Below, one piece after another: positions 1 through 47,263 of a stretch of 47,263 nt of DNA (within the stretch, counting starts at the first letter, position 1; each line of letters opens with the position of its first letter). Where the stretch lies: contig JAUHYL010000029.1 in NCBI GenBank assembly GCA_030426545.1, positions 1 to 47,263 on the forward strand. The letters are read 5' to 3'. This DNA is from Gammaproteobacteria bacterium. GTDB lineage: Bacteria; Pseudomonadota; Gammaproteobacteria; Pseudomonadales; Halieaceae. Both the position numbers and the translations under genes were made by a program. The notes beneath the pieces were generated by a model. The model was not told where the DNA came from, made no database searches, and saw only the letters and a program-made list of their open reading frames with translations.

Positions 1-396
1 TTATAGCCGGCGGCGTTGTCAGCAGCGAGGATGGATTCCAGCTCGTGCTGGAGCGCAGGCTGCGGAGAACCCGGCGCCGCACCGGCAGGCCAGGGCAACG
101 CGGCGTTGGCAGGAACGGGAGGGGGCTGAATCGCAGCCAGGTTGTCCGGGCCGAATACCAGGGTACAGCCCATGCCTTCGCGATAAATCGCCCTTGCATC
201 AGCCAGCCCCAGCAGGTTCGCATGCACCCCGGTTTTGGAGACGCCTCCGGTCTGAGCATCCTCCGAACCAAGCCACCCCAGGGTGAGCAAGCAGACCCTC
301 GCGCAGCTTCGCTGGTGACGCACCCTCGACGAGCCAAAGGTAGCCGAACAGGATCACTGGCAAGGAGAGAAGCAGGAGTAGCGGGCGTTTTAGCAT
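1..396 (-). pseudogene. Serine hydrolase (class C beta-lactamase-like), N-terminal part, frameshifted and cut by the window edge
   Basis: Reading the minus strand from 396, the first residues (MLKRPLLLLLSLPVILFGYL) form a membrane/signal segment, continuing to ...LLAHPGVAWFGG near 255. In that frame the text then becomes non-protein-like and stops. One frame over, an open stretch runs to the window edge and reads YREGMGCTLV, then a Pro-rich segment with LPWPAG and HELESILAAD. This is the typical pre-catalytic region of serine hydrolases related to 6-aminohexanoate-dimer hydrolase, where YREGLGCTL precedes the SxxK domain. A 1-base change around 240-260 would join the two parts. The N-terminal part also seems shorter than usual: the Cys-containing segment normally following the membrane anchor is missing. 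The catalytic domain lies outside the window. A sequencing error cannot be excluded, and intactness further left is unknown. Confidence 0.5.
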
Positions 397-714
397 GGGT
401 ACTTATCCGTTCCGGCAGGTTTTGCGCCGGTATCCCGACACAGAGATCCACAGCACTTCGTAACGATTGCGTCCTGCGGTAGCGGGACACGCCTGCAGGA
501 GGGCTTCTCCACCAGGGCGTCTCCAGCAACAGACTTCCCGCACACCTGGAGGCACTTGTTGGCAACTGTCTGCGCTAGCATGCCACTTTTACGCAATGCA
601 TCAACTATGCTTTACTACCTCCTGAACCCATTACACCACTTGCGCTTGTCTCGCCGCGTAGCACGCACCCCGGGAGCGCATTCGCCGCGCAACAAACGAC
701 ACCAGGAGCATCCC
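397..714. other. Intergenic region without a recognised gene
   Basis: This is a 318-base divergent gap between the minus-strand serine hydrolase start and the plus-strand VWA-OmpA lipoprotein. It should hold promoters for both, but I could not pick a convincing -35/-10 pair. The only clear signal is the ribosome binding site AGGAG at about 704-708, seven bases before the ATG at 715. Reading frames here have no family resemblance. Confidence 0.6.
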
Positions 715-1803
715 ATGTTGAAACACCCGGTAAGTACGCTAGCAGCAGTATTGGCACTGACCCTCGTCACCGCGTGCAGCGGCACCGATTACCAGCCCGC
801 CGTCCCGCAATCACAAGCTGTGGACCTGACTGAATTCGCCCCGCGTGTCGATACCTTTGTTGTATTGCTGGATACCTCCGGCTCAATGGCCCACGAAGCC
901 GGCAACAGTATCAAGGCGCAGCAGGCCCAGGACCTGGTCGCCAACTTCAATGCCGCCGTACCCGAGGCTGGTTTCAACGCCGGGCTGGTGATTTTCGGCA
1001 AGGGTGCTGGCCCCTGCCTGGGTGACGGGGTGGCCAAAAAAGTTTACGGCATGGAAACCTACAACACCCAGGCTTTCCAATCCGCATTGGAGGATGTGGG
1101 TTGCGTGCGCAGCACCACACCCATCGTCAGCGCTCTGGATATCGTGGCAACTGCCCTGCCTGAAGATGCAGGGGACACCGCCGTTATTATCTTCAGTGAC
1201 TTCAAATGGAATGATCCCGACGGCGTGCGAGATATGCTGGATGCAGTAACAGCCAATGCCAGCGGCACTACCTGCGTGCACGCGGTGCGCCTGGGCGACG
1301 ATGCTTACAACGCAGACCTGATCAGTGAAATTAGCGGCGTCAATAGCTGCGGCTCCAGCGTTGCGGCAAATGCCATCACCGATAGCGCAGCGATGACCGC
1401 CTACGCAGCCGACATTCTTATGTCACCCATTGCCTACGAAAAGTTCACCTTGTCCGCAATGACGCTGTTCGACTTTGACAAATCGGTGCTCAAGGCAGAG
1501 GGCAAGGAAGAACTGCAGCGCCTGAGCGAGCACATCCGCAGCAAAGGTATCAAAGTCAGGGACATCGATGTTATCGGACACACCGACAGCGTTGGCACGC
1601 AGATCTATAACGCGAGCCTGTCGGAACGGCGAGCGCAGGCCGTGGAAGCCTACCTGGTAAGCGAGGGTGTCAACCCGTCGATCATCGATACCAGCGGCAT
1701 GGGCGAACTCGACCCGGTAGCCAGCAATGCCAACGAAAACGGACGCGCGAGAAATCGTCGTGTCGAAGTGCTGATTGGCGCAGCGGCTCCTGCGGATCGC
1801 TGA
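715..1803 (+). CDS. Lipoprotein with von Willebrand A domain and C-terminal OmpA domain
   Basis: The 362-residue product starts with a lipoprotein signal (LVTAC, lipid Cys21). A VWA domain spans about 47-245 with the metal-ion MIDAS motif DTSGS (53-57). An OmpA-like peptidoglycan-binding domain spans about 250-355, with LFDFDKSVL, the IGHTDSVG signature and the NRRVEV end. The likely role is an outer-membrane lipoprotein that binds peptidoglycan by the OmpA domain and a protein or ligand by the VWA domain. The reading frame extends upstream to 556, but ATG 715 has AGGAG seven bases before it and directly begins the signal peptide, so it is preferred. Two Cys pairs in the VWA half may form disulfides. 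The partner is unknown. It stands alone, about 100 bases before an unknown secreted protein. Confidence 0.88.
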   Translation: MLKHPVSTLAAVLALTLVTACSGTDYQPAVPQSQAVDLTEFAPRVDTFVVLLDTSGSMAHEAGNSIKAQQAQDLVANFNAAVPEAGFNAGLVIFGKGAGPCLGDGVAKKVYGMETYNTQAFQSALEDVGCVRSTTPIVSALDIVATALPEDAGDTAVIIFSDFKWNDPDGVRDMLDAVTANASGTTCVHAVRLGDDAYNADLISEISGVNSCGSSVAANAITDSAAMTAYAADILMSPIAYEKFTLSAMTLFDFDKSVLKAEGKEELQRLSEHIRSKGIKVRDIDVIGHTDSVGTQIYNASLSERRAQAVEAYLVSEGVNPSIIDTSGMGELDPVASNANENGRARNRRVEVLIGAAAPADR

Positions 1804-1904
1804 GCGCCACGGATTCGCGGAAAGGTAATTTACTGAGGTGGCCGACACTTTTAGTCGCCACCTATTGCAAACGCAGCGATTGAAATCGCAACAGGAACCA
1901 CACG

Positions 1905-2684
1905 ATGAGCTATCCACGCAAGAAATCAATATTATCACTGTCACTGCTTTTATTGCTGACACTGGGCGCCACAGCGCATGCCGGCACCGCCAGCACCGCC
2001 GGTGCCGATGGCACGCAGGTAGGCTACGAATACCGTGACAACATGCTGCGTCTAAATATGTCCGGCGATCCGTCTTCCTACATGGTGATGCGTGACGGCC
2101 ACATCTATATCGTGAACGACAATAATGGCCAACCCATGGTTATCGATGCCAATGCCGCCTGGAGTATGGCCAGCGGCATGATCGATACGTCCAGCTACGA
2201 CATGATGGCCCAGGAAGTTGTATCACTAAAAGCAACGGGCAAAAAGGAAACACACGCCGGCATTACCGGTGAGGTATACAACCTTCACCTGAAGGATAAA
2301 AAGGGCAAGGAACAGCAACTGGAGATCGTACTCGCCGACGATGCTCGCGCGCTGGCATTTCGCGACGCAATGCAAGGTTTTGCTGAAACAGCGGCCAAGG
2401 CCATGGGCAAAGATCTGCAGACTGATGCGCTGGATATGGAAGCAACCCTGTCAAAAATGAACAAGGGCGTGCTGCGCGTAGGCAACGACATGAAACTGGT
2501 CGCCATCAGCGACAAAACGGTTGACCCGACGCGTTTCGAGTTGCCGGCAAAACCCATGCAGCTGCCGTCATTCGGCAGTTTTAGAATGCCGCAGGGCAGC
2601 GACACCGCCGACAAGGAAGGCACCGGGTCGCAACCCTCGATGAAGGATATCGGCAAGGCGATCGGCAACATTTTCGGCAACTAG
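1905..2684 (+). CDS. Secreted protein of unknown function
   Basis: The 259-residue protein has a clear Sec signal peptide (SLLLLLTLGATAHA, cut near residue 26). I recognise no family. The mature part is rich in Met and Asp/Asn (for example YMVMRDGHIYIVNDNNGQP), reads as a beta-rich domain of about 150 residues, and ends in a Lys/Gly tail (MKDIGKAIGNIFGN). The pattern, in which a displayed value is compared with residues such as LVAISDKTVDPTRFELP, resembles periplasmic proteins that follow LolA- or DUF4412-like folds; that is only an impression. The start has an AACAGGAA ribosome binding site. It lies 27 bases ahead of a membrane hydroxylase gene on the same strand, so the two may be co-transcribed. 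Confidence 0.75.
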   Translation: MSYPRKKSILSLSLLLLLTLGATAHAGTASTAGADGTQVGYEYRDNMLRLNMSGDPSSYMVMRDGHIYIVNDNNGQPMVIDANAAWSMASGMIDTSSYDMMAQEVVSLKATGKKETHAGITGEVYNLHLKDKKGKEQQLEIVLADDARALAFRDAMQGFAETAAKAMGKDLQTDALDMEATLSKMNKGVLRVGNDMKLVAISDKTVDPTRFELPAKPMQLPSFGSFRMPQGSDTADKEGTGSQPSMKDIGKAIGNIFGN

Positions 2685-2711
2685 CCGCGAGAAAGTACAG
2701 GAAATCGCGGC

Positions 2712-3668
2712 ATGAACAATGAACCTGCACTGCCGCTGTTAGACGTTCTTCCACTGTTCATGCTGGGCCTGTTTGCCTGGGGCCTGATCGAGTGGGCGTT
2801 GGTGCACTTCCGTTATGGTCGCGCCAATCGCGGCGAGTACTTCATGTCGATCAAAGGCATCGGCTTCAACGTTCTGTTCGGCGGCTTGTTCACGTTTCTC
2901 GCAGGTCCTTTCAGCAAGGTATTACTCGCCTATTTGGGCGCTTCCATTGCGCCCTTCTCCACCGGCATCTCTGCTGCCGGTTGGGTATACGGTTTCGTCA
3001 TCTATGAAATGAGCTACTGGGTGCAGCACTGGCTGGCACACAAAGTCCGTTTACTGTGGTGCCTGCACTCCCCGCATCACGCACCCCATTCAATGAACAT
3101 GTTTGTCGGCTTCAATCACTCCTTCCTGGAAACAATTTTCTACATGCCCTTCATGCTGGGCTTTGTGCCCGCCCTGTTGGGAGTCGACCCGGTTGTGATT
3201 GCAGTAATGACGTTCATAGATGTTGTGTGGGGCAACTTTCTGCACATCAGCGACAACGTGGTTACCCGCCGGCTGGGGCCACTTGAGAAATTTATGCAGA
3301 CACCCTCCTATCACCGCGTACACCACGCTCAGAATGTGCGCTACATGGATACCAACTACAACTCTATTACCCTGTTCGGCGACTGGTTGATGGGCACGCT
3401 ACAACCCCTGCGGGACGATGAGCCAGTCCAGTTCGGTATCACCCGTGACGTCAACACCAGTAGCTTTCTGGATGTACACTTCGGTGAGTTTGTACTGCTG
3501 TGGCGGGATCTTTGCAGCAGCAAACACGCGCGGGAGTTTTTCGGCTACCTGTTTCGCGCCCCCGGCTGGCGGCCGCAGGGAGAACAGCAAACAGCCGCCG
3601 CACGGAAAAGTCGGGCTGAGGCGAGCCTGCAAAACCGCCTGGTAGAACAGGCTACTGACGCAGGATAA
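2712..3668 (+). CDS. Membrane fatty acid hydroxylase / sterol desaturase family protein
   Basis: The 318-residue integral membrane protein carries the histidine clusters of the FA_hydroxylase superfamily that bind a di-iron centre: HWLAH (106-110), HSPHH (119-123) and HRVHH (201-205), with a further His in FNHSF and FLHIS. Several hydrophobic segments (about 8-30, 50-75, 88-105, 140-175) fit an inner-membrane enzyme. Known members hydroxylate or desaturate lipids, sterols or carotenoids; the substrate here cannot be told. A Lys/Arg-rich tail follows the catalytic part. The 3' end overlaps the convergent aspartic protease gene by 17 bases. A second, divergent member of the same superfamily lies 2.2 kb downstream. 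Confidence 0.88.
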   Translation: MNNEPALPLLDVLPLFMLGLFAWGLIEWALVHFRYGRANRGEYFMSIKGIGFNVLFGGLFTFLAGPFSKVLLAYLGASIAPFSTGISAAGWVYGFVIYEMSYWVQHWLAHKVRLLWCLHSPHHAPHSMNMFVGFNHSFLETIFYMPFMLGFVPALLGVDPVVIAVMTFIDVVWGNFLHISDNVVTRRLGPLEKFMQTPSYHRVHHAQNVRYMDTNYNSITLFGDWLMGTLQPLRDDEPVQFGITRDVNTSSFLDVHFGEFVLLWRDLCSSKHAREFFGYLFRAPGWRPQGEQQTAAARKSRAEASLQNRLVEQATDAG

Positions 3669-4179
3669 GGGTATTCCCGCGCTGGGTGAATTCGATATGC
3701 TGCAGAAATGACATGCCCAGCAGCACCTCTTCCATCGACAGGCCCGGCGAGATGAGTGCGGGCACACCGCGCAGTTCGATACCACCCACACTGACACGAT
3801 CAAGCATCACGGCGTAGCTGGTTACCGTCCCATTAGCCGTGCGGGTGGTGACAGGCGCGCCCCGTTTTAACCCGAGCTGTCGCGCTATACCCGGCGGAAC
3901 AGCAACGCCGGTTGCACCGGTATCCAGCAGGAAGGTCACGGTGAGATCATTGATCTGGCCCGTGGTGACATAGTGGCCGGAACGATTACGCTCCAGCACA
4001 ACCTCAAGTTGACCGCCCGGGGAGTACTGGGTCTGTACGGATTGATTCGGATTGTATTGCCGCTCGAGGCGTTCACCGAAGAAGAACACGGCGATACCCA
4101 GAAATACCAGCCACGCCAGGGCCTGCATTACGCCACCGAGGCGTCTCTGCTCATTGATATCATCCCTGTCGTTCATCAA
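3652..4179 (-). CDS. Retropepsin-like clan AA aspartic protease, membrane anchored
   Basis: This 175-residue protein has one N-terminal membrane segment (about 18-35) and a periplasmic domain with the aspartic protease motif LLDTGATGVAV (Asp86) and the second conserved block LLGMSFLQHIEF before the C-terminus. This is the single-domain, dimer-forming arrangement of the bacterial TIGR02281 family. An adjacent ATG one codon downstream (4176) could be the real start. It is convergent with the membrane hydroxylase and overlaps its 3' end by 17 bases. The native substrate is unknown for most bacterial members. Confidence 0.85.
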   Translation of the reverse strand: MMNDRDDINEQRRLGGVMQALAWLVFLGIAVFFFGERLERQYNPNQSVQTQYSPGGQLEVVLERNRSGHYVTTGQINDLTVTFLLDTGATGVAVPPGIARQLGLKRGAPVTTRTANGTVTSYAVMLDRVSVGGIELRGVPALISPGLSMEEVLLGMSFLQHIEFTQRGNTLILRQ

Positions 4180-4326
4180 AAAGTTCCCAACTGCTGCAAT
4201 CCCGGCTCAGCCGCCACGCCGTGTTCGAAGACAGAGGGTAGAGGATAGTAGACAGGCAGGAAAGTACCGGCTGAGTTGGTCTACACTAGTGTGCTGACCC
4301 ATCTGCAAACCGGAGCGACTGAGCCC

Positions 4327-4776
4327 ATGACGGCAGTAAGCAATAGTGACAAGGCGGCCTTCTTCAAGGACGTTGAAGCGGCAGCAAAAAAGGCCATCTG
4401 GTGCGCGCTGGCGACGGTTGCCGGCAACGACCCGCGAGTACGCATGGTGCACCCCACCTGGGAGGACGATATTCTGTGGATCGCCACTGGACCACAAACA
4501 CCCAAGGCGCAACAGGTTCGGGACAATAGCTGCGTCGACATCCAGTTTCAGGTAGCTCCGGATGATTTCGTTCACCTCATGGTGCGCGGCAGGGCCACGG
4601 TGCTCACTGACGCTGCCACCAAAGAGCATGTCTGGAAAGTGATGGATTACGACCTGTCACAGTTCTGGCCCGACGGGCCCAAGAGCGAAGAATTCTGCGC
4701 CATCAAGGTAGAACCGAGCCGGGTTGAACTGTCGGAGATGTTCGGCACGGCCAACAAACGCGTCTGGAGGAGTTGA
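4327..4776 (+). CDS. Pyridoxamine 5'-phosphate oxidase-like FMN-binding split-barrel protein
   Basis: The 149-residue product has the pattern of the PNPOx-like flavin-binding fold: an N-terminal helix, a first strand (CALATVAGNDPRVRMVHPTW) and a strand pair (ILWIATGPQTPKAQQVRDN) that binds FMN phosphate in related proteins, then VMVRGRATV-like strands. Members bind FMN, F420 or haem; I cannot choose a cofactor. ATG 4327 is preferred over the in-frame upstream start because the conserved fold begins right after it and GGAG lies about 11 bases before. Its stop at 4774-4776 is three bases before the next ATG, so it is likely translationally coupled to the esterase gene that follows. Confidence 0.78.
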   Translation: MTAVSNSDKAAFFKDVEAAAKKAIWCALATVAGNDPRVRMVHPTWEDDILWIATGPQTPKAQQVRDNSCVDIQFQVAPDDFVHLMVRGRATVLTDAATKEHVWKVMDYDLSQFWPDGPKSEEFCAIKVEPSRVELSEMFGTANKRVWRS

Positions 4777-4779
4777 GTG

Positions 4780-5799
4780 ATGCTGCGCTACCTGTTGACG
4801 TTTATCGCCGGTGGGTTGCTGGTGGCCGGGTTTATGTTTATGCAAAACCTGACGCAGAGTCTGCCACCCTCCGAACTGGCCAGCCCTGAATCCAATGCTG
4901 CCATTCAGAACACTATGGCGCGACTGACGCCACACCTGGTAAAACTCGCTGCAGGCGATGTCCAGGAGCGACGGGATATTCTGGATGCGAATTTTTATCA
5001 ACCTAAAATTGACGTCGCGCGCGAGCTGTACCCTGTCGTCGAGACGCCAAGGGAGATCGCAGGCGTCTATACAGAGGTATTCGAGCCCGAGGAGGGTGTT
5101 GCGGAAAATAATCGCCACCGCGTTCTGATCAACCTGCACGGCGGTGGTTTCTCCATGGGTGCACGTACCGAGGGAAGACTGGAATCAATACCCGTTGCCA
5201 GCGTGGCCGGCATGCGCGTTGTATCCGTCGATTATCGCCAGGGTCCGGAGCACCGCTTCCCCGCCGCCAGCGAAGATGTCGCCAAGGTGTACGCTGCCCT
5301 GCTACAGGAGTATCAGCCACAGCAGATCGGCATCTTCGGTTGCTCCGCCGGTGGCCTGCTCACAGCGCAGGCCGTGGCGTGGTTTGACAAACACGGGCTG
5401 CCGCAACCGGGAGCAGTCGGCATCTTCTGTGCCGGCGCCGGCGACTTCCTGGTGGGCGATGCTGCATTGATTGCCGACACCCTGAAAACCAAACTCGGTG
5501 GCGATGAAGAAATTGCCTACCTGAGTGACGCGAGTTGGGAAGACCCCCTGGTAGCACCGATTAATCACCCCGACCTTCTGGGCCGCTTTCCGCCCTCCCT
5601 GATTATCACCAGCACCCGGGACCTGGCGCTGAGTTCCGCCATTGCCACCCACCAGCGGCTGGTAGGTGCGGGAGCGCATTCTGAGCTGCACGTCTATGAG
5701 GGCCTGTCGCACTACTTTTTTTCCGACACAGACGTACCGGAATCGCGGCAGGCTTTTGCGGTGATGGCGCGCTTCTTCGACCGCCATCTCGCCCGGTGA
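4780..5799 (+). CDS. Alpha/beta hydrolase of the hormone-sensitive lipase type, membrane anchored
   Basis: The 339-residue protein begins with a hydrophobic anchor (YLLTFIAGGLLVAGFMF). It has the HSL-family oxyanion motif HGGGF (about 120-124), YRQGPEHRFPAA, and the nucleophile elbow GCSAGG (Ser189). The acid is Asp281 in ITSTRD and the base His311 in GLSHYFF. Such enzymes hydrolyse short to medium chain esters; the anchor suggests work at the periplasmic face of the inner membrane. GTG 4777 directly precedes ATG 4780; GGAGG at 4766-4770 suits either. The gene follows the flavin-binding protein by three bases and precedes a second membrane hydroxylase by 31 bases, suggesting a lipid- or ester-handling operon. 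Confidence 0.87.
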   Translation: MLRYLLTFIAGGLLVAGFMFMQNLTQSLPPSELASPESNAAIQNTMARLTPHLVKLAAGDVQERRDILDANFYQPKIDVARELYPVVETPREIAGVYTEVFEPEEGVAENNRHRVLINLHGGGFSMGARTEGRLESIPVASVAGMRVVSVDYRQGPEHRFPAASEDVAKVYAALLQEYQPQQIGIFGCSAGGLLTAQAVAWFDKHGLPQPGAVGIFCAGAGDFLVGDAALIADTLKTKLGGDEEIAYLSDASWEDPLVAPINHPDLLGRFPPSLIITSTRDLALSSAIATHQRLVGAGAHSELHVYEGLSHYFFSDTDVPESRQAFAVMARFFDRHLAR

Positions 5800-5830
5800 T
5801 GGCAGACAACATATAGGCTAGACTGCTGGC

Positions 5831-6787
5831 ATGGACGCGCTCTGGACACAGTACATCAACGAGCTCGGCGGCGTGACGGTCGGGCTGCTGGCGGGTTACC
5901 TCGCGCTATTGTTCAGCTGGCCGGGCTTTCTCTGGCTGGAAAAACGGATGCCTGCCCAACCCGGCGTGCCGCGTGAGAACTACAAGCTGAACTGGATCAT
6001 CACTTTCAGCAACCTGCTGCTGGCGCCGGCATTTGCCACCGTGGTTGTCCTGTTCACCCTCTGGGTTGCGCAAGTTGTGGGTCTGCCCAGCCTGCAAGTC
6101 TCCACCGACAGTATTTCGGTGGGCCTGCCCGTCGTGGACGTTCTGCTACAGGGCACCGTGATTTTCTTTGTCGCCTGCTTTCTTGGTGACTTCTCGTACT
6201 ACTGGTGGCACCGGGCGCAGCATACCTTTCCCGTGTTGTGGGAGTTGCACAAGCTGCATCACTCGGACGAAAACCTGAACAGCACCACCATCTTCCGTTC
6301 ACACTTCCTGGAGCCCGCAGGACAGGCGCTGTTTAGAGGATTGACGATCGGCCTGATATTCGACACGCGGGATGCACCGCAAACACTGTTGGCTGTTATT
6401 GCCGGCGGGCTGTTGCTGGGACTGTGGGACTTTTTTATCCATGCCAACGTACGCGTCGATCGCCTGTACCGCTTGACGCCGTTTTTCTCCAACCCCCAGT
6501 TTCACTGGATACACCATTCACGACTGCCGCAGCACCAGGATAAAAACTTTTCTATCTGGCTACCCATGTACGATGTCGCCTTCGGTACCTACTATAAACC
6601 TGCAGTGGATGAGTATCCGCCTACGGGTCTTTCCTCGGGCGAGAAGATTGAGACGCTGTGGGAAGCACAAACAGGGCCATTGGTTGCCTGGGCCCGGGGT
6701 TTACGACACTTCCTCCGCGGGGGCAACGCGCCCGACGCCCCGCTCGACCCGGCAGTGCACGCCGAAAAGGGCGAGCAATCGCCCTGA
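5831..6787 (+). CDS. Second membrane fatty acid hydroxylase / sterol desaturase family protein
   Basis: This 318-residue multi-pass membrane protein has the three diagnostic His boxes in canonical form: HRAQH (127-131), HKLHH (140-144) and HWIHH (225-229), with His204 in FFIHANVRVD. Membrane stretches lie at about 17-33, 57-82, 103-120 and 185-203. It belongs to the sterol desaturase branch with the DFSYYWWHR block. Its substrate is unknown. Although the same length as the protein at 2712, its sequence around the boxes differs, so they are not a recent duplicate. It is convergent with the polysaccharide deacetylase, leaving nine bases between them. Confidence 0.9.
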   Translation: MDALWTQYINELGGVTVGLLAGYLALLFSWPGFLWLEKRMPAQPGVPRENYKLNWIITFSNLLLAPAFATVVVLFTLWVAQVVGLPSLQVSTDSISVGLPVVDVLLQGTVIFFVACFLGDFSYYWWHRAQHTFPVLWELHKLHHSDENLNSTTIFRSHFLEPAGQALFRGLTIGLIFDTRDAPQTLLAVIAGGLLLGLWDFFIHANVRVDRLYRLTPFFSNPQFHWIHHSRLPQHQDKNFSIWLPMYDVAFGTYYKPAVDEYPPTGLSSGEKIETLWEAQTGPLVAWARGLRHFLRGGNAPDAPLDPAVHAEKGEQSP

Positions 6788-6796
6788 TAAATGGGC

Positions 6797-7507
6797 CTAC
6801 AATTGTCCCATGGTGAGCAACTCGCCAACGGTAACCAATCGATAGCCCTGCTCACGCAGCTTTTCAATGACGATGCCGGTGGCCGCAACGGAAGCACTGC
6901 GGCTGTCCTGCGTGTGCGGATCGGCCACGTCACCGTGGCCGTCATGAAGCAGAACAATCACACCGGGTTCAATGTCCGCCAGTACCGCAGCGGCGATACG
7001 CTCGGGATCATCCTCCTCCCAATCCGAACCGTGCGCACTGGCCAGCACAGAAACCATGCCGAGTTCGCGCAGCGCGAGCTTGACGCCAAGTGACTGCACG
7101 CCGAAAGGGGGCCGAAACAACCGGGCCTGCACACCCAGGATCTCTTCCAGAACCTGGTTGGAGCGCACAATCTCGGCCTGCATATCGGCCTTGCTGAGGG
7201 AGGTCATCGGCAGGTGATCGTAGCTGTGATTTCCAATTTCGTGGCCCGCCCGTACAACCTCCCTGGCGGCCTCCGGGAAGGCTTCAACATTTCGCGCCTT
7301 GGGAAAGAAGCTCGCCCGCACACCGCGCTCCTCCAACAGGGCGAGTAGCTCGGCCGTATACGGTGGATTCGGCCCGTCATCAAAGGTCAGGGCAACGACC
7401 TTTTCAGTGACCGGCACCTGCAGTACGGCGCCCTGGTAGCTCCATAGAACCAGCGCCAGGACGGCGGCAATCAGCAGGCAGGCAGTAAGCAGGAGTTTCT
7501 TTACCAT
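6797..7507 (-). CDS. Polysaccharide deacetylase (NodB homology, carbohydrate esterase 4)
   Basis: This 236-residue protein has an N-terminal membrane anchor (LLLTACLLIAAVLALVLW) and the NodB motifs in order: TFDDGP (41-46, general base and metal Asp), HEIGNHSYDH (89-98, metal His94 and His98), RPPFG (132-136) and a late LLHDGHGD block. CE4 enzymes remove acetyl groups from N-acetylglucosamine in peptidoglycan, chitin-like or exported polysaccharides; the anchor places it in the periplasm. ATG 7507 has AGGA upstream and starts the anchor; a longer frame to 7567 adds non-conserved residues. The divergent neighbour is the COQ4-like gene, and a shared promoter region lies between them. Confidence 0.9.
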   Translation of the reverse strand: MVKKLLLTACLLIAAVLALVLWSYQGAVLQVPVTEKVVALTFDDGPNPPYTAELLALLEERGVRASFFPKARNVEAFPEAAREVVRAGHEIGNHSYDHLPMTSLSKADMQAEIVRSNQVLEEILGVQARLFRPPFGVQSLGVKLALRELGMVSVLASAHGSDWEEDDPERIAAAVLADIEPGVIVLLHDGHGDVADPHTQDSRSASVAATGIVIEKLREQGYRLVTVGELLTMGQL

Positions 7508-7640
7508 GGCAGTGCTTTCCTGGAGGGTTCGGCAGTACAGCAGCCCCGGGCACTTTCTGGCGATCACCGGAGTATGGCGTATACTGAAAGGCGTCTATCG
7601 TATTGAATAATGCCAGCACAGGCCCTGTCGAGGAAGCACC

Positions 7641-8681
7641 ATGAATCGCCGCGCACAGTTGCAGGAACTCACCCGCCATACCAGCTCACAGACATTGATC
7701 GACGCAGTCGCGGACGCAAAACGCGGCGGCAGCGCGGGCCGACTACAGCTCAGCGCGGCCATGGCCTGGGTAGCATTTGCCTGCCCGGATGCCTGCCCCG
7801 CCGTCTGCGACAATATCGCCTCGGCCTGGCTGGGCAAAGGCCCCACACCGGAAGTCCCGACAAACCTACCCGAGGCGCCTCTCACCGACGAGTTCTGGCA
7901 GGCGTTCTGGCAGGTGGTGGATGGTCACGACGAGGGCTACGATGCCATCTCGATTACTGTTGCTGTCGCCTCGCTGGGCGCCGCACTGCACGAAGACTTT
8001 GGCCCCCTGGCCGAAGATCACGCCAGGCGGCACCGCGGCGCCGCTGCCGCCCAGCGCAACCCGATTCCCGGCTACACCAACATGGATGCGCTGGCGCACT
8101 GTCCCGAGGACAGCCTGGGTTATGCCCTGCACCGGTTGATCCTGGACAATGGCTACGACCCGGAAGTGCTGAACCGGGACGACATTCAACTGGCCGAGTT
8201 GCCCCATATCCTGCACTACCTGAATGCGCGCATCCTGCAGATGCACGAAGTCTGGCACCTGGTTGCAGGCTATCGCACCACCTCACTGGGTGAAATTTCC
8301 ATTTCAGGCTTTCAACTCGCACAGTTTGGTCACAACTACTCCTCCATGTTCCTCGCCGCCGTGCTATCAATCAGCACGTTCAAGGAACCCCGCGGCTTCC
8401 ACATTCTGATGCAGATCATCAACGAGGGCTGGCAGCATGGACGCGAAACGCCCTACATGATGGACATTGAGTGGGAGCAGGAATGGGACACTTCGCTGGA
8501 CGACATTCGCGCCAAGTACAACATCCCCCTGTTCAAGAGTGAGTTCCCGGACGATCTGTTCGAGCGTCTGGAAGAGGGCTCGATCTGGCGCCGGCTGGGC
8601 GTGCTGTGGCAGTTACTGCGCTACAGTTTGCGCGTGCGCGGCGACGCCAGGGAGCCACAGACTCAATTGGCACTGCAGTAG
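7641..8681 (+). CDS. COQ4-like protein (ubiquinone biosynthesis family)
   Basis: The 346-residue protein contains, at 202-218, HEVWH followed by eleven residues and Glu (HExxH-x11-E). This matches the COQ4 signature HDxxH-x11-E exactly in spacing, with Asp changed to Glu, in the context WHLVAGYRTTSLGEISISGFQLAQ, which is also COQ4-like. In mitochondria COQ4 organises or acts in the ubiquinone synthesis complex and binds a metal by this motif. The N-terminal 150 residues are longer than in COQ4 and not recognised; the C-terminal part (LRYSLRV) carries basic residues. It likely acts in the cytoplasm or at the membrane. A secreted protein follows 16 bases downstream. It could instead be a paralogue with another quinone- or lipid-related role. 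Confidence 0.72.
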   Translation: MNRRAQLQELTRHTSSQTLIDAVADAKRGGSAGRLQLSAAMAWVAFACPDACPAVCDNIASAWLGKGPTPEVPTNLPEAPLTDEFWQAFWQVVDGHDEGYDAISITVAVASLGAALHEDFGPLAEDHARRHRGAAAAQRNPIPGYTNMDALAHCPEDSLGYALHRLILDNGYDPEVLNRDDIQLAELPHILHYLNARILQMHEVWHLVAGYRTTSLGEISISGFQLAQFGHNYSSMFLAAVLSISTFKEPRGFHILMQIINEGWQHGRETPYMMDIEWEQEWDTSLDDIRAKYNIPLFKSEFPDDLFERLEEGSIWRRLGVLWQLLRYSLRVRGDAREPQTQLALQ

Positions 8682-8697
8682 GCCTTCACTGCTGCCC

Positions 8698-9411
8698 ATG
8701 TCGCGCTCTGTGCTGTTCCTGTCAGCGATACTGCTGTTTGCGAGTACCGGATGGGCGAGCACTGAGCCGGGTGATCATGCCGCGGGCAGCAAGCAGACAG
8801 ATCTTGAACTGGTCAGAGCTGCAATTCAGCGCCTGGACGATGTGCAGCAGGACGACAAGTGGCTGTTCACCATGACTATCGTGGAGGACGGCGAAACCCG
8901 GGTTATCGCCCACGACGCACGAAAACAGCCTGAAGCGCAGCGCGAACTGGTCTCCATTGACGGGGCTACACCGTCCCAGGACAGGCTGAGCGATTTTCGC
9001 AAGGAAGAAAAGAAGCGCGTGGATGAGCGAGATCCCGACGCCAGTTTTTTTGATCTCATTGACATGACAACCGTATCGGAGCTGGAGCGCTCCGGGGGCA
9101 GCGTACGCTATGCGTTCACGCCGCGCCTGAAAGACCTGGAAAAAGCCGAGGGAAAAGTCAGCGGCTCACTTGTCGTCGACACCCTGAGTGGCCTGGTCAG
9201 CGCCATGGATATTTTCAGTACCGAAGAATTCTCCCCGGCATTTTCTGTGTCACTGCAAAGCTATCGCCTCAGCTTTCACTTCCATAATGAACAAGGCACA
9301 CCCCTGCTCACCAACATGACCTCCAGGGCCGTGGGCAAGGTGGGCTTCCTGAAAAAGTTTGACACCCGCACAGACATTACATTCAGCGATTATCGCCCCG
9401 CGCTGGACTGA
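8698..9411 (+). CDS. Secreted protein, possibly LolA-like fold
   Basis: The 237-residue product starts with a Sec signal (LFLSAILLFASTGWAS). The mature part has alternating strands with a SGSLVVDTLSGLVSAMDIFS stretch and ends KKFDTRTDITFSDY. This pattern of a hydrophobic beta-sheet followed by an FSDY end is common in periplasmic proteins of LolA-like fold that carry a lipid, but no family is assigned. ATG 8698 is chosen over an upstream in-frame start because it begins the signal peptide and lies 16 bases after the COQ4-like stop, suggesting one transcript. It ends one base before the convergent fucosidase stop. Confidence 0.68.
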   Translation: MSRSVLFLSAILLFASTGWASTEPGDHAAGSKQTDLELVRAAIQRLDDVQQDDKWLFTMTIVEDGETRVIAHDARKQPEAQRELVSIDGATPSQDRLSDFRKEEKKRVDERDPDASFFDLIDMTTVSELERSGGSVRYAFTPRLKDLEKAEGKVSGSLVVDTLSGLVSAMDIFSTEEFSPAFSVSLQSYRLSFHFHNEQGTPLLTNMTSRAVGKVGFLKKFDTRTDITFSDYRPALD

Positions 9412-9412
9412 C

Positions 9413-10921
9413 TCAGCGAAGCGTAAACTTCACTACCGCCGCGGGGCCATCCAGAGCAGGGTCAAGACTGATCGCCAGGCTATCAGCGCTGCGCGAGACG
9501 TCATTCACAGTCGCGCCCAGCACTTCCAGCGCATCCCATTCAACGCCCGGATTCTCGATCGTGAGAACATCTCCGGCTTCACCGAACACGATGGCATAGA
9601 GCGCGTCTTCATTCCTCGTATAACGAAGTTCGCGTCCGACAAGATTGCGGTAGCGCTGCCACGGCTGAGTACCGTAGATCGCCTCACCGTTCACTTTCAA
9701 CCAGCGGCCCAGGGCAAGGAGTGGTGCCTGCTGTATCTCGGGAATACTGCCATGGCTGTCGGGGCCCACGTTGATCAACACATTGCCGTTCTTGGCCACG
9801 GTGTCTGCCACAAAGCGCACCAGTTCCGCACCACTTAGCATATCCTGGGCAGTTTCCGCCGCGTTGAAAGCGAAAGATCCCCCCAGGCCCCGGGTGGTCT
9901 CCCACTTGAAGGGCGCGATGCCCGGCAGGCTGTCATACTCCGCTGTCTTGAAGCCGACCCGCGCCGGATCATCGCGCAACGGATCACTCTCCAGCGCAAC
10001 CAGCACGCGCGCCAACCACTTCATGACCGTGGCAGCGCCGGGAATCTCGGCGATACGACCGAGCACATCCACCCCACCCCAGCGGTCATTTACCACGCCC
10101 TCCGGGACCTTGGCGTAGTAGTAGTCCAGCAGTTCTCCCTGGCGCCCGCGGGACGGATAGCCGATGTCAGCCCAGAGCACGTCAGGTTGGTAGCGATCGA
10201 TCAGTTCACGCATGTGATCAAAGGTGTAGTCCGCGTAGTCCTCGCCGCCAGGTGCACTGCGCATCACGTCCCGTACCAGGTCGCCCTCAGAAACCAGTTT
10301 GAAGCTCCAGTCCAGGCCTGTTGAGTAGTAGGTGCCGTAACGCATCCCACGCGCCCGCACGGCGTGGGCGAGTTCGCCAACGAGATCCTGCTGTGAACCC
10401 CACCCTGACTTATGCGGATTCTCGACATCGCTTGGCCAGAGCGTGTAGCCGTCATGATGCTTGGTCACGAGGACAACGTATCGCGCACCCGAACTGTCAA
10501 AAAACTGCGCCCATGCATCGGCATCCCAGTCTTGCGCTACGCGCTGTTCGAACTGTTCCCCGAAGACATCGTAGGACGCATCGCCATAGTTGCGCTGGTG
10601 GTACAGCGCCGTGTCACTACCCTCTCGTCCCAGTGCGTAGAGATACCATTCGACGTAGGGCAACTCCTTGCGCGCGCCACCGTGTAACAGCACCTCCTCC
10701 AATTCGCCGGCCGCCAGTGGTGGCCCGGCAGCAAACGCCGGCACAGACGCAGGGCCCCAGTGGATAAAGATGCCGAGCTTGGCGTCTTCAAACCACGCAG
10801 GCATCTGGCGCGAGCGCTGCAACTGCTCATCGCTGAGCGGCTTGCTACACCCTGTGAGCCACACGCAGATGAGTACCAGCGCCGTGGGAATCAGGTGTGG
10901 TCGGAGGGAGACAGATGACAT
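9413..10921 (-). CDS. Alpha-L-fucosidase lipoprotein (glycoside hydrolase family 29)
   Basis: The 502-residue protein has a lipoprotein signal (LTGC, Cys25). GH29 hallmarks follow: WFEDAKLGIFIHWGP (43-57), the substrate-binding KHHDGYTLWPS (from 154), and PDVLWADIGYP with the nucleophile Asp252. The C-terminal region has a beta-sandwich like that of GH29 enzymes. It should release alpha-L-fucose from glycans at the cell surface or in the periplasm. ATG 10921 begins the signal; a longer frame exists upstream. It is divergent from a TonB-dependent receptor 115 bases away, so the receptor may import a fucose-containing or related ligand. The acid/base residue was not assigned. Confidence 0.92.
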   Translation of the reverse strand: MSSVSLRPHLIPTALVLICVWLTGCSKPLSDEQLQRSRQMPAWFEDAKLGIFIHWGPASVPAFAAGPPLAAGELEEVLLHGGARKELPYVEWYLYALGREGSDTALYHQRNYGDASYDVFGEQFEQRVAQDWDADAWAQFFDSSGARYVVLVTKHHDGYTLWPSDVENPHKSGWGSQQDLVGELAHAVRARGMRYGTYYSTGLDWSFKLVSEGDLVRDVMRSAPGGEDYADYTFDHMRELIDRYQPDVLWADIGYPSRGRQGELLDYYYAKVPEGVVNDRWGGVDVLGRIAEIPGAATVMKWLARVLVALESDPLRDDPARVGFKTAEYDSLPGIAPFKWETTRGLGGSFAFNAAETAQDMLSGAELVRFVADTVAKNGNVLINVGPDSHGSIPEIQQAPLLALGRWLKVNGEAIYGTQPWQRYRNLVGRELRYTRNEDALYAIVFGEAGDVLTIENPGVEWDALEVLGATVNDVSRSADSLAISLDPALDGPAAVVKFTLR

Positions 10922-11024
10922 GGCGGTATACCTGGTTGTGATGATGGTTTGTCCCGGGCAAGCTGCGGCGCAAAGGACTAACACCTATGCTAACCTCAAT
11001 TGACACATAAGAAAAAAAATCCGT

Positions 11025-11038
11025 GGAGGCATACCTTG
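11025..11038 (+). promoter_or_regulatory. Ribosome binding site with TTG start
   Basis: GGAGG at 11025-11029 is followed by six bases and TTG at 11036-11038. No ATG or GTG is available near the signal peptide, and the TTG further upstream at 11000 has no such site. This decides the start of the TonB receptor. Confidence 0.7.
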
Positions 11039-13291
11039 AGCCACTCAGTCGCGACCGGTATCAGGACCGTACCCACTGTCACCTGCCTGGTGCTGTCTGC
11101 CAGCCTCAGCGTTCCAGTGCTGGCGCAGTCCGGCGGACCACTGGAGGAGTTGGTGGTCACGGCCCGCAAACGCGAACAAAATCTGCAGGACGTGGCCGTG
11201 GGCGTTTCTCTGCTCTCCGGCAAAGCGTTGGCCGAGGCCCAGTTACGCAACGCCGCTGACCTGGCCACCCTGATACCCACATTGAACGTACAGTCCAGTT
11301 CGGGGCCTTCCACGTCTTCCTTCAATATACGCGGCATCGGCACGCAGGCCTTCAGCACCGCCGTGGAACCCAGCGTTTCCACCATGCTCGACGGCGTGGT
11401 GATGAGCAATTCCGGCATGGCATTCCTGGATCTGGTGGACGTAGAGCGCGTGGAAGTGCTGCGCGGCCCACAGGGAACACTGTACGGCAAGAATTCATCG
11501 GCGGGCGTCATTCATATCATCACACGTGATCCCACACCCGAACTGTCCGGCACCGTGGAGGCCACCTTCATTGAAGACGACGAGTATCGCCTCAATGGAA
11601 CCGTCTCAGGGCCGCTATCCGACACCCTTTCCTATCGGCTGACCGGCTCTGCCATAGATGACGGTGGATTTGGCGAGAATCGCTTCAACGGCGACACCAT
11701 CAACAGCCGTGAAAACTATACCCTGCGCGGCAAACTGTTATGGCAACCCAGCGCAGAGCTGGAGTTTCTGTGGAGCAGTGATTACGGTGACTACGACTGC
11801 GAATGCAATTATCTCTCGGTACGCGATATCAAGGAGTCAACCCAGCAGCAAATGCTGCTGGAGGAGCAACTCCCCGTGGTTCCCTCCGAGGACAACCAGG
11901 ATGTAAACAATAATCAACCAACGTTCTCGAACATAACGGCCAGCGGCCACTCGCTGACGGTCGACTGGCAGCTGAACGAACACACACTGACTTCGATCTC
12001 TGCCTACCGCAATTGGCAGAGCGAGGGAATCGTCGATCTCGACAATCGACCAAGCAACCCTCTGGCGTTGACGTTTCCCATGCCGCCGGAGTCCGATCTC
12101 GATCAATACTCCCAGGAACTGCGCCTCACATCCCCGCTGGCTGACTGGGGGTCCTACGTGATTGGCGCGTACTATTTCAGCCAGAATATCGACTCGGGGA
12201 ACGATACCACCACTGCGTTACTCGCACCCTTCGTCCCACCGACCACCCGGATGACGCGCACACAGGTAGACTCGGACAACGTCGCCCTGTTTGGCGAGCT
12301 GAGTTACAACATCAGTGACTCGTTGGAACTTGCCGTTGGCGCTCGCTACACCGAGGAGAAACTCAAATACCACACCACGGCGGTCGGCACGGACAATCTC
12401 ATCTTTCCTCCCGAGGGCAATGTACGTAACAGCCTGCAGGACAGCGAGCTGTCACCACGCGTAGCACTGCAATGGCAGGTCACCGAGCAGGCCATGACTT
12501 ACCTGAGCTACACCGAGGGTTACAAGGGGCCAGCGTTTGATACCTCGGTGATTGCGGCGGAGACAGTGGTAGCGCCCGAAACCAGCGACGCCTGGGAAAT
12601 GGGATTGAAATCCAACTGGCTGGACAGCCGACTGATATTAAACATTGCGCTGTTTTACGCTGACTACAAGGATTTTCAGGCACAGGCACTGTTTGACCCC
12701 AACCCGGACGACCAGTTACCCGGTGGGTTCTTGCTGGTGAACGCGGGCGAGGTTTCGACCAAAGGCGTGGAACTGGAGTTTTTTGCACGCCCTGGGGACA
12801 ACTGGACGATCAACGGCGGTATCGCCTACACAGACGGCACTATCGAAGAGTACGCCATGGGCAACTGCAGCGCGGGGCAGGAGTTTCGCGGCGAATGCCC
12901 CATGGGCTACCAGGATCTCTCCGGCGGCCAGCTGCCATACACGCCAAAATGGAAGTTAAACCTCAGTACCAGCTATCGCCTGCCGCTGGACAATTACCCG
13001 CTGGAGTGGGTATTTGGTGCCGACCTGCGCGCGCAGGATGACGTACTCTACGAGATCTCCCAGGATGACTACACCCGCCAGGATGCCTACAGCATTGTTG
13101 ATGTGCGCGTTTCACTGGCGGAGATTGACGGCGGCTTCAGCGTTACCGCCTTCGCCAAAAACCTGTTTGATGAGGACTACGCCTCGCTGATTTTCGCCCA
13201 GGCACAGGAACTGATTCCGCATGGCTATATTCACTACGTCCCCAAGTACGCCAATCGCACACTGGGCCTTGCCGTGCAGTACGATTTCTAG
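11036..13291 (+). CDS. TonB-dependent outer membrane receptor
   Basis: The 751-residue protein has a signal peptide (start LSHSVATGIR, cut after PVLAQ), a TonB box region (EELVVTARKREQNLQDV), a plug domain to about 160 with VERVEVLRGPQGTLYGKN, and a beta-barrel ending in Phe (LAVQYDF). It imports a ligand through the outer membrane using TonB energy; the ligand is unknown. This receptor class is not SusC-like. The divergent GH29 fucosidase suggests, but does not prove, a carbohydrate or glycoside substrate. The start is TTG with a good GGAGG site. A SnoaL-like protein follows on the same strand. Confidence 0.92.
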   Translation: MSHSVATGIRTVPTVTCLVLSASLSVPVLAQSGGPLEELVVTARKREQNLQDVAVGVSLLSGKALAEAQLRNAADLATLIPTLNVQSSSGPSTSSFNIRGIGTQAFSTAVEPSVSTMLDGVVMSNSGMAFLDLVDVERVEVLRGPQGTLYGKNSSAGVIHIITRDPTPELSGTVEATFIEDDEYRLNGTVSGPLSDTLSYRLTGSAIDDGGFGENRFNGDTINSRENYTLRGKLLWQPSAELEFLWSSDYGDYDCECNYLSVRDIKESTQQQMLLEEQLPVVPSEDNQDVNNNQPTFSNITASGHSLTVDWQLNEHTLTSISAYRNWQSEGIVDLDNRPSNPLALTFPMPPESDLDQYSQELRLTSPLADWGSYVIGAYYFSQNIDSGNDTTTALLAPFVPPTTRMTRTQVDSDNVALFGELSYNISDSLELAVGARYTEEKLKYHTTAVGTDNLIFPPEGNVRNSLQDSELSPRVALQWQVTEQAMTYLSYTEGYKGPAFDTSVIAAETVVAPETSDAWEMGLKSNWLDSRLILNIALFYADYKDFQAQALFDPNPDDQLPGGFLLVNAGEVSTKGVELEFFARPGDNWTINGGIAYTDGTIEEYAMGNCSAGQEFRGECPMGYQDLSGGQLPYTPKWKLNLSTSYRLPLDNYPLEWVFGADLRAQDDVLYEISQDDYTRQDAYSIVDVRVSLAEIDGGFSVTAFAKNLFDEDYASLIFAQAQELIPHGYIHYVPKYANRTLGLAVQYDF

Positions 13292-13414
13292 CAGTCGTTG
13301 AGCTGCGGTTGCAGTGGGGCGCCATAACCGGTGCCCAGCCACTCCGGCAATCTGCCTGACTGTGTACGCGTTGCAAAAGGAATTAGACGAGACCAATCAC
13401 CGAGGAAACAAAGC

Positions 13415-13858
13415 GTGGCATATCCGAGCAAGCAATCATTACTGAACTGGGCCAACAACTACCCCGAACTGTGGAACGCCGGTGACAAACAGGCGTGGAT
13501 CGACAACTGGCACAGCGTGGCAAGTGGGGAGTTTCGTATGCTGGATCCGGTGGGCACTCCGGAGAAAATCGGATTCAAGCATTGCTGCGAAGATTCATGG
13601 GATTTGTTCCAGCCGCGAGTGCGCTTTCGCATACAGCCTGGAACGCTGTTCGTTTGTGGCAACGAGGTCGCCTGGTGCCTGGAAAATCACTTCGAAGGCA
13701 AGGACGGTGAACACGTGCAGTACAGCATCGAAACGTATCGCTTCGGCGACGACAGTTCAGTGGATATTCGCACCTACTACCGCGTCCCCGGGCACGATAA
13801 CGCCAACCTGGGCGATATCTTTCAGGACTATCTACCGGACAACCCTGATGGCATGTAG
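13415..13858 (+). CDS. SnoaL-like / NTF2-fold protein
   Basis: The 147-residue product begins at GTG 13415 (VAYPSKQSLL), with GAGGA at 13402-13406 eight bases upstream. It has the cone-shaped NTF2-like pattern: an N-terminal helix (LLNWANNYPELWNAGDKQAWIDNW), the loop DPVGTPE, and strands with YSIETYRFGDDSS and IRTYYR. Such proteins are small-molecule isomerases, dehydratases, hydroxylases or binding subunits; the activity here is unknown. It lies 123 bases downstream of the TonB receptor on the same strand, so it may act on the imported ligand. The end abuts the convergent SGNH-like gene. Confidence 0.68.
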   Translation: MAYPSKQSLLNWANNYPELWNAGDKQAWIDNWHSVASGEFRMLDPVGTPEKIGFKHCCEDSWDLFQPRVRFRIQPGTLFVCGNEVAWCLENHFEGKDGEHVQYSIETYRFGDDSSVDIRTYYRVPGHDNANLGDIFQDYLPDNPDGM

Positions 13859-14968
13859 TTAGTAATCAAACAACCAGGGGGCGTTATAGGCATGCTCGTG
13901 CTCTTCCATGATCGCATCGGCAATGCCTTTCAGGTCAGCCTGAAAATTTGGTTCAAAGTCGTAGTCTGACATCTTCACGCCATACAGGGCGCGCAGCCAT
14001 ACCAGTTCGCCAAGCGCGACCAGTATATGATCGGCATGGCCCAGCGCATCGACAAAAATGGCATCTTCGGAATTACTGGTGTGCGCGGTAACATCCGGCA
14101 GATTGCCCGCTGCATACAGCTTGCGCAACTCCACCGCGGCTTGCCCGTAAGGAACACAGAAAAACTCCACCCCGGGGTACTCCAGCTTCAGGTTATCGAC
14201 AATGTCGTGCGAGATCGCCGGGTGAAACGTTTCCCAGTTTGATTCGTAGGTTTCGGCGTCCGTGTTTAGCGGGAAAGGTTCCCAGGGCATGGCAATAAAG
14301 AAGCGCGTGTCCGGGTTGCGTGCCAGCGCGTAATCTACCCAGTTTCGATAACCTTCCAGCGAGGGGTAAGTGGGGAAGTAGGTCATGCCGAACAGCTGAA
14401 TATCTCCACCGTCCAGGATCCCCTGAATCCGCGCGCGATTTGCCGGATCTTCCCAGAGCGCCTGCGGTGCGCCATTGGCGCCGCCGGCAAATACCGTTTG
14501 CTGTTCGTGGTCGGCGAAACCGGCATTGGGTACGTGAAAGTCCATACGAAGTGCATACGGCACGAAGAAGCTGTGCCCGATAAACAGCGAGTTCAGGCCA
14601 GTGTTGACCGTAGGTCTGAAAATGGCCACCAGCGGCGGCGCTGTTTCGCCCTGCACGAGATCAACCGCTTCTTCCGGCACATCGAACCGACAGGCATTGC
14701 CTGGATCGCCGACACAGTAGTTGGCCCAACGATGAAACTGCCACCCCGGTCTGGGTACGGCGTAATAGGTTTCGTGGTACGCCTCCGTCACCAGGTTTTC
14801 AGTACAGTTGGATGCGGCTGCGGCGTGCTCCTCGTACAGGCAGTCTCTATCGCCGGTGGCGGAAACAACATCGCCCACACCGATAATTTCGATCGGATGG
14901 CTGCAGGCGCCAAGTAGAAATGCGGTTAGCAACGTACCCACAAGGGCAGGACGAGAGAAAGGTTGCAT
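13859..14968 (-). CDS. Lipoprotein with SGNH-hydrolase-like domain
   Basis: The 369-residue protein has a lipoprotein signal (LLGAC, Cys22). Residues about 27-118 hold a Cys-containing domain with the YYAVPRPGWQFHRW motif, like bacterial beta repeats (InlB-like), and four cysteines. From 127 on, SLFIGHSFF replaces the usual block-I GNSxT; GGANGAP and a late VDALGHADH block resemble the Gly/Asn and Asp-x-x-His blocks of SGNH esterases. It is therefore a candidate surface SGNH-fold hydrolase with Ser133 as nucleophile. It sits between a SnoaL-like gene and an alpha/beta hydrolase gene. Confidence 0.6.
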   Translation of the reverse strand: MQPFSRPALVGTLLTAFLLGACSHPIEIIGVGDVVSATGDRDCLYEEHAAAASNCTENLVTEAYHETYYAVPRPGWQFHRWANYCVGDPGNACRFDVPEEAVDLVQGETAPPLVAIFRPTVNTGLNSLFIGHSFFVPYALRMDFHVPNAGFADHEQQTVFAGGANGAPQALWEDPANRARIQGILDGGDIQLFGMTYFPTYPSLEGYRNWVDYALARNPDTRFFIAMPWEPFPLNTDAETYESNWETFHPAISHDIVDNLKLEYPGVEFFCVPYGQAAVELRKLYAAGNLPDVTAHTSNSEDAIFVDALGHADHILVALGELVWLRALYGVKMSDYDFEPNFQADLKGIADAIMEEHEHAYNAPWLFDY

Positions 14969-15065
14969 CAGAGGCCTCGTTATTTTTAGTTACTGTCCGG
15001 TGTCACCACCTCGGCATAGGTGGGCAAACCCTACCTCATCATTATAGCTGCTTACGCCTGGATGG

Positions 15066-15096
15066 CAGGTGGAATTCAGCACCTGTAAAATTTTTT
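15066..15096 (+). terminator. Hairpin followed by a T-run in the leader of the alpha/beta hydrolase
   Basis: CAGGTG (15066-15071) and CACCTG (15080-15085) form a 6-bp stem with an 8-base loop, followed by TAAAA and six T (15091-15096). It sits 93 bases before the start at 15189, in a divergent gap, so it could be an attenuator or a stop for read-through. A -35-like TTGACA at 15095-15100 has no good -10. The rest of 14969-15188 holds nothing else recognisable. Confidence 0.4.
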
Positions 15097-15188
15097 GACA
15101 CCCGATCCTACAAGCTCGGTAGCAGGCGTACCCTGCTGTCCCGAAACACGATACTCTGACCGCGGGATTTCCGGGAGATTTACAGTCA

Positions 15189-16745
15189 ATGCCACAGCAC
15201 GTATCACTTAGGCCGCAAGGCTTCACCAAACTACTTTACGTATTAACCTTCCTGGCCATGCTGGCAGCTTGCAGCGACGGCAGTGATTCCGGTAGTGGCT
15301 CACTGGGCGTACCAGGCGCTGGCAATCCCGGCGTGGTCAGCGTTCCCGCCGCATCCCTGGCCGGCCCCCTGGCGGGAGACCCGGTGCTGGTCAGCAGCTT
15401 CTTTTCGCTGGCAAGTGTTGGCTATGAGCAGCAGGAATTTTTCGTGTCAGGCACAGCCAGCGCTTACATCAATCGCAACGAGCTCGTCAGCGACGGAAAA
15501 TGGTCAGTCCAACCCGAGCGCGAGGCCGACTACCGGACGCGCATCGTGGTGATTCGCCCCATCGATGCCGCACAATTCAACGGCACCGTTATCGTCGAAT
15601 GGCTGAACGTCAGCGCCGGCTTCGATTCCGCACCGGACTGGGGAATGCTGCACACCGAGTTGATTCGTCGCGGCTATGCATGGGTTGGCGTGTCTGCCCA
15701 GGCGGCAGGCGTAGCGGCCCTGCTGGATGGCAGCGCTGCCGCGATTATTCCCGGCACGTCCTTTGACGACCGCTACGCTGAATTGGTGCATCCAGGCGAC
15801 GCCTATTCCTACGACATTTACTCCCAGGTTGCGCGCTTGCTGCGGGACTCCCCGATACCCCTGGGTGAACTGAGCGCACAGCGCTATATCGCCGCGGGCG
15901 AGTCGCAGTCAGCCGGCCGACTGATGACTTACGTGAACGCATTCGCTCCGATCCATGCGCTGTTTGATGGCTATTTCATACACAGTCGCACGGGCGGCAG
16001 CGCGCCGCTGCAGGGCGGACTTTTTGACGATGTCACGGTTGCCACGCCACAGATCGTGACCGTGCGTGACGACCTGGCAACACCGGTGCTGATGCTACAG
16101 ACGGAAACCGATCTATTCGTGCTGGGTTCGTGGCCGAGCAATCAACCGGACTCTGACAGCTTCCGCCTGTGGGAAATTGCCGGCTCTGCCCACGCTGACC
16201 TGTACACCTTTTTTGACGCGCGCGTCGACGTGGGTACCAATCCCGCCGTTGCAGCGGTACTGGAAAACGCCAACCCCATTCCGGGCATCATCGAATGCCC
16301 CGTGCCGGTAAACGCAGGGCCCCAGCACTGGGTTGCCAAGGCGGCTATCGCCGCGCTGAACACCTGGATCAGTGAGGGTGTAGCCCCGCCGGTCGCCGAC
16401 AGGCTTGCGGTTACCGGCAGCCCGCCCACCTTTATGCTGGACGATCTGGGCAATGTGCGCGGTGGCATCAGGACACCCTATGTGGACGTCCCGATCGCCA
16501 TCCTCTCGGGTGAGGGGCAACCCTCGTCGGACTTTGACCCGGACAATCCCAACTTCTGCTTCCTCTCGGGCACGACAGAGTTGTTTGATAACTCGACGCT
16601 GGCTTCACTTTATGGCGACAACGCAGGCTACATCGATCGTCTCAACGAAGCGACAGATGCCGCAGTTACCGCCGGATTCCTGTTGCCAGAAGACGCGGCA
16701 CTCATCAAGGCTCACGCGGCTGGCAGCACCATCTTTGCGCCATGA
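15189..16745 (+). CDS. Lipoprotein with alpha/beta hydrolase domain (Abhydrolase_10 type)
   Basis: The 518-residue protein has a lipoprotein signal (LAAC, Cys28), a Gly/Ser linker to about 50, then a large domain with the block RIVVIRPIDAAQFNGTVIVE, EWLNVSAGFD, and the nucleophile elbow GESQSAG (Ser239). Later blocks RTGGSAPLQ and LWEIAGSAHADLY carry the region expected for Asp and His. This is the Abhydrolase_10 (PF20091) family, common in these marine bacteria and of uncertain substrate; esterase or peptidase activity is assumed. It is probably secreted to the outer membrane. A 241-base structured leader of the diguanylate cyclase follows. Confidence 0.83.
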   Translation: MPQHVSLRPQGFTKLLYVLTFLAMLAACSDGSDSGSGSLGVPGAGNPGVVSVPAASLAGPLAGDPVLVSSFFSLASVGYEQQEFFVSGTASAYINRNELVSDGKWSVQPEREADYRTRIVVIRPIDAAQFNGTVIVEWLNVSAGFDSAPDWGMLHTELIRRGYAWVGVSAQAAGVAALLDGSAAAIIPGTSFDDRYAELVHPGDAYSYDIYSQVARLLRDSPIPLGELSAQRYIAAGESQSAGRLMTYVNAFAPIHALFDGYFIHSRTGGSAPLQGGLFDDVTVATPQIVTVRDDLATPVLMLQTETDLFVLGSWPSNQPDSDSFRLWEIAGSAHADLYTFFDARVDVGTNPAVAAVLENANPIPGIIECPVPVNAGPQHWVAKAAIAALNTWISEGVAPPVADRLAVTGSPPTFMLDDLGNVRGGIRTPYVDVPIAILSGEGQPSSDFDPDNPNFCFLSGTTELFDNSTLASLYGDNAGYIDRLNEATDAAVTAGFLLPEDAALIKAHAAGSTIFAP

Positions 16746-16986
16746 TGGTGCGCTGGGTCGCTACGGCCGGCTACAAACAACCACATCGTCTGGCAGGAAA
16801 GGGCACAATGTCACTGAAATGGGCGGGGCGCTTTTGATAACCTCTGCCTAATCCGCAAAAGGCCACAGGGACAGGCGCAGCAACTGTGCGGTAGGGACGA
16901 ACACCCGCAGCCTGGAAGGCAGTCATTCAGATGCACTTCAGGCGCGTTACGGGCACTAGAATAAAAACAGCTTCCCGGGGCGAAAC
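16746..16986 (+). promoter_or_regulatory. Structured leader upstream of the diguanylate cyclase, candidate cis-regulatory RNA
   Basis: This 241-base gap holds several potential stems on the plus strand: CTTTTG (16831-16836 region) with CAAAAG about 20 bases later, GCGCAG with CTGTGC around a CAA loop (16876-16889), TGCGG with CCGCA (16887-16909), and GCCT with AGGC around GGA (16910-16920). The text CAACTGTG and GCCTGGAAGGC recall parts of cobalamin riboswitches, but the B12 box and the rest are missing, and the c-di-GMP-I pattern (GAAA loop, GGGACGCAAAGCC) is not met either. I cannot name it. Confidence 0.35.
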
Positions 16987-18132
16987 ATGGCCTTCATCCT
17001 GCGCTTTTTTGACCAGTTCCTGCCGGAGAGTATGCGCTCGACTCCGCACGATCTGATGCGTGGTTACATCCTTCTCGGATTCATTTTCAACAACATCCTG
17101 ATAAGCCTGCTGACTGCCATCGGCCTACTTGTGATCCTGGACCTGGAGCACAACACGCCCATCGCGCTCGCTCTGGATAGTGCCTGCCTGATCGCCTACC
17201 TCGCAGCGCTGATACTGTTGAAGCGCACAGAGAACTACGCGCTGTGCGCAAATTTCATTCTACTGATTTTAACGGCAGTTATTTTCTACGGGGTAGCCAT
17301 TACGGGTGGTTACAAGGAATCACCCATTCTGCAACTCGCGCTGCAGATACCCGTGATGGCGTTTCTTCTGCTCGGCCTGCGCGACGGTATATTCTGGCTG
17401 GGTGCGACCTTGCTGCTTTGCCTGCTAAGTTACTACGGCGCCGTCTATCACGTGGGCTACGTGCAACTACTGCAGAACGAAGGCGTTACGCAGGCCATGT
17501 ATATACTGCTGCAGTTCGTGCTGGTAATTATCGTGGGCGCCGTACTTATCGTCTACGAAATACTGAACGGCCTGCTGGAAAAAGAACTGCAGGCTGAACG
17601 TTCCAAACTGGAGCACTGGGCCAGCCACGACGACCTGACCGGCGTTGCGAACCGCTTCGAGTTTTTCCGCCGACTCAAGGCGCATATCAAGGAGGCGGGA
17701 GAGCGTGAACAAAACATCGGCATCGTCTACGTGGACCTGGATGACTTCAAGCCGGTGAACGATACTCACGGCCACCGCATGGGCGACGAGACGCTGCGAA
17801 TCATTGCGGAGCGATTACAGCAAGTGTTGCGCCTGTCCGACACCACCGCCCGCCTGGGTGGTGATGAATTCGGGCTGATACTGCCGGGGGTACGCGTTCC
17901 GACGGACATAGAACAGATAATGCCAAAGCTACTGGCATGCATTCGCCAGCCTGTACAGGTGGAGGACACCGAGGTCACCGTACGTGGAAGCTGTGGTGTC
18001 GCGGTTTACCCCATACACTCGAAAGACTATAACGAACTGTGCAGCATGGCCGACACTGCCATGTACCAGGCGAAACTGCACCGCGACGCCTACCTCGTCT
18101 ACAGTCCCGACATGGAAAGCCGGCCTGACTAG
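16987..18132 (+). CDS. Membrane diguanylate cyclase (GGDEF)
   Basis: The 381-residue protein has about six membrane segments (residues 27-190) and a short coiled linker (LEKELQAERSKLEHW), then a GGDEF domain from about 213. It has DDLTGVANR, DLDDFKPVND, and the intact catalytic motif GGDEF (291-295). An I-site RxxD (Arg282-Asp285) lies five residues before it, so product inhibition is expected. It should make cyclic di-GMP at the inner membrane. A membrane sensor domain of MASE-like type is likely; no ligand is known. It is preceded by the structured leader and ends with a stop shared with the convergent multicopper oxidase: the CTAG at 18129-18132 gives TAG on both strands. Confidence 0.92.
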   Translation: MAFILRFFDQFLPESMRSTPHDLMRGYILLGFIFNNILISLLTAIGLLVILDLEHNTPIALALDSACLIAYLAALILLKRTENYALCANFILLILTAVIFYGVAITGGYKESPILQLALQIPVMAFLLLGLRDGIFWLGATLLLCLLSYYGAVYHVGYVQLLQNEGVTQAMYILLQFVLVIIVGAVLIVYEILNGLLEKELQAERSKLEHWASHDDLTGVANRFEFFRRLKAHIKEAGEREQNIGIVYVDLDDFKPVNDTHGHRMGDETLRIIAERLQQVLRLSDTTARLGGDEFGLILPGVRVPTDIEQIMPKLLACIRQPVQVEDTEVTVRGSCGVAVYPIHSKDYNELCSMADTAMYQAKLHRDAYLVYSPDMESRPD

Positions 18133-20108
18133 AAGCGTAGCTTCACACCCAGCGAAAAGTCCACCACATCGGTATAGGCAGCTTCGAGCGAGATTCGCTC
18201 GTCAAACCGGTACTCCACACCCACATGGTAATGCCCCTCAGTCGCATAGTCCGCATGCAGCTGTAGCCGGGTGGCGAGTTGCACATGGGTTTCGAATTCA
18301 GCCTCCACGTCACCCTCATCCGTCAGAAAAAGATCCATTTCTATCAACAGAGGAAGCAGGTAGCGTACACCCACTCTCGCCGCAGCATCCTCACCGCTTT
18401 CTTTTTCCACGCCGGCCAGACCCTGTGTCCAACGACCGAACCGGTACAGATAGTTCGCTTCAAGTCGGGTTTCATCGTATTCGTAGGCATCGCCATGTAG
18501 CTCGAAACGATGTCTGTTGTTTGCGCTCCATGCCTCTATTCGCGCAAAGTCATTCATCAACTTCAATTCACCAGCGGCGTAGAAATCGTCATCCTGGATA
18601 TCCGTGCTTCGTTTTTTTGCCGCCATCAGTGCTGGATCACCGCGGTAGTCATCATAGCGAATGACCCGCGCCATACCGGTCTTGGCGTGATACAGGTTAT
18701 GGCAATGAAAGAACCAGTCCTTCTCCTCGTTGGCCAGAAACTCTATCGTAACGGTTTGTAGCGGGCCGACATCAACCGTGTGTTTGAAGGGGCCTTTTCC
18801 CTCACCGGTGATTACGCGAAAGAAATGGCCATGCAGGTGCAGCGGATGGTGCATCATGGTTTCATTGACGAACTTGAAACGTACTGTCTCTCCACGCTGC
18901 ACCAGGATCTTGTCCGCGCGCGATAGCGGAATATCATTGAACGTCCAGTTGTAGGTCTCCATATTGCCCGTCAATCGCAGCTCAACCTCGCGATAATCCG
19001 CTCCGCCGGCGTAAGCCTGCCTGTCCAGATTCTGCAGATCCGCGTACTTCAGCCGTCGAGCAGAGTGATTCATGGCGTGATGATGCGCGTGCTCCCCAGC
19101 ATGAACGGCGTGAGATTGATACAGATCGGGCGCCGGCATATCGGTAGCCAGCCTGCGCGCACCCGAACCGAGAAACACGGATGCGTAACCGCTACCGTCC
19201 TGCGCACTCGCACGCAGCTCTATCGCACCCTCCTCTGGAATCGTCACCAGTATGTCGTAGGTTTCTGCAACCGCGTGCAGGACTTCTGCGACGCGAACCG
19301 GTTCGGTGTCCAGACCGTCTGCGGCGATCACCTCAAACGCGGAAAGCGCGCTGTGCAACAGAAAGTAGGTCGACGCACCCGCGTTGACGACGCGCAGACG
19401 TACACGATCGCCCGGGCCCGCCTCCGTAAGCAGATGTTGCTGCGTTTTGCCATTGATCAGGAAAGCATCGTAGCCGACATCGGAGACATCCATACCGCCC
19501 ATCCGCACCCAACGATTGCGCCACCATTGTGACAGCGCATCACGCTGCAGATAGCCAAGCACGCTGATCACGCTGTTCTTTTTCAGGGCATAGTAGTCGC
19601 CATCCTTCTTCAGATTGGCCAGCACCTGCGCGGGTTTTTCATGCGTCCAGTCCTGCAGTACCAATACGGCCTCGTGCTCGTAAACAATGTGTTCATCGCG
19701 GGGCTCCACCACAATCGCGCCATGCACACCCGACTGTTCCTGTAGATCTGTGTGCGAGTGGTACCAGTATGTACCTGCGTGCCGCAGAGGAAACTCGTAA
19801 ACAAAGGTCGCGCCCGGCGCGATGGGGAGAGAAGACAGGTAAGGCACTCCGTCCTGCTCAGGCGGAACCAGCAGGCCATGCCAGTGCACGCTACTGTCTT
19901 CACTGGTGAGATTGGTAACCGTAATGCGTGCCCGATCCCCCTCACGGAATCGCAGCACCGGCCCGGGATAACTTTCATTTACCAGCATGGCTGCGGCGTC
20001 GACGCCATTGATGTGCAGCGTGCTTTCAGTGATGCGCAACTGATACTCCACCAGTTCCGCACGCGAACCCAGGCTGACGAACAGCAGGGCAAACAGGATA
20101 ATTTTCAT
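18129..20108 (-). CDS. Multicopper oxidase (CopA-like) fused to a CopB-like C-terminal domain
   Basis: The 659-residue protein begins with a Sec signal peptide (MKIILFALLFVSLGSRA). The oxidase part has all four copper-binding blocks: HWHG (75-78), HSHTD (117-121), HPLHLHGH (421-428) and HCHNLYHAKTGM (468-479), the last with type 1 ligands including Met479. A His-rich insert (HAVHAGEHAHHHAMNH, about 333-348) may bind extra copper. After about residue 508 a second domain follows, with GELKLMNDFARIEAW, DLFLTDEGDVEAEFE and an end in Phe (GVKLRF). This resembles the outer membrane copper protein CopB in shortened form. ATG 20108 has AGGGGAG five bases upstream. The gene shares its stop CTAG with the diguanylate cyclase. 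It would oxidise Cu(I) in the periplasm. Confidence 0.85.
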   Translation of the reverse strand: MKIILFALLFVSLGSRAELVEYQLRITESTLHINGVDAAAMLVNESYPGPVLRFREGDRARITVTNLTSEDSSVHWHGLLVPPEQDGVPYLSSLPIAPGATFVYEFPLRHAGTYWYHSHTDLQEQSGVHGAIVVEPRDEHIVYEHEAVLVLQDWTHEKPAQVLANLKKDGDYYALKKNSVISVLGYLQRDALSQWWRNRWVRMGGMDVSDVGYDAFLINGKTQQHLLTEAGPGDRVRLRVVNAGASTYFLLHSALSAFEVIAADGLDTEPVRVAEVLHAVAETYDILVTIPEEGAIELRASAQDGSGYASVFLGSGARRLATDMPAPDLYQSHAVHAGEHAHHHAMNHSARRLKYADLQNLDRQAYAGGADYREVELRLTGNMETYNWTFNDIPLSRADKILVQRGETVRFKFVNETMMHHPLHLHGHFFRVITGEGKGPFKHTVDVGPLQTVTIEFLANEEKDWFFHCHNLYHAKTGMARVIRYDDYRGDPALMAAKKRSTDIQDDDFYAAGELKLMNDFARIEAWSANNRHRFELHGDAYEYDETRLEANYLYRFGRWTQGLAGVEKESGEDAAARVGVRYLLPLLIEMDLFLTDEGDVEAEFETHVQLATRLQLHADYATEGHYHVGVEYRFDERISLEAAYTDVVDFSLGVKLRF

Positions 20109-20165
20109 TTTGACTCCCCTAACTCTTTGCATTGAATCGTTTGCGCCACCAGGCGCAGGTTTCGA

Positions 20166-20468
20166 TCAGAAAGAGATTGGAGGGCGGACATCCTTGAGAA
20201 TATCGGGAGGAAAATAGCGCAGCGGAACGACATCCATCGTCGGCAAACGGCTGGGGCTGCCACCAGTGGTGATCGCATGCACAGCGGAACTACCGACGCA
20301 TTGCCCACACCGCAGCTCACACTCAACGCTGGCGGTTTCAGCTGCAGTATCCTGGGTGGAGTGACAAGGCGGGTCGGCCTCGGCCGGCTGACAACTCATC
20401 GGTACAGCCGCGAGCGCGCTCTGCGCTAGCAAAACAAGCAACAACAACTGGGCAATCAGTGGTCTCAC
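20166..20468 (-). CDS. Small Cys-rich periplasmic protein of a copper cassette
   Basis: The 100-residue protein has a signal peptide (LLLLVLLAQSALA) and then Cys residues grouped as MSC..., PPCHST and CELRCGQC, and a Pro-rich end (VRPPISF). Its layout is like the small proteins found before copA-type oxidases (DUF2946-like), with a Cys/His middle that could bind copper. The start is GTG 20468 with only a weak ribosome binding site; an ATG in the same region is followed at once by a stop in its own frame. It lies 57 bases upstream of the multicopper oxidase on the same strand and probably shares its promoter. It could also be an unrelated secreted peptide. Confidence 0.6.
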   Translation of the reverse strand: MRPLIAQLLLLVLLAQSALAAVPMSCQPAEADPPCHSTQDTAAETASVECELRCGQCVGSSAVHAITTGGSPSRLPTMDVVPLRYFPPDILKDVRPPISF

Positions 20469-20589
20469 CCCATCAGTCTACTACCCTTGGCGGTCTGTTG
20501 CACAGAAGCCAACTGGCAATTGGCAGACGATGTCCTATAGTGGCTGGTCTCTGATGACTTTCCCCGGCAACTGGAACGCTCAAAGCACT

Positions 20590-23205
20590 ATGAAAACACA
20601 CCATTTGCTGACATTGACGTGCCTGCTATTCGTGGCGCAGGTAAACGCAGCACAATTCTATGCCGCGCAGATAAGCCCTGAAAACCTGCACCGGCTACCG
20701 GCCGGTGGGCTCGATGCGACAGGAGGCCTGCAGGACTGGCTGCTCACCGACGGCGAACTTTGCGCGGTCATTTCCGATGTCACCCATCCCACCTACCTGT
20801 CCCTGCACGGGGGCGCCCTGATTGACCTGTGGCATTGCGATCTCGCCAATGATCAGTGGAGCTCCATGCACACGCAACTCAATCTGCAGCAGGAGCAGAT
20901 TCCTGCGTTCGAGGACATCACGTCGGGCTACTCGGAGGACGAGGCATGGGTTCTGGTCAGTGCCCGCGACGGTGGCCTGCATACCCAGGTACGCTACCAG
21001 ATCCAGGCCTCTCAGCCGGGAACGCTGACAGTAACAACCCGCATTGATCGCACTGCCGAGGGCCCAGACCTGGGCATGTTTGGTTCGCTCATTTTGCACC
21101 CGGGCGCTTCGCTTATCCCGTTCTCAATCGATACCGACGAACCCCAGCGATCGACCGGCTTCGATCTACCGGATATCGACACCAGTGATGTGCTTTCCAT
21201 CCTGTCGTCACTGGATCACGCCAGGCTACAGGTATTGCTCGGCAGCCGACACCGGGAGGCGACTATCAGCTACGGCCTGGAAGCGCCGCGTGCGCGACTG
21301 CGCCGGGCCGATGGCAGCGAAGCCCCACTGGCGGGCTTCAAGATTGGCGGGCGCGAGTTCACCATGTTCGGAGCCTTTACCCGCCCCTTCCCGGGCTTTT
21401 GGACTAGCAAACCGGGCGCCTTCAGCTTCGCTCTGGGTCAGCTTTTCGATCTGGACGTCGGTGAGACCTTTCTCTTCGACCAGCCCATTGCGGTGTCCGC
21501 TCGCGCTGAGGCGTCCCCCTTCTCTGATGCGCTGTACGACGGCCACACGGTGACAGGACAGCTCGACACCAATGAGGCCGGTATTGTGGTCTCAGATCGC
21601 GCAGGTAATCCGTTGACGTTTGCCCGGCCAGACAGCGACGGCAGTTTTGCGTTTCGACTTCCCGGCGAAGTGAATGAATTTGACCTGGCGGTGACGACAA
21701 ACTGGGGCACCCATCGCATTAGCGCGAGTGCCCACGGTGACCATGCCATGGGTCGGCTGGATACCGGCGCACCTGCCCTGCTCCGCTTGCCCACGGGCAA
21801 CGCCATGAGCCTGCTGTTTATGCGTGAGAAGGACCAACACGTTTTCCACAGCGAGATGATCCCGTTGACGCTTGCCGGCGAACGACTGCTAACAGGCCCG
21901 GAAAGCCTGCGCCTGAGCCTGGCGGGAATCGACACAGACCCTGCGGTGGTAGAACTGCCGCCGGGCAGCTACCGCATTCTGGCCAGCCGTGGCCCGGAGT
22001 TTGGCGTTACGCAGGCGAGCCTGACGCTCAAGGCGGGTGAGGAAACCAGACTGCAGATTGCCACGCCGCAGCGCGCGGTAGAGACACCCGGCTTGATCGG
22101 CGTGGACTTTCATGTCCACAGCGGGGTGAGCTTCGATTCCAGTCTGCAGCCGCGACAACGCGTCCGCGATTTCATCGCTCACGGGGGCGAGGTGCTGGTG
22201 CCCACCGAGCACAACATCAGCTACGACCTGCGTGGCATCATTGACGAGATGGGATTGTCTCATCGCCTGCATAGTTTCCCCGGCGTTGAGATCACCGGCA
22301 TGGTGCGCAGCGAAGCCACGCCCACTACTATCGGCCACAGCAACGTGTTTCCCGTGGACGTCAGGCCGCAGGCTTTCATGGGCGGTGCCCCGCCAGCCGA
22401 GGGCAAGCGCCTGGGCAGCGTGATAGAGCGGTACAAGAAGCGGTACCCACAGAGCATCTTCCAACTCAATCACCCACGCGGCCTTGAAGGCGGTGACGAC
22501 CTGACGTTTTTCGATCACCTGTCTGTGGGCTCGGCCTTCGACCCCACCCAGCCGCTTGCCGCTGCGAGCAACCAGTCGTTGTTGCAGGTGTTGCCCGGCA
22601 GCACTTACCGCGATATCGATTTCGATGCGCTGGAGTTACTCAACGGCGCTTCCATGGAGCTGTACGCGCTTGTGCGCCAGGACTGGTTCGCGCTGCTGCA
22701 GCAAAATCACTACAAAGTTGCCACGGCGAACAGTGATTCGCATATCAGCCACGAGCTCGTTGCCTACCCTCGCTCATACGTTGCCGTAAACAATGACGAT
22801 CCGTCGCAGATAGAGACGACATCAATCGTGAACGCGCTTGGCAGGGGCGCACTGTATGGCAGCACCGGGCCCATTCTCGAGGTGCAGCTGGGCGACAAGG
22901 GCCCGGGTGAAACGCTACAGGGGCGGCAAGGCGTGCTGCGCGTTGCCGTGCGCAGCGCACCCTGGATAAATGCGGACGAACTACGGATATGGCTGAACGG
23001 GGAACCGTGGCGTACCGTGCCCCTGACGGAGTCCGGCGTTTACGAAACGGACGTCGCCGTGGAAAAAGACAGCTTCCTGTTTGTTGAGGTGGCCGGCGCA
23101 GCATCGGACATCTACCGCAGTCTTTTGCCTGGCTACCAGCCGTTTGCCTTCGCCAACCCGATCTTCATCGATGTCGCCGGCGACGGCTGGATGTTTACTG
23201 AGTAA
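20590..23205 (+). CDS. CehA/McbA-like metallohydrolase with PHP-type C-terminal domain
   Basis: The 871-residue secreted protein begins with a signal peptide (LLTLTCLLFVAQVNA). The first 490 residues are beta-rich and unrecognised, perhaps carbohydrate- or substrate-binding. From about 500 a PHP-like metal domain shows GVDFHVHSG (His508, His510), VPTEHN (Glu540, His541), NHPRG, ELLNG and ANSDSH (Asp716, His718). This is the CehA/McbA family pattern, whose founding members hydrolyse carbamate insecticides; for marine relatives the substrate is open. A last domain of about 110 residues follows. It is divergent from the copper cassette; the gap holds an inverted repeat GCCAA...TTGGC at 20508-20524. 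ATG 20590 is chosen for the signal peptide. Confidence 0.77.
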   Translation: MKTHHLLTLTCLLFVAQVNAAQFYAAQISPENLHRLPAGGLDATGGLQDWLLTDGELCAVISDVTHPTYLSLHGGALIDLWHCDLANDQWSSMHTQLNLQQEQIPAFEDITSGYSEDEAWVLVSARDGGLHTQVRYQIQASQPGTLTVTTRIDRTAEGPDLGMFGSLILHPGASLIPFSIDTDEPQRSTGFDLPDIDTSDVLSILSSLDHARLQVLLGSRHREATISYGLEAPRARLRRADGSEAPLAGFKIGGREFTMFGAFTRPFPGFWTSKPGAFSFALGQLFDLDVGETFLFDQPIAVSARAEASPFSDALYDGHTVTGQLDTNEAGIVVSDRAGNPLTFARPDSDGSFAFRLPGEVNEFDLAVTTNWGTHRISASAHGDHAMGRLDTGAPALLRLPTGNAMSLLFMREKDQHVFHSEMIPLTLAGERLLTGPESLRLSLAGIDTDPAVVELPPGSYRILASRGPEFGVTQASLTLKAGEETRLQIATPQRAVETPGLIGVDFHVHSGVSFDSSLQPRQRVRDFIAHGGEVLVPTEHNISYDLRGIIDEMGLSHRLHSFPGVEITGMVRSEATPTTIGHSNVFPVDVRPQAFMGGAPPAEGKRLGSVIERYKKRYPQSIFQLNHPRGLEGGDDLTFFDHLSVGSAFDPTQPLAAASNQSLLQVLPGSTYRDIDFDALELLNGASMELYALVRQDWFALLQQNHYKVATANSDSHISHELVAYPRSYVAVNNDDPSQIETTSIVNALGRGALYGSTGPILEVQLGDKGPGETLQGRQGVLRVAVRSAPWINADELRIWLNGEPWRTVPLTESGVYETDVAVEKDSFLFVEVAGAASDIYRSLLPGYQPFAFANPIFIDVAGDGWMFTE

Positions 23206-23246
23206 CCGCTGCCAACAGGCTACAACGAATAGCGCGATGCCAACAC

Positions 23247-26057
23247 TCAGTTATCCCCTGACAGCGATTCGAGCAAACGCTGCGCCGCCTCGCGGCTGGG
23301 AAACTCACCGCGTGACTTCAGCGCGGCGCTGAGTTCTTTCGCGGCTTCCTGTTCACGCTCCAGGCCAACCAGCGCCATGGCGGTGTGGTAGCGTATTTCG
23401 GGATTCCGGGAATTCAGAGTATAGGCCTTGCGCAGGTAAGGCAGTGCCTGCTCGTACTCCTCCTGCTGCACCAGGATCCAACCCACCGTATCAAGCACCG
23501 CAGGGCTATCATTTTGCTCGGCCTCAAGGGCGCGCATTGCCGTTTCCAGCGCTTTATCAAGGTCTTCCTCGGCGTAAATGTTGGCCAGGTTATTCAGCAC
23601 ACCCGGATCATTACCATGCTGCGGGTGACTCAACAGGGCCTCGTAATAGCGAGCCGCCTTCTTCAAGTCACCACGATTCAGATAGCTGTCCGCCAAAATC
23701 CTGACCACCCAGGGCGGCAGGGATTGCTCCTTCAATGTTGTTTCCAGCGCCTGCAGAAAGGCATCGCTACCAACGCCCTGTTGACTGAGTTCATAAAGTC
23801 GCACAACCGCGGCACCGTTGGTCCGGTCCAGCTCAAAAGCGCGCATGAAATTCGCCTGGGCCGACGTGTTGTCATCGTTGGCCAGTGAGATTTCACCCAA
23901 CGCATAGGCCGTTGCCGAACGCGGGCCGAATTCTTCTTCCAGCGCCGCCAGATTTTTTCTGGCGGCTTCAAAGTTCTCTTCGATAATATCCAGTCGCGCC
24001 AGTTCCAGTCGCGTAGCGTAGGCATCAGGCTCCAGCTCCAGCGCCGTTTCCAGACTCAGCCTGGCCTCGGGCAAGTTCTCTGTGCGCACCTGTTGCGCGG
24101 CCAGTTGGCGCAGTTTCGCCGGGTTCTTTTCCCACAATGAGAATAAACCACGCAGCGCGCGCTGGGCCGAATCGTAATCACCCATGGCTATGCATATCTC
24201 AGCCTGTTTAACGAGATAGCCCTCATTCACCGGGTCAGCCCGAACAAGTTGCCGCGAAGTCTTGAGCGCCTCGGGCCAGTTCTCGGTCTGGGTATATACC
24301 CGCAACTGGAACTCTTCAGGCAACAGCGAAGTTTTATCGTAGGCGTATACCGTCTTGCTCCAGTCGATTGCTTCATCGGACCTGCCCTGCTCATGCAGGA
24401 TATTCGCCATCAGCATGATGGAGCGAATATGATCTGGCCGCGTGATCAACACCCGGTTGAGCAATACGGCAGCTTCTTCCAACTCGCCGCGACGCTTCAG
24501 TATCATCGCCTGGTTAAAGTTGGCATCGACATTATTCGGATCCAACCGCAGAGCCGCCTCTACGGCATTGTTGGCCGCATCAAGCTGGCCACCACGCAGG
24601 TAGGTAACAGCGGCAAAATTCTGCACTTTCAAATTATCCGGGTTAGCGCGTTGCAGCTCAGCGGCCAGTGTTTGCGCCTCGCCTACACGATTCACGTCCA
24701 GCAGCAGGGCGCCGCGCAGTAAGCTGTAATAAAGCGGAACCTCACTGGCCTCGCGTTGTGGCAGCAGGGCCAGCGCGTCGGCAGACTTGCCCACCGAGCG
24801 ATTCAACTCAGCCTCCAATACCGCCACCAGGGTTTGATCCGGCATGGTTTTGCGCAGTGTTGACAGCAACTCCCGGGCGCTCAGTTCACGGCCGCCTTCC
24901 ATATACAGCTGCAGGAGAAGAATGGACAGGCCAAGGTCTCGTGAAACGGCCTCGGGACTGTCGCCCAGTAATTCGCGCGCACGATCATTTTCGCCGTTGC
25001 GCACGTACAGGTCCGAGAGCATCTTGATTGCCAGCAGATCGCCGGGCTTGCGGCGCAGATACTTGTTCAACAGGTTAATGGCCTGTCGGTCACTCTTGCG
25101 CAGATAATCCGCGGAGGCCTGAATGAACAGTGTGCCGTCGCTGGATTGCGGCGCCAGGCCGTCCAGTTCGGCCAACTTGAGACTTAGCTCGCCAAGCATT
25201 GCGTCACCCAGCTCCGCGTCGCCGGCGCTGATTTCACTGATTGCGCTGAGCAGTGTGGCGGCTGGATCCTGTGGTGATTCCTCCAGGATAAGCTCCAGGT
25301 ACTGAGCCAGCTCTGCCTGGTTGTTCTGCAGCAGGTGTACGCGGGCCAAACCACGCAGCACGCGCAGATCGGCAGGGTCCAGCGCGTAGGCCTTGTCCAG
25401 GCTTGCCTGCGCATCTCGCAGGCGACCCTCGGCCATGGCCAGGTCAGCCTGTAACTCCAGGGTTTTTACGTTGTCTGCATCCAGCGCCAGTGACTGCTCG
25501 ATACGCGCTGCCGCTTCGTAGAACATCCCGCTCTGCAGATAGATAGCAGCCAGGGTGTTATTCGAACGCGCATCATCCGGGTACAGTTCCGCCGCTTTTT
25601 CGAATTCACGACGCGCGGCATCGCTGTCGCCGCGAATCAGGTAAGCCTGACCCTTGAGTAATAACCACTCGAACTGGCTCTCGCCGCTCAAACTGTCCGC
25701 GCGTTTTTCCAGCGCCAGCAGGTCGTCGGCACGACCCTGGAGGATAAGGCAGGTGCCGTACAGGGAAAGCACAAGGTTGAGATCGGCGCCCATTTCCAGC
25801 GCCTGTTCCGCCTCCTTGGCTGCACCTTCGGTATCCCCGGCATTGAAGTGCACCTTGGCCAGCAGGATGCGCGCCGGCACGAGGCCAGGATCAATCTGCA
25901 GGGCATTCTTCAGGTGGATATACGCTTCGTTGTACTCACCCGCAGCATAGGCCTGCAGAGCATCCTCGTAATGCTCGCTCTCCTCCTGGGCCAACGCGCC
26001 GCTTGCGCCCAACGCAGCAAACCAGAGACAACTCCACAGGAACAATGGCTTCAACAA
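23247..26057 (-). CDS. prsT: PrsT-like TPR protein of the exosortase/PEP-CTERM system
   Basis: The protein, 936 residues from TTG 26057, has a signal peptide (LWFAALGASGALAQ) and then about twenty TPR repeats through the whole length, starting EHYEDALQAYAAGEYNEAYIHLKNAL. This opening is the PrsT family (TIGR02917) hallmark; usual length is about 900. PrsT accompanies exosortase and its surface substrates and is thought to be envelope-located. No lipobox is seen, unlike many PrsT proteins. A gene for an exosortase substrate lies upstream on the same strand, behind a terminator. Longer frames start at ATG 26105 or TTG 26135; TTG 26057 is chosen because GGAGG lies eight bases before it. Confidence 0.85.
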   Translation of the reverse strand: MLKPLFLWSCLWFAALGASGALAQEESEHYEDALQAYAAGEYNEAYIHLKNALQIDPGLVPARILLAKVHFNAGDTEGAAKEAEQALEMGADLNLVLSLYGTCLILQGRADDLLALEKRADSLSGESQFEWLLLKGQAYLIRGDSDAARREFEKAAELYPDDARSNNTLAAIYLQSGMFYEAAARIEQSLALDADNVKTLELQADLAMAEGRLRDAQASLDKAYALDPADLRVLRGLARVHLLQNNQAELAQYLELILEESPQDPAATLLSAISEISAGDAELGDAMLGELSLKLAELDGLAPQSSDGTLFIQASADYLRKSDRQAINLLNKYLRRKPGDLLAIKMLSDLYVRNGENDRARELLGDSPEAVSRDLGLSILLLQLYMEGGRELSARELLSTLRKTMPDQTLVAVLEAELNRSVGKSADALALLPQREASEVPLYYSLLRGALLLDVNRVGEAQTLAAELQRANPDNLKVQNFAAVTYLRGGQLDAANNAVEAALRLDPNNVDANFNQAMILKRRGELEEAAVLLNRVLITRPDHIRSIMLMANILHEQGRSDEAIDWSKTVYAYDKTSLLPEEFQLRVYTQTENWPEALKTSRQLVRADPVNEGYLVKQAEICIAMGDYDSAQRALRGLFSLWEKNPAKLRQLAAQQVRTENLPEARLSLETALELEPDAYATRLELARLDIIEENFEAARKNLAALEEEFGPRSATAYALGEISLANDDNTSAQANFMRAFELDRTNGAAVVRLYELSQQGVGSDAFLQALETTLKEQSLPPWVVRILADSYLNRGDLKKAARYYEALLSHPQHGNDPGVLNNLANIYAEEDLDKALETAMRALEAEQNDSPAVLDTVGWILVQQEEYEQALPYLRKAYTLNSRNPEIRYHTAMALVGLEREQEAAKELSAALKSRGEFPSREAAQRLLESLSGDN

Positions 26058-26070
26058 AAGGGATTCCTCC
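26055..26070 (-). promoter_or_regulatory. Ribosome binding site that decides the prsT start
   Basis: On the minus strand GGAGG (26070-26066) is eight bases before TTG (26057-26055), and the protein from there begins with a perfect signal peptide. The ATG at 26105 has no comparable site, so a TTG start is inferred. Confidence 0.55.
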
Positions 26071-26188
26071 ACGGCCAGCCGGCTACGAAAATAGAACAAG
26101 CGCATCAAATAGATAGGACGCCTGGCAGGTATCAAGGTGTTGGGCGATTGGCCCCACAGATAACGCCGCGATTCATCTTAGCGCAGGC

Positions 26189-26222
26189 AAAAAAAAAGCG
26201 GAATTTACAAAATTCCGCTTTT
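26189..26222 (-). terminator. Rho-independent terminator behind the exosortase substrate gene
   Basis: A perfect 9-bp stem (GCGGAATTT, 26198-26206, with AAATTCCGC, 26210-26218) around a 3-base ACA loop is followed on the minus strand by nine T (plus-strand A-run 26189-26197). It lies 27 bases after the stop of the XDP1-like gene and also has four T on the plus-strand side. Confidence 0.93.
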
Positions 26223-26248
26223 CTTGGGAGCAGGGGAACGGCTGGTGA

Positions 26249-27049
26249 CTAGACAGCCGCACTCCGGGCAGAAAACTTCTTGCGCAGCAGTACCAGACCC
26301 AGAAGGATCATGGGCAGGCTGCCCGGTACCGGCGTCTCACTGGGGGGGTCTTCGCTGGTGGAGGTCTTGACCAGGTCCAGCTTGAAGCCGTCGTCGCCAT
26401 AGTCGCCACCGCTGCCGAACACAGGGTTATAGACACCGATCAGCCACTTGGTGGACATGACATCACCCGGGTTAACGGCGTAGTAGCTAAGGCCGACACC
26501 GCTGTAGTTACCCACAGAATCGTAGTTGCCGCCATTGCCTGAGAAGATATCGGCCCAGGTATTACCGGCCAGGCTGGAAGAGCCGGTGCCGTCGTAGGCG
26601 AGGATTGAGATATCCGTCTTGTTGTTGCCGGCGCCACGCGCCCAGCTCAGGTCGATGCCTTCAAGGGCAACGGCTGTGTCGAACTCCAGCAGTACCATGT
26701 CGAATTCGCCATCGGGGTCGCTGGTGACACTGTCGATTGAGTGATCGGGTGAGGAGGTGCCCTCGTCCCGGTTCTGCACACCCAGTGAGCTGCTGTTGGC
26801 CCAGATCAGCTTCGCGTTCTGTACCTCGTCGTCACCGCCCAGATCCTCAGTATCGGACCAACCGGAAACCGTAAGGCCTACGCCGCCTTCTGACATGCTG
26901 AGGGTGTTACCCCAGTTGCTGCTGCTGAAACTGTCGCTTGAAGGATCCCAATTCCACATCTGAATAGCGGAAAAGGCCGGGGCAGACATGCACAGGGCGA
27001 GCCCGGCGAACAACGTCCGAACACTCCTTTTGCCTCGAATAATGACCAT
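26249..27049 (-). CDS. Exosortase-dependent surface protein, XDP1-like, with PEP-CTERM-type tail
   Basis: The 266-residue protein has a signal peptide (FAGLALCMSAPAFSA) and a beta-rich surface domain with WGNTLSMSEGGVGLTVSGWSD, VLLEFDTAVALEGIDLSW and KWLIGVYNPVFG, as in family XDP1. The C-terminus is the sorting signal: VPGSLP (241-246), a hydrophobic stretch and basic RKK (256-258). An exosortase would cut there and anchor or release the protein at the surface, usually with exopolysaccharide. AAGGAG lies upstream of ATG 27049. The promoter region has a sigma-54 site. No exosortase gene is in this window. Confidence 0.85.
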   Translation of the reverse strand: MVIIRGKRSVRTLFAGLALCMSAPAFSAIQMWNWDPSSDSFSSSNWGNTLSMSEGGVGLTVSGWSDTEDLGGDDEVQNAKLIWANSSSLGVQNRDEGTSSPDHSIDSVTSDPDGEFDMVLLEFDTAVALEGIDLSWARGAGNNKTDISILAYDGTGSSSLAGNTWADIFSGNGGNYDSVGNYSGVGLSYYAVNPGDVMSTKWLIGVYNPVFGSGGDYGDDGFKLDLVKTSTSEDPPSETPVPGSLPMILLGLVLLRKKFSARSAAV

Positions 27050-27128
27050 AAAATTCTCCTTTTCGTCGCGGCGGCCTCAGTACTTCAGTCACGGGCGCCA
27101 CATTTCCCTGTTTTGGTCACTCTAGTAC

Positions 27129-27145
27129 TGCAATATCCAGGCCTA
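27129..27145 (-). promoter_or_regulatory. Candidate sigma-54 (-24/-12) promoter for the XDP1-like gene
   Basis: On the minus strand TAGGCCTGGATATTGCA matches the consensus YTGGCACGRNNNTTGCW in 11 of 14 defined positions, with the GG and GC pairs at exact spacing. The start would be near 27118, giving a leader of about 70 bases. PEP-CTERM genes are known to be under RpoN with PrsK-PrsR in other bacteria. The gap 27050-27297 is otherwise AT-rich with nothing else recognised. Confidence 0.6.
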
Positions 27146-27297
27146 ATTCATTATGTTATTGTATTTAAAGGAATTAAACAAAATCTGGGCCATTATAAAG
27201 GAGCATGGCGCTGAAAACTGTAAGATTTTTCGACGTGATCTGGTTCACAGTTCCCCGTGGGGGCTCAATCCGGCGTTCTCAGGGCGGTTCTGGCCCG

Positions 27298-28143
27298 CTA
27301 CCGGGCCGTGCTGTAGACCGAAAGGGGAGCGACCGCGGCAAAGTGGGCGTCGAGATCTGCCAGGGTCAGCGAATGTGCCGATTCGAGCACATGCTCTTCG
27401 GCGGGAGAGCGCCACAGGGCGGTGCGGTGACCATTGAAGGTCAGGCACTGGCCGTTGAAGGCGCTGGCGGCATCACTGGCCAGCCAAACCAGGCCCCGGG
27501 CCACGTCTTCCGGCTCCCCAAAACCCATTTGAAGCGCTGATTTGTCCGCCGCGTCGATCAGGGGCTGGGTCATATCCGTGCGCGCAATCGGCCACATGGC
27601 GTTCACGCGCACCGCGTGGCGCGCCAGTTCCTTCACCGCGGTGTACATCATCCCCATCATACCGGCCTTGGCCGCGGCGTAGTTGGTTTGCCCGAAGTTG
27701 CCCACCAGCCCTGACGCCGAGGTAATCTGGATGATGTGGCCCGCTCCCTGCGCTTTCATCGCCGCAGCGGCTTCGCGGGTGCAGAGGAAGGCCCCGCGCA
27801 GATTCACCGCGATCACCTCGTCGAACTCGGCATCGCTCATCTTGAGCAGCGTGCGATCGCGCACGATGCCCGCATTGTTGACCATGACATCGATCCCGCC
27901 ATAGGCATCCACGCAGGTCTCTACCAGGGCGCGGCACACCTCCGTCTGGGCGATACTGCCGGCCACCGCAGTCACCGGCACGCCGCGCTCCCTGAGTTCG
28001 GCCTCGACCCGGGCCAACGCTTCGCCATTGGTACCGTTGATCACCAATGAAGCGCCCTCCTCGCCACAGGCCAGGGCGAAACTTCGCCCCAGACTGCGAG
28101 ATGAGCCGGTGATAACCATGCGCTTGCCTGCCAGTCTACCCAT
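27298..28143 (-). CDS. Short-chain dehydrogenase/reductase
   Basis: The 281-residue protein has the SDR motifs: nucleotide-binding TGSSRSLG (12-19), NNAG (89-92), and the catalytic set Ser142, Tyr155 and Lys159, with the Ser-to-Tyr spacing of 13 seen in FabG. A 40-residue C-terminal extension (SPAEEHVLESAHSLTLADL) is longer than in FabG and like some SDRs linked to fatty acid or steroid oxidation. ATG 28143 has GGAGAG eight bases upstream; GTG 28152 is also possible. It is divergent from a TonB receptor, 94 bases away. The substrate is unknown. Confidence 0.85.
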   Translation of the reverse strand: MGRLAGKRMVITGSSRSLGRSFALACGEEGASLVINGTNGEALARVEAELRERGVPVTAVAGSIAQTEVCRALVETCVDAYGGIDVMVNNAGIVRDRTLLKMSDAEFDEVIAVNLRGAFLCTREAAAAMKAQGAGHIIQITSASGLVGNFGQTNYAAAKAGMMGMMYTAVKELARHAVRVNAMWPIARTDMTQPLIDAADKSALQMGFGEPEDVARGLVWLASDAASAFNGQCLTFNGHRTALWRSPAEEHVLESAHSLTLADLDAHFAAVAPLSVYSTAR

Positions 28144-28237
28144 TGAGGTCACTCTCCACTGCCGAATCCAGTGCTACTCTTACGCAACTGAAGCATAACC
28201 GCTACGCGGTCATGACGCTGACGGAGGTATAACCCGT

Positions 28238-30517
28238 ATGACCCCGCTGAAGCGTTACTCCGTTGCCTGCTGTTCACTGCTAGCCCTGCCCGCCCTGCCT
28301 CCGGCCGCCGCCCTGGCCACTGAACTGGAGGAAATCATAGTCACGGCGAACCGCCGCGAGCAGAGCCTGCAGGAGGTCGCAATCTCCGTCGCCGCGTTCA
28401 CCGATGAGTTCTTCAGAAACAGCGGCACGACCAACCTCAAGCAACTGGAGCAATACACCCCCAGCCTCAAGATCGCCGCCGTGCAGGACAGCCGTTCCAC
28501 CTCCATCCGCATTCGCGGCATTGGCTCCATCGGCAGCAACGCCGGCATCGATCCCAGCGTGGGCCTGTTCATCGATGGCGTCTACCAGGGCCGCGCAGGT
28601 ATGAGCATCGCCGATTTCATGGATACGGAGCGCGTAGAGGTACTGCGCGGGCCGCAGGGCACATTGTACGGGAAGAACACTGCGGCCGGTGCCCTCAACA
28701 TCATCTCCAAAGTGCCGACGGAATCACTACAGGGCGAAGTACAGGCGGTTGCCGGTAACTACGCTGCGCTGGAACTGCGCGGCCTGATCAACCTTCCGCT
28801 GGGTGATAGCGGCGCCGCTACTCGATTCAGCGGTTACCACGTTGAGCGCGACGGCTTTGACAACAATCGTACCCTCAACGATGAAGTCAATAACGCCGAC
28901 CGCTGGGGCGTGAAGAACAGGACGTGGTTGAGCCTGGGCAGCTTCGGCGACCTGCTGATAACGGCGGATTATGCGGAAGAAAACAGCGACTGCTGCGCCC
29001 CGGACATTATCGAATACGAAGGCGCGGGCTCTGCGCTGGGCGTACCGTTTTCACTGCTCGCCGACGCCGAGGGCATGCCGTTGCCACCGGAAGACCCGTT
29101 TGATCGAGACCTCTACTTCAACCAGCCATGGACAAACGCGGTCAACGTGGGCGGGGTGGCTGCCGAATGGAATCTTGAACTGACCAGCGAAGCGACCATC
29201 ACCTGGCTCAACGCCTGGCGTCAGTACCAGAACGACAGTCGTTTCGACGGCGATTTTTCGCCCTTTACCGCCGTCAGTGGCGCAGCGGAGGTTGACTACG
29301 ACCAGTATTCCAGTGAAGTACGATTTACCTCGCCGGAGAGCGAGACGTTTGACTACGTCGCCGGGCTGTACCTGTACTACTCCGACATGCAAACCGATGG
29401 TGAAACCGGCATGCTGGCGCCGCTGGGACAACTGTTCGCCGGCGGCCTGATTTTGCCCGAGGGCTCCGTCAACTTCGACGAAAACCGGCACCAGACTACC
29501 AGCTACGCCGCCTTCGGCCAGGCGAACTGGCACCTCAATGCCGACTGGCGGCTTACCCTGGGCGCGCGGGTAACCCACGAGGAAAAATCACGCGATGGGC
29601 TGCAACGTACCGAACCCACCTCCCTGCTCGACGCTCCCCCCATAGCCGGCCCCGATATCGCCACCGACGATACGCGCTCTGGGACTGATGTGTCCCCGTC
29701 TGCCAGTGTGTCCTGGTTCCTGCGGGAGGAGCTGATGCTGTACGCGAGTTTGAGCCAGGGCTTCAAATCCGGCGGCTTCAACCAGGTACGCACCGCCGTC
29801 GGCGCGCCTGCGGAATTTGACGATGAGCGCTCGCGTAATTACGAGATAGGCTGGAAGGGAAGTTGGCTGCAAAGACGCCTGCAGGTGAATGGCACCCTGT
29901 TTTTCGTCGACTACGATGATTTTCAGGCGCAGGGTTTCGACGGCGCCAATATAACCGTGCGCAATGCCGGCTCGCTGGAAAGCAAGGGCATCGAACTGGA
30001 TATCGTCTGGGTACCCCATGCAAACGTCACGCTGGGTAGCGCCATCGGCTACAACGACGCCGAGTATTCCGATTTCACCAGTGGCGAGTGCACCATGGAA
30101 CAACTGATCGCAATCACCGGTGGCAGCCCCTTCATCCCGCCAGACTGTGTACAGGACCTCACCGGGAAGCCCCTGGATAACGCACCCGAGTGGACGGTCA
30201 GCAGCTTCCTGCAGTACGACGCGGATCTGACCAGTGCGCTCGGCTGGTTTGGTCGCCTCGAATACAATTACACCGATGAATTTTACATGGCGCAGGACCT
30301 GGACGAGAACCTGCTCAATGACGCCGCGCACCTGGTAAACGCAAGGCTGGGGCTGCGCGGATCTGCGCGTCAGTGGGAAGTCGCCGCCTGGGTGCGCAAC
30401 CTGCTGGACGAGGAGACCTTCATCATCGGGTTTGACGTTCCAGTGCTCAGCGGTTACGCGGCCATCAACGCACCCCCGAGAACCTGGGGACTGACCCTGA
30501 GCTACCGCTTTGAATAG
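28238..30517 (+). CDS. TonB-dependent outer membrane receptor
   Basis: The 759-residue protein has a signal peptide (ALPPAAALA), a TonB box region (EEIIVTANRREQSLQEV), the plug motif ERVEVLRGPQGTLYGKN, and a beta-barrel to the C-terminus (GLTLSYRFE). It is of the same type as the receptor at 11036. ATG 28238 has GGAGG at about 28223-28227. A divergent SDR may process the imported ligand. The barrel has Cys pairs in extracellular loops (CC at about 248, and two later), unlike the first receptor. Its ligand is unknown. Confidence 0.92.
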   Translation: MTPLKRYSVACCSLLALPALPPAAALATELEEIIVTANRREQSLQEVAISVAAFTDEFFRNSGTTNLKQLEQYTPSLKIAAVQDSRSTSIRIRGIGSIGSNAGIDPSVGLFIDGVYQGRAGMSIADFMDTERVEVLRGPQGTLYGKNTAAGALNIISKVPTESLQGEVQAVAGNYAALELRGLINLPLGDSGAATRFSGYHVERDGFDNNRTLNDEVNNADRWGVKNRTWLSLGSFGDLLITADYAEENSDCCAPDIIEYEGAGSALGVPFSLLADAEGMPLPPEDPFDRDLYFNQPWTNAVNVGGVAAEWNLELTSEATITWLNAWRQYQNDSRFDGDFSPFTAVSGAAEVDYDQYSSEVRFTSPESETFDYVAGLYLYYSDMQTDGETGMLAPLGQLFAGGLILPEGSVNFDENRHQTTSYAAFGQANWHLNADWRLTLGARVTHEEKSRDGLQRTEPTSLLDAPPIAGPDIATDDTRSGTDVSPSASVSWFLREELMLYASLSQGFKSGGFNQVRTAVGAPAEFDDERSRNYEIGWKGSWLQRRLQVNGTLFFVDYDDFQAQGFDGANITVRNAGSLESKGIELDIVWVPHANVTLGSAIGYNDAEYSDFTSGECTMEQLIAITGGSPFIPPDCVQDLTGKPLDNAPEWTVSSFLQYDADLTSALGWFGRLEYNYTDEFYMAQDLDENLLNDAAHLVNARLGLRGSARQWEVAAWVRNLLDEETFIIGFDVPVLSGYAAINAPPRTWGLTLSYRFE

Positions 30518-30596
30518 GGCGGAAAAGGCTGTTTTTCTGTGCCACGCGCGCCCGTATACTGCCGACCTTTGACACCTTCGTACGGGAGGAACCCGG

Positions 30597-30938
30597 ATGA
30601 GCGCACCAAGAGTGATCTACCTGTTGTTAACCATCGCCGGCGTAGCGCTGACGTGGACGTTCAACCTGCAGTTCATGGCGGAATCCGGTGGCAGCTTCGA
30701 TCTGGGGAAGTTCATGGCTGACAGTTCCAGCAATGCCGCGTCAAAGTCGCTTACCTGGGATCTGGCCATCGCCTGTATCGCGGGCCTCACCTGGATGTTC
30801 TTCGAGAGCAGGCGGCTGGGTATGAGGTTCTTCTGGGCCTATGTAATCCTCGCGTTCAGCGTGGCCTTCGCCTTTGCGTTTCCGCTATTTCTCTTCGTAC
30901 GCCAGGGCGTATTGGAGCGTTCCGCCAGTGAAGCGTAG
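30597..30938 (+). CDS. DUF2834 family small membrane protein
   Basis: The 113-residue protein has three hydrophobic segments (about 6-24, 52-70, 78-103) and the DUF2834 style layout with FNLQFM, a loop rich in Ser, DLAIACIAGLTWMFFES and a final FAFPLFLFVRQ. Function is unknown. GGGAGGA lies eight bases before ATG 30597. A -10-like TATACT at 30555-30560 could belong to its promoter, but no -35 was found at the right distance. Confidence 0.8.
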   Translation: MSAPRVIYLLLTIAGVALTWTFNLQFMAESGGSFDLGKFMADSSSNAASKSLTWDLAIACIAGLTWMFFESRRLGMRFFWAYVILAFSVAFAFAFPLFLFVRQGVLERSASEA

Positions 30939-31028
30939 TAGCAGGCGTTCCACCCGTCGTGCTGGAACCAATCCGACGTTCACCGGCCCAAGTTCTATAG
31001 ATGGACAGACACCACCGGGTACAACGCC

Positions 31029-31895
31029 TTGAATGCTGAAACCCGACCCTTTGCAGCCGACACCCACTCGGGCCTGCTGCGCAAAGACAATGAAGACTGC
31101 TTCCTGGCCGAGCCCGAACTGGGGCTGTGGCTCATTGCGGACGGTGTTGGCGGACACCCTTGCGGCGAACTCGCCAGCGACATTGTGCGCAACACCGTGC
31201 GCGAGCAGGTAGCGGCCGGTTCCACGCTGGTGGAGTCGGTTCGCGCGGCGCACGGCGCGATCATTGCTGCTGCCGACGCACAGCCGGAAGCCAAAGGAAT
31301 GGGCTCCACCGTGGTCGCCGCGCTGCTGCGCGGCCTCGACTACGAGCTGTGCTGGATCGGTGACAGTCGCGCGTATCTCTGGAGCGACCGCCTGTGGCAG
31401 GCGACCATAGATCACAACATGGCCAGCGAGTTACTCGCACAGAATGCAATCACGGCGGAGGAGGCCAGCTCACACCCGCAACGGCACATGCTCACGCGCT
31501 CGCTGGGCGCGTCCGGGGTGGCACCTGAGCCAGGCTATCGCAGCGGTACGCTGCAGCAAGGCCAACGCATCCTGTTGTGCAGTGACGGCCTGACTGAAGA
31601 GGTTTCCGATAGCCTGATCGCCCATTTAATGGCCGAGCACAAAACGCCACGCGCACAGGTGGACGCACTGATGAGCGCAGCGCTGGACGCGGGCGGGAGA
31701 GACAATATTACGGTAGTGGTGATCGACGCCACCTCCTCGCCAACGGAAGAGCAGGTGGCGCCACAAGCAGAGGCCACACAGCATTCGCGCCGCAGCGCGA
31801 GCGGTGGCAAGCCCAATGACGGCAAGTTTCCAGTAAAGGCGCTGCTGCTGGTGAGCGCCCTGCTGTTGCTGGGCCTGGCGGCAGCCTTACTGTAG
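31029..31895 (+). CDS. PP2C-family serine/threonine phosphatase with C-terminal membrane anchor
   Basis: The 288-residue protein has PP2C motifs with metal ligands: ADGVGGH (Asp38, Gly39), WIGDSRAYLW (Asp112), CSDGLTE (Asp186) and GGRDNITVVVID (Asp225). After a linker of about 40 residues a single hydrophobic segment ends the protein (ALLLVSALLLLGLAAALL), so the enzyme faces the cytoplasm from the membrane. Start TTG 31029 is the only start available in this frame after the upstream stop, and has no good ribosome binding site. It should reverse Ser/Thr phosphorylation. It faces an FHA protein, tail to tail, 67 bases apart. No kinase is in the window. Confidence 0.88.
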   Translation: MNAETRPFAADTHSGLLRKDNEDCFLAEPELGLWLIADGVGGHPCGELASDIVRNTVREQVAAGSTLVESVRAAHGAIIAAADAQPEAKGMGSTVVAALLRGLDYELCWIGDSRAYLWSDRLWQATIDHNMASELLAQNAITAEEASSHPQRHMLTRSLGASGVAPEPGYRSGTLQQGQRILLCSDGLTEEVSDSLIAHLMAEHKTPRAQVDALMSAALDAGGRDNITVVVIDATSSPTEEQVAPQAEATQHSRRSASGGKPNDGKFPVKALLLVSALLLLGLAAALL

Positions 31896-31962
31896 CCGGC
31901 CCGGGAGGTTCTCGGAAGATTCTGATCGGCGCTGGCTGAGGTACCGCCAGCCAATAGTGCGA

Positions 31963-32628
31963 CTAGCCAGCCTCGGGCGGAACGCTGCCCGCCACGCGGA
32001 AAACCACGTCATACAGGCGCACTTCATCGCCGTCGTGCAGTAATTGTTTGCCCTGTATTCGCTTGCCGTTCACTACCGTACCGTTGGCGGAATCAAGATC
32101 CTCAACGTACAGGCGCCCGGCATCCAGCGACAATCGCGCGTGGCGGCGCGATACGTTTGGATTCACCACGGCAATATCGCAATCCAGTGAACGACCCAGT
32201 TCCACTGCTTCACCCACGCCGAACTGAAGGCCGGTCAGCGGCCCGGTTTCGGCGGCGACTATCCACTCAAAGTGCTCTCGGGCATGTGCACCCTGTGCAT
32301 CGTTGGCCGCGGTGGTATGTCGACGATCATTGATTGGCGACATATTGCGCAGCACCCGACGCTCCACGAAGGAAGTCGTGCGCACAACACCACGCGGGGT
32401 GAGTTGAAAGTACCAACTGGCCAGGGCGACGACAGGCAAGCCAGCGACTGCCACGATGGATAGCGCCCGGGAGGTATCTTCGCCGTTAATACCAATGGCC
32501 GTGAACAGCACATCACCCACCAGCAGTGTGGCCACGCAGGCGATGAGATAGTAGCCGCAAGTGCGCAGCACTTTGCGCCGTTTCAACTCGCGCCAAAAGG
32601 ACGTGCCTGAACTATTAGCAGCTGTCAT
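31963..32628 (-). CDS. FHA-domain membrane protein
   Basis: The 221-residue protein has an N-terminal module FWRELKRRKVLRTCGYYLIA with two membrane segments and the block FQLTPRGV, seen in many gammaproteobacterial membrane proteins with TPR or cyclase domains. From about 120 an FHA domain follows with GR (145-146), SRRH (160-163), and SANGTVVNG (180-188), the set that reads phosphothreonine. So it is a phosphoprotein sensor at the inner membrane, facing a PP2C phosphatase gene; both could serve one kinase located elsewhere. A weak inverted repeat lies between them (31931-31951). Confidence 0.85.
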   Translation of the reverse strand: MTAANSSGTSFWRELKRRKVLRTCGYYLIACVATLLVGDVLFTAIGINGEDTSRALSIVAVAGLPVVALASWYFQLTPRGVVRTTSFVERRVLRNMSPINDRRHTTAANDAQGAHAREHFEWIVAAETGPLTGLQFGVGEAVELGRSLDCDIAVVNPNVSRRHARLSLDAGRLYVEDLDSANGTVVNGKRIQGKQLLHDGDEVRLYDVVFRVAGSVPPEAG

Positions 32629-32832
32629 GAGATCCGATCAGGTTGATGAGCCGGGCGTCCCGGTCAATGGCAGTGCGGCGTCCGGCACCTTGTCCGGTAT
32701 TGGTCGAGGATGCAGCGCTGCGGGCCCCAGTAGTGCGCACAATATAGCGTATGTCGCCTGCGCAACCAACAAAACCACAGGGGGAACATTCACGCTTATA
32801 CTACTGACAGGCACAGCAACGGGAAGCTTGGT

Positions 32833-33729
32833 ATGCAGGACGGCATCAGCCCACAGATGCGCGCGATCATCGACGTTATACCCGGGGATTTCGCCTCGCC
32901 CAGTGCTGACTACCGCGCCGTACGCCGCACGTTTGCGCCCTTTCACGGCCACCCGGTGAGCGACGAGTTGCACATCGAGCGCCAGCGCTACGGCGGCGTG
33001 GACTGTGGGCTGCACACGCTGCGGGGGGCCGCAAATGCAGCAACGGCTTTTCATCTACACGGTGGCGCTTTCGTCTCCACCGGGCTGGATGAGTACCACT
33101 TCTACGCTGAAATCATTGCGCGGCAAACCGGCTGCCGCGTACTGATGCCCGACTACCGGCTGGCGCCGGAACACCCCTATCCCGGCGCCCACGATGACTG
33201 CTATCTCGCCTGGTGCGGCGCAGTGGAAGACGGCCTGAAACCTGAAAACACCGTCCTTCTGGGGGAATCCTGCGGCGGTTGCCTGGCGCTGGGACTATTG
33301 CTCAGGTTGCGCGATGAGGGGCGTGCCATGCCCGCTTGCTTCGTATCGCTGACCGGTTGGTTCGACCTGTCTGTGGCCGGTGCCAGGTCAGCGGGCCACG
33401 ATCCCTTCCTCACACCAGAGTGGGTGCGCAATCGCGCGCACGATTACCTGCAGGGGCAGATAGCGCTGGACGACCCGCTCGTCTCGCCCGCCTACGCCGA
33501 CCTGTCTGGCCTGCCTCCGATGCTGATACAGATAGGCGAATGCGATACCGTCGCCGCTGGTGCACAACGCCTGGCAGAGCAGGCGAAGCAGTGCGCCGTG
33601 GACGTGACGACAGAACATTGGCCGGGCATGGTGCAGGGATGGCACGGACTGGCAAATGCCGGGGTGCCGGAGGCAATCGAAGCCTGGGCCAGTATCCGTC
33701 GCTACATTGCTCGCTACGTGGCCGGGTAG
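32833..33729 (+). CDS. Alpha/beta hydrolase of the hormone-sensitive lipase type
   Basis: The 298-residue protein has HGGAF (76-80), YRLAPEHPYPGA, the nucleophile elbow GESCGG (Ser146), acid Asp238 in GECDTV, and base His271 in QGWHGL. No signal or anchor is visible, so it is a cytoplasmic esterase of broad type. ATG 32833 is preceded by only a weak GGGAAG. The 204-base gap before it holds the divergent start of the FHA gene and no other signal. Convergent with the CmcJ-like gene, six bases apart. Confidence 0.85.
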   Translation: MQDGISPQMRAIIDVIPGDFASPSADYRAVRRTFAPFHGHPVSDELHIERQRYGGVDCGLHTLRGAANAATAFHLHGGAFVSTGLDEYHFYAEIIARQTGCRVLMPDYRLAPEHPYPGAHDDCYLAWCGAVEDGLKPENTVLLGESCGGCLALGLLLRLRDEGRAMPACFVSLTGWFDLSVAGARSAGHDPFLTPEWVRNRAHDYLQGQIALDDPLVSPAYADLSGLPPMLIQIGECDTVAAGAQRLAEQAKQCAVDVTTEHWPGMVQGWHGLANAGVPEAIEAWASIRRYIARYVAG

Positions 33730-33735
33730 GCCGAA

Positions 33736-34947
33736 CTAGTCAGGCGACGCCACCGCGCGGTTGAAAGGCCAGCAATCCGGCAACAGTAACGCCACGACCC
33801 GCATTTCAATGGACTTGCGTATCAAGCGGTCACAAGCGGCATCAACACGCCGCAGCCAATCTTCAGTGCCAGCGGCAAAACCATCGGCGGCTTCTCGCAG
33901 CAGTGTTTGCAAGGAAGCAAGCGCGCGCTCCAGCGCAGGCGTGCTGCCTTCCAGCACGGCGGGACCCGCCGCGCCTGCCCGTTCAGTCGCTACCTGCATT
34001 TCTCCTTGCTGCACAGCGGCGGCAACCTCGCGTAACTGGGTGTAGTAGCTTTCTACCACGTCTTCGCCGGGAAGAATGACTGCGCCATGCGGCGTGCCCA
34101 GGGTATCAAACACGTAGGCGCGCCTTGCATCCAGTTCCGAGTGAAAATACCAACGCTGCCCGCTGTGATGCAGAAACGTCCATATGTCATTCACCTTCAT
34201 GTCCGCATCCCGATCCAGAAAGGCGTCCGTGGGCAGCGCATAACGCAACTGGTGTCGACGAGCGTCGAGGCTGCTGCGATCCATGAGGGTCAATGGCCGC
34301 GTGACCTGGTCCAGGGGTATCCAAAGGTTGACCAGCATCAGCGGTGACCAGCGATTGCTGCCATCCGGTGTCTGGTGCCGGAAAAGCCAGGGCGCATTGC
34401 CCCGCATGAGCTGTTTCAACGGTGTACCACGCACGTCCTGGTCACCGTGTATCGCACGTGCGGCGCCGTGGCCGTTCATCTCGCCCATCTCGACATCCGG
34501 GTCCGGCTTCAGGTCGTTGGGCCCGGACTTGCGCATGATCAGCCCCTCCGGCGCTATGGACAACAGGCGCAGGCATTTGCCGCCGTTGAGCCGAAACACC
34601 CTGCCCGTCAGCCCCCGCCTCAGGCTGCGGGCATCTTCTGCACTGATCTCGCCGGCGCTGCGCACGCTTTCCAGTAGCGCCTGCATATCACTCAACGGCC
34701 CCAGGTCGATCGTATCGAAGCCCCTGGTGTCGAGGTCCGTGTCGAGGTTCGGCGTGGACTGCTGCACCGAGGACAGGTCAAACAATTCACACTGGTGATA
34801 ATCGAGGGAGTCCGGATCGTCCGGATCACCCAGGGTCGCCGCCCGCAGCATGCCCGCGCGCTCCTCATCCGCACTCACCGCTTCGGGAGAGAAAAAACCC
34901 AGCGGCGCCTGCAGGCTGCGCATTTCCGATGGATGAGACCCGTGCAC
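33736..34947 (-). CDS. CmcJ/NvfI-like putative 2-oxoglutarate/Fe(II) oxygenase
   Basis: This 403-residue protein resembles the CmcJ/NvfI family: an HxD pair (IHGDQ, His167 and Asp169), VNLWIPLDQVTRPLTLMD, the RWYF block (265-268) and a late PHG (His287) that could complete a facial triad. The N-terminal 100 residues and the Arg/Ala-rich end are not recognised. Members carry out oxidations such as hydroxylation or methoxylation in antibiotic and fungal metabolism; the role here is open. Start GTG 34947 has GGAG nine bases upstream; ATG 34923 is possible. The 246-base region to the next gene holds only weak hairpins. Confidence 0.58.
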   Translation of the reverse strand: MHGSHPSEMRSLQAPLGFFSPEAVSADEERAGMLRAATLGDPDDPDSLDYHQCELFDLSSVQQSTPNLDTDLDTRGFDTIDLGPLSDMQALLESVRSAGEISAEDARSLRRGLTGRVFRLNGGKCLRLLSIAPEGLIMRKSGPNDLKPDPDVEMGEMNGHGAARAIHGDQDVRGTPLKQLMRGNAPWLFRHQTPDGSNRWSPLMLVNLWIPLDQVTRPLTLMDRSSLDARRHQLRYALPTDAFLDRDADMKVNDIWTFLHHSGQRWYFHSELDARRAYVFDTLGTPHGAVILPGEDVVESYYTQLREVAAAVQQGEMQVATERAGAAGPAVLEGSTPALERALASLQTLLREAADGFAAGTEDWLRRVDAACDRLIRKSIEMRVVALLLPDCWPFNRAVASPD

Positions 34948-35193
34948 TTTTTGTCGCTCCTTGCGCCTCGAGGGCGCAGCCGCGAAATTGCCGTTAAGGT
35001 TAGGTTAGCTGGCCGCTACCGATAACGGCAACTGGCGCCAAAAACCTGCAGAGCCAATGAACCCAGACACAAAATCACTTAAACCGGTGCCCGTCAACCG
35101 CCATAAAAAACTGTAAAAGTTGTGTGATGGCAATGCCCTTGTCGTCACCAGCACCTACACTGTCTGGAAACCACGAAGAACTGGAGACTAAGG

Positions 35194-35610
35194 ATGGACA
35201 TTCTCGAACTCGGCAAGCAACTGCTACAGGACAACCTCGGCCAACAGGCGCAGGGTGCAGATTTGCAGGGCGCCCTTTCCTCCCTGCTGGGTGACGGCCA
35301 GGGCGGCGTCGACCTTGCCGGTCTGGTTGGCAAAATGACCCAGAACGGCGACCTGGGGAACATCGTCAGCACCTGGCTGGGGGACGGCGCCAATGCGCCG
35401 GTCTCTGCCGATAAACTGATGGATCTGTTCGGCGAAGGCCAGTTGGCGGAGTTTGCCGCGAAGCTGGGCACCGATTCGCAGGGCGCAGCCGACAGCCTCG
35501 CCCAGGTGCTACCCCAGATGTTGGATAAGTCCAGCAGCGGCGGCAGCCTGCTGGATTCCATGGGCGGCGTGGATGGCCTGCTCGGAGCGGCCGGCTCGCT
35601 GTTCAAGTAA
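35194..35610 (+). CDS. YidB-family small protein (DUF937-related)
   Basis: The 138-residue protein has the repetitive Gly/Leu/Asp-rich pattern of the YidB family, with LGNIVSTWLGDGANAPVSADKLMDLFG, and a Gly-rich end. No signal or membrane segment is seen. The function of YidB proteins is not established. The start has GGAGACTAAGG before ATG. It is followed by a strong 10-bp hairpin that separates it from the convergent serine hydrolase. Confidence 0.75.
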   Translation: MDILELGKQLLQDNLGQQAQGADLQGALSSLLGDGQGGVDLAGLVGKMTQNGDLGNIVSTWLGDGANAPVSADKLMDLFGEGQLAEFAAKLGTDSQGAADSLAQVLPQMLDKSSSGGSLLDSMGGVDGLLGAAGSLFK

Positions 35611-35630
35611 GCGCGCTGCGCAACAACATC

Positions 35631-35655
35631 CCGCAGCGGGCTGTCCCCGCTGCGG
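35631..35655. terminator. Perfect 10-bp hairpin between convergent genes
   Basis: CCGCAGCGGG (35631-35640) and CCCGCTGCGG (35646-35655) pair perfectly around a five-base loop. It lies 20 bases after the YidB stop and 5 bases before the serine hydrolase stop. There is no T-run on either side, so it may act as a bidirectional barrier or RNA stabiliser rather than a classical terminator. Confidence 0.6.
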
Positions 35656-35659
35656 ACTA

Positions 35660-36958
35660 TCAAAGCCCCGCGTAGGCAAGACCCTGTAAGACGTAAACCT
35701 GGTAAGGCAGCCCGGTGAATTCCCCGGGCTCGTTCTGCGTGTAGATGATACCGACCAGCCCGGTGGCGGGACTGACGACAAACGTGGTGCCGTAGTAGCC
35801 GGACCACCAGAAGTCGCCATTGCGGTCGGGTACCATCGACGCCTCCTCATCCACGACCACGGCCATACCCAGCCCCCACCCCAGGCCATCGATCCCGGCA
35901 TCAGCGAGAACACCAGAGGGCATATGGGGCTCGCGCATGGCTTCAATGGTGGACTGCTGCAAAATACGCACCCCCTGATACTCGCCGCCGTTCCACAGCA
36001 TTAAAGCAAAGCGCAGGTAATCGGTTGCCGTTGAGACCAGGCCTCCCCCACCGGCGTTCCAGTCGGTATCGTAGCGATCAGGGACAACGACCAGTTCTCC
36101 CTCGGCATCCTGCGTATAAATCGTTGCCATCTCGGCGCGATCCTGCGGGAGCGGTTCGTAGCGTGTATCGGCCATTCCCAGGGGCGCAAAAATCCGCGCG
36201 CGCATCAGATCGGCGATGCGCTCACCGGTGACCACCTCCGCCACCGCGGCAAGCACGTCGGCGGAGTAGCCGTAGCGCCAGCGCGTGCCCGACTCTTCAA
36301 ACAGTGGCAACTCCGCGAGCTTTGCAACCCGCTGCCGCAGGCCGCCGACAGTCTGCGCATAGATGCTGTTGTCACGCCAGTGTTGCAGCAGTTCACCGCT
36401 CTCTCCCGGCGCTTCGCCCAGTGCCGGCATGCCGGGCCCCACCCCGGAAGAGAACATCAGCAGGTGACGTATCGTCATGGGCTGTTGCGGCGCACGCGTG
36501 GGGAACTCGCCATCGGCCCCCCGCGAGTGGCGGGTGGCCACCTTTACCTGCGCAAACTCCGGAAGATAATTCGCCACCGGATCGTCCAGCCCCAACTTGC
36601 CCTCCTCCACCAATGTCATCGCGACAGCAGCGGTAATCGGCTTGGTCATGGAGGCGATTCTCACATGGGTGTCTACCGTCATCGGAGCGCCGCTGGCGAT
36701 GTCCTTGTAGCCTGCGGCGTTGCTGTAGATCGGCACCCCGTCGCGCGCAAACATGACGATGTATCCGGAGCGCTCTTTACGCCAGCTGGAAAACCGGATG
36801 TACGCATCGATAGCGACACGGCTCCACCAGGAAAGGTTTTCAGGTTGCTGCAGCCCGCTCTCAGCGGGCGGCACGTCCAGTGATCGGGATTCGCCGCTGC
36901 AGGCGCCAACCAGGGCCAGTGCGAACAGTAGCGGGAGTACGGGCTTTTTTATTCTCAT
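35660..36958 (-). CDS. Serine hydrolase lipoprotein (class C beta-lactamase/esterase family)
   Basis: The 432-residue protein has a lipoprotein signal (LVGAC, Cys20) and a class C serine hydrolase domain with SMTK (Ser103, Lys106), the Tyr motif YGYS (230-233), and a later block WSGYYGTTF that likely replaces the KTG box. This group includes esterases and D-amino peptidases as well as beta-lactamases, so antibiotic resistance is not implied. ATG 36958 begins the signal with GAGAG upstream; a longer frame exists. It lies 114 bases downstream of the PhoD-like gene on the same strand. Confidence 0.88.
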   Translation of the reverse strand: MRIKKPVLPLLFALALVGACSGESRSLDVPPAESGLQQPENLSWWSRVAIDAYIRFSSWRKERSGYIVMFARDGVPIYSNAAGYKDIASGAPMTVDTHVRIASMTKPITAAVAMTLVEEGKLGLDDPVANYLPEFAQVKVATRHSRGADGEFPTRAPQQPMTIRHLLMFSSGVGPGMPALGEAPGESGELLQHWRDNSIYAQTVGGLRQRVAKLAELPLFEESGTRWRYGYSADVLAAVAEVVTGERIADLMRARIFAPLGMADTRYEPLPQDRAEMATIYTQDAEGELVVVPDRYDTDWNAGGGGLVSTATDYLRFALMLWNGGEYQGVRILQQSTIEAMREPHMPSGVLADAGIDGLGWGLGMAVVVDEEASMVPDRNGDFWWSGYYGTTFVVSPATGLVGIIYTQNEPGEFTGLPYQVYVLQGLAYAGL

Positions 36959-37071
36959 CGTTCTCTCATGATAGGTGACTCGTTTGCCTGTGCGTTCATT
37001 ACTATAAATCAATCGTGCATGGTGCGGGCCGCTCTCGCCAGCCGACCTGAAAACTGCGCGGCCCCACCTGC

Positions 37072-38808
37072 TCAGGACAAACGCATATCCTCGCGCTGCA
37101 CATTGAGTGCAATGCTTGCCGCAGCATCGGCCGAGTACTCGCGGGTATCGACAGCGCTGACAAAGCGCTGGCTGGCTTCTACCTCCGCTGCGGTAAAGCG
37201 CACGTGCAGATAACCACGCCGTGAAAGATCAGCGGATTGGAGGTCATCCATCAGAATGGAGATAAGCGGAGTGAACGCAGCCACCGCATCCTCGCCCAGT
37301 ACGGCATCCAGCCCCGGAGAACTGACACTGGCACAGCCAAACTCGACTCCGGCAACCGTGCCCTGCGCAGTTGTCAGTTGGGTATTCCATGCATTGTGGG
37401 TATCGCCCGCCAGCGTAACAAGCCTGGAACCGTGGTCCACGGCAAAGCGCAGTAATTCGTCACGCTCGAACTCGTAGCCATCCCAGGCATCCAGGTTGTA
37501 GGGAATAGCAGAAGCCAGCAGTGCCGCTTCTTCACTGCTGCGCTCCTCCTCGGATTTTCCCTTCGCCTCCACCGCGGCCAGCACCGCGGCAGTGCCCTTG
37601 GCCAGCGCGTCCGGCCCGGCAAGGCCCGGGTCCAGCGCTTCCATGATGGGCGCTGGCAGGTGGTAGCGGCCCATCAACACCTGCTGACCAAGCACCTGCC
37701 AGCGCGCCGCGCTGCCGGCAAGCTGGTCGCGCAGCCAGTCGAGTTGCTCTGCGCCGAGCAGGGTTCGATTGGCATCACCGAAGGCCGCGCGTGCAGCGGC
37801 GACATCGATAGTCTCACCGCTGACAAAGTCGCTGTAGGTGAATTGTTCATCCCGGCCGATGATGCGCGTATCCAGCATCATCAGGTCCAGCATGTCACCG
37901 AAGTTGAAGCTACGGTAGATTTGCTCATCCGTGTCCGACGGGGGACGGACCGGCAACCACTCATACCAGGCCTGGATAGCGGCGATCTTACGCGCGGTGA
38001 AATCACCCTCACCCGGGTTGTGATTCTCCGCACCCTCGCGCCAGGCATCGTTCGCAACCTCGTGATCATCCCAAACGACAATAAACGGGTGAGCGCTGTG
38101 CGCCGCCTGCAAATCCGCGTCACCGCGATACTGCGCGTAGCGCGTGCGGTAATCTGCCAGAGTCAGTAGCTCGTTGGCAGGCTCCACAACGCGCCCCAAT
38201 TCCTCGGCACGCTCGCTGGCATAGCCAGAGGTCGAATACTCGTAGATGTAATCCCCGAGATGCAGCACGGCATCCAGTTCCTGCTGCTGCGCCACCTCGC
38301 GATAGACGTTGAAAAAACCTGCGGGATAGTTACTGCAGGAAACCACGGCAAAGCTCACTGCATCCACCGTGCCCTGCGGCAGGGTGCGCGTGCGACCTAC
38401 GGGAGAGGTGTTGCCACCACTGCGAAACCGGTAGTAGTAGCTGCTACCGGCCTGCAGCCCCTGGGCATCCACTTTTACCGTGTAATCCACCGCCGCAGAC
38501 GTCGCTCCGCTGCCGCTGGCCACAAGCTCTGTGAAGTTCTCGTCGCTACTGACTTCCCATTCAACGCGCACCTGTTGTGCGCCCTCCACAGGGTTCATTT
38601 CAGGACTGAGGCGGGTCCAGAGGATCACCCGGTCCTGTAACGGATCACCGGATGCCACACCGTGCAGGAACTCGGCAGCAATACTCTGCAGGCGTTCATC
38701 GGACCCGTCGGAACAACCAATGAGATTGGCCCCCAGCAGCGGAAACAGGGAGGTAGCGGTGAGACCCTTCAGCAGGGTGCGGCGACGCAGGTGAGAGGGT
38801 TCAGACAT
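37072..38808 (-). CDS. phoD: PhoD-like alkaline phosphatase (Tat exported)
   Basis: The 578-residue protein begins with a twin-arginine signal (RRTLLKG) and carries PhoD metal and core motifs: SCSNYPAGFFNVY, LHLGDYIYEY, WDDHEVANDAW, LMLDTRII and TLAGDTHNAW. These bind Fe(III) and Ca in PhoD. It hydrolyses phosphomonoesters or diesters in the periplasm. A Cys within LIGC (32) could also make it a lipoprotein, but Tat lipoprotein status is not certain. ATG 38808 has GGAGCG upstream. It runs toward the serine hydrolase, 113 bases apart. Confidence 0.9.
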   Translation of the reverse strand: MSEPSHLRRRTLLKGLTATSLFPLLGANLIGCSDGSDERLQSIAAEFLHGVASGDPLQDRVILWTRLSPEMNPVEGAQQVRVEWEVSSDENFTELVASGSGATSAAVDYTVKVDAQGLQAGSSYYYRFRSGGNTSPVGRTRTLPQGTVDAVSFAVVSCSNYPAGFFNVYREVAQQQELDAVLHLGDYIYEYSTSGYASERAEELGRVVEPANELLTLADYRTRYAQYRGDADLQAAHSAHPFIVVWDDHEVANDAWREGAENHNPGEGDFTARKIAAIQAWYEWLPVRPPSDTDEQIYRSFNFGDMLDLMMLDTRIIGRDEQFTYSDFVSGETIDVAAARAAFGDANRTLLGAEQLDWLRDQLAGSAARWQVLGQQVLMGRYHLPAPIMEALDPGLAGPDALAKGTAAVLAAVEAKGKSEEERSSEEAALLASAIPYNLDAWDGYEFERDELLRFAVDHGSRLVTLAGDTHNAWNTQLTTAQGTVAGVEFGCASVSSPGLDAVLGEDAVAAFTPLISILMDDLQSADLSRRGYLHVRFTAAEVEASQRFVSAVDTREYSADAAASIALNVQREDMRLS

Positions 38809-38913
38809 GTGGGCGCTCCAGTGTATTTTCAGCAGGTAGCATAAGCTTGTTTGCAGGATAGCGCTGACGCATCATGCAAAGCGAGCCCTCATAACAATGA
38901 AAAGGAATAGACC

Positions 38914-39339
38914 ATGGTGATCTCTACCGCAATACTTTCTCCTGTCGTCGCACTGCTGCTGTGGACCTGCGTGATGTGGGCGTGGATGTACGCCACCCGC
39001 ATCCCCGCCATTGGCAAAGCCGGACTGGAGATGGATCCGGAAGCACCGAGCGGCACACAAATGGCCCAGCTGCCCGCCCGGGTACGCTGGAAGGCGGATA
39101 ACTATAACCACCTGCACGAACAACCGACCCTGTTTTACGCAGTCGCGATTACACTCGCGCTGCTGGGCGCCGGGGACGGCACCAACCTGACCCTCGCGTG
39201 GGCCTATGTAGTGCTGCGCATCGTGCACAGCCTGTTCCAGTCGCTGGTGAACAAGATCGAGATTCGCTTCGCTATCTTCAGCATTACCTCACTGGTGTTA
39301 ATCGCGTTGATCGTGCGCGCGGCGCTGATAGTGTTCTGA
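38914..39339 (+). CDS. MAPEG family membrane protein
   Basis: The 141-residue protein has four hydrophobic segments (about 7-26, 74-90, 97-110, 120-140) and the MAPEG pattern WKADNYNHLHEQPTLFYA and VVLRIVHSLFQSLVNKIEIRF. The superfamily includes glutathione transferases and peroxidases of membranes; bacterial members are poorly known. AAAAGG lies before ATG 38914. It is divergent from phoD, 105 bases away. The 223 bases after it to 39562 hold nothing I recognise. Confidence 0.88.
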   Translation: MVISTAILSPVVALLLWTCVMWAWMYATRIPAIGKAGLEMDPEAPSGTQMAQLPARVRWKADNYNHLHEQPTLFYAVAITLALLGAGDGTNLTLAWAYVVLRIVHSLFQSLVNKIEIRFAIFSITSLVLIALIVRAALIVF

Positions 39340-39562
39340 ATAGAACAGGAATGACCCGTCGAGAGCGGCCTGATCTGACTCCGTCGCAGTCCGGCCGCTA
39401 CGCGTCGCGGTATGTCCGCCAATCCTCGGATATAACACGTCAGATTGACCCGGCAGGAGAGTGGGCGATTTGACAGTCCGTCCCCAGCACTTAAACTTGA
39501 GCACAAAGGGAAGGTCTACGACGTTCCCACTACAATAAAACGAAGCTTTGCTCAGGTGCCCC

Positions 39563-42403
39563 ATGTCTTCCCTACGTCTGCCTTATAACCGGCTAATACC
39601 GGCAATACTCTCTCTCTGTCTCGTCGCCTGCGGTGGCGGAGGCTCTTCCAGTACAAGCACGGCGACAGGGGAAGTAACGCCCCAACTGGACAACGGCCAG
39701 CAGGGCAGAATGCTGGCCTACGCCGACGTGGAGCCCATACTGCAAGGCAAGTGCATCGGTTGCCACAATAGCGGCGACAACCCGCTAGCGCCCTTCTCGC
39801 TGGACGGGCAGGTATTGGCAGAATCCTTTCAGTCGGCCATCCACTACTCCGTCGACAACGGCGTCATGCCACCGGCAGGCACACCGCAGCTGACCAACAC
39901 TGAACGCGCGCAACTGGTGGCCTGGGCCTCCAACTCACCCTACGGCGCCGAACGCGAACTGCTGCGCATTGGCCTGGTGGAAGCCGAGGCCTGGGACGTA
40001 CAGGCAAAAAACCGCGACGCCTTCCCGCACCACCGCCCGGATGAATTCAGCTGCGAGCGTGACAAGGGCTGGCTGGTGGAAGACGACACCCTGGAGATAC
40101 GTACCGAGTTCTGCGACTACCTCTCGCTCGGCCAACAGGCCCTGTTGGATCTCGATGCGGGCGTAGAGCTGGAATTTGCCATGAGCCACAGCGCGCTGAA
40201 CTACAATGCGCCCGCCACGGCCCACGTGGCTGTTTCCATCGGCGGGAATCTGCTGTGGGAAAAAGAGATCGCGATTCCCAGCTCCAACAACCTGATCAAG
40301 GAGACGCTGACACTGCCCTTCCCCGTCTCCCGCGGCGACGCCATCGAAATTCACCTGCATAACCACGGCGACAATGCCTGGACGGTGCACTCACTGGAGG
40401 CGCTTGTCTGGAGTGACCAGGAGATCACCTTCTGTCCGACGTTCGACAGCACCTTCGAAGCCATTCAGGCGACCGTGTTCGAACAGGCCGGTTGCGCCAA
40501 CTCACTGTGTCACGGCGAAGCGCAGGAAGGCGGCCTGGATTTGCGACCATCTGTTGCCTTTGACAACCTTGTCGGCGTTCCCGCCCAGGGCTCTGCGCTG
40601 CTGCTGGTTGATCCGCGTCGCCCCTCTACCAGCTACCTTTACCACAAGCTGTCCGCCAAGACTTTCCCGGGAAGTTACGCTATCGACGGCAGCCCCATGC
40701 CCAGTGCCGGCAACGCGATTTCCGCCGGGCAACTGGAAGCCATTCGTCTCTGGATTGAGGCAGGGTCCCCGCGTGAAGGTTCCGTCGGCGATACCCTGGG
40801 ACGGGGTGAGGATGAGATAGAACGCCTGCTGGGTGTGTGTTTGCCAGAGGCGGAGGCCATCAATACCACGCCACTGCCGCCCCCGGCCCCCGACAAGGGC
40901 ATCCAGTTGAAGATGCCCCCACACGCGGTGCCCGCGGAATCCGAGCGTGAAATCTGCTTCGCCGTCTATGAAGATTTTCGCGACGTAGTCCCCGAGCAAT
41001 ATCTCACCGAAGATCGCGAGGCCTTTTACATCAAGAACGGTAAAACGCGTGAAGACGCGTTCACCCACCACAACCTCGTGTACTACTCGCCCGTGGGTGT
41101 GGAAAGCATCCACGACCCCGCCTTCGGTGAATGGACCTGCGTGGAGGGCGACCGCCCGGGAGAAAGCTGCGACCCCACTGACCGCAGCGCCTGTGGCGAC
41201 GGCGGCCAGTGCCGCGCTGAACTGCGTGACAGCATCGCCTGCCGCGGTTACGGCCCGCAACCGGAGGTTCAGACCGGCGGCGTGCTCGGCCTGGGCTCGG
41301 GCCCGGACCGGGAAGGCTTTTACAGCGAGTATCCGTCGCACGGGATCTTTTACTGGAACTCGCATGCCTTCAACCTGACCACCGAAGACGGTATACACCA
41401 TGTCTGGCGCAACCTGTACTTCGCCGATGACCGCCGCTTCCGTGCGAAGGGCATCAATGAGACACGGCATATTCTCGCCGGTACCGGCACACCACCCTTT
41501 GGCAAGAAGACAGAGTGTCGGGACTATGTGTTCGACCAGGGAGACGGCCTGCTGCGCCTCAGCTCGCACACCCACAAACGTGGCGAACGCTTCTTCATGT
41601 CCGTGGACGGTGAGCAGGTGTATGAAACATTCACCTACGACGAACCACTGGTCAAAGTGTTTGAGCCTGCAATGGTGTTTAACTCACCGAATCCCGAGGA
41701 GCGCGTGCTCGAGTGGTGCGCAACCTGGAACAACGGCGTCAATGATGACGGCTCGCCCAACGTGGAGACCGTGACCCGCCGCTCACGCAGACCGGACAAT
41801 GCCCATCTCTGTTATCCCACCGCCTGTGTTGCAGGCAATGTCGGCGCTGCCTGCAACGGCCCGGATGACGACGCGGCCTGCGACTCCTCACCCGGTGCGG
41901 GAGACGGTTGGTGCGACGCTTGTATAATTCAACCCGGCGCTTCCAGTGACGACGAAATGTTTATTCTACTGGGCAGCCGGGTCGCCAATCATGACGCGCT
42001 GCTGCATGCACCGGCGGCGGACGACCCGCAGGTCAGGTTCGCATCTCCCGCTGCAGGCGAGGTTTTCAGTGCCGGTGACACGGTGCAGCTGGAACTGGTG
42101 TTTACAAACTTCCAGCTTGCGGAACCTGAGGGTCATGGGCACGCGGGCGGCGACCACGGCCACGATGATGACGGACACGAAGGCTCCGGTGATGACCACA
42201 GCAAGGTAGCCGAGGGGCATTATCACGTGTACCTCAACACGGACGATGACAGTGCCGACCACCTGACAGCCTGGACGGAAAACGCGGCCTTTGAATTACC
42301 CGCAGACCTTGCACCAGGTTCGCATGAGCTGCGCATCAGCCTGCGCGCACCCGACCACCACGCCATCGGTGTGGAAGACAGGGTCATCATCGAAGTGGAA
42401 TAG
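39563..42403 (+). CDS. Large lipoprotein with c-type haem motif and copper monooxygenase (PHM-like) domain
   Basis: The 946-residue protein has a lipoprotein signal (LVAC, Cys23) and a haem motif CIGCH (64-68) followed by a cytochrome c-like segment to about 120. A second motif, C-x4-CH (311-317), lies in an apparent haem domain. The copper type II monooxygenase part (PHM-like) runs from about 470, with a THHN pair, and HTHK (His669, His671) as the CuM-like site. A Cys-rich stretch follows. The C-terminal 130 residues hold a His/Asp-rich patch (GHAGGDHGHDDDGHEG) and a YHVYL domain. The role is an envelope redox enzyme, substrate unknown. ATG 39563 is preferred over the in-frame TTG at 39548. 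Confidence 0.8.
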   Translation: MSSLRLPYNRLIPAILSLCLVACGGGGSSSTSTATGEVTPQLDNGQQGRMLAYADVEPILQGKCIGCHNSGDNPLAPFSLDGQVLAESFQSAIHYSVDNGVMPPAGTPQLTNTERAQLVAWASNSPYGAERELLRIGLVEAEAWDVQAKNRDAFPHHRPDEFSCERDKGWLVEDDTLEIRTEFCDYLSLGQQALLDLDAGVELEFAMSHSALNYNAPATAHVAVSIGGNLLWEKEIAIPSSNNLIKETLTLPFPVSRGDAIEIHLHNHGDNAWTVHSLEALVWSDQEITFCPTFDSTFEAIQATVFEQAGCANSLCHGEAQEGGLDLRPSVAFDNLVGVPAQGSALLLVDPRRPSTSYLYHKLSAKTFPGSYAIDGSPMPSAGNAISAGQLEAIRLWIEAGSPREGSVGDTLGRGEDEIERLLGVCLPEAEAINTTPLPPPAPDKGIQLKMPPHAVPAESEREICFAVYEDFRDVVPEQYLTEDREAFYIKNGKTREDAFTHHNLVYYSPVGVESIHDPAFGEWTCVEGDRPGESCDPTDRSACGDGGQCRAELRDSIACRGYGPQPEVQTGGVLGLGSGPDREGFYSEYPSHGIFYWNSHAFNLTTEDGIHHVWRNLYFADDRRFRAKGINETRHILAGTGTPPFGKKTECRDYVFDQGDGLLRLSSHTHKRGERFFMSVDGEQVYETFTYDEPLVKVFEPAMVFNSPNPEERVLEWCATWNNGVNDDGSPNVETVTRRSRRPDNAHLCYPTACVAGNVGAACNGPDDDAACDSSPGAGDGWCDACIIQPGASSDDEMFILLGSRVANHDALLHAPAADDPQVRFASPAAGEVFSAGDTVQLELVFTNFQLAEPEGHGHAGGDHGHDDDGHEGSGDDHSKVAEGHYHVYLNTDDDSADHLTAWTENAAFELPADLAPGSHELRISLRAPDHHAIGVEDRVIIEVE

Positions 42404-42448
42404 GCTTTTCCGCCAACGGGCTGGGGCGCTGGATGACCATTCACCGGC

Positions 42449-43183
42449 TCAGCCGGTTAGGCCGCGCCCGCCATCTACGGTAATTATCTGCCCGGTAATA
42501 AACGGCGCATCAAATGCCAGAAAGGTGACCGTTCGCGCGATATCCGCCGGTTCACCCAGGCGCCTTAGCGGCGTTGCCGCTACCGTGCGCTCCCGTGTGG
42601 ACGCATCATAGGCGCCCCCATCCTCGGGCCAGAGGATCGCACCCGGCGCAACACCGTTTACCCGGATAGCGGGGCCCAGCTCCACCGCAAGACTGCGTGT
42701 GAGTGACGCCAGCCCAGCCTTGGCCGCGCCATAAGCGTTGTAATGCGGCAACGGCCGGTCGATGTGCACATCCAGGATATTCACAATACTGCCGCCGGAC
42801 GCTATCGCCGGCAGCAGGCCCTGAATAAGGAAGTACGGACCACGCAGGTTGGAGCCCAACATCGCATCAAACTCCTCGGGCGTGCATTCACCGATAGGCG
42901 TGGCGGCGAAGCCGGAGGCGTTGTTGACCAGCAGAGACAGCGTACCAAATCGCTCCGCGACGGCAGCCGTCATCGCGCGCACACTGTCCAGGTCTTCAAG
43001 ATCAGCCTGAAAAGTCGCGCAGGAAGCGGGTCGCGCCGCGTTAAATTCCCCGGCCAGTTGCTCTGCTTCTGCGGACGAACTGCGATAGTGCAGTGCAATA
43101 TCGACGCCCTGCTGGTGGAGTTGCTGCGCAACAGCACGGCCAATGCGTCGCGCGCCCCCGGTGACAAAGGCTACCTGACTCAA
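42449..43183 (-). CDS. Pteridine reductase (FolM/PTR1-like SDR)
   Basis: The 244-residue SDR has the pteridine reductase cofactor motif TGGARRIG (8-15), NNAS (87-90) and the PTR1-type catalytic set: Asp138 in place of Ser, Tyr151 and Lys155. The Asp-to-Tyr spacing of 13 is that of Leishmania PTR1 (Asp181, Tyr194). It should reduce dihydropterins (such as dihydromonapterin) or dihydrofolate with NADPH. Start TTG 43183 has GGAG eight bases upstream and no in-frame ATG lies nearby. It follows glyA by 88 bases on the same strand, so both are likely in one operon under the ZTP riboswitch. Confidence 0.85.
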   Translation of the reverse strand: MSQVAFVTGGARRIGRAVAQQLHQQGVDIALHYRSSSAEAEQLAGEFNAARPASCATFQADLEDLDSVRAMTAAVAERFGTLSLLVNNASGFAATPIGECTPEEFDAMLGSNLRGPYFLIQGLLPAIASGGSIVNILDVHIDRPLPHYNAYGAAKAGLASLTRSLAVELGPAIRVNGVAPGAILWPEDGGAYDASTRERTVAATPLRRLGEPADIARTVTFLAFDAPFITGQIITVDGGRGLTG

Positions 43184-43271
43184 TGTCCCGTCTCCAGGTT
43201 GAGTTAGCGTTGCGCCACAATACCAGTTTTTCCGCAGTTCATCCCCGGCCCACCGCCGGGCCGGACATTTT

Positions 43272-44531
43272 TCACGCCAACCCGGGCACAGGAAACTCGC
43301 GACAAAATGCTTTCACTTCGGCAGCGATCGTCGTGAGCTGCGCGGCGTCATCCCTGTTGCGCAAGGCCTGCAGGGTCCACAACGCAATTTGTCGCATGTG
43401 GTTTGTATCCATACCGCGCGTCGTTGCCGCGGGCGTACCCAAACGTACGCCGCTGCCTTTGAATGGCGGTAGCGGATCATCCGGGATCACTTGCTTGTTC
43501 GTGGTAATCGCAACCGTGTCCAGAACATCCTGAGCTGTTCTACCGTCTATACCGAAACTCTGGATGGTATCCATTACCAGCAGGTGGTTTTTCGTTCCAC
43601 CCGTGACGAGGCTGACGCCCTGATCAAGCAGCGCGTCAGCGAACGCACTCGCGTTCTCCAGCACCTGTCCTGCATAGCGCGCAAAACCCTCACTGGCGGC
43701 GTGCTTCAGAGTCACGGCTACCGCTGCAACCTGATTCATGTGCGGCCCACCCTGCAGCCCCGGGAACACCGAACTGTCGATATCACGGGCGAGTTCATCG
43801 CGGCATAAAATCAAACCGCCGCGGGGTCCGCGAAGCGACTTATGGGTGGTGGTGGTGACGATATCGAATCCGGCATCCAGGGGATTTGCCATCACGTTCG
43901 CCGCCACCAGGCCACCGAAGTGCGAGATGTCGGCCATGGTCAGGGCCCCCACCTCGACCGCTATCTCCTTGAAACGGGCATAATCCAGATCCCCCGGGTA
44001 GGAGGAATAACCGCAGATCAGTAAGCGTGGTTTGTGCGCCAGTGCCATGTCGCGCACGTGGTCATAGTCAATGGCTCCGCTGCGGGGCAAGGTTTTGTAG
44101 CGCGCAAAATCGAAAAGACGCCCCATGTGCGATACCGGCGCTCCGTGCGTAAGGTGCCCGCCGTGTGATAGGTCCATGGCGAGGATACGATCGCCGGGTT
44201 TTAACACGCCCAGGTAAGACGCCTGATTCATGGCAGATCCGGACAAAGGCTGAACATTGGCATGCTGCGCCCGAAAAACCTCGCAAGCGCGCTGGCGCGC
44301 CAGGTTTTCGATCTCATCGGTATACTCCTGTCCACCGTAGTACCGTTTACCCGGGTAGCCCTCGGAGTACTTGTTGGTAAAAACGGAGCCCAGCAGGGCC
44401 AACACTTCAGGGTAGGTATAGTTTTCCGAGGGGATCAGTTCAATCCCCTCGCGCTGGCGCTGTTCCTCACCGCACAGTGCGGCAAACAGTTCCGGATCGT
44501 TCTCTTGCAGTAAGCTTCTATGGTCAGACAT
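43272..44531 (-). CDS. glyA: Serine hydroxymethyltransferase
   Basis: The 419-residue protein is a full GlyA. It shows ELIPSENYT, GGQEYTDEIE, the THKSLRGPRGG PLP-binding block (Lys231), and GSGVRLGTPAATTRG near the end. It moves the Ser hydroxymethyl group to tetrahydrofolate, giving Gly and 5,10-methylene-THF in the cytoplasm. ATG 44531 has AAGGAG seven bases upstream; a longer frame to 44807 runs through the riboswitch and is not coding. The ribosome binding site can be hidden by a stem in the riboswitch expression platform. A pteridine reductase follows. Confidence 0.97.
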   Translation of the reverse strand: MSDHRSLLQENDPELFAALCGEEQRQREGIELIPSENYTYPEVLALLGSVFTNKYSEGYPGKRYYGGQEYTDEIENLARQRACEVFRAQHANVQPLSGSAMNQASYLGVLKPGDRILAMDLSHGGHLTHGAPVSHMGRLFDFARYKTLPRSGAIDYDHVRDMALAHKPRLLICGYSSYPGDLDYARFKEIAVEVGALTMADISHFGGLVAANVMANPLDAGFDIVTTTTHKSLRGPRGGLILCRDELARDIDSSVFPGLQGGPHMNQVAAVAVTLKHAASEGFARYAGQVLENASAFADALLDQGVSLVTGGTKNHLLVMDTIQSFGIDGRTAQDVLDTVAITTNKQVIPDDPLPPFKGSGVRLGTPAATTRGMDTNHMRQIALWTLQALRNRDDAAQLTTIAAEVKAFCREFPVPGLA

Positions 44532-44533
44532 GA

Positions 44534-44563
44534 GCATCTCCTTCTGACAGTGAAAGATGATGC
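44534..44563 (-). promoter_or_regulatory. Expression platform stem hiding the glyA ribosome binding site
   Basis: On the minus strand GCATC-A-TCTTT (44563-44553) can pair with AAGGA-GATGC (44543-44534) in ten pairs with one bulged A and one G-U, around a nine-base loop. AAGGAG is the glyA Shine-Dalgarno. GCATC is also the end of the aptamer, so ligand binding should free the site. Confidence 0.65.
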
Positions 44564-44645
44564 CCAGGCGATCGGCGCGGCAGGAGCGGACTCCAGGTCT
44601 GTGCTCCACGGTGGTGAACCACCCGAACTCGCCAGTCACACAGAC
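44559..44645 (-). promoter_or_regulatory. ZTP (pfl) riboswitch upstream of glyA
   Basis: On the minus strand P1 is formed by GTCTGTG (44645-44639) and CACAGAC (44603-44597). Inside is the conserved GTGACTGGCGAG, the hairpin GGTGGTTCACCACC and GTGGAGC. After a linker comes the 3' conserved GCCTGGGCATC. This is the ZTP/ZMP-binding aptamer (pfl motif). ZTP riboswitches turn on one-carbon and purine genes when ZTP/ZMP rises. The rest of the gap to 44757 should hold the promoter, not identified. Confidence 0.92.
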
Positions 44646-44757
44646 GCAGACAAGGTAGAACGGCAGCAGCGATCCGGCAAGACTGAATTTGTCACAAACT
44701 TGATGGGTGGTGACTGTGGCGCAGTGACAGGGCGCCTTAATCAGGCATTGAGGACGC

Positions 44758-45120
44758 TCAGCCGAGCAACAGTGGCGCCAGAAACAGGAAGCACAGCGTG
44801 CCATCAACTACGATGCCCGGTATCGCGCCCTTCAGGCCGATTCCGTCCACCGCCAGAGACCACAAGCGCGCCAGCGTCAGCACACCCCAGGTAAGGCCGA
44901 GTGCGGTAAAGATCAACGGTTCACCGAACGTGAACGCGGCGATGGCCATACCGAGGTTAAGGCCACCGAAAACGGCCCTTGCCTCAGATACTGCCGCCGC
45001 ATTCGTCAGTTCGATACCCAGCGGTTTTACCAGCAATCGCGGCTTGAAAAAACCAATCAGTCCGAAGAGCAGCGTGATGGCGGCGCCCAGTTTCGGCAAA
45101 AAGGGAATGATCTCGTTCAT
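44758..45120 (-). CDS. DUF4345-like small membrane protein
   Basis: The 120-residue protein has four hydrophobic segments (about 7-28, 48-72, 74-92, 102-118) and the motif ARAVFGGLNLGMAIAAF, as in DUF4345 membrane proteins. Function unknown. It follows the flavin monooxygenase by 83 bases on the same strand and may share its transcript. The ATG at 45120 is supported by the start of the first segment. Confidence 0.68.
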   Translation of the reverse strand: MNEIIPFLPKLGAAITLLFGLIGFFKPRLLVKPLGIELTNAAAVSEARAVFGGLNLGMAIAAFTFGEPLIFTALGLTWGVLTLARLWSLAVDGIGLKGAIPGIVVDGTLCFLFLAPLLLG

Positions 45121-45203
45121 GTTCGGCTCCAGAGCTGTTGGATTGGATTGTTAGAGAGGATTGCGGCATTCCCGCTGCTCCACTGCACCGCCGTGCGATT
45201 GCG

Positions 45204-46661
45204 TTAAACAGATTCGAAATCGGCCAGTGAACAACGCGCCTGGCGGCGGCGATAGTCTTTGAATCCGCCGGGGAACAGAAACGGCGCATGGCCGGTTTCG
45301 GTGCGGTAATAACTGTTACAACTCGACGCACCCCAGGAATAGTTTTCGTAATTCGCGGACAGTTCCGCGTTGTAATTGTGTTCCACCTCCGGACGCACAC
45401 TGATCGCGCCAATACCGGCGCGCTCCTTTTCCTGCAACAGGCGCACTATCGTGGCCGCGTTCTGCTCGACACTGGTGAAGTAGGACACATTAATCGCCAG
45501 GCCATTCGGACCTGTGCCGAAAAAGTAATTGGGAAAGCCCGGAACCGCAATGCCCGCATAAGCCTGGGGAGCCTGCGCCATACGTTCGGCCAGCACAGTG
45601 CCACCATCACCGCGGACATCGATACGATCGAAATCCAGTACCTGGTAGCCCGTGCAGTAAACGATGACATCCACATCAATTTCACGTCCACTGGTGGTGG
45701 TGATGCCCTCCGGGCGCACTGCCTGCAATCCTTCAGCGACCAGTTCGACGTTGTCTCGATTCAGCGCGGGGTAAAAGTCGTCCGACACCAGACCTCGTTT
45801 GCAGCCGTAATGTGTATTGGGTGTAACAGCCTCACGCAGTTGTGGATCGTCTATGGCCTCAGCGATGAACTTGTGCACCCGGCTCTCAAACTGCTGCATA
45901 CGATTGTGGCCCAGCGTTACGCCTTCAAGCACGGTACCCATCAGCAGGCCCTGACCCCAACGCCAGAACTTCAACAGAGGAGGCAGGTGACGAAACAGAA
46001 ACTTTTGCGTGGGCGAATAGGCTTTCCAGTTGCGCGGCATAATCCAGTTCGGTGTGCGCTGCAGTACAGTCAAGTGCCCCGCTATCGCTGCGACTTCGGG
46101 GACGATCTGTACCGCTGCCGCCGCTGAACCAACGATCGCCACGCGCTTGCCAGACAGGTCCACCGCGTGATTCCAGTGAGTGGAGTGCCACCACGCACCC
46201 TGAAACGCCTCAATGCCGGACACCTGGGGATAGATCGCCGTATGCTGGCCGCCCATGCAGTTGATTACAACATCAAAAGAATGGGTCTTTTCCCCGGCAT
46301 CCACGAGTTTCCAGGTTTTGTCGGGCTGATAGTGCGCGCACTTGATCTCGGTATTGAACGCTATGTTCTCGGTCAACCCAAACTCATCCACGCATTGTTG
46401 CAGGTAAGCCTCAATTTCGGCCTGACCCACATAGTTGGCCGACCAGTCAGGGTTGGGGCGATAGGAAAACGTGTAGGAGTGGGCCCACAGATCACAGGCC
46501 AAACCAGGATAACTGTGCAGGTGCCAGGTTCCACCGGCCGCAGAGGCTTTTTCGAAGATCGTGAAGTTGGTAAATCCCTGCTGCTGTAACTCCCTGCCCA
46601 CGGCGATGCCTGCGGGCCCGGCCCCGATCACAGCAATACGTGTATTGAATCGGCTATTCAT
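45204..46661 (-). CDS. Flavin-containing monooxygenase, Baeyer-Villiger type
   Basis: The 485-residue protein has a FAD Rossmann motif (GAGPAG, 13-18), GGTWHLHSYPGLACD and the Baeyer-Villiger fingerprint FxGxxxHxxxW (FQGAWWHSTHW, 153-163). The NADPH Rossmann motif is GSAAAAV, a variant known in this subgroup, and VIVYCTGYQ follows. It should insert oxygen into ketones or oxidise heteroatoms, using NADPH; the substrate is unknown. ATG 46661 overlaps the stop of the PQQ-type gene upstream (ATGA), so the two are translationally coupled. Confidence 0.92.
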   Translation of the reverse strand: MNSRFNTRIAVIGAGPAGIAVGRELQQQGFTNFTIFEKASAAGGTWHLHSYPGLACDLWAHSYTFSYRPNPDWSANYVGQAEIEAYLQQCVDEFGLTENIAFNTEIKCAHYQPDKTWKLVDAGEKTHSFDVVINCMGGQHTAIYPQVSGIEAFQGAWWHSTHWNHAVDLSGKRVAIVGSAAAAVQIVPEVAAIAGHLTVLQRTPNWIMPRNWKAYSPTQKFLFRHLPPLLKFWRWGQGLLMGTVLEGVTLGHNRMQQFESRVHKFIAEAIDDPQLREAVTPNTHYGCKRGLVSDDFYPALNRDNVELVAEGLQAVRPEGITTTSGREIDVDVIVYCTGYQVLDFDRIDVRGDGGTVLAERMAQAPQAYAGIAVPGFPNYFFGTGPNGLAINVSYFTSVEQNAATIVRLLQEKERAGIGAISVRPEVEHNYNAELSANYENYSWGASSCNSYYRTETGHAPFLFPGGFKDYRRRQARCSLADFESV

Positions 46662-47263
46662 TGCGGTGACCTGTCTGTTTTGCGCTGCACTTCGAACACG
46701 AGAAACGCGTTGCCGGGAATCTGACTGAACTGACCGTACCCAGACACGACAAAAAGCTGTCCGGCGTCGAGAAGAATGCCACCTGCGTCTATCGAGCCGC
46801 CCATTGCACTACCCCCGTTAACCGCACTGTGGCGCCCGGTGCTGTCAAAAGACCAACGTTGTGTGCCGGTGTCAGCGTCGAAGGCGCGCAGGTATCCGTC
46901 CAGGGTCGGCGCGAACACCAGATTATCAGTGGCGGTAATCGCGGCAGAGAAGCCGGGAAAACAGCCTTTGACAGCGTCGCCAGATGCATCCCGGCAATCG
47001 CCCGGCGCTGCCACTTCCCAACGCTTGCGACCACTGGCGATATCAACCGCGTGCAGCGAGGGATTGGGCGTGCCATTGAAACTGTCGCCTACCAGGTCGC
47101 CGATCGGTCGATCACTGATTGGCACATAGAGCACGCCTCGCTTTTCATCCACCGCCATCGCAAAGTGCACGCCCCCTGCCTTACCGCCCGATCCCGTGCG
47201 ATCGCTCCACACAGGCTTACCCTGGGCGGCGGGATCCAGCGCCAGGAAGCGACCGTTCTTCTG
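46658..47263 (-). CDS. PQQ-type beta-propeller dehydrogenase, C-terminal part (cut by the window edge)
   Basis: The reading frame runs from the right edge (QKNGRFLALDPAAQGKPVW) through the propeller repeats LHAVDIASGRKRWEV, GYLRAFDADTGTQRWSFDS and the end block NGGSAMGGSIDAGGILLDAGQLFVVSGYG to the stop at 46658. This resembles PQQ-dependent enzymes such as polyvinyl alcohol dehydrogenase-like proteins. The cofactor cannot be verified because the N-terminal half is missing. It overlaps the Baeyer-Villiger monooxygenase start by ATGA, so a dehydrogenase that makes a ketone followed by a monooxygenase is plausible. Confidence 0.78.
   Translation of the reverse strand, partial: QKNGRFLALDPAAQGKPVWSDRTGSGGKAGGVHFAMAVDEKRGVLYVPISDRPIGDLVGDSFNGTPNPSLHAVDIASGRKRWEVAAPGDCRDASGDAVKGCFPGFSAAITATDNLVFAPTLDGYLRAFDADTGTQRWSFDSTGRHSAVNGGSAMGGSIDAGGILLDAGQLFVVSGYGQFSQIPGNAFLVFEVQRKTDRSPQ

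Follow-up and report, generated by a model that had tools for sequence, protein, structure and literature searches.

Results and Discussion

On the minus strand of the 47,263-nt stretch analysed here (the window), a DUF4345 gene is followed by a ZMP/ZTP riboswitch aptamer, a serine hydroxymethyltransferase gene (glyA2) and the gene of a FolM-type pteridine reductase (folM). The aptamer (RF01750) lies at 44555–44649. It was detected by cmscan with 59.1 bits against a gathering score of 39, over the full length of the model (positions 1–86 of 86; E 3.6e-07), and is the sole match above the gathering score in an Rfam scan of the whole window. The 4.35-Mb assembly gave one RF01750 match, at 44649–44555 on the minus strand. 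A ZTP aptamer had been claimed in the earlier note, with an Infernal search against RF01750 set beforehand as the check; the full-length match bears the claim out. All of the pieces named at that time were found, namely GTGACTGGCG, the GGTGG/CCACC hairpin, CACAGAC closing P1, and GCCTGGGC. The interval given then, 44534–44645, takes in the aptamer and the Shine–Dalgarno (SD) region apart from a few end bases. In published structures of ZTP riboswitches, the pseudoknot strands are GGCG and CGCC. Both are present in the window aptamer, where they could pair in the same way. Two pairs of the Rfam alignment are non-standard. The aptamer is predicted to bind ZMP/ZTP and to respond to this ligand.

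The glyA2 gene (43272–44531, minus strand; 419 aa) starts 23 nt past the end of the aptamer and reads in the same direction, with an ATG at 44531–44529. Its product scores 513.2 bits with NF000586 (cut-off 335), which confirms the glyA identity proposed earlier. It carries TTTTHKSLRGPRGG at residue 226, which we take to be the PLP-lysine motif of serine hydroxymethyltransferase.

The RNA that leads into the start codon folds into an anti-SD hairpin, UGGGCAUC-A-UCUUUC / GAAGGAGAUGCUCA (44531–44566, minus strand), which is supported by folding and by partner-specific complementarity in relatives. Both the minimum free energy (MFE) structure and the centroid of 44580–44520 (minus strand) contain it, with 14 pairs and one bulged A between 44566 and 44531, and it also appears in the fold of the 130-nt leader. 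The hairpin covers the SD and reaches the A of the glyA2 start codon. The pairing of GCATC-A-TCTTT with AAGGA-GATGC that had been drawn before is part of it; the helix is longer than was stated. The GGC of the hairpin arm is the same GGC that closes aptamer helix P3, and the bound aptamer and the full hairpin are therefore mutually exclusive. This geometry, with the SD hidden, the aptamer helix excluded and the complementarity partner-specific, supports the translational ON switch of the earlier note.

As a whole, the fold of 44580–44520 is unexceptional (z −1.15, 24/200 shuffles as good), as is that of the 130-nt leader (z −0.46, 66/200). The duplex between the 12-nt arm and the SD region has an energy of −14.0 kcal/mol, compared to a mean of −5.5 kcal/mol for mononucleotide shuffles of the SD region, of which 6/2000 were as good. 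The best fold with the hairpin has −48.3 kcal/mol and the best with the Rfam aptamer pairs −33.3 kcal/mol; pseudoknot and ligand energy are left out of both, and the comparison would say only that the ligand-free RNA is predicted to prefer the hairpin.

We compared this leader with those of related glyA genes. Relatives of the window GlyA were confirmed on 166 stretches, and the best 80 were used as loci. A covariance model, R1, built from 15 leaders, finds the aptamer in 46 of these best 80 (of 166). For the pairing comparison, leaders were chosen by a sequence pattern at 48 of the best 80 loci, which together with the window gives 49 leaders; L052 and L058, missed by R1, are in this set. At these two loci, ZTP-like leaders with a conserved 3′ part, and perhaps with insertions, lie within 260 nt upstream of glyA. 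According to a second sequence pattern, 26 of the 49 leaders have a terminator-like end and 23 lack it.

In the 23 leaders lacking the terminator pattern, the duplex of each arm with its own SD region has a mean energy of −12.81 kcal/mol. Permuted partners give −10.95 kcal/mol (sd 0.41), and none of 5000 permutations was as good; nor was any of 500 sets of shuffled SD regions. A subset of 10 leaders gave 13/5000 permutations as good and 14 hand-picked representatives gave 14/20000, the shared ancestry of the leaders not being fully removed in any of these permutation tests. Chance pairing of the anti-SD arm was rejected on the permuted-partner and shuffle tests. In MFE folds of the RNA after P3, at least three GGGC bases are paired no more than 25 nt from the start-codon end in 20/23 leaders without the terminator pattern, compared to 3/26 with it. 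At least two GGGC bases are paired downstream in 25 of the 26 leaders with the pattern, which points to the same ON logic. L045 and L046, the nearest relatives, retain the helix with different letters. The arm–SD fit is poor in individual leaders, among them L052, L053, L070 and L081, and the anti-SD rule is thus not universal. A translational ON switch for glyA2 is well supported by these observations. The response to ligand is a prediction, and the switch would be expected to act in the ON direction in the cell.

The genome of the window has another glyA copy, on contig C126, whose product is 47% identical to that of glyA2. From its sequence, the gene after it can be read as nrdR. A glyA match was present in 17/18 genomes of the genus sample (G121 gave none), and the type found in the window only in the window's genome and in G127. 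A search for rpoB in the window's own assembly gave no match, and an rpoB species tree was set aside.

A quick GlyA tree was built from 71 of 119 rows; it has several long branches and drew a program warning. The window groups with L045 (a contig of G127), L046, L058 and L041 (SH-aLRT 98*). This five-row group is nested in a set of 30 rows (97*), and 24 of the other 25 rows are alphaproteobacterial by title. Six other gammaproteobacterial ZTP-glyA rows (L040, L042, L043, L047, L048 and L052) fall outside this set, in a clade of their own (100*), and one simple transfer therefore does not explain all of them. By the tree, the nearest kin of glyA2 beyond a small gammaproteobacterial set are alphaproteobacterial ZTP-glyA genes. 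Most likely, the riboswitch and glyA2 moved together by horizontal transfer. A plasmid with a close relative of glyA2 was sought and rejected, all of the 139 plasmid records at E ≤ 1e-100 having identities below 60%.

The site of glyA2 can be compared with that in congeners. The upstream neighbour in the window is the DUF4345 gene (44758–45120, minus strand; PF14248, 27.8 bits against 26.5). In G116 and G123, the tblastn context shows this gene adjoining folM with no glyA between. The distance from its end to folM is about 15–30 nt in G116, depending on the choice of start codon, and at most about 236 nt in G123. A monooxygenase gene further upstream is common to the window and G123. In the window and in G127, the DUF4345 gene and folM are separated by the riboswitch and glyA2, the folM of G127 being cut by the contig end with 62 aa visible. 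The gap between the DUF4345 gene and the riboswitch in G127 (L045:2951–3069) contains a 29-nt inverted repeat, 97% complementary with arms 61 nt apart, which resembles a small repeat element. The DUF4345–folM gap of G123 was searched for traces of glyA2 or the riboswitch; only matches of 8–12 nt were obtained, with E values of 1.3 or more, and a remnant was rejected.

In the FolM tree, the window, G116, G123 and G127 form a group (82/83), in which the window is closer to G123 than to G127 (91/86); both branches are unstarred and the G127 row is 25% filled. Most branches are likewise unstarred in the congener trees of FolM and of the other GlyA. Since the window FolM is closer to that of G123, which has no glyA2, than to that of G127, which has it, a single insertion requires later loss or exchange. 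The glyA2 gene may have been inserted once and later lost, or have been exchanged, or have entered twice.

The distribution of the riboswitch is sporadic. RF01750 matches at E ≤ 0.001 were obtained in 2/140 genomes of the family, 6/390 of the order, 2/369 of the class and 38/398 of the phylum, and those above the cut-off in 2, 5, 2 and 35 genomes, respectively; the window's genome is counted in each of the four samples, and weak matches may have been lost to the stricter filters applied. The riboswitch precedes the glyA type of the window (65–77% identity) in G127 and in five other genomes of the order, the match in G475 lying below the cut-off. Among the seven genomes with the riboswitch and this glyA type, four have two glyA genes, and G491, G352 and G475 gave no other. 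In these three (L155, L157 and L158), replacement of the housekeeping glyA is possible. In other families of the class (f153, f230 and f232), the riboswitch precedes a housekeeping-type glyA whose product is 63–66% identical to the other GlyA of the window's genome; the glyA of the window, a second copy, belongs to another lineage. Among other class members, the riboswitch was seen near housekeeping-type glyA genes, a lineage separate from that of the window, at L044, L126, L130, L134, L136, L138, L139, L141, L147, L150 and L151. A GlyA match is present in 11 of the 29 phylum loci (L125–L153), most of which do not extend far enough to judge the gene after glyA.

Known systems resemble that of the window in part. 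In Cupriavidus metallidurans, induction of a pfl-glyA-lacZ fusion by trimethoprim has been reported (PMC10882993); the aptamer family and the enzyme are the same as in the window. Among pfl genes, glyA is described as one of the commonest (PMC2864571). ZTP riboswitches on glyA are already known, and the switch itself is therefore not new. Parvibaculum-type ZTP-glyA leaders share the aptamer and the wider glyA lineage with the window. They differ in having a terminator-like stem and U-run in place of the anti-SD hairpin of the window.

The explanation we favor, and hold with considerable confidence, is that a ZMP/ZTP switch turns on translation of glyA2 at a shortage of 10-formyl-THF and that the two probably form a co-transferred unit between the DUF4345 gene and a resident folM. 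In the absence of ligand, the GGGCAUC..UCUUU strand after the aptamer would pair with the SD region, and glyA2 would be translated poorly. With ZMP/ZTP bound, the GGC strand would be held by P3 and the pseudoknot, the hairpin would be incomplete and ribosomes could start. The riboswitch and glyA2 would have landed between the DUF4345 gene and folM. The latter is perhaps partly co-expressed through read-through, and its own promoter may persist.

The folM gene (42449–43183, minus strand; 244 aa, TTG start) scores 303.9 bits with NF006598 (cut-off 288). Its product shows TGGARRIG at residue 8, which fits the TGX3RXG motif described in PMC1971073, and D..Y...K. Of the PTR1-type pteridine reductase claimed in the earlier note, the pteridine reductase stands by NF006598 and the motifs. 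The score with the Leishmania PTR1 model is below the cut-off (TIGR02685, 156.2 against 321.7 bits), and FolM type is therefore the better name. The same note had called this enzyme a less usual partner of the riboswitch, and the samples agree: among the best 80 loci, a FolM match of more than 50% identity occurs only at L045, and the remaining FolM matches shown have 28–32% identity. For five of these 80 loci (L045, L083, L092, L105 and L113), the sequence stops no more than about 350 nt from glyA. No FolM match at E ≤ 1e-5 was present in stretches of 4.4–6.5 kb from four genomes of the order, nor was a FolM match found in L046, the leader of which is identical to that of G269. Of all loci examined, the window and G127 were the only ones with a FolM/PTR1 reductase gene next to a ZTP-glyA. 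In G385 and G352 (L156 and L157), the next long ORF downstream of glyA2 shares its strand and is not FolM. A search for literature joining ZTP, riboswitch and pteridine reductase found none; we do not claim that the ZTP-glyA-folM order is unpublished.

Whether folM belongs to the regulated unit bears on a competing explanation, to which we give nearly even chances. It holds that the riboswitch acts on glyA2 alone and that folM is separate, with its own promoter in the gap, so that the neighbourhood would be without regulatory meaning. The platform is translational and folM has its own ribosome site (GGAG), as this explanation would have it. On the glyA strand, the 88-nt gap (43184–43271, minus strand) has a GC-rich hairpin that lacks a U-tract; the gap also contains a short CTGGTA..GT motif common to G127 (AAACTGGTATTGT / AAGCTGGTAAGGT), which could be part of a separate folM promoter. 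In L046, L047 and L058, and likewise in L155 and L158, the ORF listed next after glyA2 runs on the opposite strand. Furthermore, folM is present in 17/18 genomes of the genus (E ≤ 1e-40), compared to 2/18 for glyA2. A separate folM is opposed by the short distance on the same strand, by the only terminator-like site of the gap being on the strand other than that of glyA2 and folM (a plus-strand hairpin, 43245–43264), and by the glyA2-folM order in G127, as far as its cut folM goes. The ORF list has no likely plus-strand gene end just before 43245–43264. A simple scan for sigma-70-like promoters in 42350–45200 found none, compared to 0.9 expected in shuffles, which counts against the explanation we favor. 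The glyA2-folM operon of the earlier note is only half supported, and the two genes may be co-transcribed. A translational switch would reach folM only through polarity or mRNA decay. A tie between the riboswitch and the pteridine reductase is plausible.

It is unlikely that the switch is mainly transcriptional, for example through Rho-dependent termination of untranslated glyA2, in which case glyA2 and folM would rise together. In Gram-negative bacteria, a block of translation commonly causes polarity, and related alphaproteobacterial leaders have terminator-like stems on the same strand. However, no U-tract follows the hairpin of the window, and none of the scan's eight terminator-like sites lies in the glyA2 leader. 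That the aptamer is a decayed remnant in front of a constitutive glyA2 is highly improbable; its rarity in the family (2/140) and the two non-standard pairs would fit, but the match is full-length at 59.1 bits and relatives retain the anti-SD helix with other letters.

Conclusion

We regard the element as a riboswitch of an ordinary kind whose setting is somewhat unusual, with glyA2 translation under its predicted control. A broader reading is offered tentatively. The ZTP riboswitch and this glyA lineage may be a portable folate-stress unit that entered the Pseudomonadales at least twice. In the branch of G491, G352 and G475 it carries the sole glyA detected, perhaps having replaced the housekeeping gene, and in the branch of the window it would supply an inducible second enzyme. 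Placed before folM in this genus, it would make an inducible pair, in which FolM may stand in as a reductase of dihydrofolate or dihydropterin whenever a failure of the folate supply is signalled by ZTP. The assembly has a DHFR_1 match. A FolM that serves phenylalanine hydroxylase was considered and rejected, the assembly having no Biopterin_H match.

A review gives dihydrofolate as the best substrate of the P. aeruginosa FolM homolog, and dihydropterins as those of others (PMC13259868). Should the FolM of the window likewise reduce dihydrofolate, glyA2 and folM together would respond directly to a failure of dihydrofolate reduction. It is the setting that could be put to use. A stress-sensing riboswitch, seemingly moving with its enzyme into genomes in which that enzyme is already present, has here come to lie next to a pterin reductase, and the origin of regulated stress pairs can be tested on such a case.
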